Shown: piece after piece, positions 1 through 43,987 of the stretch
How positions within the stretch are numbered: position 1 is the first letter of the stretch
How the letters are laid out: each line of letters opens with the position of its first letter
NCBI GenBank assembly: GCA_019694955.1
Contig: JAIBAX010000037.1
Span: 1 to 43,987 of the forward strand
Direction: 5' to 3'
Length of the DNA stretch: 43,987 nt
From: Chitinophagales bacterium
GTDB taxonomy: Bacteria > Bacteroidota > Bacteroidia > Chitinophagales > JADIYW01
Notes under the pieces: model-generated
What the model was told of the DNA's origin: nothing
The model's input: the letters and a program-made list of their open reading frames with translations, nothing else
Databases searched by the model: none
Position numbers and translations under genes: made by a program

Positions 1-148
1 CACAACAAACCCTAATCGAAACGACAAACAATAAGACTTTACAATAGGGAAATTATGGGGAATTTTGATTTTAAAGTTTACAATTGCTCCTCCACCCAGT
101 GCATTAGTGTTTTCTTGTCCACGGAATAATCTCCTTCGTAATTAATCA
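1..148. repeat. Direct repeat copy 1: extra copy of the esterase 3' end
   Basis: Bases 1-148 match 209-356 with one visible difference (A at 128, G at 336). The offset is 208 bp, and the match may extend beyond the window start. Copy 2 holds the last 71 nt of the esterase gene plus 77 nt downstream, so copy 1 carries a headless 3' fragment (78-148, read on the minus strand). The single difference changes the esterase catalytic His codon (CAT) to Tyr (TAT) in this fragment. Bases 149-208 are AT-rich, unrelated sequence. Confidence 0.95.
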
Positions 149-208
149 TAAATTTTAAATTCAAAATGAAAAATTATCCTATTTATCCTATCCGTTTGGC
201 TCAAAGTT

Positions 209-356
209 CACAACAAACCCTAATCGAAACGACAAACAATAAGACTTTACAATAGGGAAATTATGGGGAATTTTGATTTTAAAGTTTACAATTGCTCCTC
301 CACCCAGTGCATTAGTGTTTTCTTGTCCACGGAATGATCTCCTTCGTAATTAATCA
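209..356. repeat. Direct repeat copy 2: overlaps the end of the intact esterase gene
   Basis: Second copy of the 148-bp repeat at 1-148. It includes the stop codon and last 23 or so codons of the esterase gene (286-356) and its downstream flank (209-285). Near-identity suggests a recent duplication. Confidence 0.95.
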
Positions 357-924
357 CTTTAAAAGGGATTTTTGATGCCTTAAACTTCTCTTCAAAGGCA
401 TGTTTATTTTCTGGTGTGATATAGATATCCTTATCACCCACAAACAATGTTGTCGGGATATTCATCAGATTATTTTTTTCCATCAACTCATTGCCAATAC
501 TTCCCGCCCAAAAACAAAGATGACGAATATTGCCATTGTAAACATTTGCCCATCTAGAAATGGTGGAAACACCTTGAGAAAAACCAAACCCTATGATTTT
601 ATGGTGTTCTTGTAGTGGAAATGTTTCGAGCAATTGGTTTAAATAATGGATATAATCCTTGATCTCATTTTCGCGATCTTCAGAAGTCATCCATGTGGCG
701 CCTACTCTCCCACTCATCCCATCAATATACGCTCTGGACAATGCTTCGGGTACGATTACAAAATGCTTGGCAAGGTCTAATTCATTAAATTTTTCTATAA
801 AATAACGCCCCAACATGCCATATCCATGACAAGCAATCCAAACATATTTCGTTTCTTCTGTACAATTACCCAAGGTATATACCCGCGCATGTCGTTGTAC
901 CAATAATGAATGTTCCTGTATCAT
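286..924 (-). CDS. Alpha/beta-hydrolase, phospholipase/carboxylesterase type
   Basis: A 212-residue serine hydrolase resembling the Abhydrolase_2 (carboxylesterase/acyl-protein thioesterase) family; the length fits. The oxyanion-loop motif HGYG is at residues 33-36. The nucleophile elbow G-F-S-Q-G puts the serine at 116. The acid is likely in G-D-K-D (164-166), and the histidine is H197 in G-D-H-S. There is no signal peptide, so it is probably cytoplasmic. It lies 20 bp behind a Crp/Fnr regulator gene on the same strand and is probably co-transcribed with it. A Baeyer-Villiger-type monooxygenase is nearby, and its ester products would suit such an enzyme, but that link is inference. The substrate is unknown. 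Confidence 0.85.
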   Translation of the reverse strand: MIQEHSLLVQRHARVYTLGNCTEETKYVWIACHGYGMLGRYFIEKFNELDLAKHFVIVPEALSRAYIDGMSGRVGATWMTSEDRENEIKDYIHYLNQLLETFPLQEHHKIIGFGFSQGVSTISRWANVYNGNIRHLCFWAGSIGNELMEKNNLMNIPTTLFVGDKDIYITPENKHAFEEKFKASKIPFKVINYEGDHSVDKKTLMHWVEEQL

Positions 925-944
925 TTGTTATTAATAGTTTTACC

Positions 945-1583
945 TCATAGTTTATTCTGTCGGTCAGAAGCTCTTTTCTTTACAATTTTATTCTTCAGCC
1001 TACTTAGAGATTCCGGCTCCATACCTAATACAGATGCCAATTGGTGCTGCGGTACTCTACTAATTATTTCCGGCTTATTCTCTAACATCCTAATAAAGCG
1101 TTCTTCACTGGAAAGGATCAGCTGACCTTCTAATGATTCCACCAAATCCAGTACAATTCTTTCAAAAATAACCAACATATTTTTGGCAATATTCACATCC
1201 TCATCAATTTTCGACTTGAGCAAATCATAATTAATCGCCAGCACGGTACTATCTTCCAATGCCTGAAAAGTAAGATTAGAGGGTTGATTGAGAATAATAC
1301 TGGTATAGGAAGCGAAGACATCCATTTCCTTCCTAAGCCATACAGTATATTCCTTTTCTTCTCTGATGTGGAATGCCCTAAATATCCCTTTCAGGATAAA
1401 AACAATTCTTCTATCATATTGACCTTCTTTGATGAGGTAATCTTTCTTTTTTACCTGAATGATCTCGGAATATGGAATGGTCTTAAGGATGGCATTATAA
1501 CTCAATTCCGGAATTTCATTCTTAAATTCCATAATCATCTTGTTCAGAAAGTCCTCACCGCTTGTTTCCATCATATTTAACAT
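945..1583 (-). CDS. Crp/Fnr-family transcriptional regulator
   Basis: A 212-residue protein with an N-terminal cyclic-nucleotide-binding-like beta barrel (about 35-125), seen in the run IKEGQYDRRIVFILKGIFRAF, and a C-terminal winged helix (about 165-205, QLASVLGMEPESLSRLKNKI). This is the common Bacteroidota Crp/Fnr layout. No Cys cluster for an Fnr-type Fe-S centre is visible, so the signal is unknown. The start could be Met1 or Met4/Met5. It lies directly upstream of the esterase gene and may control it or itself. A degenerate -7 element (TAACTTTC, minus strand, 1615-1608) lies about 25 bp upstream. Confidence 0.88.
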   Translation of the reverse strand: MLNMMETSGEDFLNKMIMEFKNEIPELSYNAILKTIPYSEIIQVKKKDYLIKEGQYDRRIVFILKGIFRAFHIREEKEYTVWLRKEMDVFASYTSIILNQPSNLTFQALEDSTVLAINYDLLKSKIDEDVNIAKNMLVIFERIVLDLVESLEGQLILSSEERFIRMLENKPEIISRVPQHQLASVLGMEPESLSRLKNKIVKKRASDRQNKL

Positions 1584-1864
1584 TCGCTTTCAAAGCCATT
1601 TAATCACGAAAGTTAATAAAAGTAAGACATTTAGTTGCTTTTTATATAAAATAATCAACCGAAATATTAGTAGGCTGTTTCCCGATGAATGAATCGGGAT
1701 TAGGAGAAAGCACAAAAATGATTCTTTCATACAAGACGTAATTTGGGGTAAATAAAGTTCATTTTCATTAAATAACAAAAGTCAAGGAAATTAAGCAATT
1801 CATTTATCAGATTTACATAATAAAATAGAACATATTACTTTTGCATATCTGAAATCGAAGAATT
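1584..1864. other. Divergent intergenic region with a CCCGAT hairpin
   Basis: A 281-bp gap between divergent genes. It contains a perfect 7-bp inverted repeat, TCCCGAT (1680-1686), loop GAATGA, ATCGGGA (1693-1699). A similar TCCCGA/TCGGGA hairpin occurs at 38383-38398. No T-run follows, so a terminator is not supported. A reading frame at 1590-1778 has no recognisable protein character. Confidence 0.6.
1836..1843 (+). promoter_or_regulatory. Bacteroidota -7 element TACTTTTG upstream of the DUF4442 gene
   Basis: TACTTTTG fits TAnnTTTG exactly and ends 21 nt before the ATG at 1865, giving a leader of about 15 nt. No clear TTG sits at the expected -33 position. Confidence 0.55.
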
Positions 1865-2383
1865 ATGTACGACAAGATTAACCAAATACTTAGAAAGTTC
1901 TTTAAACCGGCAACCTTATTCCGGGTGATGTTTAACATCTCTCCAATGTATAAGAGATCTACGGCTAAAATACTTGCGGTGTCAGATAATTTATATACTG
2001 TAAATATCATCATTCCATTGAGTTACAAAAACAGAAATTATGTAGGGACAATTTTTGGTGGTAGCCTATTCTCGGCGACAGACCCAATATTCATGGTTCA
2101 GTTGATACAAATCTTAGGAAAGGATTTTGTGGTTTGGGACAAGTCATCCACCATACAATTTAAACGCCCGGCTAATAGTGATGCGTATGCTACATTTTCT
2201 TTTACAGAAGAAGAAATAAAACGGATTAAGGATGATGCAGCGTCAGAAGGATCCATAAATCTTGTAAAATCTTTGGATATTACCAATAAAAATGGCGATA
2301 TTGTATTTGCACAGGTAGAAAAAACGATTTATATCGCCACAAAAGAATACTATGCGCAAAGGAAAAAACCTACACCTGCTTGA
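1865..2383 (+). CDS. DUF4442-like hot-dog-fold protein (putative thioesterase)
   Basis: A 172-residue protein resembling the DUF4442 branch of hot-dog-fold proteins, whose relatives are acyl-thioester hydrolases. The segment around 60-80 (RNYVGTIFGGSLFSATDP) looks like the hot-dog central helix preceded by the Gly-rich substrate turn. The strand-rich C-terminal half ends in a Lys/Pro tail. There is no signal peptide or membrane segment. It is 51 bp upstream of the flavin monooxygenase gene on the same strand, so the two probably form an operon. A role on acyl-CoA or related thioesters is family-level inference; the substrate is unknown. Confidence 0.72.
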   Translation: MYDKINQILRKFFKPATLFRVMFNISPMYKRSTAKILAVSDNLYTVNIIIPLSYKNRNYVGTIFGGSLFSATDPIFMVQLIQILGKDFVVWDKSSTIQFKRPANSDAYATFSFTEEEIKRIKDDAASEGSINLVKSLDITNKNGDIVFAQVEKTIYIATKEYYAQRKKPTPA

Positions 2384-2434
2384 TACTAAAAAGTAAACTT
2401 TGAAAGATTAATTAATAGAAAAGAAAAATATACG

Positions 2435-3895
2435 ATGAAGAAATTAGATAATCATTTTGATGTAATCATCATGGGTGCCGGACTCTCAGGTATCGGCGCA
2501 GCTTGTCACCTGAAACGTCAATGCCCCGATAAAACATTCGCCATCTTAGAAGCCCGAAGCAGCATGGGAGGCACTTGGGATTTGTTTCGCTATCCCGGCA
2601 TACGCTCTGATTCTGACATGTACACCTTAGGATATAATTTCAAACCTTGGACAAATCCTAAGAGCATTGCCGATGGTCCAGATATTTTGAATTATATAAA
2701 AGAAACTGCCAATGAGTATCGCATAGAATCAAGTATTCGGTATGAAACAAAAGTCAAAGAAGCACATTGGGACAGCAGCAGTAATACATGGACAATAAAA
2801 TGTGAACATGTAAAAACAAAGAAAGAAGTTACCTACACCTGCCATTACCTACATTCCTGCTTAGGCTATTATAAGTATGAAAATGGATTTACGCCAGATT
2901 TTAAAGGCAAGGAAAAGTATAAAGGCACCATCATCCATCCACAATTGTGGCCGGAAGATCTGGATTATACAGATAAAGAAGTTCTTGTAATCGGTAGTGG
3001 TGCAACGGCGGTGACCTTGGTACCTGCCATGACAGACAAGGCTAAGCATGTGACCATGCTGCAGCGCTCTCCAACTTATGTTGTAAGCGTACCCAATAAA
3101 AGTCTATTTCCTAAGAAATTGAATGAACTGTTGCCGGATAATATTATGTATAATATCAATAGGACTGCACATGTGGGCATTACCATTTTGCAATATTCCT
3201 TGAGTCGTAACCAACCCAATATGATGAAAAATTTCTTCATCAATAATGCAAAAAAACAACTCCCTTCCGACTATGATATTCAAACTCATTTCACACCGAA
3301 ATACCAACCTTGGGACGAAAGATTGTGTGCCGTACCTAATGGCGATTTATTTAAAGCCATCAAGAAAGGGAAAGCCAGTATTGTCACTGATCAGATTGAC
3401 ACTTTTACAAAAGATGGCGTTCTATTAAAATCAGGTAAGGAACTTAAAGCCGACATCATCATCACTGCCACCGGATTGGAGGTACAAATGTTGGGTGGCA
3501 TCAAAGCATTTATAGATGGAGAGGCATATAATCCCAAAGAAGCCATCATCTACAAAGGAATGATGATTAAAGATGTACCTAATTTTGTTTTCGTATTTGG
3601 ATATACGAATGCATCTTGGACATTGCGTGCTGATTTGGTATCTACCTATTTCTGCCGATTAATCAACGAAACGGAAAAGAACGGCAAGAAAACGTTTGTT
3701 GCCAAGAGTGCTAAAAAGATCGAACCAAAACCAATGTTCGATTTCCAACCGGGCTATATAAAACGTGCCATGGAAGCCGGAATACTGCCCTCGCAAGGCG
3801 CCAAAGAACCTTGGACACTCAAGCAAAATTATTTAGTGGATTTAGTGGAAATGAATTTCGGCAAACTAAAAGATGGCTACATGAAGTTCTACTAA
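2435..3895 (+). CDS. Flavin-containing monooxygenase, Baeyer-Villiger type
   Basis: A 486-residue FAD/NADPH monooxygenase. The first dinucleotide fold carries GAGLSG (14-19), followed by GGTWDLFRYPGIRSDSD (45-61), typical of Baeyer-Villiger enzymes and relatives. The BVMO fingerprint FxGxxxHxxxWP appears at 162-173 as Y-K-G-T-I-I-H-P-Q-L-W-P, with Tyr for the first Phe. The second (NADPH) nucleotide motif GSGATA is at 187-192. The C-terminal half holds ITATGLEV, the usual ATG motif. Such enzymes insert oxygen next to a ketone to give an ester or lactone, or oxidise S/N. Esterase and epoxide-hydrolase genes are close by. The substrate cannot be read from sequence. Confidence 0.9.
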   Translation: MKKLDNHFDVIIMGAGLSGIGAACHLKRQCPDKTFAILEARSSMGGTWDLFRYPGIRSDSDMYTLGYNFKPWTNPKSIADGPDILNYIKETANEYRIESSIRYETKVKEAHWDSSSNTWTIKCEHVKTKKEVTYTCHYLHSCLGYYKYENGFTPDFKGKEKYKGTIIHPQLWPEDLDYTDKEVLVIGSGATAVTLVPAMTDKAKHVTMLQRSPTYVVSVPNKSLFPKKLNELLPDNIMYNINRTAHVGITILQYSLSRNQPNMMKNFFINNAKKQLPSDYDIQTHFTPKYQPWDERLCAVPNGDLFKAIKKGKASIVTDQIDTFTKDGVLLKSGKELKADIIITATGLEVQMLGGIKAFIDGEAYNPKEAIIYKGMMIKDVPNFVFVFGYTNASWTLRADLVSTYFCRLINETEKNGKKTFVAKSAKKIEPKPMFDFQPGYIKRAMEAGILPSQGAKEPWTLKQNYLVDLVEMNFGKLKDGYMKFY

Positions 3896-3967
3896 CCAAA
3901 CATCGGCATGGGAAGAAAATGTGATTCATTTGAATGATTGTAAAATTCTATTGGATGATTCTTGTAT

Positions 3968-4005
3968 CACAAAGTTTCTCAAAGAAGGCACTAAGAACAC
4001 AAAGG
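3968..4005. repeat. CACAAAG-rich degenerate repeat
   Basis: A stretch with spaced CACAAAG/TCAAAGAAGG/ACACAAAGG units, of the same kind as the clearer block at 38406-38450 on the opposite strand. Such CACAAAG-periodic blocks recur in many Bacteroidota intergenic regions (established impression); no function is known. Confidence 0.4.
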
Positions 4006-4086
4006 CTTCGACACGAGCAAATATTTTATCAATGGATCTTCTAACAAAACTCGAAATTCAAATTTAAAAACTTGAGATTAAGACTA

Positions 4087-4114
4087 TTGTATTTACCAAT
4101 TTTTGGTAACTTTG
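4087..4114 (+). promoter_or_regulatory. parDE promoter with an overlapping palindromic operator
   Basis: TTG (4087-4089), 17-nt spacer, TAACTTTG (4107-4114) matches the Bacteroidota promoter. A perfect inverted repeat, TTACCAA-TTT-TTGGTAA (4093-4109), fills the spacer and covers the first bases of the -7 element. Binding there would block RNA polymerase, as expected for autorepression by an antitoxin or antitoxin-toxin complex. The ATG at 4131 is 16 nt after the -7 element. Confidence 0.7.
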
Positions 4115-4130
4115 AAGAAAGTTTAACAAA

Positions 4131-4379
4131 ATGAAAAATACATCGATTTCCTTAGGAAGCTATTTTGATCAATTTGTGAGCAACCAAGTGTCAGCCGGAC
4201 GGTATAAAAACGTGAGTGAGGTCATTCGTGCAGGACTCCGACTTCTAGAAAATGAAGAAAGCAAAGCAATTGTACTTAGAAATGCTATTCAAGAAGGCTT
4301 AAACAGTCCAAGAGCTGAAAATTTTGACTTTGATAAAAATCTAGAAAGATTAAAATCTGAAAAAAGTAAAAATGGCTAA
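4131..4379 (+). CDS. parD: ParD-type antitoxin
   Basis: An 82-residue antitoxin of the ParD/CopG ribbon-helix-helix family. The N-terminal strand and helices (ISLGSYFDQFVSNQVSAGRYKNVSEVIRAGLRLLE, 5-39) form the DNA-binding domain, with the family signature G-R-Y-x-N-x-S-E-V-I-R-x-G-L-R-L-L-E. The charged C-terminal part (40-82) is the likely disordered segment that wraps the toxin. It overlaps the toxin gene by 8 bp, so the two are translationally coupled. The palindrome on its promoter (4093-4109) is the probable site of autorepression. Confidence 0.92.
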   Translation: MKNTSISLGSYFDQFVSNQVSAGRYKNVSEVIRAGLRLLENEESKAIVLRNAIQEGLNSPRAENFDFDKNLERLKSEKSKNG

Positions 4380-4671
4380 GGTTGTTCTAAGGCAGAAAGC
4401 AATAGACGATTTAAATGATATTTGGGATTATACCGTTGAAGATTGGTCTGAAAGTCAAGCTGACAGGTATTATTCGACTTTAAAATTTGACTGTTTGCAG
4501 ATTGGTGAAAATCCTACATTAGGAAAGAAATATGATGATATCAACAAACATCTACTTGGATTAAGATCAAGAAAACATATAATATTTTATCAACAAATTT
4601 CAGAAGATGAAGTTGAAATCATCAGAATTCTACACGAACGAATGGACTTAAAAATTCGAATTTATGAATAA
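4372..4671 (+). CDS. parE: ParE/RelE-superfamily toxin
   Basis: A 99-residue toxin of the ParE family. It shows the usual opening (LRQKAIDDLNDIWDYTVEDW, 6-25), the Q-A-D-R-Y-Y helix, the central G-x-x-Y/L-G-L-R-S-R-K-H-I-I-F-Y block (67-81), and the C-terminal R-I-L-H-E-R-M-D strand (85-92). The R-x-L-H-x-R-M-D ending is typical of ParE, whose members poison DNA gyrase; that activity is family knowledge. It looks complete. It is coupled to the antitoxin by an 8-bp overlap. Confidence 0.92.
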   Translation: MAKVVLRQKAIDDLNDIWDYTVEDWSESQADRYYSTLKFDCLQIGENPTLGKKYDDINKHLLGLRSRKHIIFYQQISEDEVEIIRILHERMDLKIRIYE

Positions 4672-4812
4672 AACTACCTCCATAATTATGTTTTTCTTAC
4701 ACTTAGAACAAAGCTACTCTCATTTTCGTGTCTCCAAATAAACGTTGAGTTTTATCTACTCTCTCTTATATCTCCTTGTATACTCTGAAGCGAGGTATTT
4801 TGATTTGATGAA

Positions 4813-5124
4813 TTATTTTGTTTCGTTCCGGAGAAAAAAATTGCCACTTATCAGCAAAAAGATGGTCAACAGGAATGCCAATATCCATACCCACGACAGG
4901 TCATTTTTATACAACATCATCGCATGGGTTGATATTGGATAAATGGAAGCGATGAAATATAAGTGCCTCCGATTTTGAAAAGGCTTCAATATACTTATCC
5001 AACATATGCTATATGCTAATATGTGAAAAACATGCCTCCATATCATGTCTTCTCCATCTATAATACCAAAGTATATATTGATGGCAATACAAATGGTAAA
5101 AAAAATGGAAAAGAGAATTTTCAC
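4813..5124 (-). CDS. Small integral membrane protein, unknown function
   Basis: 103 residues with about three hydrophobic segments (2-20, 32-48, 75-96) and a basic C-terminus. No family recognised. The start is a GTG whose first bases overlap the stop of the upstream SRPBCC gene (GTGA, 5124-5121), which argues for translational coupling and makes this a real gene. It is the last gene of the minus-strand operon with the DUF3089 hydrolase, the epoxide-hydrolase-like enzyme and the SRPBCC protein, so it may serve the same pathway. Confidence 0.7.
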   Translation of the reverse strand: MKILFSIFFTICIAINIYFGIIDGEDMIWRHVFHILAYSICWISILKPFQNRRHLYFIASIYPISTHAMMLYKNDLSWVWILAFLLTIFLLISGNFFLRNETK

Positions 5125-5546
5125 CTATTTGCTTTTTGCAATTTTTTCAATCCACTTCTGATGCTTCTTTCCAAAAAGAACCTGACAATCTGTGCAATAA
5201 ACGGTATCGAGGAGTCAAAAAAAATGGTATAGTCTAGTTGTGAACCACTTTCGGTTTGCCTAAATTTCATAATGCCGTGATGATCTTTTAACGGACTGCC
5301 TTTGGTAATCTTATATTCAATCAGTTCGTTCTTTGTATAGGCAGTAATCGATTCCTCAAAGGGCGGTTCAAATGCAATTTGTAGTCTGCGTACCGAGCCG
5401 ACACCATAACGCTCATTTTCTCCCTCCCGGATGGTGGTGATTTTTATAGGCGAAAAAATCCCTTGCAAATTTTCATGGCGTTCCATGAAAGCAAACAATT
5501 GTTCTACTGAAAACGGAAATTCTTCTTTAATCTCAATGTGCTGCAT
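5121..5546 (-). CDS. SRPBCC (START/Bet v 1-like) family protein
   Basis: A 141-residue protein with the SRPBCC shape: an opening beta strand (IEIKEEFPFSVEQLFAFM), a central sheet with the G-V-G-S-V-R-R-L motif (49-56), and a long amphipathic C-terminal helix (FIAQIVRFFLERSIRSGLKKL). These helix-grip folds bind hydrophobic ligands, and some act as cyclases or hydrolases. The gene is 3 bp behind the epoxide-hydrolase-like gene and overlaps the next gene by 4 bp, so it is mid-operon. Ligand unknown. Confidence 0.78.
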   Translation of the reverse strand: MQHIEIKEEFPFSVEQLFAFMERHENLQGIFSPIKITTIREGENERYGVGSVRRLQIAFEPPFEESITAYTKNELIEYKITKGSPLKDHHGIMKFRQTESGSQLDYTIFFDSSIPFIAQIVRFFLERSIRSGLKKLQKANR

Positions 5547-5549
5547 ATA

Positions 5550-6329
5550 TTATTCTTTTAACCATCTATCAACGTCCTTATTAAACTCATCCGCTTTATC
5601 CACCATTACCCAATGGGCGCTATCATATCCTTTCACGCGGTTCTCGGGATGCTTCGCCAACTCCTCCAACCAACTTTCACTGTGGAAAGAAAATGGTTTT
5701 TTCTTCGCATAAACATAGAAAAATGGAAAACTCGGTCTTATTTGCACCAACTTACTCATTCCGCCGGCAATGTTAAACCACCTCATCGCATACGGCAAAC
5801 CCATGCCTGCGTGGATATTATTCATATTACTCCTTGCTTTTAAGGCTTTCGCCATGGTTTTATGTACGGCATCACTTTTAACCAGCCAACCCAAGGCCAA
5901 CGTAAACTGATAAGAGAATGCCATAAGTTTTGCCGACAAGGGAAGGGACTTTTCGAACTCCTTGGAAGAGGCATCTCCCACATCTATTGCAACCATTTTT
6001 TTCACCGTTTCGGGATAACGCATTACATATTCATATCCAAATACACACCCCCAATCGTGAACCATAAATACAACCTGTTCATTTTTGCCAATAGCCTCCA
6101 CGATATCTCTTATGCGTTGTACAATTTCATCTAGCGTATATTTATGGTCATCTCCTTTGCTAAATCCGGGTAATGTAAATGTAGCACAGGTAAATTCCTT
6201 TTGAAAATAAGCGACTTGCTTATCCCAAATCTCATGCGTATCCGGCCAGCCGTGAATCATAAGCATGGTGGTACTCCCTTCTCCATATAGGTGTACTGTT
6301 GTGTTTTTAACTTGAATTGTCTTTGTCAT
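5550..6329 (-). CDS. Epoxide-hydrolase-like alpha/beta-hydrolase
   Basis: A 259-residue alpha/beta hydrolase. The oxyanion motif H-G-W-P-D is at 26-30. The nucleophile elbow reads V-H-D-W-G (90-94), giving Asp92 as nucleophile rather than Ser; this is the signature of epoxide hydrolases and haloalkane dehalogenases. The catalytic His is probably H239 in S-A-H-W. The cap region (about 125-200) is short and contains Lys/Arg-rich helices. No signal peptide. It sits in a tight operon: 5 bp after the DUF3089 hydrolase gene, 3 bp before the SRPBCC gene. Epoxide hydrolysis is more likely than dehalogenation, but the substrate is unknown. Confidence 0.82.
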   Translation of the reverse strand: MTKTIQVKNTTVHLYGEGSTTMLMIHGWPDTHEIWDKQVAYFQKEFTCATFTLPGFSKGDDHKYTLDEIVQRIRDIVEAIGKNEQVVFMVHDWGCVFGYEYVMRYPETVKKMVAIDVGDASSKEFEKSLPLSAKLMAFSYQFTLALGWLVKSDAVHKTMAKALKARSNMNNIHAGMGLPYAMRWFNIAGGMSKLVQIRPSFPFFYVYAKKKPFSFHSESWLEELAKHPENRVKGYDSAHWVMVDKADEFNKDVDRWLKE

Positions 6330-6334
6330 AATTT

Positions 6335-7333
6335 TTATTGTTGCTTTAAATATGCTTCCACTCTTTTTTGAACATTTGCTCTGATATCATACCAAAACAA
6401 ATTCATATCAATCAGGTGTAGTTCATCTTTCCTTTTAAAAAAAATAGTATTCGTTGTAACGTGCAGAAAATTATTTTGGATGTAGGCTTCGGTGTGGAAT
6501 CTCTTCTTTCTGTTTACATTGAGTAATATTCCACCAGTTGAAGAAGCAGGCATACTATCCAACCTCCATGAGATAGGATTTACGCAAACATTGCCGTGCA
6601 ATTGAACATCCAACTTGCCTTTTCCGGTAGACCCCGCCTTATAACTTGCCCATGTGATATAACAATTTACGGCTGTTTCTTCCTGACACGGCATCAACAC
6701 CTGATAATCTTCTTTATATACATCCATTCCGACAATATATGCCGCTACCAATTGTTGCTTTTTCTCCGGCGTATCAAAGAAATCTCTTATCAATCGCTTG
6801 CCATGCGTGGAACCTTGGCTATGGGAGGCAATGATAATAGGTCTTCCTTGGTTGTAGTATTTCAGATAATAATCAAAAGCTTCTTTTATATCTTGATAGG
6901 CCAGATCAAATGCTTGTTTACCATTTCCGGTAGTGTCATTATAGCTCTCTAAGATGGCCTGGCGATAGCGCGGGACATATACCCTTCCTACTTGATTGAA
7001 GATAGATGCCTGATATTTTACTGGCAATCCATCAATCTTTTTGTTCAAGTGCTTATCATTTACATCGGCATTCCAAGTATTTCCTTTTGTATATATGGTT
7101 GGGTAGATATAAAAAACATCTACTTGTTTTATTGTGTCATTGATCCATACTTCATCCTTGGGTATCAAATCTGCGGCATCCTGTCGGAATGGCAATGCAC
7201 TCCAATTATCTGGATTAGAATAATCAGGTTTTGAAGGCAACATATTTCTAGAAATATCCGGCAACGGCTTTGATTCAGACCATAACGCCTTTAACAAGAA
7301 TAATACAATGATAAACTTTTTTGAAAAATTCAT
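6335..7333 (-). CDS. Exported DUF3089-family alpha/beta-hydrolase
   Basis: A 332-residue protein with an N-terminal signal sequence (about 1-19) and no lipobox Cys, so it is probably periplasmic. The family's strand run V-D-V-F-Y-I-Y-P-T (71-79) and the nucleophile elbow A-S-H-S-Q-G-S (169-175, Ser172) identify a DUF3089-like hydrolase. The C-terminal half includes a conserved-looking L-H-G-N-V-C-V-N-P-I-S-W segment. It is the first gene of a minus-strand operon with an Asp-type hydrolase 5 bp downstream. The 119 bp up to the next gene hold no convincing promoter match. Esterase or lipase activity is family-level inference. Confidence 0.82.
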   Translation of the reverse strand: MNFSKKFIIVLFLLKALWSESKPLPDISRNMLPSKPDYSNPDNWSALPFRQDAADLIPKDEVWINDTIKQVDVFYIYPTIYTKGNTWNADVNDKHLNKKIDGLPVKYQASIFNQVGRVYVPRYRQAILESYNDTTGNGKQAFDLAYQDIKEAFDYYLKYYNQGRPIIIASHSQGSTHGKRLIRDFFDTPEKKQQLVAAYIVGMDVYKEDYQVLMPCQEETAVNCYITWASYKAGSTGKGKLDVQLHGNVCVNPISWRLDSMPASSTGGILLNVNRKKRFHTEAYIQNNFLHVTTNTIFFKRKDELHLIDMNLFWYDIRANVQKRVEAYLKQQ

Positions 7334-7452
7334 AAATATGCGTTGCGTCAGACCTTAATGTGTAATAAATATACTACTTATAATACTTGCATCCTACCAT
7401 TTGTGGTCATAAAAACAGGCTTGCCACACATTTAATAACAAATATCATCGTT

Positions 7453-7890
7453 TTACCCGTTAAATCCTTCTTTAACGTGACTTCCATCACAGTATGGTTT
7501 ATTTTTAGAATGCCCACATCTGCAAAAAGCGGTTACATTTGACTTCTTAGACTCATTCCCTTCACTATCCTTTATGTGAACATTGCCATACACCAATAAA
7601 GGTCCGTTTTTGAGGACTTCAATTTTTGTATCCGTTTCAACGGTCACTGCTCCTTGTACGGCATCATTATAGTAAAAAGTAAGTGCTTTACTTGGGCATT
7701 GATTCACTTGCTCTACGATTCTTGCCGTTGAAGCTCCCTTCATGTTGATCCAAGGTCTTTCACTAGGATTAAAGACGGACGACAAGCCTGTAGCCGCTTT
7801 CCAACAAACTGTTGAGTGTATACATGTTGCAGGCTTCCACACAATCGTCACCTCACCATTGGTATATTCTTTTACGATCTCTTCTGACAT
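7453..7890 (-). CDS. Two-domain iron-sulfur protein: Fer4_19-like plus CDGSH
   Basis: 145 residues from the chosen ATG at 7890. An upstream in-frame ATG at 7920 would add ten residues encoded within a duplicated noncoding segment, and the protein opens naturally at MSEEI. The N-terminal half (1-75) resembles the Fer4_19 divergent ferredoxin domain (C23, C29, C65). The C-terminal half carries a complete CDGSH motif: C123-x-C125-x2-S-x3-P-x-C134-D-G-S-H138, ligands for a [2Fe-2S] cluster. Probably a cytoplasmic redox or Fe-S-storage protein. It stands alone on this strand, and its 5' leader is duplicated downstream of a palindromic element (7938-8014). Confidence 0.88.
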   Translation of the reverse strand: MSEEIVKEYTNGEVTIVWKPATCIHSTVCWKAATGLSSVFNPSERPWINMKGASTARIVEQVNQCPSKALTFYYNDAVQGAVTVETDTKIEVLKNGPLLVYGNVHIKDSEGNESKKSNVTAFCRCGHSKNKPYCDGSHVKEGFNG

Positions 7891-7939
7891 AAATTGAATT
7901 TTAGATATTAAAACTGCCACAAAATAAAAAAAGTTTATT
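7889..7939. repeat. 51-bp direct repeat, left copy (leader of the CDGSH gene)
   Basis: Matches 8017-8067 with four visible differences at a 128-bp offset. It includes part of the start codon and the 5' leader of the CDGSH gene. The two copies bracket the palindromic element. Confidence 0.9.
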
Positions 7940-8014
7940 CCACTCGTGTTCTCGTGAAGACACGAGAACAGGGAATTGGATTTTACTAATGGACTATTTC
8001 ATAATTACTTTTTG
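7938..8014. repeat. Palindromic interspersed element, copy 1
   Basis: The core is a perfect 10-bp stem, TGTTCTCGTG (7947-7956), loop AAGA, CACGAGAACA (7961-7970), followed by AGGGAATTG, TTTTACTAATGGACTATTT and ATAATTACTTTT. The same order recurs at 13816-13902 and, degraded, at 35412-35478. It lies between divergent start codons, so it cannot simply be a terminator. No ORF. Confidence 0.85.
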
Positions 8015-8016
8015 CG

Positions 8017-8067
8017 ATAAATTGAATTTTAGGTATTAAAGTTGGCACAAAATAAAAAAAGTTTATT
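8017..8067. repeat. 51-bp direct repeat, right copy
   Basis: Second copy of 7889-7939 (four differences). It now lies upstream of the DUF445 gene and no longer carries the CDGSH start codon context. Confidence 0.9.
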
Positions 8068-8090
8068 TATGGATATATGTAAATGTATTT

Positions 8091-8119
8091 TTGTTTTACT
8101 CATACTTTATGTATTTTCG
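8091..8119 (+). promoter_or_regulatory. Promoter of the DUF445 gene
   Basis: TTG (8091-8093), 18-nt spacer, TATTTTCG (8112-8119); the -7 element matches TAnnTTTG except C for the last T. It ends 5 nt before the ATG at 8125, so transcription would begin at about the start codon. It also argues against the in-frame ATG at 8083, which lies upstream of the promoter. Confidence 0.5.
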
Positions 8120-8124
8120 CCTTT

Positions 8125-9414
8125 ATGAGTTTTCAAGAAATTGTACAAGATTTTCAAGCCCATAAATGGGTATATATTTCGATGCCTATCATTGCCGCCT
8201 TAATTGGCTATGGGACAAAAATCGTAGCCATACGAATGATGTTCGAACCTTTGGAGTTTTTTGGCATAAAACCCTTTTTAGGTTGGCAGGGTATTATTCC
8301 ACGAAAAGCGGCTACTATGTCTGCCATCGCTTGTGATACACTCACTTCGCGGTTGATTACTCCTAGGGAAATTTTTAGTAGATTGGATCCCAACAGGGTG
8401 GCGGAAGAGTTAGAAAAACCGATGTTGGATGTTGTTGAACAGATTGCACATGAAGTGGGCTCCGCTTATCAACCGGGACTTTGGGAGAGCGTTCCGGAAA
8501 ATATTAAGAAGATGCTTATTAAGCGCATTCAGGCAGACTCGCCAGCAATGGTGCGTGATCTCATGCAGCAAACTAAAGACAACCTCGACGAAGTCTTCGA
8601 CTTGAAGGATATGGTTATTACCAATTTAACACGCGACAAGAAGTTACTGAACGAGATATTCTTAGAATCCGGAAAAGAAGAGTTTAAATTCATCAGAAAC
8701 TCAGGTATCTATTTTGGCTTTCTGATTGGTCTGGTGCAACTAGTTGTATGGCTTTTAACACATGAACCGATTATTATGCCAATTTTCGGTTTGTTTACAG
8801 GATGGTTTACCGACTGGTTGGCGCTTCAGATGATTTTTGCGCCTCAAACACCCAAGAAATATTTAGGTATCTTCACTTGGCATGGTCTTTTCTTCAAAAG
8901 ACAACAAGAGGTAGCTTCCGCTTATGGTGCGTTGATTGCAGAGAAAGTACTTACGCCCAGCAATATGATTGAATCTATTCTTAAAGGTAAATTATCCGAT
9001 AATCTTTTTGCCATGGTCACAAAACATGTTCAAAAGGCAGTAGATGAGCAAACGGGAGTACTTAAACCAATCGTTGTTTTTGCCGTCGGCTCACAGCGCT
9101 ATAAAGACATGAAAGATCAAGTGACGGCAAAAATTGTTGAGACCATGCCAAAGGCGCTCAAACATATGGAAAAATATGCCGAAGATGCTATGGATATCAA
9201 AAATACACTGGTAACAAAGATGCAGGAACTTACCCCCGCCGAATTTGAAGGTGTACTAAGACCCGCATTTAAACAAGATGAGTGGATATTGATTACTGTC
9301 GGTGCCGTTTTGGGATTCTTGGTGGGAGAATTGCAAGTAGTGTTGATGGAGCATTTTGTTCTTCATCAAGAACCAATTTCCTCTTTATTGCGTTATTTTC
9401 ATGGTTTAGTTTAG
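8125..9414 (+). CDS. DUF445-family membrane protein
   Basis: 429 residues from the ATG at 8125. The family signature is clear: an N-terminal membrane segment followed by G-Y-G-T-K-I-V-A-I-R-M-M-F-E-P, then F-L-G-W-Q-G-I-I-P-R-K-A (about 55-66), repeated in the second half as W-F-T-D-W-L-A-L-Q-M-I-F-A-P. Hydrophobic helices fall at about 15-35, 190-220 and at the C-terminus (about 390-410), with a large helical soluble region between. Relatives are uncharacterised membrane proteins of many bacteria. It is convergent with the M90 peptidase gene, 4 bp apart. Confidence 0.88.
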   Translation: MSFQEIVQDFQAHKWVYISMPIIAALIGYGTKIVAIRMMFEPLEFFGIKPFLGWQGIIPRKAATMSAIACDTLTSRLITPREIFSRLDPNRVAEELEKPMLDVVEQIAHEVGSAYQPGLWESVPENIKKMLIKRIQADSPAMVRDLMQQTKDNLDEVFDLKDMVITNLTRDKKLLNEIFLESGKEEFKFIRNSGIYFGFLIGLVQLVVWLLTHEPIIMPIFGLFTGWFTDWLALQMIFAPQTPKKYLGIFTWHGLFFKRQQEVASAYGALIAEKVLTPSNMIESILKGKLSDNLFAMVTKHVQKAVDEQTGVLKPIVVFAVGSQRYKDMKDQVTAKIVETMPKALKHMEKYAEDAMDIKNTLVTKMQELTPAEFEGVLRPAFKQDEWILITVGAVLGFLVGELQVVLMEHFVLHQEPISSLLRYFHGLV

Positions 9415-9418
9415 GAAA

Positions 9419-10330
9419 TTATGTTGCCCTACGTCTTGGTGCAAAATAGTAGAATTTACGCCTATCCATTAAAGGATTGTTCTTGTTCAAGGGATTCTGA
9501 CCAAGTAGCAAACAAAGGGCTTTATATTTTTTAGGCAATTTCTGTTGGAAAATCTCCGGTCTTTCAAAGAAATTCTCCAGACTTACTGCAAACATTTCGC
9601 TTAAATCATAAGCCGCATGTTCCGGGAGTAACTCATTCAATCCATGTTGAATAATCTCCCGTTTTTTGATAGCCATCTTCAGCCATATTCTGAACAACTG
9701 TTCATCCAAGAAATCATTTTCTTCCATATCTCCACCAAAGTCTTCCATTTGTAACATGTGTGCCGTTTCGTGCACAACAACATTTTCGCCATCATCTGCA
9801 ATCGACCTACCTCTTTCTATTGCTTCCATAGAGAAGTGTACATAACCGCCCATACTTGTCAACCCTTCTACAGGAAAGATAAATCCTGTATTGTCAATAC
9901 TCTTTGGATGAACATATATCCTTGAAAATGTAGGATATACAAATGAATCTAAGCCGAAAGCTATTTGCGTTGCCGTTGCACTGATATAGTACTTGACCGA
10001 ATCAGGTACATACAACATATTTACCGGGATAAAATCCTTGGATTGGATGAACTTGGAAAACCTAAATAAGAATTCTTTCTTTTTTCTTTTCGTCAAATGG
10101 ATATAGTAGGGAAAATTTCTTTCCAAATAATCCCTTTCTTCAGGTTTTATTTTGCGAAAAAACAAAAGCCATGATGTTGTTAATTGGGTATACAAGCCAA
10201 TGCCAAAATTATACTTAAAAAACCTATGAATAAAATTATCATTTGACAGATTAAAGATAAAAGCATTTGTTATGATAAAGACTAATCCAAACAAAAACAA
10301 GCTACAAAAAATTAAATAAACAAAGAACAT
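9419..10330 (-). CDS. MtfA-like M90-family zinc peptidase
   Basis: 303 residues with an N-terminal membrane anchor (1-25) and a metallopeptidase domain resembling MtfA (peptidase M90). The zinc motif H-E-T-A-H is at 187-191 within V-V-V-H-E-T-A-H-M-L-Q. The further acidic ligand is probably among the Glu residues downstream (L-P-E-H-A-A-Y-D-L-S-E-M-F-A, about 240-253), which matches the family pattern E-x-F-A. In E. coli MtfA acts on the repressor Mlc; there is no sign of that partner here. Its membrane anchor is an addition relative to E. coli MtfA. A weak -7-like TACCTTTC lies upstream. Confidence 0.83.
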   Translation of the reverse strand: MFFVYLIFCSLFLFGLVFIITNAFIFNLSNDNFIHRFFKYNFGIGLYTQLTTSWLLFFRKIKPEERDYLERNFPYYIHLTKRKKKEFLFRFSKFIQSKDFIPVNMLYVPDSVKYYISATATQIAFGLDSFVYPTFSRIYVHPKSIDNTGFIFPVEGLTSMGGYVHFSMEAIERGRSIADDGENVVVHETAHMLQMEDFGGDMEENDFLDEQLFRIWLKMAIKKREIIQHGLNELLPEHAAYDLSEMFAVSLENFFERPEIFQQKLPKKYKALCLLLGQNPLNKNNPLMDRRKFYYFAPRRRAT

Positions 10331-10519
10331 ATAAAATTATATTTTCCTAAAAAGAAAGGTATTTTACCTGCTGTCCCCTTAATTGTACAATTACAAATGC
10401 CATTTCGTTACTACTTTTTGCCAAGATATTATTTTTTGTCCATTATCACAATTTTAATCAACGGAAACATAAGGGTTGAAAGTTCCACTTATTTAGTATA
10501 GAATTCAAATTTCTAATAT

Positions 10520-10527
10520 TAATTTTG
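10520..10527 (+). promoter_or_regulatory. -7 element TAATTTTG upstream of the second Crp/Fnr gene
   Basis: Exact TAnnTTTG match, 17 nt before the ATG at 10545. No clear TTG at -33. Confidence 0.5.
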
Positions 10528-10544
10528 TTACTTACCATCCATTC

Positions 10545-11192
10545 ATGAAATTCAAAGCAGTTATGATGGAACATACAGAAATACTCAGACATATCTTCTC
10601 TACTGCAAATACATCGTTCATTGAAACGATTGGTGCCAAGGCAACAATTATTGAGGTAGCGGATAAAACAACCTTGCTCAAAGAAGGTCAGTTTGTACAT
10701 GCTATACCCATCGTAATAGAAGGCTTGGTTCGTGTATATACGCAGGTGGAAGAAAAGGAATTACTGCTATATTATATTCAACCGGGCGAGGTATGTATCA
10801 TGTCATTTTCAGCAGCATTAAAACATCATCCCAGTAAAATACATGCTGTCACCGAAGGCTCAGGAAAATTGCTAATGCTGCCAGCCAACTTGCTAAATGA
10901 GTGGTTGAAGGCTTTTCCGGAGTTTAGTACGCTCTTTTTCAACCAGTATAATGAGCGTTACTCAGCACTTTTGGAAACCATCCAACAGCTGCTTTTCAAC
11001 AAGATGGATCAGCGTATTTTGGAGTTTTTACATAAGAAGATGCAGCTTCTACAAATAAATCCCATCCCAATTTCCCATAAACAAATTGCCAGGGAGTTGG
11101 GAACAGCAAGAGAAGTCGTGAGCAGGATCTTAAAAAAACTTGAAATTGAAGGAAAGATATTACAAAACAATCATACGATTAAAATTTTGTGA
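10545..11192 (+). CDS. Crp/Fnr-family transcriptional regulator
   Basis: 215 residues. The N-terminal cNMP-binding-like barrel spans about 30-125 (L-L-K-E-G-Q-F-V-H-A-I-P-I-V-I-E-G). The C-terminal winged helix (about 150-210) has an intact recognition helix, H-K-Q-I-A-R-E-L-G-T-A-R-E-V-V-S-R-I-L. The motif E-L-G-T-x-R-E-x-V-S-R matches the Crp/Fnr consensus closely, better than the regulator at 945-1583. No Fnr-type Cys cluster. A second start is possible at Met7/Met8. The next gene (DUF2892) carries a Crp-like box at its promoter, making it the obvious first target. Confidence 0.92.
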   Translation: MKFKAVMMEHTEILRHIFSTANTSFIETIGAKATIIEVADKTTLLKEGQFVHAIPIVIEGLVRVYTQVEEKELLLYYIQPGEVCIMSFSAALKHHPSKIHAVTEGSGKLLMLPANLLNEWLKAFPEFSTLFFNQYNERYSALLETIQQLLFNKMDQRILEFLHKKMQLLQINPIPISHKQIARELGTAREVVSRILKKLEIEGKILQNNHTIKIL

Positions 11193-11227
11193 TAATATCA
11201 AGTTCTAAATTGTGAATAACCTAACGA

Positions 11228-11243
11228 TGTGACCATTGTCACC
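11228..11243. promoter_or_regulatory. Crp/Fnr-type operator TGTGA-N6-TCAC
   Basis: TGTGACCATTGTCACC matches the classical CRP half-sites TGTGA-N6-TCACA in 9 of 10 positions; its core GTGAC-CATT-GTCAC is a perfect dyad. Its centre (11235.5) lies about 43-44 bp upstream of the start site predicted from TACCTTTG at 11266-11273, close to the class II activator position. The regulator gene ends 36 bp upstream. Confidence 0.75.
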
Positions 11244-11265
11244 ACATTTATTTAAACAAAGAATG

Positions 11266-11273
11266 TACCTTTG
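11266..11273 (+). promoter_or_regulatory. -7 element TACCTTTG upstream of the DUF2892 gene
   Basis: Exact TAnnTTTG match, 28 nt before the ATG at 11302. No TTG at the -33 position, as expected for an activator-dependent promoter. Confidence 0.6.
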
Positions 11274-11301
11274 AAATATTATAACATTTAAAATAATTGG
11301 C

Positions 11302-11505
11302 ATGAAAAAGAATATGGGTAATACAGATCGTTTGATGAGGGTAATTATTGCGATAATAGTGGCTGTTTTATATTTCACTGGAAAGATAAGCGGTACATTA
11401 GGTATTGTTTTGCTTGCATTGGCTGTCATATTTGTGCTGACCAGTTTAATCAGTTTTTGCCCATTGTATTTGCCATTTGGGTTAAGTACAAAACCTAAAG
11501 AATAA
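11302..11505 (+). CDS. DUF2892 (YgaP-like transmembrane domain) protein
   Basis: A 67-residue membrane protein. The opening M-G-N-T-D-R-L-M-R-V-I-I-A-I (5-18), two hydrophobic helices (15-27 and 34-53) and the following F-C-P-L-Y-L-P-F-G-L-S-T are the DUF2892 signature, the same fold as the membrane part of the rhodanese YgaP. No rhodanese domain is attached or adjacent. Single-domain members often sit next to Crp/Fnr regulators and sulfur or redox genes (family knowledge). Control by the adjacent regulator through 11228-11243 is inferred. Confidence 0.88.
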   Translation: MKKNMGNTDRLMRVIIAIIVAVLYFTGKISGTLGIVLLALAVIFVLTSLISFCPLYLPFGLSTKPKE

Positions 11506-11542
11506 GACCTTCACTATTTTTGGGTATTTTATGTTGATATTG

Positions 11543-11565
11543 ACTTTGACGATTTTTGTCAAAGT
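11543..11565. promoter_or_regulatory. Inverted repeat ACTTTGAC / GTCAAAGT
   Basis: A perfect 8-bp inverted repeat (11543-11550 and 11558-11565) with a 7-nt centre, 35 bp upstream of the exported-protein gene at 11600. It is not GC-rich and is followed by A not T, so an operator is more likely than a terminator. Ligand unknown. Confidence 0.4.
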
Positions 11566-11587
11566 AAAAATTCTTATATTGCATACA

Positions 11588-11595
11588 TAATTTTG
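11588..11595 (+). promoter_or_regulatory. -7 element TAATTTTG directly before the exported-protein gene
   Basis: Exact TAnnTTTG match ending 4 nt before the ATG at 11600. If used, the transcript would start at or about the ATG. No TTG at -33. Confidence 0.4.
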
Positions 11596-11599
11596 CAAT

Positions 11600-12661
11600 A
11601 TGCGAATTATCAAGATAACTTCTCTAATATTTCTTTTTTTGACTCTGTCATATAGTTATGGGCAGGTTCATTCTAATATTACGCCTTCGAGATACTTCTT
11701 TTATAATGAAAAAGGTCAGTTGATAAAAAAAGGTGCTGTACAATTACATATAACTATTTTTGATTCTACTACTGCGTCTCTGCCTCTTCTTGAGACATAT
11801 CTTACCAAACAAACTGATACATTAGGTGCTATATCCTTGCCCAATGTAATGGACTTAATTGTAGGTAGTGAAATTGATGTGAGCAAGCAGTATTTTATCC
11901 AATATGAATACAAAGCCGTTGGCGAGTCAACATTTAGGACACATTCACTCAACCCGATTTGGCTATGGAATGATAGCGATTCTATTCCTGAGGATGGGAG
12001 AAAGAGCAACCCAAAACCACCTTCGGTGTCCGGTGATGTTCCTATCATTAAGTACTATGTTTCAGGAGATGTTCCGATTATCAGATCAGGAGAAAATATA
12101 CAACCTTCAATGGAAATACCTATCGAAGTTACACACGATAAGGATAGTATTCCAAATCCTAACTCGTCTGTCGGATTTAGTTTTAAAAATTTCTACCTAA
12201 AAGATAATGCCTTTTATACTTTTGATGGGAAAAATGAGTTGATTCAAAAAAACCCTTCCACAAAAACACCACTTTTTTTTGTTAATGATAAACTCTTTGG
12301 TCTCAATCTGTCCGGCAATAATTATAGGTCTCATTTTTCCAATTTAGTGTTTGCAACTGATACCCTCAATGGTGCCAGTTGGGGTATTGGGTATCGCTTC
12401 AATACTTCGCAGGCACATCATCTTTCGTTTGCATTTAATGATGGCAAAAACTTTAGCCACATATTGGAGCTCGCCCCTAATGGAAATGTCGGTATTGGCT
12501 TACAGACACCAAAGTCTCGATTACATGTAAGAGGTGGCGATATTTTTATTGAAGATGCGTATTCAGGAATTATTTTTAAAAGCACAGAAGGGAAGTGCTA
12601 TCGGTTGAATATTGAGAATGATGGCATCCCAAAAATTGAATTAGTAGCATGTCCCATGTAG
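11600..12661 (+). CDS. Exported protein with tail-fibre-like C-terminal segment
   Basis: A 353-residue protein with a signal peptide (1-21, cleavage near S-Y-G-Q). Residues 22-130 look like a beta-rich domain. Residues about 140-165 contain a doubled S-G-D-V-P-I-I (142-148 and 153-159). The C-terminal part has N-G-N-V-G-I-G-L-Q-T-P-K-S-R-L-H-V (about 295-311), the motif seen in Bacteroidota tail-fibre-like and adhesin-like surface proteins. It has no T9SS sorting domain of its own. The last 13 bp overlap the next gene, whose product does have one, suggesting the two products work together at the surface. Function not recognised. Confidence 0.72.
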   Translation: MRIIKITSLIFLFLTLSYSYGQVHSNITPSRYFFYNEKGQLIKKGAVQLHITIFDSTTASLPLLETYLTKQTDTLGAISLPNVMDLIVGSEIDVSKQYFIQYEYKAVGESTFRTHSLNPIWLWNDSDSIPEDGRKSNPKPPSVSGDVPIIKYYVSGDVPIIRSGENIQPSMEIPIEVTHDKDSIPNPNSSVGFSFKNFYLKDNAFYTFDGKNELIQKNPSTKTPLFFVNDKLFGLNLSGNNYRSHFSNLVFATDTLNGASWGIGYRFNTSQAHHLSFAFNDGKNFSHILELAPNGNVGIGLQTPKSRLHVRGGDIFIEDAYSGIIFKSTEGKCYRLNIENDGIPKIELVACPM

Positions 12662-13656
12662 CATTCAATCGGTTTTTGTTGATTTGCTTATGTATAGTAA
12701 GCTTGTGTAAAGTTCATGCACAAGATGGCCATACCTACTTTGTATGCAAGAAGAATTTTTTTACCCTAGATTCATTAAGACTAGGGTATTCAAATTTTTA
12801 TTTTTACAAAGATACCCGTAAGGAATTAATGGATTGTATGAACGAAGAGATCTTTCAAATAGAAACAATCGGTAAAAATTTAATTCCCAATGGGGATTTT
12901 TCTTCTAAAATGATTGACTTTCAGACAGACTATAAACCTTATGAAGTGGGTGATTTTATGTTTTACTTCTTTTCCGATGATTCTATAAAAGATTATAACC
13001 CAATTTGGTCTAATTGTTATACATCAAGTAAAAATAGATATTTTGTTTTTAGTAGCGATTATGACACTACGCATCCGCCGCCAAAAATACTTTCTTATAC
13101 ATTTGTAACAGAAAACAATAAGGAGCAATATTTATTTTCCTTTGATGCCACCTCTCTCTTTGGTGTCAATTTTGCCATTTTTCAAGTGCTGTTAAACGAT
13201 GAGCCTATTGGTTACTTCCAATTGGATCCCAGTTCATTAAATTGCAACTGGAAAACACAATTTTTGCGCTTCGAAGCAAATCAAGGAATCAATAATATTG
13301 CCATTACTGAGTTAAATAGACGGTTTATTGGTTTAGACATAGGAATTGACAATATTTCTTTATATAAAACCACTTTCTCCGAGGAAGCCATCAATGAACA
13401 TGCAACTCTTTATCCAAATCCTGCCAATGAGACTGCCAATCTTGTGTTCAATATGCCGCCAAATGGCAACGACTATTATATTAAAATGGTGGACAATTCA
13501 GGACGAGAATTGCCAATAATCATTTCCAATGATGAAGAAATTTTGGGGAATAAAATTAAGAAAACGATTAATGTAAGGCAGCTAAGAACGGGAATCTACT
13601 ATATAGGAATAGAAATGAATGGCTATATAGAATTTCTGAAATTAATCAAGATATAA
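12649..13656 (+). CDS. T9SS-secreted protein, unknown function
   Basis: A 335-residue protein with a signal peptide (about 1-24, V-H-A-Q). The middle (about 65-240) looks like a beta-sandwich, possibly carbohydrate-binding-like: N-L-I-P-N-G-D-F-S near its start and I-G-I-D-N-I-S-L-Y at its end are typical of CBM4-like modules that open with NL(I/V)xNGDFE. The C-terminus (about 255-335) is a T9SS sorting domain with L-Y-P-N-P-A-N-E and T-G-I-Y-Y-I. Its start overlaps the end of the previous gene by 13 bp. Confidence 0.82.
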   Translation: MSHVAFNRFLLICLCIVSLCKVHAQDGHTYFVCKKNFFTLDSLRLGYSNFYFYKDTRKELMDCMNEEIFQIETIGKNLIPNGDFSSKMIDFQTDYKPYEVGDFMFYFFSDDSIKDYNPIWSNCYTSSKNRYFVFSSDYDTTHPPPKILSYTFVTENNKEQYLFSFDATSLFGVNFAIFQVLLNDEPIGYFQLDPSSLNCNWKTQFLRFEANQGINNIAITELNRRFIGLDIGIDNISLYKTTFSEEAINEHATLYPNPANETANLVFNMPPNGNDYYIKMVDNSGRELPIIISNDEEILGNKIKKTINVRQLRTGIYYIGIEMNGYIEFLKLIKI

Positions 13657-13815
13657 CGGGAGAAGGCTTTGTTTTGAAATACGCCAACTTAAATTTAGTA
13701 CAAAAGTTTAATAGAATTGCTAGTGTTTAATTAATTCCGTCAGCCCCACTTGCACAAAATCGATGTTACCTGCCGTTATTATTGTCCGCCATTATTTAAA
13801 TTATAACAAGATGAT

Positions 13816-13902
13816 TTATAAAGTAGTCCACTCGTGTTCTCGTGTCAACACGAGAACAGGGAATTGTATTTTACTAATGGACTATTTTATAATTACTTTT
13901 GA
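13816..13902. repeat. Palindromic interspersed element, copy 2 (most complete)
   Basis: The inner 10-bp stem is TGTTCTCGTG (13835-13844), loop TCAA, CACGAGAACA (13849-13858). An outer inverted repeat, TTATAAAGTAGTCCA (13816-13830) against TGGACTATTTTATAA (13878-13892), pairs at 14 of 15 positions. The inner stem equals copy 1 at 7938-8014 but the loop differs. It lies between convergent genes. Confidence 0.85.
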
Positions 13903-13904
13903 GA

Positions 13905-14546
13905 TTAATTACTAACAGAAGGAGTTTTTTTGATGTACTTTTTAACTACCAGTTGTTCGACTATAAATCTAGCCAAATCTGACAAAGTAATAGTGAATTT
14001 CAAACCTTGACCAGTTATTGTGTGGGTTACTTTACCTTTTGCTGGTTTGTCCACCATACCAGCAGAACGAACTATTGTCCAATCTAAATTGCTTTTCATA
14101 ATCATTGGTTCCATTCTGTTCTTATCATCAACAATTACTTGCAACCATCTCATAAAATATGGCAAAATCAATTTCCTGAATATCCAGGGCATATATGTAT
14201 AACTATCTCCTGCACCGATATTACTCATAGCTATATAACGCTTCACATTTGTTTTTTCCATTTCTTCCAGAATTATTTTGTTGGCATCGGAAACAAATGT
14301 TGTAGGTTTCCCATTGCCTTTTCCACCAACGCCCAAACTTTGAATAACTGCATCTTGATTTTTCAAAACTTCGTTAACTGTATTTCTGTCCAAAACATTC
14401 CCTTGAACCACTGTCAGGTTTTTATCTTGAATGGCAATATCTTTAACATTCCTAACCAATATGGTAACTTCATGATTTTTAGAAAGGGCTTCTTTTAAAA
14501 TGACTTTGCCCGAAAGTCCAGTTGCACCGAATATTACTACTTTCAT
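13905..14546 (-). CDS. Atypical SDR / NAD(P)H-binding (NmrA-like) protein
   Basis: 213 residues from the ATG at 14546. A longer frame back to 14603 would run through the promoter and operator, so I reject that start. The nucleotide motif G-A-T-G-L-S-G is at residues 7-13, followed by H-E-V-T-I-L-V-R and the acidic loop N-V-L-D-R. The active-site region shows V-K-R-Y-I-A-M-S-N-I-G-A. This is the NAD(P)-binding SDR group often annotated as NmrA-like or flavin-reductase-like. It lacks the Tyr-x3-Lys of classical SDRs, so it may bind rather than turn over. It is divergent from a MerR gene that probably controls it. Confidence 0.85.
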   Translation of the reverse strand: MKVVIFGATGLSGKVILKEALSKNHEVTILVRNVKDIAIQDKNLTVVQGNVLDRNTVNEVLKNQDAVIQSLGVGGKGNGKPTTFVSDANKIILEEMEKTNVKRYIAMSNIGAGDSYTYMPWIFRKLILPYFMRWLQVIVDDKNRMEPMIMKSNLDWTIVRSAGMVDKPAKGKVTHTITGQGLKFTITLSDLARFIVEQLVVKKYIKKTPSVSN

Positions 14547-14569
14547 TGCATTTATATTTAAAATTTCAG

Positions 14570-14600
14570 CAAAAGTATGTCTAATTAGACAAACATACAA
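14570..14600 (-). promoter_or_regulatory. SDR-gene promoter with a palindrome in its 20-nt spacer
   Basis: On the minus strand, TTG (14600-14598), 20-nt spacer, TACTTTTG (14577-14570). The spacer contains the perfect palindrome TGTCTAATTAGACA (14578-14591). A dyad inside an over-long spacer is the classical MerR-type activation layout, in which the regulator twists the DNA. Likely target of the adjacent MerR protein. Confidence 0.6.
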
Positions 14601-14606
14601 CATTAG

Positions 14607-14621
14607 AGTATAGTCTATACT
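14607..14621. promoter_or_regulatory. Palindrome AGTATAG-T-CTATACT, second probable MerR operator
   Basis: A perfect 7-bp inverted repeat with a 1-nt centre. Its right end touches the -33 TTG (14621-14623) of the merR-side promoter, a position suited to autoregulation. Confidence 0.6.
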
Positions 14622-14651
14622 TGCAATTCATTTTTCAACATACTATCTTTG
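14621..14651 (+). promoter_or_regulatory. Promoter of the MerR-family gene
   Basis: TTG (14621-14623), 20-nt spacer, TATCTTTG (14644-14651). The -7 element ends 4 nt before the ATG at 14656, so the transcript would be leaderless or nearly so. Confidence 0.6.
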
Positions 14652-14655
14652 CACT

Positions 14656-15018
14656 ATGTTAATAAATGAACTATCAAAACGAACAGGTATTACCGCCCAT
14701 ACAATTCGGTTTTATGAAAAGTCTGGATTGATAAAAGGTAAACGGCTTGAAAATGTTAAGTCAAACAATTATTTTCATTATGATGAGGAAACAGTGGAAA
14801 AACTAAATCTCATCAAAGGTGCAAAGTCTATAGGTTTTACAATTAGTGAAATTGCCAACTTAATTGATGCTTGGTATAATAAGAAGTTATCAACGGAAGA
14901 AAAATTGTCTGTCTGTGATGAAAAATTATTGTCCATCGAAAATAAAATTAAAGAGTTGAAACAAATGCAAAAGCTGTTAAATCAACTGAAGAAAAACATT
15001 ATTTCGTCAAAGTGTTGA
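14656..15018 (+). CDS. MerR-family transcriptional regulator
   Basis: 120 residues. The N-terminal winged helix is textbook: M-L-I-N-E-L-S-K-R-T-G-I-T-A-H-T-I-R-F-Y-E at the start, then the wing ending R-L-E-N-V-K-S-N-N-Y-F-H-Y (31-42). Residues 75-113 form the antiparallel dimer coiled coil (EEKLSVCDEKLLSIENKIKEL). There are only two cysteines (87 and 120), not the CadR/ZntR metal-binding set, so a metal sensor is not supported; redox or small-molecule sensing is possible. Divergent from the SDR gene, with two palindromes between. Confidence 0.9.
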   Translation: MLINELSKRTGITAHTIRFYEKSGLIKGKRLENVKSNNYFHYDEETVEKLNLIKGAKSIGFTISEIANLIDAWYNKKLSTEEKLSVCDEKLLSIENKIKELKQMQKLLNQLKKNIISSKC

Positions 15019-15061
15019 GTGTTTGTCTGTTTGTAGGGTGTCGCTTATAATGGCAGGTAAC

Positions 15062-16123
15062 TTATAAAAAATCTATATCACTACCTTTGCGGTACTCCAT
15101 TAAATACTTCAACCCTTCCTGCACACTCATTTCGTTGAACAATATCTCATAAGTAATGGAAATGATTGGCAATCTAATATCCAAAGAATCGGCTAGTTTC
15201 TTGCATATGCTAACGGTTTTAATGCCTTCTGCAACTTCTGTACTGGTAGCGATGATATTGTCTAGGGTTTCTCCCTGTGCAAGTCGGTATCCCACGGTAT
15301 AATTGCGACTTAAAGGAGAAGTACATGTGGCAATAAGGTCGCCGATACCTGCCAACCCCAAGAAAGATTCCGGTTCTGCGCCCAAGGCTTTCCCTAAACG
15401 GACAATCTCACTCAACCCTCTTGATATCAGGAATGCCATAGAATTTTGTCCATATCCCATCCCACCCACAATACCGGCGGATAGTGCCATGGAGTTTTTG
15501 AGGACACCTCCTAATTCTACTCCCAACAAATCCTTGCTTCCATAAGCCTGAAAGCGCTTACTCCGTATTGCCATCGTTCCTTCCCTGACTACTTCATCGA
15601 AATGACTGGCAATGACGGTAGCCGCCGGTTGTCCTCCCGCAATTTCTTTAGAAAGATTGGGACCGGAAAGGCAGCCTACTCTTTTTACATTGGTCTCCTG
15701 AATGATCACACTGCTCATCGTATTGATATCTGCAGGCTTAAGTTTTGTTTTCTTATCCAATAATGTCATCCCTTCATCCAGACGAATGTCAAAACCTTTG
15801 GTGCAATGAATCAAAAGATGATCCGGACGAAGAAAGGGACTGGAGTTTTTCATGACTTCTCGAAATCCATCTGATGGAATACTCGGAAATATCAGGTAGC
15901 AACGCGCACAGAGCATTTCTAGATCTGTAGTTGGTATCACATGCTGATTCATGACCTGTCCAACATTCCGCTTTTCATGTAAAATTCTGTCAACCACTTC
16001 TGGACGGCGGGTGTATAACAACACTTCTCCATTCTCTGCTAGAAGATTGGCAATAGCAGTTCCGAAGCTCCCGGCACCTAAAACACCAATAGGATTTTTT
16101 TTAGACGTAATTTGCGAGGCCAT
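15062..16123 (-). CDS. gpsA: Glycerol-3-phosphate dehydrogenase [NAD(P)+]
   Basis: 353 residues, slightly longer than usual (about 330-340). It makes sn-glycerol 3-phosphate from dihydroxyacetone phosphate for phospholipid synthesis, in the cytoplasm. Visible signatures: G-A-G-S-F-G-T-A-I-A (17-26), the Y-T-R-R loop, G-P-N-L-S-K-E-I-A (about 155-163, catalytic region), K-N-S-M-A-L-S-A-G, and G-L-A-G-I-G-D-L-I-A-T-C-T-S-P-L-S-R-N (about 258-276). It overlaps the end of the upstream acyltransferase gene by 23 bp; that enzyme probably uses its product. Terminal gene of the long minus-strand run. Confidence 0.95.
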   Translation of the reverse strand: MASQITSKKNPIGVLGAGSFGTAIANLLAENGEVLLYTRRPEVVDRILHEKRNVGQVMNQHVIPTTDLEMLCARCYLIFPSIPSDGFREVMKNSSPFLRPDHLLIHCTKGFDIRLDEGMTLLDKKTKLKPADINTMSSVIIQETNVKRVGCLSGPNLSKEIAGGQPAATVIASHFDEVVREGTMAIRSKRFQAYGSKDLLGVELGGVLKNSMALSAGIVGGMGYGQNSMAFLISRGLSEIVRLGKALGAEPESFLGLAGIGDLIATCTSPLSRNYTVGYRLAQGETLDNIIATSTEVAEGIKTVSICKKLADSLDIRLPIISITYEILFNEMSVQEGLKYLMEYRKGSDIDFL

Positions 16124-17762
16124 ATCCTTCCATTCTGTTATGGTAAAACAATAATAATTTCAGGTCCTCACTCGAGATATAGCCATCTTTGGTTTTATAT
16201 AATGGCTTTTTTGCGTGATATAACCCCACATTCCTGATGCCATGATCGATGATTTCATCTACCTCTTTTGTCATATGAAAGGCAAGTTTAAGCTTTTGGT
16301 TATTATTGAGATAATACAACCGCTCCCTGATATTTCTCATAGCGGTGACAAACTCATCATAAGGGATATACCGATCTTCCTCCGGCATCCGAAGCAAAGA
16401 ATAAATATCTTCCTTGCGAAACTTCCTCTTCAACAATTCGAATGCTACGTATGCTACGACGTGGGAAGAATAGACCACATTATTTTCGTGAAATTTATCG
16501 ACTAATATCTTACCGAGCAAGGTCGTATATTCCGCTTCCCGTTGATCATCCGCTTTTAAAGCGCCTTTAGATTCAAAATATTTTCTTATGTCTAAAACCT
16601 TCCCAAATTTATCGATACTTTCTCCTTGATCATTGCAGATATTGCCGAAGACATCCATCGGTTCTCCTAAAGAGAGTGTGATATCAGAAGTAGCTCCGAA
16701 TAATTCAAAGAAAAACTTGGACATATTTTTCAAGAATGAGGTGCCTTTGTCTGAAGTGATATATTGTTCTTTTCCGGTTCTTCTCAGATGGTCTTCAATC
16801 AGGCTGCCTGCTTCAAAAACAAAATGGTAACTAATGGTCAGTGGGACGATGAATAATTTTGGCGCCAGCGTGCTTGGGTTTCTTTCAAAATGTATTCTTT
16901 GTGCTTCCATTACCGTTCCCAACAGCCCTAATTTTAGGTTCTTCTCAATATTTCCTGCCCTCGAGCGCGTTCCACCCGGGAAAAATAAGGTCGGCGCACC
17001 GTGTAAGATGGTCGTTCTGGAATAGGTTTTAAGTGTTTCCAAATACACGGGATTTTTCTTTCTCCTATCTAATTTATATGGTCCTAAATTGCTCATGAAG
17101 AATTTAAACAGGCTGCTATTAAATAAATTCAGTCCTGCTCCATACTGAAAAGCGCCCAACCCCACCATATCCATACCGTATCCCACCATTACGGAGTCTA
17201 AATTGCTAAAATGGGTAGGCACCAGAATGATGGTTCCTTTTTGGGACAGTTGCTTAATTCTTTCAATTGGACCGGTTACAAACAGCTTATCTTTCAGGAG
17301 GACTTTAGGCTTAAATATCCCTGTGATTTTACCAAAGGAAGCATTCAGCAATCTTGAAAATATCATCGGAAGTACTTGCCGGGCAAATAGGAAGAATCGA
17401 GGATCAAAATACCCTGTTATCTCATGAACATATCTGGTGACGATATCTTTTAAGAGTTGTTGCTCGATATCCTGTGCTACTTCTTTGCCTTCTAGAGAAG
17501 GATCGCTTTTGACCAGTTTATTCTTGACATGTGACCAGAATTGAAAATCATCTTCAGGGTCAACTTTCCAAGGTTCTGTTTTTATACGGGTACGTTCTAG
17601 GTAGAGTGTTTTCGCCAATTCATCCCGTATAAGACCGCCTTTCTGATAATCTTTATTGAAATTGGAGATGGTTTCAATGATAATCTCTTCCATCAGCTTT
17701 TCCCTATTTCTGGAAATGCGTGTTAACGGCCAATCATTCAGATTAGAATTCAGTACATCCAT
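16101..17762 (-). CDS. PlsB-like 1-acyl-/glycerol-3-phosphate acyltransferase
   Basis: 553 residues. The acyltransferase core shows motif I H-F-S-N-L-D (184-189), a motif II-like L-G-P-Y-K-L-D-R-R (226-234), motif III F-P-G-G-T-R-S-R (261-268) and motif IV I-V-P-L-T-I-S-Y (305-312). This is the PlsC/PlsB superfamily, and the size suggests a PlsB-like glycerol-3-phosphate acyltransferase. The usual Glu of motif III (FPEGTRSR) is Gly here, an unusual substitution also possible in this subfamily. The C-terminal 200 residues are a separate helical region. The 23-bp overlap with gpsA supports a joint role in making lysophosphatidic acid. Confidence 0.85.
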   Translation of the reverse strand: MDVLNSNLNDWPLTRISRNREKLMEEIIIETISNFNKDYQKGGLIRDELAKTLYLERTRIKTEPWKVDPEDDFQFWSHVKNKLVKSDPSLEGKEVAQDIEQQLLKDIVTRYVHEITGYFDPRFFLFARQVLPMIFSRLLNASFGKITGIFKPKVLLKDKLFVTGPIERIKQLSQKGTIILVPTHFSNLDSVMVGYGMDMVGLGAFQYGAGLNLFNSSLFKFFMSNLGPYKLDRRKKNPVYLETLKTYSRTTILHGAPTLFFPGGTRSRAGNIEKNLKLGLLGTVMEAQRIHFERNPSTLAPKLFIVPLTISYHFVFEAGSLIEDHLRRTGKEQYITSDKGTSFLKNMSKFFFELFGATSDITLSLGEPMDVFGNICNDQGESIDKFGKVLDIRKYFESKGALKADDQREAEYTTLLGKILVDKFHENNVVYSSHVVAYVAFELLKRKFRKEDIYSLLRMPEEDRYIPYDEFVTAMRNIRERLYYLNNNQKLKLAFHMTKEVDEIIDHGIRNVGLYHAKKPLYKTKDGYISSEDLKLLLFYHNRMEGYGLANYV

Positions 17763-17813
17763 TTTTCACGGTAGGTTGTTGTGTAAATGTATGAATTTTT
17801 ATTAAATACTCAT

Positions 17814-19064
17814 TTATTTATTTGAGGCTTCTATTTGAAAATAATTCACTACCCATTGATAGATAAAGAATGTAAACAAGTAAATAGCGGTAAGCTTATT
17901 AAATATATTATCCGTCTTGAAGGCGATAATGATGGCTCCTATGCCAACGAAAGCCACTATAGCTGTGAAATATACCAAAATATCCTTTACCTTAGTTTTT
18001 GTTAGCATAGTACCAAGAGGCACCATCATGGTAAGTCCGAAAACAACTACCATCAGCCATATATCATCTTTCATGACAAAATACCCTATTATACCTGCTA
18101 AGGAAACTAACATGCTAATGCCTACAAAGGTTGAACTTATCTGTTCTTCCTTCGTGAGTATATGTTTGCCAAATTTGCTTAATCTCAAGAACAAATTACC
18201 TACGGGCGATAATATCCATGTTGAGAATGCTATTAAAGAAAGTAATATCATTACTGGTAATAGTATGGGGAGTAATGCCTGATTTTGGCTGGCAATTATC
18301 TTTATCACCCTGAATAGTGCATAAAAACCAATGACAACGCCCCATTGGTATTTTTTAGTTAGATTACCGATCCAAAACGCATATTTCAGGAATGCTCTGT
18401 AGAAAATATTATTGGCTTTTAATGCTTCAACCATTCCGGCTTTAGCATATTCAAGATTCGGATTGTACTTTAATGCTTCCTGAAAATGTATCAGGGCTTT
18501 GCGGTGGTCTCCTTTTTCGAGCAGGTTCCAACCATAATTCATATGGGTAAATGCATTATTTGGGTCTTCCCGTAAAACACCGTCAATGGTTTGGAAGGAG
18601 TCTTCTTTTCTATCTAATTTTAGTAAAGCAGTCGCCCGTGTATTAAGTCCCTGTATATTCTGTGGATTGATTTCCAGTGCCTTTTCTGCAATCTCTAAGG
18701 CTGCTTGATACTGTTTTCTGGCAAGTTTTATTGCCGCCAGCAAGGCATAATTATCATCGTCATAGGGTTCCTTTTCGATGGCCAATTGGAGATTGGTTTC
18801 GGCTTCATCATATGCTTCCATTTCAAGATGCACTTTGGCTTTTATATAGAATAAAAAACCCATTTCCGGCGCTAATCCAATGGCATTTTCTATGAGAAGC
18901 TTTGCTTTATCTAATTTCTCTTGCTGTATGGATAATTCCGCATACAGCGCTAAAACATACGCATTATCCGGTTGTTGTGACAAAGATGATTGCAATATTT
19001 TTTCGGCTTCATCATATCTTCTGTGCTGCATCAGTATCTGTGCACGCTTAAGTTGCTCATCCAT
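17814..19064 (-). CDS. TPR-domain polytopic membrane protein
   Basis: 416 residues. The N-terminal half (about 1-205) is six consecutive TPR-like units (for example D-E-A-E-K-I-L-Q...P-D-N-A and H-R-K-A-L-I-H-F-Q-E-A-L-K-Y-N-P). From about 240 there are six hydrophobic segments (about 240-258, 262-283, 309-329, 334-354, 361-382, 388-408). The TPR half probably faces the cytoplasm. It begins 2 bp after the stop of the TPR-AAA gene, so it is co-translated with it. It is a good candidate membrane anchor or receptor for that ATPase. The membrane part matches no family I recognise. Confidence 0.85.
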   Translation of the reverse strand: MDEQLKRAQILMQHRRYDEAEKILQSSLSQQPDNAYVLALYAELSIQQEKLDKAKLLIENAIGLAPEMGFLFYIKAKVHLEMEAYDEAETNLQLAIEKEPYDDDNYALLAAIKLARKQYQAALEIAEKALEINPQNIQGLNTRATALLKLDRKEDSFQTIDGVLREDPNNAFTHMNYGWNLLEKGDHRKALIHFQEALKYNPNLEYAKAGMVEALKANNIFYRAFLKYAFWIGNLTKKYQWGVVIGFYALFRVIKIIASQNQALLPILLPVMILLSLIAFSTWILSPVGNLFLRLSKFGKHILTKEEQISSTFVGISMLVSLAGIIGYFVMKDDIWLMVVVFGLTMMVPLGTMLTKTKVKDILVYFTAIVAFVGIGAIIIAFKTDNIFNKLTAIYLFTFFIYQWVVNYFQIEASNK

Positions 19065-19066
19065 CG

Positions 19067-20371
19067 TTATTTCTTTATTTTCATATAGGTCAATATATCA
19101 TCGTATAGACCTGATTCATTGGCAAATAGTGCGAAGTTTTTTGCGGTAGAAAACCATTCTGCCGTACTAGGCTTATGGCGTTTTAGCGTACTAAGCAGGT
19201 CTTGTTGCGCAATAGGTTGCGGTACTCCGGAATTAAAAGATTCGGTCAGTTTATCTTCTATCGTCTTATCGATCAGTGCTTCAATATCTGCACCGGAATA
19301 TTGTTCCATCTTCTTTGCAATCTGATGATAGTCAATGCCGGAAGTAGGCTTCCCTGCTAATTTTATCTTTAAGATGGCTTCTCTTGCGATGTTATCAGGT
19401 GGCGGTACAAAGACGATTCTATCAAATCTTCCGGGACGCCTGAAGGCTTGATCTAGATGCCACGGTGTATTGGTTGCGCCCATGATTAAGATACCATCAT
19501 TCTCATTTTCCACACCATCTAATTCTTGCAGAAACTGATTGATTAAATGTCTGCCACTCGATTGACGCATATCACTCCTACTGGCACCCAATGCATCAAT
19601 TTCATCAAAAAACAATACACAGGGTGTATTTTGTCGGGCAATTTCAAATATATGGTGTAAGTTCTTCTCACTATTCCCTATCCACATATCTAAAATATCG
19701 TTGAGACCTACGCTGATAAATCTTGCTTTAACTTGTCCGGCAGTAGCCTTCGCGATATAGGTTTTCCCACATCCCGGAGGACCGTATAGCAAGATTCCGC
19801 CACCCGTTTTTTTACCGTAAGCTTTGTATAATTCGGGATGTAATAATGGTTTGATGATTTTTAAGTCTATTTCTTTTTTCACCTCTTCCATCCCGCCAAC
19901 ATGGGCAAAATCTATGGATGGATGTTGGATAAAATATGCATTATCTGCAACATCGCCCACTTCTTCAACCACGTTCACCTGACGCAACTGTGCATCTAGT
20001 TCCGCATCCTGACATTGTGGGTTAAGCGCCAGTGCTTTTCGATATATTTCGATTGCCTTTGTAATATCATGTTCATGAATCAACGCTTTCGCATGAAGAA
20101 TATAAATTTCATGATTATTATCTCCATTGTCAATCAATTCTTCTAAGATGACATTGGCTTTTGCATATGCTTCCTTTTGAAAGAATGTTTTAGCCAACCC
20201 GAATTTCGCCTTTGCATCATTAGTGAGGGTAATCAGCGACATATACGCTTGCTCTGCTTCGTCTAACCTATTGGCTTTCAAAAGTGTTTCTGCCAGTATA
20301 GATTTTAGAGGAATGTTGTCTGGAGAAAAACGCAATGCATCTTTCAAATTCTGAATGGCCTCATCGTACAT
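19067..20371 (-). CDS. TPR - AAA ATPase, CDC48/Vps4-like
   Basis: 434 residues. Residues 1-125 are TPR units starting immediately at the N-terminus. A short linker leads to one AAA domain (about 152-400) opening with I-D-F-A-H-V-G-G-M-E-E-V-K, the eukaryote-like CDC48/Vps4/proteasomal type. Walker A is G-P-P-G-C-G-K-T (197-204), Walker B V-L-F-F-D-E-I-D (252-259), sensor 1 in G-A-T-N (298-301), arginine fingers in R-R-P-G-R-F-D-R (311-318). All catalytic residues are present. There is no protease domain as in FtsH, so it is a remodelling ATPase. Substrates are probably selected by the TPRs. A TPR gene lies on each side. Confidence 0.9.
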   Translation of the reverse strand: MYDEAIQNLKDALRFSPDNIPLKSILAETLLKANRLDEAEQAYMSLITLTNDAKAKFGLAKTFFQKEAYAKANVILEELIDNGDNNHEIYILHAKALIHEHDITKAIEIYRKALALNPQCQDAELDAQLRQVNVVEEVGDVADNAYFIQHPSIDFAHVGGMEEVKKEIDLKIIKPLLHPELYKAYGKKTGGGILLYGPPGCGKTYIAKATAGQVKARFISVGLNDILDMWIGNSEKNLHHIFEIARQNTPCVLFFDEIDALGASRSDMRQSSGRHLINQFLQELDGVENENDGILIMGATNTPWHLDQAFRRPGRFDRIVFVPPPDNIAREAILKIKLAGKPTSGIDYHQIAKKMEQYSGADIEALIDKTIEDKLTESFNSGVPQPIAQQDLLSTLKRHKPSTAEWFSTAKNFALFANESGLYDDILTYMKIKK

Positions 20372-20461
20372 ACGCAGATAATTTTTGCAATTATAAAACT
20401 AATTTTAATAAAATCTGATTTCTCTTAAGATTAATTAAGAAGTCATTAGAAATGAGTTTTT

Positions 20462-21424
20462 TTAATCTATGGTTATTCTTTCCCAATTATTATGATTCAT
20501 AATTTTAGTTAGATATGCCAATTCTTCTTCCCAAAGATTTTCATTACCCGTTTGTTTGCGAAATTGAAGGATAGTACTATGTGCATTAACTACTCCTTCT
20601 TCATATGCTGGAAATTCTTGCGACAATGATACTAGTTTCGCAATACCTTTTAAATTTTCTCCCTTGCTCAAAAGCCAAAAAGCATGTTGACACCTAAAAT
20701 ATGGGCAATAATAAAACTCTTTTGCAACCTCATTCCAACTATCTTGATTGGCCGCATCATTATTTAATAAAGCAACAGCATAGACAGAAGAATTTAATAC
20801 ATCATTCTCATAACCAACAATTTGCAATATTGTTATTGTTTCCTCGCTATAATCTTTTAACGGAGAGGTGTTTAGCACTTCTTTATATAACTTATGGGCT
20901 TCCTCATGATTATTTGAAAGATGCAATAAATCTGCTAAGATAACCTTGGCCTCCTTTTTATCATCAATTTCCACAGCCTTTCTAGCATATTCAATTCCTT
21001 TTTCATATTTAGATATAACAAAAAAACACTTTGCCAAAGAAGTCAGGAAATCTGGATTATTAAAATCATGCTCATCCGCATATTTCTTTATAAAGGCTAT
21101 TGCCTTATCCGGATATCTGTCTATTACATATCGTTCTATGACTTGCCATTTCTCAAGCCTATGAAAATACAATTTATCTATTGCTTCAAAAATCACGCTT
21201 CTCCTATCCCAAGGTGATATTATATCTTTCCATTTGATATATGTGTCTTCAAATGCTTGTGTACAAGGGATAATATTACCCTTTTTGTCCTTGAATTCAA
21301 AAGCTATACTATCATCTTTCTTTAGACATAAATATCTTTTCAGAGCAGCATAAAAATCCGCAGCAAATAAAGGATCGTCAGCGACTTCTTTCTTACTGCC
21401 AAAAATTGATTTAAAAAATCCCAT
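20462..21424 (-). CDS. TPR-like repeat protein, unknown function
   Basis: 320 residues, soluble. Residues 1-95 form an unfamiliar N-terminal domain (G-F-F-K-S-I-F-G-S-K-K start, then charged strands). About 100-200 contain TPR-like helices (Y-E-K-G-I-E-Y-A-R-K-A-V-E-I-D and H-E-E-A-H-K-L-Y-K-E-V-L), and the C-terminal part is more helices with aromatic residues (Y-Y-C-P-Y-F-R-C-Q-H-A-F-W). It lies 90 bp upstream of the TPR-AAA gene and 50 bp after the giant secreted-protein gene, all on one strand. It may act as an adaptor for the ATPase; that is inference from position. Confidence 0.78.
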   Translation of the reverse strand: MGFFKSIFGSKKEVADDPLFAADFYAALKRYLCLKKDDSIAFEFKDKKGNIIPCTQAFEDTYIKWKDIISPWDRRSVIFEAIDKLYFHRLEKWQVIERYVIDRYPDKAIAFIKKYADEHDFNNPDFLTSLAKCFFVISKYEKGIEYARKAVEIDDKKEAKVILADLLHLSNNHEEAHKLYKEVLNTSPLKDYSEETITILQIVGYENDVLNSSVYAVALLNNDAANQDSWNEVAKEFYYCPYFRCQHAFWLLSKGENLKGIAKLVSLSQEFPAYEEGVVNAHSTILQFRKQTGNENLWEEELAYLTKIMNHNNWERITID

Positions 21425-21474
21425 TACGACCGTTATCTAAAATTTAAATACATTTATATCCGAAAAGCACCGCA

Positions 21475-24400
21475 TCATTCTTTCATCAATTTTGTTTGAA
21501 CCATTCCGTCACTCATTTGTACGGTTAGGATATACAAGCCCGGACTTAGCGACTTGTCCTTTAGACTTACATTATGTGTAAATAAACTGCCTCCATCTAC
21601 GGTAAACTGCTCTACTAACACCACTTGTCCTAACTCATTCATTAATGTAAGTGTAATTGGTTCACTTTGTTTTGGCATGAACGATACGACAAACTGATCT
21701 CTGAATGGATTGGGATATGCATTCAATTGCACCGCTTGGGTAATATCTGACTGTATCTTTATTTTTCCTAACTCCCCTACCAAACCTGCTTTAATGCTCT
21801 CCCGATTGGTTTCGTCCCAGATAACTACCTCTTGTGTAAAGACATCTTGTTGTCCCAAATCATCTTTTGCAGTCAACGTCACCAGATACTTACCGTTTTG
21901 TTGATAAACGTGCTGAGGGTGTTCTATCGTAGATGTGCTTCCATCGCCGAAATTCCAAACATAATGGGTCGCTTCTTCCGAAAGATTAGAAAAGCGAATT
22001 GTCTTATCTATCGGCATATTTGCGTTGATGGCTTGAGCCGCCTGTGTACTAAATCTTGCCGTTGGAACATTGTTCAGTGTGCCTCTCAGGTATTGCGCGT
22101 CCCACATGGTTTCTTGGTTGTTCTCTATGGTGGCAAAGACTTTTACGATGGGTTGCTCGTAACCCGGTACATACCATTCGTAGGTAACAACGCTATCCGC
22201 TAACAACCAGTCCGGTAGCGATTCATTGTTGATTTGCAACTGATCTAAAAGGTTCCCGTCAAATTGTATTTTGGAAACTGATTTTACCTTCAAGGCATTG
22301 GGATAGGTTTTATGGTTTGTCTTTAAAACGCCATAACCCTCCGTTACCACTCTCCTATCTCTTTCAGATTCCATATAAAGATTAACCCCCAGCAAAGAAA
22401 GGCTCAAGTCTACATTCCATTTGCTGTGGTTCTGGAAATTATGCTGATAATAGAAAGGAAATCCCAGTAGTTTATCTCTCTGAGAGTATGGCACTACTAT
22501 CGGGATATTTCCTTGCACATTCATGGATGCTGCGCCAATCTCGAGTGCGGATGTAGATTTTTCAAAGACATTGTTCAAGTCTTCAATCTTTAATGACCCC
22601 AGTTTTAAGTTTGGAAACATCTGTTCGGCGAGGTTAAATTTATCCCATTCATCTGCACAATCAAACGGGCATGCTAAAGTACAACCGGCATAGCAGGGAT
22701 CGAATGGGTCATTGGTCCCACATTCATCTTCACAAGTTCTGTCGCAAGCCAAATCGCATAGTGCAACATATGCAGCTCCGGCACCGATTCCATCCGGTTC
22801 ATAGAATTTCTCATATGTTTGTAATCCTTTAGGGAAATGACTAAAATCCCAGGTGGTATTGGCGCCTTTTTTCCTGATTTCTGCCTTCACTGGAGGAAGA
22901 TTAGGTACAATCAGGAAGGCATGTTCGTACTTGAAGAATTGATTGGGTCGTGCATAATAATAATGATGATAAATGGGTCCTTCCGGTAGTGGCGCTCCAT
23001 CTCCGGCATCCAACGTTATGCCATAAGTACCCGTTTCTCCTTCATCATCGCCATCTACCTGAACGTAGTAAGTAGCATCCGGTATCAATTCATCTGCTTC
23101 AATACGGGATTTTTCGTTAATCAATAGTTGAATATCGTCGGAAAAACCTATCTGAACCATTTCTGTATTCTTACATGATCCGTCTCTGGAATACCATAGG
23201 GTAATTTCGGTATCGAAATTTGTCTGTATCTGATCGGTAGAAATAACGGCTCTTACACTGTTCACTGTGGAAGCAGGGGTTTTGAACTTATGCCATACCG
23301 TATTCGTTGGCACTAAGTCAAAAAACAAATCATCTTCTCTCGTTACGGGTTCTCCAATTTCTAATGATGCACAGTTATTGTTGTAAAATTGTGGAGAACC
23401 GCTATTGATAAGTTCTATGGCATTGCAGATATCATCATGAGGCGGTCGTGACGATACAGAAAACTGAAGGCTGAGGTCAAATATTCCGTGGTGGGTATTT
23501 TGCAAGGCTATTTCCCAGCCGGAAATCTGCACATAATATCTGGTGTTGGGTTGCAAACACCCTAGGCTTACATCATCATCTTTTGTTAAGATATCGTTTA
23601 ATCCCGTTCCCGGTAAACCGCCTTCTGCAAGCATACTGATGTTAGTCACACCACAGTTTGTATTTGTTGCCGCATACACTGCGATATGTGCATCGATATC
23701 AAATTTGCTATGCACATTTAAAGAGGCTCCATTCGGTACTAAATTTGCATCTGCATTCGTTGTAAAGGTGTACCATACTGTTGGAACGTCATAGAAGGTA
23801 GAAAAGGTATTGGGTTCATCCGCTTCTGATGTGGCATTATAACTGCTTTGGTTGCTCAGATATTCGGCGTCTCCTAAACCAATTGCTCCCAGTTCTGTAG
23901 CATTACAAATCATATCGTTTGTTGGAATACCTAATAATCCTACAGAGAGATTAAATTCTCCCTGATGGGCATTGTACATGCCGGGGAGATCAAATACTTC
24001 TCCAAAAACCTGTATATAATAGGTTGTATTTGACTGCACATTGAATGCTCTTGTATAATCATCGAAAGTACCAAGTATATTTCCTCCTCCTAATTCAAAT
24101 CCGCCTTCCTCTACTTCTTCTAAATTGCCAAAGCTATTACAGTCTCCGTTTGCTTTATAAATTACAACATGACCGTCTATGGTTTCATTCAAACTCTTTA
24201 ATGCGACAAATAAAGAATACGGCTGTCCTGTTAAATCTGGCGTATTGACTTTATACCAAACAGATTGTGCATTTCTAAAGGCAGAAGCATCATGGAGAAT
24301 GCTGCTTACTTTCGGTTCATCGTCTTGCTTGGAGGCACATCTATTGCTTTGGTTTTCAAGTGTATAAATTTGATTCAACCCAACATTTCCTGATATATCT

Positions 24401-26436
24401 TTTGCATTGCAAAGGTTATCATTATTGGGGGCTTCATGCAAACTCACAACAAGGTTAAACTCTCCAATGTGTGCATTGTACAAACCCGGAAGATCCTGCA
24501 CATTTCCGATTACCTGGATATAATATCTGGTAAATGACTCGATACCATAGGCAACGGTATTATCATCCAACCTTGTCAGGTCGTTACCGCCACCAATTAA
24601 GCCGCCTTCTGCTATTTCTGCAAGATTGCCAAAGCTATTGCAATTGCCATTTGCTTTATAAATAGTGATATGGCCATCGATGGTGTTATTTAAGCTATAT
24701 AACTCTGTAGTAAGGCAGGCACTTTCTCCTTTGAGGTCTCCAGTTTCCAGATAATACCATAAAGATTTACAATCTCTGAATAAGGAACCATCATGGAGAA
24801 TATTGTCTACTTGTGGTTCGCTGCTTTGCTTGGTAGCGCAACGATTGGTTTGGTCTGTAAGTGTAACGGTATTATTTACTGCAAATATACCTGCACCATT
24901 CACATTTAGTGCGGCACAAAAATCGTCGTTAGGTGCTACCTCATTGAGTTCGATTACGAGATCAAACTCTCCCTGATGCGCATCGTACAAACCGGGTAAA
25001 TCTTGTGCATTGCCAATTACTTGTATGTAGTAGGTTGAATTGGGTTGAATATTGGTGGTAAAAACATGGTCGTTTTTGGTGGTTAAGTCGTTTCCTCCGC
25101 CTGCTAATCCACCTTCGGCAATAAAGGAAATATTTGAGAATGAGTTACAATCGCCATTCTTCTTAAATATAGAAACGTGTCCATCTAAGTTTCCGGAAGT
25201 GAGTGTTACGTCCAAACAGGCATTTTTGCCCCCTAAATCGTCGGTTTCAAAATAATACCATACTGATTTTAAGTCTCTGAAAGCTGAGCCATCGTGTAAG
25301 ATATTGTCAACGGTTGGCTCTCCGCTTTGCTTACCTGCACAACGATTGGACTGGTTGTACAAGGTAATCGTTTGTCCTTTTGGATATGGCCCTGTTCCGG
25401 AGATATTACGTGCTTCACAGATATCATCCGGACCTGCTGTGCTGTTATCCATACTTACCTCCACATCAAAATTAAATGCCCATCCGGAGAGCCATGTCTT
25501 ATCTACTTGCAAAAAGTAGTTGGTATTCGGTTCGGGGCAGAAATCTAGAGATGTACTTCCAATGACATCTGGAGAAGTAACAATTTCCTGTAAACCGCCT
25601 AAGTCGTTGCAGCTATTGAAACTTCCTTTATATAATCCTAACCAGGGAATAAAGGTGCAGGCAAATCCATTGCAATAAGTATTTTTCAATTCAACATGGC
25701 CTCTAGTTCCAACATTTGCTCCGGTAGAAAACTTGTACCATACTGTTTTATTTGGGTCGTTTGGTTCGTTGGGTTGTCCATCTACGCAAGGCGCATCATT
25801 CGATTGCCCGGCAATATAGGCAGACTCTGCTGATTCCAATAGGTTGTCGCCACCGGGATTAAAAACGGTTGCTTCACAGATGTTATCATTGGGAATGGAA
25901 TAATTTCCGGATACTTGCACGACTGCTTTATAGGTGAAGTTTCCAACACACCCTCCGAAGGTTCCATTCCGCGATGTAACTGTATAAGGGCCAACATTAT
26001 AAGTGCCGTTTGTGCTATTGATGGCAATATTATCACTTCGTGAGCCGGCAGTGAGCGAACCGACGTCTCCATCACAGATACCCGTAAAAATGAGCCAGAT
26101 ATTATTATCACAGCTAGCGCCGTCATTTTCGCATCCACTAAAGCCTATGCTGATATTTGAGGGGAAATCTTCGGCACAAGAGAAGCTTTTATCATACACC
26201 ACCTGACCGAGATTGTTTTGCGTACATCCATTACACGTTGTTTCAAAACATCCCTCAAAAGTTCCATTCACGCTCCACCACCATATTGGGTCGCTATCGT
26301 TGGTACCAAAAATATTAAAATCGCAATCACCAATATTGGTAGAAACTTCTGTAACAACAACCCGAACATTCTTTTGGGCTTGTACAAACGGAAGAAATAA
26401 ACACACGAAAACAAGGAGTAGCAAATGCTTTTTCAT
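21475..26436 (-). CDS. Giant T9SS-secreted repeat protein with PKD domain
   Basis: 1653 residues. Signal peptide 1-20. An N-terminal Cys/Trp-rich domain is at about 22-175. Six tandem beta-sandwich-like modules of 150-170 residues follow (about 181-334, 335-500, 501-668, 669-838, 839-997, 998-1147), each opening N/P-D-x-I/L-C-x-A and closing Y-Y-I-Q-V...G-E-F-x-L; the middle three are most alike. They resemble bacterial pre-peptidase C-terminal-like domains. A Cys cluster at 1226-1260 has ten Cys. A PKD domain (about 1458-1540) carries the V-W-N-F-G-D-G-S core, and a T9SS sorting domain (1571-1653) begins A-Y-P-N-P-F. No catalytic domain is evident; a structural or adhesive surface role is likely. 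Confidence 0.9.
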   Translation of the reverse strand: MKKHLLLLVFVCLFLPFVQAQKNVRVVVTEVSTNIGDCDFNIFGTNDSDPIWWWSVNGTFEGCFETTCNGCTQNNLGQVVYDKSFSCAEDFPSNISIGFSGCENDGASCDNNIWLIFTGICDGDVGSLTAGSRSDNIAINSTNGTYNVGPYTVTSRNGTFGGCVGNFTYKAVVQVSGNYSIPNDNICEATVFNPGGDNLLESAESAYIAGQSNDAPCVDGQPNEPNDPNKTVWYKFSTGANVGTRGHVELKNTYCNGFACTFIPWLGLYKGSFNSCNDLGGLQEIVTSPDVIGSTSLDFCPEPNTNYFLQVDKTWLSGWAFNFDVEVSMDNSTAGPDDICEARNISGTGPYPKGQTITLYNQSNRCAGKQSGEPTVDNILHDGSAFRDLKSVWYYFETDDLGGKNACLDVTLTSGNLDGHVSIFKKNGDCNSFSNISFIAEGGLAGGGNDLTTKNDHVFTTNIQPNSTYYIQVIGNAQDLPGLYDAHQGEFDLVIELNEVAPNDDFCAALNVNGAGIFAVNNTVTLTDQTNRCATKQSSEPQVDNILHDGSLFRDCKSLWYYLETGDLKGESACLTTELYSLNNTIDGHITIYKANGNCNSFGNLAEIAEGGLIGGGNDLTRLDDNTVAYGIESFTRYYIQVIGNVQDLPGLYNAHIGEFNLVVSLHEAPNNDNLCNAKDISGNVGLNQIYTLENQSNRCASKQDDEPKVSSILHDASAFRNAQSVWYKVNTPDLTGQPYSLFVALKSLNETIDGHVVIYKANGDCNSFGNLEEVEEGGFELGGGNILGTFDDYTRAFNVQSNTTYYIQVFGEVFDLPGMYNAHQGEFNLSVGLLGIPTNDMICNATELGAIGLGDAEYLSNQSSYNATSEADEPNTFSTFYDVPTVWYTFTTNADANLVPNGASLNVHSKFDIDAHIAVYAATNTNCGVTNISMLAEGGLPGTGLNDILTKDDDVSLGCLQPNTRYYVQISGWEIALQNTHHGIFDLSLQFSVSSRPPHDDICNAIELINSGSPQFYNNNCASLEIGEPVTREDDLFFDLVPTNTVWHKFKTPASTVNSVRAVISTDQIQTNFDTEITLWYSRDGSCKNTEMVQIGFSDDIQLLINEKSRIEADELIPDATYYVQVDGDDEGETGTYGITLDAGDGAPLPEGPIYHHYYYARPNQFFKYEHAFLIVPNLPPVKAEIRKKGANTTWDFSHFPKGLQTYEKFYEPDGIGAGAAYVALCDLACDRTCEDECGTNDPFDPCYAGCTLACPFDCADEWDKFNLAEQMFPNLKLGSLKIEDLNNVFEKSTSALEIGAASMNVQGNIPIVVPYSQRDKLLGFPFYYQHNFQNHSKWNVDLSLSLLGVNLYMESERDRRVVTEGYGVLKTNHKTYPNALKVKSVSKIQFDGNLLDQLQINNESLPDWLLADSVVTYEWYVPGYEQPIVKVFATIENNQETMWDAQYLRGTLNNVPTARFSTQAAQAINANMPIDKTIRFSNLSEEATHYVWNFGDGSTSTIEHPQHVYQQNGKYLVTLTAKDDLGQQDVFTQEVVIWDETNRESIKAGLVGELGKIKIQSDITQAVQLNAYPNPFRDQFVVSFMPKQSEPITLTLMNELGQVVLVEQFTVDGGSLFTHNVSLKDKSLSPGLYILTVQMSDGMVQTKLMKE
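23923..25434 (-). repeat. Three tandem ~500-bp coding repeats inside the giant secreted protein
   Basis: Residues 335-838 are three adjacent modules (166, 168 and 170 residues) sharing S/T-N-R-C-A-x-K-Q, N/S-I-L-H-D, D-G-H-V/I-x-I-Y/F-K, G-D/N-C-N-S-F, L-P-G-L/M-Y-D/N-A-H. The shared blocks also match at DNA level, so this region may recombine or be mis-assembled. Confidence 0.85.
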
Positions 26437-26456
26437 TATAACTATTTTTGGTTACA

Positions 26457-26486
26457 CAAATATAATTATAAGCATTCATATATCAA
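26457..26486 (-). promoter_or_regulatory. Promoter of the giant secreted-protein gene
   Basis: On the minus strand, TTG (26486-26484), 19-nt spacer, TATATTTG (26464-26457). It lies 20 nt upstream of the ATG at 26436 and separates this transcription unit from secG. Confidence 0.65.
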
Positions 26487-26568
26487 AAGGTAAAACCTTC
26501 TAAATACAACTGAGTCATTGTTCTTAGTGCGAAAGCATAAGAACTATGAGTTATTGCCGCCAAACCTA

Positions 26569-27018
26569 TTACTGACCAGACTGTGGCTGGGTTGTCGGTT
26601 TTGGGGCAGGTTGTTGCTGTGGTGCAGGTTTTGTGGTAGGCTGTTGTTGAGCTGGCTTACTTGCAACAGGCTGTTGACCTTGTGTTGGCGCAGGTTTATT
26701 GGCAGGTAGTGTCGTTGGGGCAGGTGCTTCATTATTTAAATCCGGTAATCCTTCCGCACCTTTAGATACGGCTTCTTTGTTTTGCACACTTGATTTAGGC
26801 ATAGCAAAAGTAGTGAGCAGGCATAATACAATGATGGTAGCAATGGTGTACCATGTTATTTTTTCCAATACGTCTCCAGTTTTTTGAACACCAATGATGC
26901 TGGATGCTTGACCAGCAAATCCGGAACCTAGTGCATTTCCTTTAGGGCTTTGAATTAAGATAACGCCTACTAATAGTATACAGGCTAAAAAAACTAATAT
27001 TAATAATACGTATGACAT
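26569..27018 (-). CDS. secG: Preprotein translocase subunit SecG with long Pro/Gln tail
   Basis: 149 residues. The SecG core is residues 1-80: two membrane helices flanking the conserved I-Q-S-P-K-G-N-A-L-G-S-G-F-A-G (22-36). It supports SecYEG-driven export across the inner membrane. From about 85 the protein continues as a low-complexity Pro/Gln/Ala/Lys tail (repeated P-A-P-T, Q-Q-P, K-P-A), which roughly doubles the normal length (about 75-110). Such tails are common in Bacteroidota SecG. It is 2 bp behind the Glu-rich TPR gene, in the miaB-lptE-secG run. Confidence 0.92.
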   Translation of the reverse strand: MSYVLLILVFLACILLVGVILIQSPKGNALGSGFAGQASSIIGVQKTGDVLEKITWYTIATIIVLCLLTTFAMPKSSVQNKEAVSKGAEGLPDLNNEAPAPTTLPANKPAPTQGQQPVASKPAQQQPTTKPAPQQQPAPKPTTQPQSGQ

Positions 27019-27020
27019 AA

Positions 27021-29153
27021 CTATTCTTGTAATTTTTTGATTTGGGATGCAAAGTAACGCTTTTTATTTGGAAATTTCAAGATTAATATTTTGTAAACCT
27101 CAATGGCTTTCATTTTTTTACCTTGGGAGGCAAAAACCATGGCGAGGGTTTCAGAAGCCAATTCCTTATTAAAGGATACAGATTCAGTAGCTAAACGATC
27201 TACTTCCTGATCTCTTTTGATGCGTCCTTTGACAGGTAATATGCGCTCATCTAGTTCCGCAACCTCTACTTTTGGTACAGTTTTGATAACTTCTTCCTTC
27301 TTCACAACTTCCTGAACCAAAGGTAGCTGTTCAATTTTCGGTTCCTTTTCTTTGTGTTTCTCCTTCTTCTTTTCTTTTTTAATGTTTTGTTTCTCCTTTG
27401 TTTGAGGTATCGCTACTTCTTGTTTTTCAGGTTCTTTATCCTCCACTAATAAAGTAGGTGCTTCAAATATTGTCGTTTCTTCAGGTAATATTCCTACTTC
27501 TTTAACCACTTCTTCGGGTTCGGGTGCAGGAACAATTTCCTCAACAGGATTTTCTTTTATTTCTTCTACGTGTTTATGGGTTTCTATTTTTTGTACAACA
27601 ACCTGATTTTCTAGCAATTGCAACCATTCCATGAATGAGTGTGTCTCTGAATCGACGATAATTTCCTTAACAATAGGAGTTGTTTCTGATTCGCCAAATA
27701 TTTCGGGGTATGTTTCCTCAGTTTGCGGCAGCGTTTCCTCTTGAGGTTCGCCTAGTGCTTCTGCCAATAGGTACTCATCTTCTGCTATCCATTCCTTGGT
27801 GGCGTTGATTTTTTCAGACAGGCTTATTTCTTCTTCTGCTACTTCTTCAATAAGTGTAGCCAGTTCTTGTTCTTGAACTTCCTGCCATTCTTCCTTTTCA
27901 ACTATAGCATGTTCCGGTGCAGCATCCACCTCTGTTTCGACCATCTCTTTTTCTTCTACTACGGCTGGCTCTAATAATTCCTCTTCCGGCTCTCCAATGA
28001 CTTCCGCTAGCTTTACTTCTTCTGTTTCTTCCAGCGTATCTAAATGATCATTTTGCGTTGCTATTGATTGATAATCTTCTTGCTCCAAAGCAAGTTCTTG
28101 TATGAATGCTTCTTCAAGAATGGATTCGTTCAGCGGAATTTCTTCTTTTGCTATTTCTTCATCAGTATTTATCTCTGCTGTTTCTTCTATTGATTCATCT
28201 GTGATGATTTGCTGTATTTCACTTTCTTCGGAATCTTCTTTTAAATCAGCTACTACATTTTCTGATGCTTCAATATGCTCTTCTACTTCTTCTTTTTTCT
28301 CTTGGGTTTCGTTCAATTCTTTCTGCTCCACCTCCGGAATAATTATGGAAGGTTTTTCTATTGATTCAGGAAGTACCGTCTCCTCTGAGGCGGAATCTAC
28401 ATCGTGTGCATGTCTTGCTTTTTCCATACTTCGCTCAACAACCTCTAAGGTATGTTCTGCTTCATGGAGGATTTTTTCTTTATCTTCAAAATGTTCCCCG
28501 GTTATAGAACTTAGTTTCTTCCTTGCTTCCTGTAATTTCCGCAGGGTAAGCATAATTTCTTCTGCGGGGTCAAGTTTTGTATCTGCTTCAACAATTTCTG
28601 TTGTTAATGATGCGAGATTTTCATCTGTTAAAACACTAGTTGTTTCTGATACTTCCGGTATTTTCTCTTCCTGTATAAAATCGTCGTCTACTTCATCATG
28701 TAACACTTCTAAGTTTTCTATGGGTATTTCTTCCTCAGAAATGTGATTTGCTACTTCTTCTTGTATCTCCTCAATTTTTTCTAACGACTCATTTCCAACT
28801 GTTACATCTTCCGGTATGGATTCTAATATTGGCTCTTCGTTATTGATTTCTTGTTCTAAAGTTGTATATTCAGGATTTTCTAATAGATGAAGGAAGTTAT
28901 AATCCACATCCGGGATGATGAGTTCTTTTTGCATAAACTGATACAAAAGTAACCTATCGTTGGTAAAGAAAGATGCATTTTGTAGGCTCGACTTAAACTG
29001 AACGGCATCTTTATCTTGTAGTTTTTTTGCCAATAAAACCCTAAACAAAGCTACATACGGATAGTCATTCACCCAATTCTGCAATGTTCTCAGCGGAACC
29101 TGTGTCAGGTAATCTGGTTGTTCAAGAATTTTATTTATGACCCTCGCATGCAT
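27021..29153 (-). CDS. Glu-rich TPR-like protein of the lptE-secG operon
   Basis: 710 residues. Residues 1-75 form a helical domain (opening H-A-R-V-I-N-K-I-L-E-Q-P and W-V-N-D-Y-P-Y-V-A-L-F-R). The middle (about 90-610) is extremely acidic, Glu/Val/Ile-rich and probably disordered, with a Lys/Glu block near 575-595. The C-terminal 50 residues are a TPR-like hairpin (S-E-T-L-A-M-V-F-A-S-Q-G-K-K-M-K-A-I-E-V-Y-K-I-L). Proteins with these conserved ends and a variable acidic middle occur at this place, between lptE and secG, in Bacteroidota. No signal peptide. Function unknown; a link to envelope export is suggested by position only. Confidence 0.82.
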   Translation of the reverse strand: MHARVINKILEQPDYLTQVPLRTLQNWVNDYPYVALFRVLLAKKLQDKDAVQFKSSLQNASFFTNDRLLLYQFMQKELIIPDVDYNFLHLLENPEYTTLEQEINNEEPILESIPEDVTVGNESLEKIEEIQEEVANHISEEEIPIENLEVLHDEVDDDFIQEEKIPEVSETTSVLTDENLASLTTEIVEADTKLDPAEEIMLTLRKLQEARKKLSSITGEHFEDKEKILHEAEHTLEVVERSMEKARHAHDVDSASEETVLPESIEKPSIIIPEVEQKELNETQEKKEEVEEHIEASENVVADLKEDSEESEIQQIITDESIEETAEINTDEEIAKEEIPLNESILEEAFIQELALEQEDYQSIATQNDHLDTLEETEEVKLAEVIGEPEEELLEPAVVEEKEMVETEVDAAPEHAIVEKEEWQEVQEQELATLIEEVAEEEISLSEKINATKEWIAEDEYLLAEALGEPQEETLPQTEETYPEIFGESETTPIVKEIIVDSETHSFMEWLQLLENQVVVQKIETHKHVEEIKENPVEEIVPAPEPEEVVKEVGILPEETTIFEAPTLLVEDKEPEKQEVAIPQTKEKQNIKKEKKKEKHKEKEPKIEQLPLVQEVVKKEEVIKTVPKVEVAELDERILPVKGRIKRDQEVDRLATESVSFNKELASETLAMVFASQGKKMKAIEVYKILILKFPNKKRYFASQIKKLQE

Positions 29154-29159
29154 ATTTCG

Positions 29160-29669
29160 CTACCAATTTACAAAAGCTTTGTTAAAAATGTTCTGAATTA
29201 TTCTTTCTGTGATGGTATTGATCAATTCGCTTTCTATTCTTGCAATATCTTGACTGGCATCATAATTCTCTCCATCGGTAAATGCTTGCGAAAAACTTTT
29301 AGTGGGTTCAAGTCTGTTGATACATTCTACTCGTATAGTAATCGTCAATCTGTTTTGTGCCACGGTTTCAACATTAGAAATAGCAATTGGGTCGATACTA
29401 TAGGTAGTAATGGAGCCATTGAATTCTATATCTCCGCCTGATGTCGCTAATTTCAAGCTTGTTTCTCTAAGAAATTTATCTTTCAGATTTTCGGTAAACA
29501 AACTGCTGAGTGCCGGCACCTGTATGGGTGCGACATTGGGAAATGTATTGACCGTTATCGTTTTCAGGTTCGGGTTAACACTGGCATCGGTAAACTTATA
29601 CAACTTACAAGATGTCAGCATAAAACAAACAATAGCCATCAGGCATCCAATGTATTTTTTATGCATCAA
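29160..29669 (-). CDS. lptE: LptE-family LPS-assembly lipoprotein
   Basis: 169 residues with a lipoprotein signal (lipobox L-T-S-C, Cys21 or so). The remainder fits the Bacteroidota LptE/LPS-assembly family: L-K-T-I-T-V-N-T-F-P-N near the start, G-D-I-E-F-N-G-S-I-T-T-Y-S-I in the middle, and the closing helix I-T-E-R-I-I-Q-N-I-F-N-K-A-F. LptE plugs and supports LptD in the outer membrane. The start overlaps the sigma-54 activator gene by 11 bp. The next gene follows after 6 bp. Confidence 0.88.
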   Translation of the reverse strand: MMHKKYIGCLMAIVCFMLTSCKLYKFTDASVNPNLKTITVNTFPNVAPIQVPALSSLFTENLKDKFLRETSLKLATSGGDIEFNGSITTYSIDPIAISNVETVAQNRLTITIRVECINRLEPTKSFSQAFTDGENYDASQDIARIESELINTITERIIQNIFNKAFVNW

Positions 29670-30909
29670 TGTCGTATTCTTTAATTTTTCTGTATAATGT
29701 TCTTTCAGAAATGCCTAGGTCTAAGGCGGCATCTCTACGTTTGCCATGGTGTTTCGCTAAGGCTTTAACGATGAGGTCTTTTTCCATTTCTGCAAGAGAA
29801 TAGTTTTGATCAATAGGGTTTTCTGCATATTGCGATGGATGGTCAATGATGATGGGTGCTGCCTGTAACTCATGTTGTTCATTGCTCTTAACATAGGTTT
29901 TGGTTGGCAAGTCCATTCCGGTTGGAAGATAGGCATCGCTCTTGAAAGTTGGGAACGGTATCTCTTCGGGCATATCGTATTTTCCTCCACTGGCCATATT
30001 TAAAACAAAGCGTTTTAAGTCGTTGAGATCGCCTTTGATGTCGAACAACATCTTGTATAGGATTTCGCGATCACTGAATCCTTCTTGTTCATTCTTGTTG
30101 GCTACACTTGGCACCATAGATAGACCGTTCTGCGGAAGAAATTTGACGATATCATTTCTTTCCACTATTTTGTCCATAGACAGCACAGACACTTGTTCAG
30201 CTATATTCTTCAACTCTCGGATATTTCCGGGAAAGGTATATCTGGAGAGCAGTTCCATGGCATCATCTGTGAGTTTTACGGATGATGTTTTATAGCGCTC
30301 TGCAAAATCGACACAAAACTTCCTAAAGAGTACCGGAATATCTTCCTGGCGTTCTCGTAAGGGTGGAACATAAATGGGAACTGTGTTTAGGCGATAATAT
30401 AAGTCTTCACGAAACTTACCTTGCTGAATGATTTTAGGGAGATTGACATTGGTGGCTGCCAACACCCGTACATCTGTTTTTTGTGTTTTGGAAGAACCTA
30501 CTTTAATGAATTCGCCGGCTTCCAGTACACGCAATAACCTCGCCTGTGTGCCTATGGGCATTTCTCCTATTTCGTCTAAAAAAATTGTCCCTTTATTGAC
30601 GGTTTCAAAATACCCTTTTCTTTGGTCATTTGCGCCAGTAAAAGAGCCTTTTTCATGTCCAAACAACTCGGAATCAATAGTACCTTCTGGAATAGCACCA
30701 CAGTTGACGGCAATAAATCCTTCGTGTTTTCTTGGGCTAAGCTGGTGTATGATCTGACTGAATATTTCTTTACCGACACCGCTCTCTCCTGTTATGAGTA
30801 CGCTGAGATTGGTGGGTGCTACCCGTATCGCTACTTCCAATGCATAATTTAAGGCAGGAGAATTGCCAATAATGCCAAAGCGTTGTTTTACTGCCTGAAT
30901 ATTGCTCAT
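29659..30909 (-). CDS. Sigma-54-interacting transcriptional activator without receiver domain
   Basis: 416 residues. The AAA+ core starts at about residue 11: Walker A G-E-S-G-V-G-K-E (41-48), sigma-54 loop G-S-F-T-G-A (88-93, the usual GAFTGA with Ser), Walker [10 protein letters not shown] (108-116), and L-R-E-R-Q-E-D-I-P with the arginine fingers. The Fis-type helix-turn-helix is at about 375-412 ([18 protein letters not shown]). No N-terminal sensory domain exists, so activity may depend on abundance or a partner. The start overlaps the miaB stop (ATGA). Confidence 0.93.
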
Positions 30910-32336
30910 ACAGTCGCATTTACTTTGCCAATTAAAGTAGCTCCCGTAACGTTATCTATATGTACATGAACATATTCTCCTACGGCATGGTTAGATTTTG
31001 GGAATACCACCATTTTATTTTGATCATTCCTACCACATAGGTCATCAGTTGATTTTCTGGAAGTTTTTTCTACCAACACTTTAAAAGTTTTACCCTTATC
31101 TTGATCATTACTCCATTGAGAATGCTTGTTTTGCAATTGAATTACTTCGCTCAATCTTCTTCTTTTCACTTCTTCCGGCACATCATCGGTATATTTTCTT
31201 GCTGCTAAAGTACCGGGTCTTTCAGAATAAAAGAACATATAGGCCATATCGAATTTCACCGCTTCCATGAGAGAAAGTGTGTCCTGATGGTGTTCTTCGG
31301 TTTCGCCACAAAAACCTGTGATGATATCTGTAGAAAGACCACAATCAGGGAGTATCTCTCTGATGCGTTTCACTTTTCCCAAATACCATTCCCGAGAATA
31401 GCCACGGTTCATCTTTTCCAGGATTTCCGTGCTACCAGATTGAACCGGAAGATGTATATAATTACAGATATTTTCGTGTTTTGCCATGGTAAAAAGTACA
31501 TCATCCGTAATATCTTTAGGATGGGAGGTAGAAAAACGCACCCTGAGTTCAGGGCTTACTTCTGCTACGCGTTCCAACAGTTGGGCAAAATTTACCGATT
31601 GGGTTTCTTCTTCATTCTTCCACTTATAAGAATCTACATTCTGCCCGAGTAAGGTCACTTCTCTGTAGCCTTTAGCAAAAAGTTCTTTGGCTTCCTGAAC
31701 AATGGAGAAAGGGTCTCTGCTTCTTTCTCTTCCTCGAGTGAAGGGGACAACGCAAAATGAACACATATTATCACAACCTCTCATGATGGAGATAAAGCCT
31801 GTGACCCCATTTTTATCTAATCTTACCGGAGCAATATCTGCATAAGTCTCATCTCTGGAAAGCAATACGTTCACTGCCTTTTGTCCCGTTTCTGCCTCTT
31901 CTACTAATTTGGGTAGTGTCCTGTATGCATCCGGACCAACAACGATATCTACGATTTTTTCTTCTTCGAGAAATTTCTTTTTCAAGCGTTCTGCCATACA
32001 ACCTAACACGCCTATCATCATCTCCGGTTTATCTTTTTTGATAAGGTTGAAGTTCGCCAGCCTGTTTCTCACCGTTTGTTCTGCCTTATCTCTGATGGAG
32101 CAAGTATTAATCAGTACCAGATCTGCTTCGTGATAATTCGTGGTTACTTTATAACCACTTTGTTCAAGGATGGAGGCTACTATTTCACTATCACTAAAAT
32201 TCATTTGGCAGCCATAGCTTTCAATATAGAACAGCTTGCCTTCCATATTTTGCATCAATGAAGTTCCGGCATACACTTCGCCTTGCTTATCTTCAACAAT
32301 TTTCTTATCTTGCAACTGTAATAATAAATCTTCCAT
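30906..32336 (-). CDS. miaB: tRNA-2-methylthio-N6-dimethylallyladenosine synthase
   Basis: 476 residues from the ATG at 32336. The longer frame to 32384 would start upstream of a good promoter and is rejected. MiaB adds the 2-methylthio group to i6A37 of tRNAs. The N-terminal MTTase domain has its three Cys in S-Y-G-C-Q-M-N, N-T-C-S-I-R and L-G-C-M-A-E-R. The radical-SAM motif is C-D-N-M-C-S-F-C, followed by [11 protein letters not shown]. The C-terminal TRAM domain ends [10 protein letters not shown]. First gene of the operon running through secG. Confidence 0.96.
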
Positions 32337-32353
32337 ATTTTTCTTTGGGAGGT

Positions 32354-32384
32354 CAAAGTTACAAAAAATAAATATACCTGACAA
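32354..32384 (-). promoter_or_regulatory. miaB operon promoter
   Basis: On the minus strand, TTG (32384-32382), 20-nt spacer, TAACTTTG (32361-32354), 17 nt before the ATG at 32336. It probably drives miaB through secG. Confidence 0.7.
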
Positions 32385-32425
32385 TTTGACAGAGATAAAA
32401 TAATTATAATCTAACCTTTTTTAAG

Positions 32426-34609
32426 ATGAAACCTTTATTACTGGTTTTTTGTTGTTGCTTTTTATTGCATGTCTTCGGTCAGGAGCCTAATACGAGGTTT
32501 GAAAAAGCTGCAAATAATGCTGGTATCACCTATTTTGGTTCTACTTGGTCGCATGCATGGGCAGATATAAACAAAGATGGTTTTGAGGATTTTTTTTGTA
32601 CCAATCACGGATTTCCCTATTTGTATATAAATAATGGCGATGAATCTTTTCAGGAAATCCCTTTGAATTTTTATGTAGATACTATTGTAGACACTGCCGG
32701 CAATGCTATAAAGATAAAATTTGACATTCATGCCTCCTCATTTGGGGATTTTGACAACGATGGCGATCAGGATTTATTCCTTAGCACCGGAAAGGATTTT
32801 AATAATGATGCTGAAACAAAAAATGTGCTCTTTAAGAATGAGACTGGGATATTAAATCTTAAGAATCTAGTTTCTGAGTATCACCTTGAAAATGGCGTTA
32901 ACAGAGGAAGGAATATCATGTGGCTGGATGCTGACAATGACGGTTTGCTCGATTTGATGACATTCAACCAAGAAAAGGGCAATAATACGGGCAAATCTAC
33001 TTTATTTTTGCAAAGAACACCCAATCTTTTCACGGCTGTTGATGACTCATTGAATCTGCGCGAGTTTTACCTCTCCTTTGGTACACTTATCAGAAACGAA
33101 AACCGCAAAAAAAACCACCTAATCATCGTTAATCGAGCCTCGAATTCACTGTTTATCTATTCCGCTGATACTATTCCTTTTAAGATTTCTAAAGAAATTG
33201 GTCTTACTGACTTTACGGACATTTCTGTCAATGATTTTAATGGCGACGGGCTTCTGGATATCTATACTGCATCGGGAGTGGATAATTCTGAAGTATTCCT
33301 TAAAGATGATACGACCTTATTAAGTCACCTAAAACCGCAATCCGAAGAGCAAGGATATACCTTTCAAACAAATGGAGATATTACTATCGACTGGGATTGG
33401 ATACCTATTCCAGACAATGGTTATCAAGTGTTTATAGGCAGTGAGGGACGACCGCCAACATCTAAACGGATGCTCTTATCGAAGGATTCCATGTGGCAAT
33501 ATGGCATTAAACCGCATAGAAAAATCATTGACCAAGGTTTATACATAGGTTTTAATTCAATCACTCAACAATGGGAAATATATGCTAATGAACCGGAAAA
33601 GTCCTTTGTTCCTATGCAGGTGCAAGCAACCGCTTCATTAAGTGTTATAGATCGTTTTGGTTTTAATGACAACCTCACGGAAACCCTACAATCCATTTAT
33701 TTTCAGGAAAGGAGCGGCAATTATACGCCCAATTACAAATTATTAGGAAACAAGCAATTTAAGGCTTCTGTGGTATCATGTGTAAGTGGAGATTTCGACA
33801 ATGACATGGATGTGGATCTCATTTTAAATACCTCAACTACTACCAATAATTATGACAATATTTTTCTGCAGAATAATGGTGATGGTATTTTTATACCTTT
33901 CGATAGTACCTTTTTTGAAGGTGAAACCCATCAGGGGCACGCCGGAACCATAACAACAGCAGATTTTAATAATGACGGTTTTTTAGACGTGTTAGCTGAA
34001 CATGGAGATGGGTTAGGATTTTTGAATCAAGGGCCAACGGAATTATATAAGAATATTGGAAATGCGTATCACTGGATAGAAATTGATGTAGAAGGATCGC
34101 AATCCAACAGAGATGGAATTGGTGCCCTTATAACCTGCTATTCCGGTGGCGTGCAACAGGTAAGATTGTGTGGTGCTGAATATCATGGCTCCGGACATTC
34201 AGCAAGACGTATTCATTTCGGCTTAAAGAACAATATAATGATAGATTCTGTAGTGGTGCGCTGGCCTTCCGGTATTGTAGATATTATTTATAATATTTCT
34301 GCAGATCAAATTATCACTATTAGAGAACAACAAGGGATTATTTCCGGTATTGACGACCCAATTCTAATGCCAAATATAGAGTTATACCCCAACCCTACCG
34401 ACGAACGCATGTATATCAAGTTACGCAACGTACAGAATAATAACCGCTTCCATTATAAGATTTTTGATATGCAAGGAAAGTTAGTTTTAGAAGATTACCT
34501 CGCAAGTGACGAACATTTTTGGGGTATCATCCCGGTAGGAAAAATCCCTTCTGGTTTGTATCTTTTACAAATAGACAATTTCCCTACCAAACAATTTATT
34601 AAATTATAG
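32426..34609 (+). CDS. T9SS-secreted FG-GAP/VCBS - ASPIC/UnbV protein
   Basis: 727 residues. Signal peptide 1-18 (F-G-Q). FG-GAP/VCBS-type Asp-rich calcium loops recur (D-I-N-K-D-G-F-E-D, D-F-D-N-D-G-D-Q-D-L-F, D-A-D-N-D-G-L-L-D, D-F-N-G-D-G-L-L-D-I, D-F-N-N-D-G-F-L-D), consistent with a beta-propeller. The ASPIC/UnbV domain (about 555-625) includes N-R-D-G-I-G-A and V-V-V-R-W-P-S-G, as in CRTAC1-like proteins. The C-terminal ~80 residues are a T9SS sorting domain (L-Y-P-N-P-T-D-E; S-G-L-Y-L-L-Q). Calcium-binding surface protein; partner unknown. Divergent from miaB. Confidence 0.9.
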   Translation: MKPLLLVFCCCFLLHVFGQEPNTRFEKAANNAGITYFGSTWSHAWADINKDGFEDFFCTNHGFPYLYINNGDESFQEIPLNFYVDTIVDTAGNAIKIKFDIHASSFGDFDNDGDQDLFLSTGKDFNNDAETKNVLFKNETGILNLKNLVSEYHLENGVNRGRNIMWLDADNDGLLDLMTFNQEKGNNTGKSTLFLQRTPNLFTAVDDSLNLREFYLSFGTLIRNENRKKNHLIIVNRASNSLFIYSADTIPFKISKEIGLTDFTDISVNDFNGDGLLDIYTASGVDNSEVFLKDDTTLLSHLKPQSEEQGYTFQTNGDITIDWDWIPIPDNGYQVFIGSEGRPPTSKRMLLSKDSMWQYGIKPHRKIIDQGLYIGFNSITQQWEIYANEPEKSFVPMQVQATASLSVIDRFGFNDNLTETLQSIYFQERSGNYTPNYKLLGNKQFKASVVSCVSGDFDNDMDVDLILNTSTTTNNYDNIFLQNNGDGIFIPFDSTFFEGETHQGHAGTITTADFNNDGFLDVLAEHGDGLGFLNQGPTELYKNIGNAYHWIEIDVEGSQSNRDGIGALITCYSGGVQQVRLCGAEYHGSGHSARRIHFGLKNNIMIDSVVVRWPSGIVDIIYNISADQIITIREQQGIISGIDDPILMPNIELYPNPTDERMYIKLRNVQNNNRFHYKIFDMQGKLVLEDYLASDEHFWGIIPVGKIPSGLYLLQIDNFPTKQFIKL

Positions 34610-34618
34610 CAAGAATGG

Positions 34619-34626
34619 TATTTTTG
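34619..34626 (+). promoter_or_regulatory. -7 element TATTTTTG upstream of the 249-residue protein gene
   Basis: Exact TAnnTTTG match, 22 nt before the ATG at 34649; no TTG at -33. It lies just past the stop of the preceding gene. Confidence 0.45.
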
Positions 34627-34648
34627 CTTTCTTTTTAAACATATAAAT

Positions 34649-35398
34649 ATGTCGAACGAAGCACAATACAATAAGTTTCTTGCCGCCTTCAAACTGGAAG
34701 ATGTAAAGAAGTTCTCTTTTCTAAAAAAATTGGAGGCACAAGAATTGGAGGATTTGAGAATAGGCATGCAAGAAAGTTTGGATGCCGAGATTAGCCAGCA
34801 GTTTGAGCGGATTGCTAAGGTGGCTAAATTTATGCCCAATTTCATGAATGCTAAAGTTGCAGAATCCGTGTTAGGTCCTGCCATTACGGCGCATATCTCT
34901 TATTATATGGATATAAAAGATGCCATCAGTATCATGAAATATCTATCTGTACCTTTTATGGCAAAAACTGCAGAACATATGAGTCCGGAGAAGTCGCGCC
35001 ATATCATCAATGCCTTACCGATGGATTTGATGAAGAAGAATGTAGTTCAACTGATAAAAACCAATCAACATGCTGTTGTAGGAGGATTTGTGGAGGTTAC
35101 CCCTGAAGATAGAATTATTGAAATTGGCAAATTCATTGAAAATAATGAGGATTTACACAAGATTACATCCTATGTGGCACGCAAGGCAAACATCGTTCCG
35201 GTGGTGGATAGTTTTTCCGATAGTAGGTTAGTAAAATTGATAGAATCGGGTTTTTCTTCCGGTTATGGCAATGATTTATTGGAAATATTTTCTTTATTCA
35301 ATGCCCAGCAACAGAAGAGATTGGTCGGCTTACTACCTAAGCTTCCCGCATCAATAATCAAGCAAATAGAAGATACTTTGAAGGGCTTGAGTATTTGA
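34649..35398 (+). CDS. Helical protein of unknown function, MgtE-N-like repeats
   Basis: 249 residues, soluble, almost entirely helical. The middle contains ~25-residue helical repeats of the style L-S-V-P-F-M-A-K-T-A-E-H-M-S-P-E-K-S-R-H-I-I-N-A-L-P, which recall the MgtE N-terminal and FliG-type superhelical repeats. No membrane segment, signal peptide or catalytic motif is visible. The second half repeats the theme (L-P-K-L-P-A-S-I-I-K-Q-I). I do not recognise a named family. It stands alone between a secreted-protein gene and a convergent gene. Confidence 0.75.
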   Translation: MSNEAQYNKFLAAFKLEDVKKFSFLKKLEAQELEDLRIGMQESLDAEISQQFERIAKVAKFMPNFMNAKVAESVLGPAITAHISYYMDIKDAISIMKYLSVPFMAKTAEHMSPEKSRHIINALPMDLMKKNVVQLIKTNQHAVVGGFVEVTPEDRIIEIGKFIENNEDLHKITSYVARKANIVPVVDSFSDSRLVKLIESGFSSGYGNDLLEIFSLFNAQQQKRLVGLLPKLPASIIKQIEDTLKGLSI

Positions 35399-35411
35399 AA
35401 AGAATATAGTA

Positions 35412-35478
35412 TTATAATAGGTTCTCTTGAAGACAAGGAGTTTAGTTTTATCAATGGACTATTTTATAAGTGCTTTTG
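35412..35478. repeat. Palindromic interspersed element, copy 3 (degraded)
   Basis: Keeps GGTTCTCTTG-AAGA-CAAGGAG (a shortened stem with the copy 1 loop), TTTAGTTTTATCAATGGACT and ATTTTATAAGTGCTTTTGA in the same order as the copies at 7938-8014 and 13816-13902. It fills the gap between two convergent genes. Confidence 0.7.
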
Positions 35479-35480
35479 AA

Positions 35481-35966
35481 TCACACCTTAGCAAAGACCC
35501 ATGATTCCTTCAGTGGAATCTCCCAATTTCTTTCAAAATCTGCTTTCGTTTGAACTAGGTTATTGAAAACGATGGTTTCTGGTGATAAAGTTCCTTTGTC
35601 TAACATTTCCAATAACTGTTTCTTGGAAACGGCGCCTACACTTTGCTCTGTCAGTTTATAAGCGATTTTCAATCGGTCGAAAAAGTTGACATTATACGCT
35701 TGCTCCAGTTCTTTTATAAAACGAACAGTGCTATCTATCGAACATCCGCTGACATCATTGAAGGATTCATCTGCTATTAATACCAAAAACCGCTTGTAGT
35801 ACATACTGCCAAATCCCTTCACCGGATGTTGATGTGCTTTCCAATCTGCGACAAAGGCTTCCAATTGTTCATTTAATAAACCGACCTCCTCAACAGATAA
35901 AGCCCTATCTGCTTGGTAAATCCACACCTTGGATGTTGCCGGAAGTTCGTTATATGAAACTAACAT
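35481..35966 (-). CDS. Bacteroidota-conserved protein of unknown function
   Basis: 161 residues from the ATG at 35966. The frame extends to 36020, but the natural opening is M-L-V-S-Y-N-E-L-P, and the extra 18 residues look noncoding. Features: W-I-Y-Q-A-D-R near the start, then W-K-A-H-Q-H-P-V-K-G, D-V-S-G-C-S-I-D-S-T-V-R-F (about 90-102), and F-D-R-L-K-I-A-Y. In many Bacteroidota genomes proteins of this type are labelled ABC transporter ATPase, but there is no Walker motif here, so I do not accept that label. It follows the iron-sulfur oxidoreductase genes at 61 bp and may belong with them. Confidence 0.75.
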   Translation of the reverse strand: MLVSYNELPATSKVWIYQADRALSVEEVGLLNEQLEAFVADWKAHQHPVKGFGSMYYKRFLVLIADESFNDVSGCSIDSTVRFIKELEQAYNVNFFDRLKIAYKLTEQSVGAVSKKQLLEMLDKGTLSPETIVFNNLVQTKADFERNWEIPLKESWVFAKV

Positions 35967-36027
35967 TTTGAAATTAGAAGATGATTGATTATTAAGGAAA
36001 TAACATTTAAAATTTAACATTCAACAT

Positions 36028-36816
36028 TTAATACCCGTTTGCTTTGGTAACAAATTCTGCTAAATCCAACACCTTTATATCGTCTTGTTTGTCGTGTCCT
36101 TTTACGCCGTCTGTGAGCATGGTATTGCAGAATGGGCAAGCTACGGCTACATAATCCGGATTTACTTCTAATACTTGCTCTGTTCTTTCAACGTTGATGC
36201 GTTTATCGCCCGGTTCGTCTTCTTTAAACATTTGCGCCCCACCTGCACCACAGCATAAACCCTTGGTTCTGCACGATTTCAATTCTACCAAATCTGCATC
36301 TAGCGCCATCAATACTTCACGTGGTGCTTCATATACATCATTGGCTCTACCTAAGTAGCAAGAGTCATGATAAGTGATTTTCTTTCCTTTGAACTCGCCA
36401 CCTTGTACCTTTAACTTTCCAGATTTCAAGAGTTCATTGATATACGTTGAATGGTGGATTACCTCATAGTTTCCGCCCAATTCCTTGTACTCATTTTTTA
36501 AGGTATTGAAGCAATGCGGACAGGCAGCCACAATCTTCTTCACATTATACATGTTGAGTGTAGCAATGTTTTGCTGTGCCAGCATTTGAAATACGAACTC
36601 ATTCCCTGCACGTCTCGCCGGATCACCGGAACAGGCTTCTTCTGGACCTAAAACGGCAAAATTGATATTGAGTTGATTCAAGATTTTGACGAATGCCAGC
36701 GTTACGCGCTGCGCTCTTTGGTCGAAGCTTCCTGCACATCCTACCCAAAAAAGGATTTCGGGCTCTTTGCCTTCTGCCGCTAACTCGGCCATTACCGGTA
36801 CTTTGTATGTTGACAT
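36028..36816 (-). CDS. CCG-domain iron-sulfur protein (HdrB/GlcF-like)
   Basis: 262 residues. It has two cysteine-rich CCG domains of the heterodisulfide-reductase type: first G-C-A-G-S-F...A-C-S-G-D-P-A-R-R...A-A-C-P-H-C-F-N, and second D-S-C-Y-L-G-R...G-L-C-C-G-A-G-G...A-C-P-F-C. These bind noncubane or cubane [4Fe-4S] clusters in HdrB, GlcF and LutA. No membrane segment. It lies 21 bp behind the membrane ferredoxin-domain gene. Together the two supply the parts that are fused in the single HdrD-like membrane proteins used as ETF:menaquinone oxidoreductases; that role here is inference. Confidence 0.9.
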   Translation of the reverse strand: MSTYKVPVMAELAAEGKEPEILFWVGCAGSFDQRAQRVTLAFVKILNQLNINFAVLGPEEACSGDPARRAGNEFVFQMLAQQNIATLNMYNVKKIVAACPHCFNTLKNEYKELGGNYEVIHHSTYINELLKSGKLKVQGGEFKGKKITYHDSCYLGRANDVYEAPREVLMALDADLVELKSCRTKGLCCGAGGAQMFKEDEPGDKRINVERTEQVLEVNPDYVAVACPFCNTMLTDGVKGHDKQDDIKVLDLAEFVTKANGY

Positions 36817-36837
36817 AAACTATGTTTATTTGTGTAA

Positions 36838-38163
36838 TTAATCGTTTAATTCAGCTACCCAATTTAACCTGTCTTGCGGGGAAAACTGCCAAGGTGCTTG
36901 ATTATTTTCTAGGTTGGAGAAGATGGTGTTCCACTCGCTTGGAGAATCACTCTGCTCCATGATGAGGTTTCTACGCAATTCCAAGATGATACTTAATGGA
37001 CTGATATTCACCGGACATTCTTCCACACATGCATTGCAAGTGGTACACGCCCTGAGTTCTTCTTTCGTGATATAATCACCTAATAATGTTTTATTATCTG
37101 TAAATTCCGGACCGTGTTCTTTTTTGCCTTTGGCGATGTCTTCCATTCTATCGCGAGTATCCATCATTATCTTACGGGGCGATAACTTCTTCCCAGTAAG
37201 GTTCGCCGGACAAGCGGCAGTACATCTACCACATTCGGTACAGGTATAGGCATCTAAAAGATTCTTCCATGATAAGTCTGTCACGTCCTTTGCACCGAAA
37301 TACATAGGTTCCTCTCCTTCTTCTGTTTGCGCACCACCAAACATACTCGCCACTTCTTTTTGGATGTTCGGCATATTCTTCATTTCTCCTTTTGGCTCCG
37401 GACGCGAAAAATAAGTATTTGGAAAAGCCAACGCAATATGCAAATGCTTAGAATATGGCAGATAGTTCATGAACACAAATACCATACAAATATGTCCCCA
37501 CCAGCCCAATCTTTCAATAAAATGTATCGCTCCCAATGGCAACCCAGAAAGTGCCTTCCCTACTATACTGCTCAATATGAAATGACCTGTTTGCTCGTGT
37601 TCTCCCACTATTTGTAGCGCTTTATCGCCGCCATTCATACAGAAAATGAAGAAAATCAATAATATCTCAAAGATGAGAATTTGATTGGCATCACGCATCG
37701 GCCAGCCTTTCAATTCGGCTTTGGTGAAACGTGGTAATTTCAATAAATTTCTCCTATATAAGAATGCTAATGTTACAAAGAACGTAAGCAGCGATAGGAT
37801 TTCAATCATATTGATAACCAACGTGTATAGGCTTCCAAGAAAATTACCTTCAAAAAGACCGAAGTACAAAATCCTATGTGAACCTGTAAACCCATCTATA
37901 AATATTTCGAGTAATTCTATCTGTGTAATACAAAAAGAAATATAAATGACGAGGTGCAACAACGCTGCCACCGGGCGCTTGAACATCTTTTGCTGACCGA
38001 AGGCAACCAGCAACATCTGTTTCCAACGGAAGGAACTGTCGGAAGAAATTTCCTCCTTTCGTCCCATCATGATATTGTTGTAAATCTCTCTTACTTTTTT
38101 AAGGAAAAAGAAAAATGACCCTCCCGTTAATGCCGCAAAAATGATTATTTGCACTATTTTCAT
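36838..38163 (-). CDS. Membrane-bound iron-sulfur oxidoreductase (Hdr-like, cytochrome b-type N-terminus)
   Basis: 441 residues. About five hydrophobic helices (residues 3-20, 60-85, 105-135, 160-180, 210-235) contain His residues that could bind haem b (H67, H191, H206 region), as in NarI-like membrane subunits. The C-terminal third has two [4Fe-4S] ferredoxin motifs: C-T-E-C-G-R-C-T-A-A-C-P and C-T-T-C-N-A-C-V-E-E-C-P. It should pass electrons between a soluble donor and the quinone pool, with the CCG-domain partner encoded next. A degenerate -7 element (TATTTTCG, minus strand, 38194-38187) lies 23 nt upstream of the ATG. Confidence 0.88.
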   Translation of the reverse strand: MKIVQIIIFAALTGGSFFFFLKKVREIYNNIMMGRKEEISSDSSFRWKQMLLVAFGQQKMFKRPVAALLHLVIYISFCITQIELLEIFIDGFTGSHRILYFGLFEGNFLGSLYTLVINMIEILSLLTFFVTLAFLYRRNLLKLPRFTKAELKGWPMRDANQILIFEILLIFFIFCMNGGDKALQIVGEHEQTGHFILSSIVGKALSGLPLGAIHFIERLGWWGHICMVFVFMNYLPYSKHLHIALAFPNTYFSRPEPKGEMKNMPNIQKEVASMFGGAQTEEGEEPMYFGAKDVTDLSWKNLLDAYTCTECGRCTAACPANLTGKKLSPRKIMMDTRDRMEDIAKGKKEHGPEFTDNKTLLGDYITKEELRACTTCNACVEECPVNISPLSIILELRRNLIMEQSDSPSEWNTIFSNLENNQAPWQFSPQDRLNWVAELND

Positions 38164-38251
38164 AATGTTTGATTTATTCCAAAAGACGAAAATACAGTAT
38201 TCTAAACTTTTTTAAAACAAATCATATAAAGGAAAGATTAAATTAGCACAG

Positions 38252-38347
38252 AAATGTGGAGATTTGGGGATGTGGAGATGTGGGAATTTGGGGATGTGGA
38301 GATGTGGAGATGTGGAGATGTGGGAATTTGGGGATGCGGAGATTTGG
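38252..38347. repeat. Minisatellite: twelve 8-bp units, consensus RRATKYGG
   Basis: Exactly 96 bp in perfect register: AAATGTGG, AGATTTGG, GGATGTGG, AGATGTGG, GAATTTGG, GGATGTGG, AGATGTGG three times, GAATTTGG, GGATGCGG, AGATTTGG. All units end in GG, so the plus strand is strongly G-biased. Eight is not a multiple of three, so unit changes would shift any reading frame. Confidence 0.95.
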
Positions 38348-38405
38348 CGTTGGTGTTTTTTGTGTTTCTCCTGGTGAGCTTGTCCCGATGTGTCGGGAGT
38401 CCACA

Positions 38406-38450
38406 GTCTTCTTGGTATTCTTTGTGTACCTCTTTGTGAACTTTGTGGTT
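38406..38450. repeat. CTTTGTG-periodic repeat block
   Basis: Three CTTTGTG units, spaced 12 and 10 bp apart, within TATTCTTTGTG, TACCTCTTTGTG, AACTTTGTGG. The reverse strand reads as CACAAAG units, like 3968-4005. It often follows minisatellites of the preceding type in Bacteroidota (impression). Confidence 0.6.
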
Positions 38451-38519
38451 AAAAATGTTCACGGCTGAATATTTGAACTACAAAATTCTAAAAACTTATT
38501 ACTAAAACCTGCCACTTAC

Positions 38520-38550
38520 TTGCAATGCACGCATTTGTTTTTTAACTTTG
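38520..38550 (+). promoter_or_regulatory. Promoter of the fatty-acid-hydroxylase-family gene
   Basis: TTG (38520-38522), 20-nt spacer, TAACTTTG (38543-38550), 16 nt before the ATG at 38567. Confidence 0.7.
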
Positions 38551-38566
38551 AATTAAAATTCGTTTT

Positions 38567-39844
38567 ATGGAGTTGTACGGAAAGATATTACTGATTGCGA
38601 TGCCTTGTTTTGTAGTGCTCATTCTTATCGAAATGGGTATTGGTCTCTTGAAGGGTGATACAATCAACCTGATGGACAGTATCTCCAGTTTGTTTTCTGG
38701 GATGACCAATATTTTGAAAGATACTTTGGGACTTACCATTACGGTTTTGTCATATCCATTTTTGTTGAGCCACCTTGCTTTGTTTCAATGGAGCGCAGAA
38801 AATGTAGTCTTTACCTATCTGCTTTGCTTCATAATCATGGATTTTGGTGGGTATTGGTATCACCGCATTTCTCATGAAATCAATTACTTTTGGAATATCC
38901 ATATCATCCATCACAGCAGTGAGGAGTATAATCTCCCATGTGCTTTGCGGCAACAGTTTGCCGTTTTCACCAATATTCTCTCCTTGCTGATTTATGGTAT
39001 TTTAATGGCGTTGATAGGTATTCCTACCGAGGTATATGCTATTGTTGCACCCATACATTTATTTGCTCAGTTTTGGTACCATACCAAATACATCAAACGA
39101 TTGGGCATTTTAGAGAAAATCATTGTCACTCCTTCGCACCACCGTGTGCATCACGCCATGAATGATATCTATTTAGACAAAAATTATAGCCAGATTTTCA
39201 TCATTTGGGATAAGCTTTTTGGCACTTTTCAGGAAGAATTGGAGACCGTTCCGCCTGTATATGGTGTAAAGCGTCCAGTGAGGACATGGAATCCATTTTT
39301 AATCAATTTCCAACATTTTTACCTCATGTTGCACGATGCTGTTAAAACGAGTGACTGGAAAGATAAATTCTTGTTGTGGTTCAAGCCGACTGGTTACCGC
39401 CCTAAGGATATGGAAGAAAAATATCCGGTTTACTATATCAAGGATGTTCAGCATTTTGAAAAATACAATCCCAACTACTCACCCTTGTTTAAGGCATGGA
39501 GTGAAATTCAAATGACCTCCATCTTTTTATTGATGAGTTTCTTGTTTTATAGCTTTGGCAATCTCCATGCGCAGGAGGAATTGCATTATGGTCTCTTTAT
39601 ACTATTCTCCATCTTCTCATTTTCCTCTTTAATGGACAAAAAATTCTATGGATGGGTATTGGAAATTGTAAAAACGCTGTGGGCAATGATTATCTTATTC
39701 CAAACTAAAGACTGGTTTCAGGTGAACAATTCTATTTCCAATGGATCTACTATTCTTGGAGTATTCATGCTAGTATCGTTCCTTACAAATAGTTTCTTCT
39801 ATTTTAAAGAATTAAAAGAAACTCGTATGGTGGCTTCTTCCTAA
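38567..39844 (+). CDS. Fatty acid hydroxylase / sterol desaturase family, AGMO-like
   Basis: A 425-residue membrane di-iron enzyme. The His clusters are complete: H99-R-I-S-H103, H112-I-I-H-H116 and H192-R-V-H-H196. Hydrophobic segments occur at about 7-28, 55-75, 80-98, 133-165, and again near 325-400. The length and the layout, His core in the first half and a helical C-terminal membrane part, resemble alkylglycerol monooxygenase (TMEM195-like) more than short desaturases. Such enzymes cleave ether lipids using tetrahydropterin; other relatives hydroxylate lipid chains. Substrate unproven. Convergent with the acyltransferase gene, stops overlapping by 4 bp. Confidence 0.85.
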   Translation: MELYGKILLIAMPCFVVLILIEMGIGLLKGDTINLMDSISSLFSGMTNILKDTLGLTITVLSYPFLLSHLALFQWSAENVVFTYLLCFIIMDFGGYWYHRISHEINYFWNIHIIHHSSEEYNLPCALRQQFAVFTNILSLLIYGILMALIGIPTEVYAIVAPIHLFAQFWYHTKYIKRLGILEKIIVTPSHHRVHHAMNDIYLDKNYSQIFIIWDKLFGTFQEELETVPPVYGVKRPVRTWNPFLINFQHFYLMLHDAVKTSDWKDKFLLWFKPTGYRPKDMEEKYPVYYIKDVQHFEKYNPNYSPLFKAWSEIQMTSIFLLMSFLFYSFGNLHAQEELHYGLFILFSIFSFSSLMDKKFYGWVLEIVKTLWAMIILFQTKDWFQVNNSISNGSTILGVFMLVSFLTNSFFYFKELKETRMVASS

Positions 39845-41049
39845 TAATGTTCAGGCACACCGGGGTTTATCTGAATGGACGGAATCGGTTTTCGTTTGTA
39901 TTCAAGGAAGAATCTTTCAAAGTAATGATAGGAGAAATATGCTAAAGCAAACGTTAACATAAAGGATATTATAAAGGAAAGCAAGGCAAATGTGTGACCA
40001 TTTACTTCCGGGAATAGTTTCTTCAAGAACCATATAATGCTTACTATGGTGTAATTATGGAACATATAGAATCCGTAGGAAACCTTACCTCCTTGTTGTA
40101 AAATTGGGTGTTTTAAACTAAAAATGCATGTTTCCTGACGGATTGCATTTAGGATAATGACTATAAACAAAATGCCATATATCTCATGACCAACAAAGGG
40201 CAGTACATAACCTATTGTAAGAAATATTCCTACCAATGTAAGTGCAACTAATTGAGTTGATTTATAATACAACCATTGTGGCACCTTACCGCTTATAAAA
40301 TAATATGCCCCCAATGCACCTATTGCCATACATGAAATGCGGTGCATGTATAACAAATGTAAAAAAACTGTCAGTAGCTTGGCTAGACTCTTTATACCAA
40401 TACTTTGCAATACTAAAATTGATATTCCAAGGACAAGATGCATCGTCATATATATAACCAATATCCTTAAAATAGTTCGTTTAATATCCCTTGATTTCTT
40501 CATCAACCTTGGCCAAAAAAGGTAAAAATACTCCTCCACACCTATACTCCAAGCTTGTGTTAACGGATACATTTCAGAAAGTGATGTTAATAGTTGCGGT
40601 AAAAAAAGAAACATTAACAATATCTCTGTGGGCTTAGAAATGCGGTCATGAAGATGATAGCTTGAAAGGTAAGGATTGTCATTGGGGTTGTAAAAAATGT
40701 GAAATATTGGAATTTGATTCAATACAAAATATACTACAACTATCATAAGGAAGTACAGCGGCCAAATACGCAACACTCTCTTTTTAATAAAGGAGACATA
40801 ATTTATATCTTTTGTCCGTTCCTTTTCTGAAAGCAAGATAAACGTAATTAGAAATCCCGACAACACAAAAAAGGCTGTGACAGATACCGCACCCAATTCT
40901 TTAAATTGTATATTCTCTGCTACATAGCAAATGTCAAATGCCTGTAGCATGACTACAAAGTGGCTCAAGAATACCATGGCTGCAAAGATAAATCTCAGCC
41001 CATCCAAGTTTTCAAAATACGTCTTCTCTCCTAATTGTATATTTCTCAT
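39841..41049 (-). CDS. OafA/YrhL-type acyltransferase, family 3
   Basis: 402 residues with about ten membrane helices. The family-3 signature is at the N-terminus: Y-F-E-N-L-D-G-L-R-F-I-F-A-A-M-V-F-L-S-H-F (11-31), with the conserved Arg and His, then A-V-S-V-T-A-F-F-V-L-S-G-F-L-I-T (about 54-69) and K-K-R-V-L-R-I-W-P-L-Y-F (about 88-99). These inner-membrane enzymes O-acylate cell-surface sugars such as LPS O-antigen or exopolysaccharide. No glycan-synthesis genes adjoin it, so the acceptor is unknown. A 9-bp inverted repeat lies 2 bp upstream of its start codon. Confidence 0.92.
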   Translation of the reverse strand: MRNIQLGEKTYFENLDGLRFIFAAMVFLSHFVVMLQAFDICYVAENIQFKELGAVSVTAFFVLSGFLITFILLSEKERTKDINYVSFIKKRVLRIWPLYFLMIVVVYFVLNQIPIFHIFYNPNDNPYLSSYHLHDRISKPTEILLMFLFLPQLLTSLSEMYPLTQAWSIGVEEYFYLFWPRLMKKSRDIKRTILRILVIYMTMHLVLGISILVLQSIGIKSLAKLLTVFLHLLYMHRISCMAIGALGAYYFISGKVPQWLYYKSTQLVALTLVGIFLTIGYVLPFVGHEIYGILFIVIILNAIRQETCIFSLKHPILQQGGKVSYGFYMFHNYTIVSIIWFLKKLFPEVNGHTFALLSFIISFMLTFALAYFSYHYFERFFLEYKRKPIPSIQINPGVPEHY

Positions 41050-41051
41050 TT

Positions 41052-41079
41052 GTAACAGATTTTTGAAATCATCTGTTAC
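41052..41079. promoter_or_regulatory. Inverted repeat GTAACAGAT / ATCTGTTAC at the acyltransferase start
   Basis: A perfect 9-bp inverted repeat (41052-41060 and 41071-41079) with a 10-nt centre, ending 2 bp upstream of the ATG at 41049 (minus strand). It covers the expected ribosome-binding region. It could be an mRNA hairpin or an operator. Confidence 0.6.
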
Positions 41080-41083
41080 CCCC

Positions 41084-41358
41084 GTTTAACTCAGGATAAC
41101 CATTAGAAATTTACTGAAAGAAAATTCTAATTCATATCTATTTCTGTACTCATTTTTCTGTCCTCAACGTAGCTTTTACTACGTCTGCGGGAGAAAAATT
41201 CCGTGCCTCATAGCTATTTTGTATAATTTCCTTTCGCTACAAAGTCTAATGCTTATCCAGAGTTTATTATTTCAAAAGTATGTTATATTATTTCTTTTTA
41301 CAAAGACATTTTTTTGTTAAAATCGGATAAAAATTATGATAATGATTTATATATATTG
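41084..41358. repeat. 275-bp interspersed repeat, copy 1
   Basis: Aligns over its whole length, roughly 80% or more by eye, with 43684-43957 in the same orientation. The strongest block (about 41100-41215) contains an ACGTAG-N6-CTACGT hairpin. Its end covers the last codons and stop of the TauE/SafE gene. It otherwise fills the gap between that gene and the acyltransferase gene. No ORF is convincing. Confidence 0.88.
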
Positions 41359-42203
41359 TATATAGATGTAATTATAATGAGAACGCCTACCATCCTTAAA
41401 AGTGTTGTAGGTTTAAAGAATTTGATAATATACGCTCCAATAGGTGCTGCCACTACTCCGCCAATAATTAATCCCAAAATTGGTTTCCAACTCTCTATTC
41501 CGACAAAGAACAAAAATACGCCTGTACTGATAAATGTTACAAAAAACTCAACAGTATTAACGGTGCCAATTATTTCTCGCGGAGAATCAGTTTTACTGAT
41601 AAGGTTAGAAGTAACGATAGGTCCCCAACCGCCACCACCGATAGCATCTAAAAATGAACCAAAAAAACCTAGCACAGGTGCATATTTGAGTGCATTTTCC
41701 TTTGGAACGATGGTTCTAAAACTTTTTACCAACAAGACTATCCCTAAAATTAAGAGGTATGCAGAAATATAAGGCTTGATGACCTTGCCGTCTACATAAT
41801 TGGACAAAATAACTGCGCCGAGAAAAGAACCAATGATTCCTGTAAAAAATAATTTGACGAAAAGTTTCTTATTGATATTCTTCATGGCGATATGACTCAA
41901 TCCTGAAACTCCGGTAGTAAATACTTCTGCGGTATGGACACTTGCCGAAACAACAGCAGGTGGTAATCCGAAGCCCAACAATAAGGAGGAACAGCTAACG
42001 CCATACGCCATTCCCAAAGCACCGTCAATGATTTGCGCCACAAATCCGGCGACAATAAATGTTATGAAAGTCCTGTCCAATGAAAATGTTTTTAATGATG
42101 GGTCTGGTGAATGTAATACTGACCAAATCAGAAACCCTAACACACTCAATTTCAGCACTATGATAACTGCTGCAATAATTTTTAAATTTACTTTGTTCTC
42201 CAT
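41334..42203 (-). CDS. TauE/SafE-family sulfite/organosulfonate permease
   Basis: A 289-residue inner-membrane protein with about eight helices. The two related halves each carry the family's Gly-rich motif: G-F-V-A-Q-I-I-D-G-A-L-G-M-A-Y-G (about 53-68) and G-F-F-G-S-F-L-D-A-I-G-G-G-G-W-G-P (about 175-191). The family moves sulfite, sulfoacetate and similar anions. It is 20 bp downstream of the porin gene, so inner- and outer-membrane transport are probably co-expressed. Its last codons lie within the 275-bp repeat, so the C-terminus may have been reshaped. Confidence 0.92.
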   Translation of the reverse strand: MENKVNLKIIAAVIIVLKLSVLGFLIWSVLHSPDPSLKTFSLDRTFITFIVAGFVAQIIDGALGMAYGVSCSSLLLGFGLPPAVVSASVHTAEVFTTGVSGLSHIAMKNINKKLFVKLFFTGIIGSFLGAVILSNYVDGKVIKPYISAYLLILGIVLLVKSFRTIVPKENALKYAPVLGFFGSFLDAIGGGGWGPIVTSNLISKTDSPREIIGTVNTVEFFVTFISTGVFLFFVGIESWKPILGLIIGGVVAAPIGAYIIKFFKPTTLLRMVGVLIIITSIYNIYKSLS

Positions 42204-42223
42204 TTTTGCAATATTTTTAAAAA

Positions 42224-43546
42224 TTAATCTTGTTTTTTGTACCTAAAAAATTCAGGGGTAATGGTTATCTGAACATAGGCCCATTGGTTGAACTTGTTGG
42301 TGACGGTATTTTTAACATACTCTAACCCTTCTGTTGGAAGTAAGAAAGAATAGCCTACCTCCAAGCCTATGATTTTATGTGGTTGATATTTGAATAGAAT
42401 GTCATTCTCAAAACCAAGTCCTTTGTCTAATTTCTCTCCTTTGTTAAACAAGTTATGGTGAGAACTGAAGTAGTGTATATTCTCACTTATAGAGATTTTA
42501 TCGTTGATTTTGTAATCAATAAATAGATACGGATTGAGTAACCCCCCACTTTTGGTGTCGCCCGGGAACCTGGTGAATTGGTCCATGAAGCCATTGAATC
42601 TGTGGGCGACACCGTACAAAGGAACAAATGAGTTAAACTTCTTATTAGTGGTATCTTCAACATCCTGTCCACTCAAAAACTCACCACCAATGCGGATCGT
42701 TGTATTTTTCAAAGCCGTAATCTTAAACTCCGGTTGTGCATACCATGCCAATATCTTTTGGTCTGCGGTCGTTTTTCCATATTGTATGTAGCTGTTTAAG
42801 GTAAGGTAGTATCCTTCTTTCTCCCACTCTATCCTACCACCTGTGGTATAGCGCATCTTCAATTTTTTCTTTTGATCTGCAACGGTAGACTCAAAACCAT
42901 CTCCTGCATGTAACAAAAACAAACTAAATCCCTTCGCATATTTCTGTTTATAACCAAAGATATTCAATAGCTTATAGTCTTCCGAAGAGACATCCTTCGG
43001 TGTATAACCTGAGCCGAAGAAATTCTCTGCCGATTGATTATAGGCTATAATGGCACTTGCATCTAATTTCTTATTTCCATTCTTATAATTAAACCTTAAT
43101 GCATCATGGCTTCTTGCCCAAACACGCCAGTCATTTTGTGCAAATAGGCGTTGATTATCATACATGATACGCTGGCGACCCAACTTTACAGAAAAGCCTT
43201 TCTTTAAAGGAACTTCTGCGTAACCTTCAAACAGATTAATGGAACCACCTCTATACTGTCCGCCATACTCCCCCCATACACGTGCATCCTGAATAGAAAT
43301 ATATGCGTCCACATATTTGGATTTAAAATCTAAGTTTAACCTAGTTCTGTTGTTTACAAAAATAGAAGGAGTCGTATCATCCGGAACCAATGTTCTGTAA
43401 CCATTCCTCACCTCGAATCGGGCCTTGAGTTCGGCACTTATGGCGAATTCTGTCGGTTTTACCACCTTGGTGGTATCCTGAGCATGTAATGAATTGAAGG
43501 TAAAAACACCTGTCAACCAAACAAAAAATAATATATACTTTTTCAT
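42224..43546 (-). CDS. Outer-membrane beta-barrel porin, alginate-export-like
   Basis: 440 residues from the ATG at 43546. The longer frame to 43675 runs through the promoter and is rejected; M-K-K-Y-I-L-F-F begins a clear signal peptide (cleavage near L-H-A-Q). The rest is amphipathic strands with aromatic girdles, and motifs K-L-G-R-Q-R-I-M-Y-D-N-Q-R-L-F-A and G-G-R-I-E-W typical of Alginate_exp-domain porins. It ends in an aromatic-containing strand (I-T-P-E-F-F-R-Y). Co-transcribed with the TauE/SafE permease, so an anion or organosulfonate channel is possible; alginate itself has no support here. Confidence 0.87.
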   Translation of the reverse strand: MKKYILFFVWLTGVFTFNSLHAQDTTKVVKPTEFAISAELKARFEVRNGYRTLVPDDTTPSIFVNNRTRLNLDFKSKYVDAYISIQDARVWGEYGGQYRGGSINLFEGYAEVPLKKGFSVKLGRQRIMYDNQRLFAQNDWRVWARSHDALRFNYKNGNKKLDASAIIAYNQSAENFFGSGYTPKDVSSEDYKLLNIFGYKQKYAKGFSLFLLHAGDGFESTVADQKKKLKMRYTTGGRIEWEKEGYYLTLNSYIQYGKTTADQKILAWYAQPEFKITALKNTTIRIGGEFLSGQDVEDTTNKKFNSFVPLYGVAHRFNGFMDQFTRFPGDTKSGGLLNPYLFIDYKINDKISISENIHYFSSHHNLFNKGEKLDKGLGFENDILFKYQPHKIIGLEVGYSFLLPTEGLEYVKNTVTNKFNQWAYVQITITPEFFRYKKQD

Positions 43547-43566
43547 AGGCAAAAAATTTAATGAGA

Positions 43567-43574
43567 CAAACTTA
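43567..43574 (-). promoter_or_regulatory. -7 element TAAGTTTG of the porin-TauE operon
   Basis: Exact TAnnTTTG match on the minus strand (43574-43567), 20 nt before the ATG at 43546. No TTG at -33; the spacer region is very AT-rich. Confidence 0.55.
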
Positions 43575-43683
43575 TCTATTAGTCGATATATTTTATAGAG
43601 TATATATGTTTGATAATATTTTAGTAATATTAAACCTCGGAGGTTGAATGTGTACTTTATAAACTTAAGTGCCAATCAGTTGG

Positions 43684-43957
43684 GTTTTAACTCAGTATCA
43701 GCATTAGAAATTTACTGGAAGAAAATTCTACTTCATATCTATTTCTGTATTCATTTTTCTATCTTCAACGTAGTTATTACTACGTCTGTGGGAGAAAAAT
43801 TCCGTGCCTCATAGCTACTTTGTAAATTCCTTTTGTCACAAAGTCCAACACTTATTCTTGGTTTATTATTTCAATGTATACTCTAAAATTTTCTTTAGAC
43901 AAAGACAATATTTTGTTAAAATCGGATAAAAACTATAAGAATGATTTATATGTATTG
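43684..43957. repeat. 275-bp interspersed repeat, copy 2
   Basis: Same orientation as 41084-41358. Conserved landmarks in order: CATTAGAAATTTACT, AAGAAAATTCTA, TTCATATCTATTTCTGTA, ACGTAG hairpin, GGGAGAAAAATTCCGTGCC, TTTATTATTTCAA, TTGTTAAAATCGGATAAAAA. The two copies bracket exactly the porin and permease genes. Confidence 0.88.
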
Positions 43958-43987
43958 GAATTCAAATGTTTTTTTTAAATTGTTGAT

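Follow-up and report, generated by a model that had tools for sequence, protein, structure and literature searches.

A family of short MITEs with IS1380-like ends accounts for direct repeats around a permease–porin operon in a Chitinophagales genome

In the window, by which we mean the whole stretch of 43,987 nucleotides that was analysed, two repeats in the same orientation enclose a TauE/SafE permease gene, the gene of an Alginate_exp-type outer-membrane protein and the upstream region. Do these repeats belong to the operon, or do they have a history of their own? An earlier note had described same-orientation repeats around the two genes and their promoter region, and this pair is confirmed at 41085–41358 and 43686–43957. 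The repeats are ~85% identical (E = 1.4e-82); three ungapped blocks, of 139, 52 and 68 nt, have identities of 91%, 79% and 88%, and the longest common exact run is 28 bp. The permease gene (41334–42203, minus strand, 289 aa) matches PF01925 with 125 bits, and the porin gene (42224–43546, minus strand, 440 aa) matches PF13372, Alginate_exp, with 33.8 bits (cut-off 25.2).

Alignment revealed that the 275-bp repeats are composite, each consisting of a dispersed element of 171–173 bp and a right flank of ~96 bp that is common to both places. In copy 1, the pentamer TTTAA (41085–41089, plus strand), the left one of the direct 5-bp repeats that flank the family, precedes the 173-bp MITE (41090–41262, plus strand), which is delimited by a 26-copy alignment and a single-hairpin fold and has the terminal inverted repeats CTCAGGATAACCATTAGA and CTCTGGATAAGCATTAGA. 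It is followed by the right target duplication TTTAT, with one mismatch to TTTAA (41263–41267, plus strand), and by a native flank into which the permease ORF extends with its final ~25 nt (41268–41358, plus strand). Copy 2 comprises a TTTAA target site (43686–43690, plus strand), a 171-bp MITE placed by the same alignment (43691–43861, plus strand), a copy of the right target duplication, TTTAT (43862–43866, plus strand), and a flank that resembles that of copy 1 (43867–43957, plus strand). The two flanks are 83% identical by blastn and agree in 75 of 96 columns of a global alignment, with 88% identity in their final 68 nt. These ~96 bp at the end of each repeat are non-MITE sequence, the flank of copy 1 duplicated with copy 2. 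In genome G011, a homologue with 65% identity can be aligned with the permease as far as the C-terminus, and the 3' end of the gene therefore looks native. The last permease codons, which copy 1 had been thought to supply, thus appear to be the gene's own, and it is copy 2 that carries a duplicate of them. A weak match to part of the right flank also occurs at position 54992 of contig C84 (80% over query positions 202–245, 85% over 39 bp).

The window repeats almost certainly hold ordinary members of a short, gene-less, intergenic MITE family, and not an operon-specific cassette. The search for further copies that the earlier note had proposed yielded at least 43 matches on 27 of the 103 contigs of the window genome, at least 40 places after the merging of pieces, and further copies in relatives; the genome count is a lower bound, 40 of 98 candidates having been scored. 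Most aligned copies are 171–173 bp long (range 167–174), below the ~300 bp taken as the limit for MITEs, and carry CCCAGAAWAAGCRTTAGA-like terminal inverted repeats at both ends. This terminal pattern, with at most three mismatches, occurs 49 times in forward and 49 times in reverse orientation in the window genome, as against 6 and 6 for the reversed control. Target duplications of 5 bp, TTNAA, flank the copies: 110 of 125 positions agree, compared with 96.3 ± 2.95 after shuffling (0 of 20,000 shuffles reach this value), the flanking 5-mers are identical in 14 of 25 copies, and registers of 4 and 6 bp showed no enrichment in these 25 copies. All 26 aligned copies are intergenic, none overlapping an ORF of at least 100 aa by over 30 bp. 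Within the window genome, arm-to-arm matching is modest (140/192 versus 124.2 ± 4.6 shuffled, p = 0.0008). The copy L025, whose 5' half is replaced, was excluded from the duplication, arm and structure tests, and L026_6965, with a deletion in an arm, from the arm test. As for the suggestion of a mobile element end rather than decay, its general sense holds: the repeat harbours an entire MITE-like element, whose ends resemble those of IS1380 and which is flanked by 5-bp target duplications.

The family extends beyond this genome. A second family within the order has diverged copies; in G175, G239 and G373 copies are complete or almost so, and G331 contains at least 40 matches, a lower bound since 40 of 92 candidates were scored. 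The element was not found in 12 other genomes of the same family. An exact 24-mer of the core had no occurrence in GTDB contigs, a set that may omit the window's own or near genomes; the exact core pattern had none in viral contigs, and a blastn search of a plasmid collection gave no match.

The whole element is predicted to fold as one imperfect hairpin with internal loops, and the counts are mostly, not wholly, supportive of this model. The full-length hairpin was obtained by folding the consensus and then counted with controls on 69 copies, the degraded copies L102 of G373, L109 of G239 and L032 being retained. Cells with double changes number 165, compared with 83.7 ± 6.7 after shuffling (0 of 500 reach it) and 60–98 when the structure is slid. 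Of the cells, 86.2% are paired, against 39–48% when slid, a control that favours the hairpin on this measure because these very sequences supplied the consensus from which the structure was derived. Double changes occur in 27 pairs, against 25–38 when slid, and 16 of 500 shuffles reach 27. The proposed structure-covariation analysis thus places double-change cells and cells paired above the controls, and pairs with a double change not above the slid ones. RNAalifold on the 69 copies retained the central hairpin alone, and the reverse strand gave nothing. This ACGTAG/CTACGT hairpin, already pointed out in the earlier note, is present at 41167–41184 in copy 1 (strand unassigned; helix 8, 6/8 pairs with double changes) and, by sequence and structure counts, at 43768–43785 in copy 2 (strand unassigned). 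Copy 1 folds as one hairpin, and the minus-strand RNA of copy 2 (z = −3.1) has a branched minimum-energy fold of its own, not a single full-length hairpin. The hairpin is kept over roughly 15–25% divergence.

Such a fold could also mean that the repeats are a conserved regulatory or structured RNA, repeated by chance, for example a cassette that acts for both the porin operon and an acyltransferase gene. The hairpin with its partial covariation support and the low folding energy, with z of about −3 in the window copies, would suit this reading; we consider it very unlikely in view of the 5-bp target duplications around the copies, the mixed orientation of the element to neighbouring genes and the equal foldability of both strands (median z −4.3 and −4.2), which inverted repeats predict. 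The idea of a structured RNA stands as far as the full-length hairpin and its partial covariation support across genera go; Rfam offered no counterpart, with 0 matches at E ≤ 1 in 38000–43987.

Nor does the MITE family appear to be tied to the operon. If 40 places are distributed at random over 4.1 Mb, one or more same-strand pairs no further than 2.8 kb apart arise with P = 0.41–0.42, and the reading of the repeats as bracketing the operon as a unit loses its force given matches on 27 of 103 contigs and one such pair expected by chance. Three same-strand close pairs were observed (on C15, C35 and C14), for which random placement gives P = 0.018; this mild clustering fits local duplication. 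A composite transposon, in which two MITE copies move the porin–permease operon as a block, would draw on two complete copies that lie 2.6 kb from each other in direct orientation and whose ends look functional, and on the patchy distribution of the permease, found in 6 of 39 other relatives (E ≤ 1e-20). The 96-bp common flank is not predicted by such a transposon, and tblastn (E ≤ 1e-3) detected no porin in the ~1.5 kb around each of the six permease homologues, so that the two genes do not seem to travel as a unit. We regard this explanation as very improbable.

What, then, moved the element? In G331, a 1393-bp insertion sequence (L167:1501–2893) has the ends CCCGGATTATGCATTAGA and CCTGAATTATGCAATAGA at TTNAA sites, and its transposase matches the IS1380 model NF033539 with 264 bits (cut-off 180) and PF13701 with 153 bits; a PDB search with this protein gave none at E ≤ 0.01. 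The pentamers flanking this copy, TTAAA and TTTAA, are not identical. The MITE ends agree with its first end in 14–16 of 18 bp, a level reached by no plus-strand 18-mer of the window, and with its other end in 11–14 of 18 bp. An IS1380-family transposase is thus the likely mover of the element, judging from matching ends in another genome, and the G331 insertion sequence is a likely transposase source. PF13701 had 0 matches in the window genome, and mobilisation there is therefore deduced from another genome. An autonomous partner with the same ends was not detected in the window genome, where the family is an orphan; at 11 loci with unpaired terminal patterns, inspection of the ORFs by eye showed no obvious transposase. 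PF01609 was considered as an own-genome partner and rejected, its one partial match lying at a contig edge with ends that, by eye, differ from those of the MITE. Orphan bacterial MITEs are known, and for this reason we do not hold the missing partner to exclude MITE membership.

It remains to explain why the two window copies share a flank. The element would have been mobilised by an IS1380-family transposase binding to the CCCAG...TTAGA ends, and the first insertion here, copy 1, would have been made ~70 bp past the stop codon of the permease gene. A later event may have copied a unit that reaches from the far MITE terminus through the near one and across ~96 bp of flank to within the 3' end of the permease gene; its target, a TTTAA site, lies upstream of the porin and now holds copy 2. 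For this step the transposase would have used a weak alternative end on one side, as reported for the IS1380 member ISEcp1/ISEc9. On one side, sharing between the window copies goes no further than the MITE terminus, with 3 of 20 positions identical beyond the target duplication; on the other, it runs 96–97 bp past the MITE. Both copies combine a CTCAG end with a TTTAT right flank, a combination seen in 0 of 24 other aligned copies. Among 44 copies from other genomes, sharing is one-sided in 7 of 8 flank-sharing pairs; all eight pairs come from six G331 copies, and several of these run to contig edges. The moved 272-bp unit has TTTAA on its left and GAATTCAAATG after 43957 on its right, where the nearest fit is TTCAA, with no convincing target duplication; the contig ends at 43987, 30 bp beyond the homology, which limits the view to the right of copy 2.

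A tandem, or segmental, duplication of a MITE–permease–porin block by recombination, with the second operon lost and a MITE plus 96 bp left at the right edge, would give copies in the same orientation that have the native 3' end of the permease gene in their common block. The second copy could lie outside the contig, which ends just past the repeat, and same-strand close pairs are somewhat over-represented. This account is nevertheless unlikely: at both places homology on the left ends precisely with the MITE terminus, where a breakpoint would have had to fall by chance, the genome has a single permease match at E ≤ 1e-20, and inspection of the 30 bp after 43957 by eye revealed no resemblance to the permease gene. 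We favour an ISEcp1-like one-sided transposition as the origin of the pair, a step held with about even confidence and the least certain one, while the overall best explanation, two MITE copies moved by IS1380, the second with flank, is probable. It is a tentative and rather doubtful extension that such a MITE 'transduces' adjacent DNA, gene ends included, to TTNAA sites, an IS1380-type transposase using one terminus and skipping the other, and that selection across genera, not palindromic origin, has maintained the full-length hairpin with its internal loops.

Our analysis assigns an orphan repeat, intergenic in several Bacteroidota, to a family, proposes a candidate class of transposase for it, and accounts for two repeats at a permease–porin operon without an operon-specific function. 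A non-autonomous element that would copy adjacent DNA as ISEcp1 mobilises genes is a testable case, and the hairpin can be used to find more copies by structure. No IS1380-linked Bacteroidota MITE was found in the literature searched. Cardinium belongs to the Bacteroidota. Its MITECca01, as described in PMC9769881, is likewise a MITE (~240 bp) whose parental insertion sequence was identified by its ends, but that parent is an IS982 element in the same genome. The bacterial MITEs ERIC, NEMIS, RUP and MITEPye1 are also short and non-coding with terminal inverted repeats, and MITEPye1 further resembles the present element in its direct repeats, intergenic sites and long stem-loop (PMC3733652, PMC11578231); they differ in sequence, size and partner family, MITEPye1 being tied to IS1182. 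REP/REPIN sequences are dispersed short intergenic palindromes as well, but they measure 20–40 bp and are linked to IS200/IS605-type transposases (RAYT systems; PMC3733652), whereas our element is longer and has 5-bp target duplications and an IS1380-type partner. For ISEc9/ISEcp1, the relevant sections of PMC12116815 give 5-bp direct repeats, one-ended transposition with weak right ends and an end printed as ACGTAGAATCTAGG, that is, CCTAGATTC.. read inward. The element resembles IS1380-family insertion sequences, ISEcp1/ISEc9 and that of L167, in end sequence (CCCGGATTATGCATTAGA in L167), 5-bp direct repeats and, possibly, one-sided mobilisation of adjacent DNA, and differs from them in its length of 171–173 bp, its lack of a transposase gene and its predicted end-to-end fold.

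The two same-orientation repeats that the earlier note had placed around a two-gene operon are indeed present, at 41085-41358 and 43686-43957 (85% identity by blastn). Between them lie the minus-strand genes for a TauE/SafE permease (41334-42203) and an Alginate_exp-type porin (42224-43546). In a global alignment, the longest exact run common to both repeats is 28 bp. When copy 2 was used to query the genome itself (4.14 Mb, 103 contigs), the further copies that the note had proposed to look for were obtained, with at least 43 matches on 27 contigs (40 of 98 candidates scored). These matches end by query position 189, except for the window copies and one weak piece (query 202-245); the last ~90 bp of the query is common to the two window copies. 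Each repeat is therefore made up of a dispersed element with its left target site, identical in 153 of 178 columns, and a flank (41268-41358 beside copy 1), identical in 75 of 96.

The dispersed element is a MITE by anatomy. Among 26 own-genome copies aligned with their flanks, most are 171-173 bp long, with terminal inverted repeats resembling CCCAGAAAAAGCRTTAGA and CCCAGAATAAGCGTTAGA and, directly outside the termini, TTNAA-type direct repeats of 5 bp. In 25 copies (L025, with its 5′ half replaced, was omitted), these target site duplications (TSDs) agree at 110 of 125 positions, as compared to 96.3±2.95 with shuffled partners, and 0 of 20000 shuffles reach 110. They are identical in 14 copies and non-identical in 11, and the 4-bp and 6-bp registers show no excess. 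None of the 26 copies overlaps an ORF of at least 100 aa by more than 30 bp, and several shortened derivatives have lost the middle while keeping both ends. Also in the genome is a second family of MITE-like elements, more diverged and with like ends (CCGAAAATCAGCATTAGAAG...; L065:3040-3170 and 15 other matches), many copies of which hold the TTTGTCCACATCCCGATATATCGGG palindrome. Another short palindromic repeat (GTGTTCTCGTG...; GAACAGGGAATTGG), in places adjoining the MITE, occurs on the + strand of the window at 7945 and 13833 (0-based) and at L029, L032, L037, L051 and L064. Short palindromes like CAACCTCCGAGGTTG and CAACCTCGAGGTTG recur at window 43633-43645 and at L025, L033, L037, L048 and other loci.

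Folding gave z values of -3.0 for copy 1 (41090-41262) as DNA and -3.1 for copy 2 (43691-43861) as RNA, with medians of -4.3 and -4.2 for the two strands of 25 copies by an approximate in-house shuffle. The copy 1 flank does not fold (z +1.3), and the best fold of copy 2 is branched rather than a single hairpin. The consensus of 69 copies (25 from this genome and 44 from others) forms one hairpin spanning the whole element, of which RNAalifold alone retained only the central part. Our analysis of covariation, as suggested in the earlier note, gave a divided answer. On this alignment (A1), 86.2% of 4029 cells are paired, versus 82.8±0.3 when shuffled and 39-48% when slid. Changes on both sides affect 165 cells, against 83.7±6.7 shuffled (0 of 500 reach this value) and 60-98 slid, but the pairs with a double change number 27, not above the 25-38 obtained on sliding, and 16 of 500 shuffles reach 27. 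Many double changes divide this genome from G331, a compared genome, and these may be single events. The note had offered a structured RNA or the end of a mobile element; the MITE anatomy and the TSDs favor the latter. The hairpin is conserved, but selection for an RNA function is only a candidate explanation; a palindromic origin explains much of this conservation.

No match to the MITE was found at E≤0.001 in 39 other relatives, 12 of them from the same family. In an order-wide sample of 396 genomes, nine, including this one, have a match. Full-length or nearly full-length matches occur in G175, G331, G239 and G373, all of family f18, with at least 40 in G331 (73-86% identity to the query). 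G246 has a 24-bp match only, and three g121 genomes have in common only ~34-44 bp of the central hairpin region, within other short palindromic elements. The MITE family is thus patchy and spans more than one family of a single order, a pattern consistent with horizontal transfer or with loss on several occasions. The g121 elements (G351, G235, G395) have a CGTAGCC..GGCTACG hairpin core; IS-like ends such as ACCCGGATTATTCATGA are found at L103, L104, L127 and L131, and ATGAGTCYACTCC-like ends at L106, L110, L111, L119, L121, L123, L125 and L129.

A likely autonomous partner, which we presumed from ISEcp1 features to be of the IS1380 family before searching for it, was traced in G331. In the present genome, inspection by eye of 11 loci revealed no obvious transposase beside unpaired MITE ends, and PF13701 (Pfam) had no match, while the same search was positive in 3 of 14 control genomes. 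In G331, the MITE end pattern lies near at least several contig edges, and from one such end a complete insertion sequence (IS) of 1393 bp was traced (L167:1501-2893), with ends CCCGGATTATGCATTAGAAAA and CCTGAATTATGCAATAGAATT. Its transposase (449 aa) scores 264 bits against the NCBIfam IS1380 model (cut-off 180) and 153 bits against PF13701. The pentamers flanking the IS, TTAAA and TTTAA, agree only if the IS includes one more base. Homologues (70-76% identity) with similar ends are present in Algoriphagus and Fulvivirga and in two MAGs, one Chitinophagales and one other Bacteroidetes. When the MITE ends are compared with those of the IS, 14-16 of 18 positions agree for the first IS end, and none of the + strand 18-mers in the window does as well; for the other IS end, 11-14 of 18 agree. 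In G239, a 21-bp end identical to the G331 IS end occurs at 23 places; at the 11 inspected, CCCGG follows TTTAA or TTAAA in 10 cases and ATAAA in one.

The two window copies most likely derive from one insertion, since both have a CTCAG end together with TTTAT as right flank, a combination present in 0 of the 24 other aligned copies. To the left of the MITE terminus, the pair is dissimilar (3 of 20 bases), while to the right the similarity extends for 97 bp. The earlier note had copy 1 supplying the last codons of the permease gene. These codons instead look native, because a G011 protein, 65% identical to the permease, aligns through its C-terminus; copy 1 is therefore probably at the source site and copy 2 derived. 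Copy 2 would thereby have carried part of the 3′ end of the permease gene into the region upstream of the porin. No convincing TSD brackets the proposed moved unit of copy 2. The contig ends exactly 126 bp past the outer terminus of copy 2 (43861-43987), and in G331 four contigs stop 122-126 bp inside the IS1380 element and a fifth 136 bp inside. A k=127 assembly would probably give such stops. Copy 2 may thus be followed on its right by a collapsed repeat; no other near-exact copy turned up.

Other pairs share a one-sided flank. At L029:4012-5092 in this genome, truncated MITEs 1 kb apart around a DUF5615 gene provide a second example of flank duplication, with the MITE 3′ ends and 31 bp of right flank in common; this flank was not found elsewhere in the own-genome sequence examined. 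One-sided use of a MITE end would leave such a pattern. The 44 copies from other genomes include eight pairs with a common one-sided flank abutting the element, all from six G331 copies, several of which reach contig edges. The opposite side is unrelated in seven (3-6 of 20 bases) and ambiguous in L100/L132 (10 of 19).

The possibility, raised in the earlier note, that the porin and permease genes vary as a block found no support in the relatives: permease homologues (E≤1e-20) occur in 6 of 39, with the porin within about 1.5 kb of none, and the upstream neighbour in the two inspected is a DUF2490 protein. Deletion of the operon by recombination is possible and expected to be rare, given repeats of 85% identity with a longest exact run of 28 bp. 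Chance alone would give this genome at least one same-strand MITE pair within 2.8 kb with P 0.41-0.42. Three such pairs exist (P 0.018), two of them with a common flank, which fits local duplication. Near-identical tandem genes 1.5 kb apart on contig C35 (L061:2087-2530 and 3563-4006) are apparently a recent local duplication.

We consider these MITEs to form a new family within a known kind of element. In a limited open-access sample of the literature, including PMC3733652, PMC9769881, PMC11578231 and PMC12116815, no IS1380-linked MITE of Bacteroidota was found, which is weak evidence of novelty. Two details deserve follow-up, the one-sided copying of flanks and the conserved full-length hairpin. 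For the former, PMC12116815 describes ISEc9/ISEcp1, of the IS1380 family, as capable of one-sided mobilisation through weak right ends, with repeats of 5 bp, and the MITE pairs are like it in their one-sided flank pattern.
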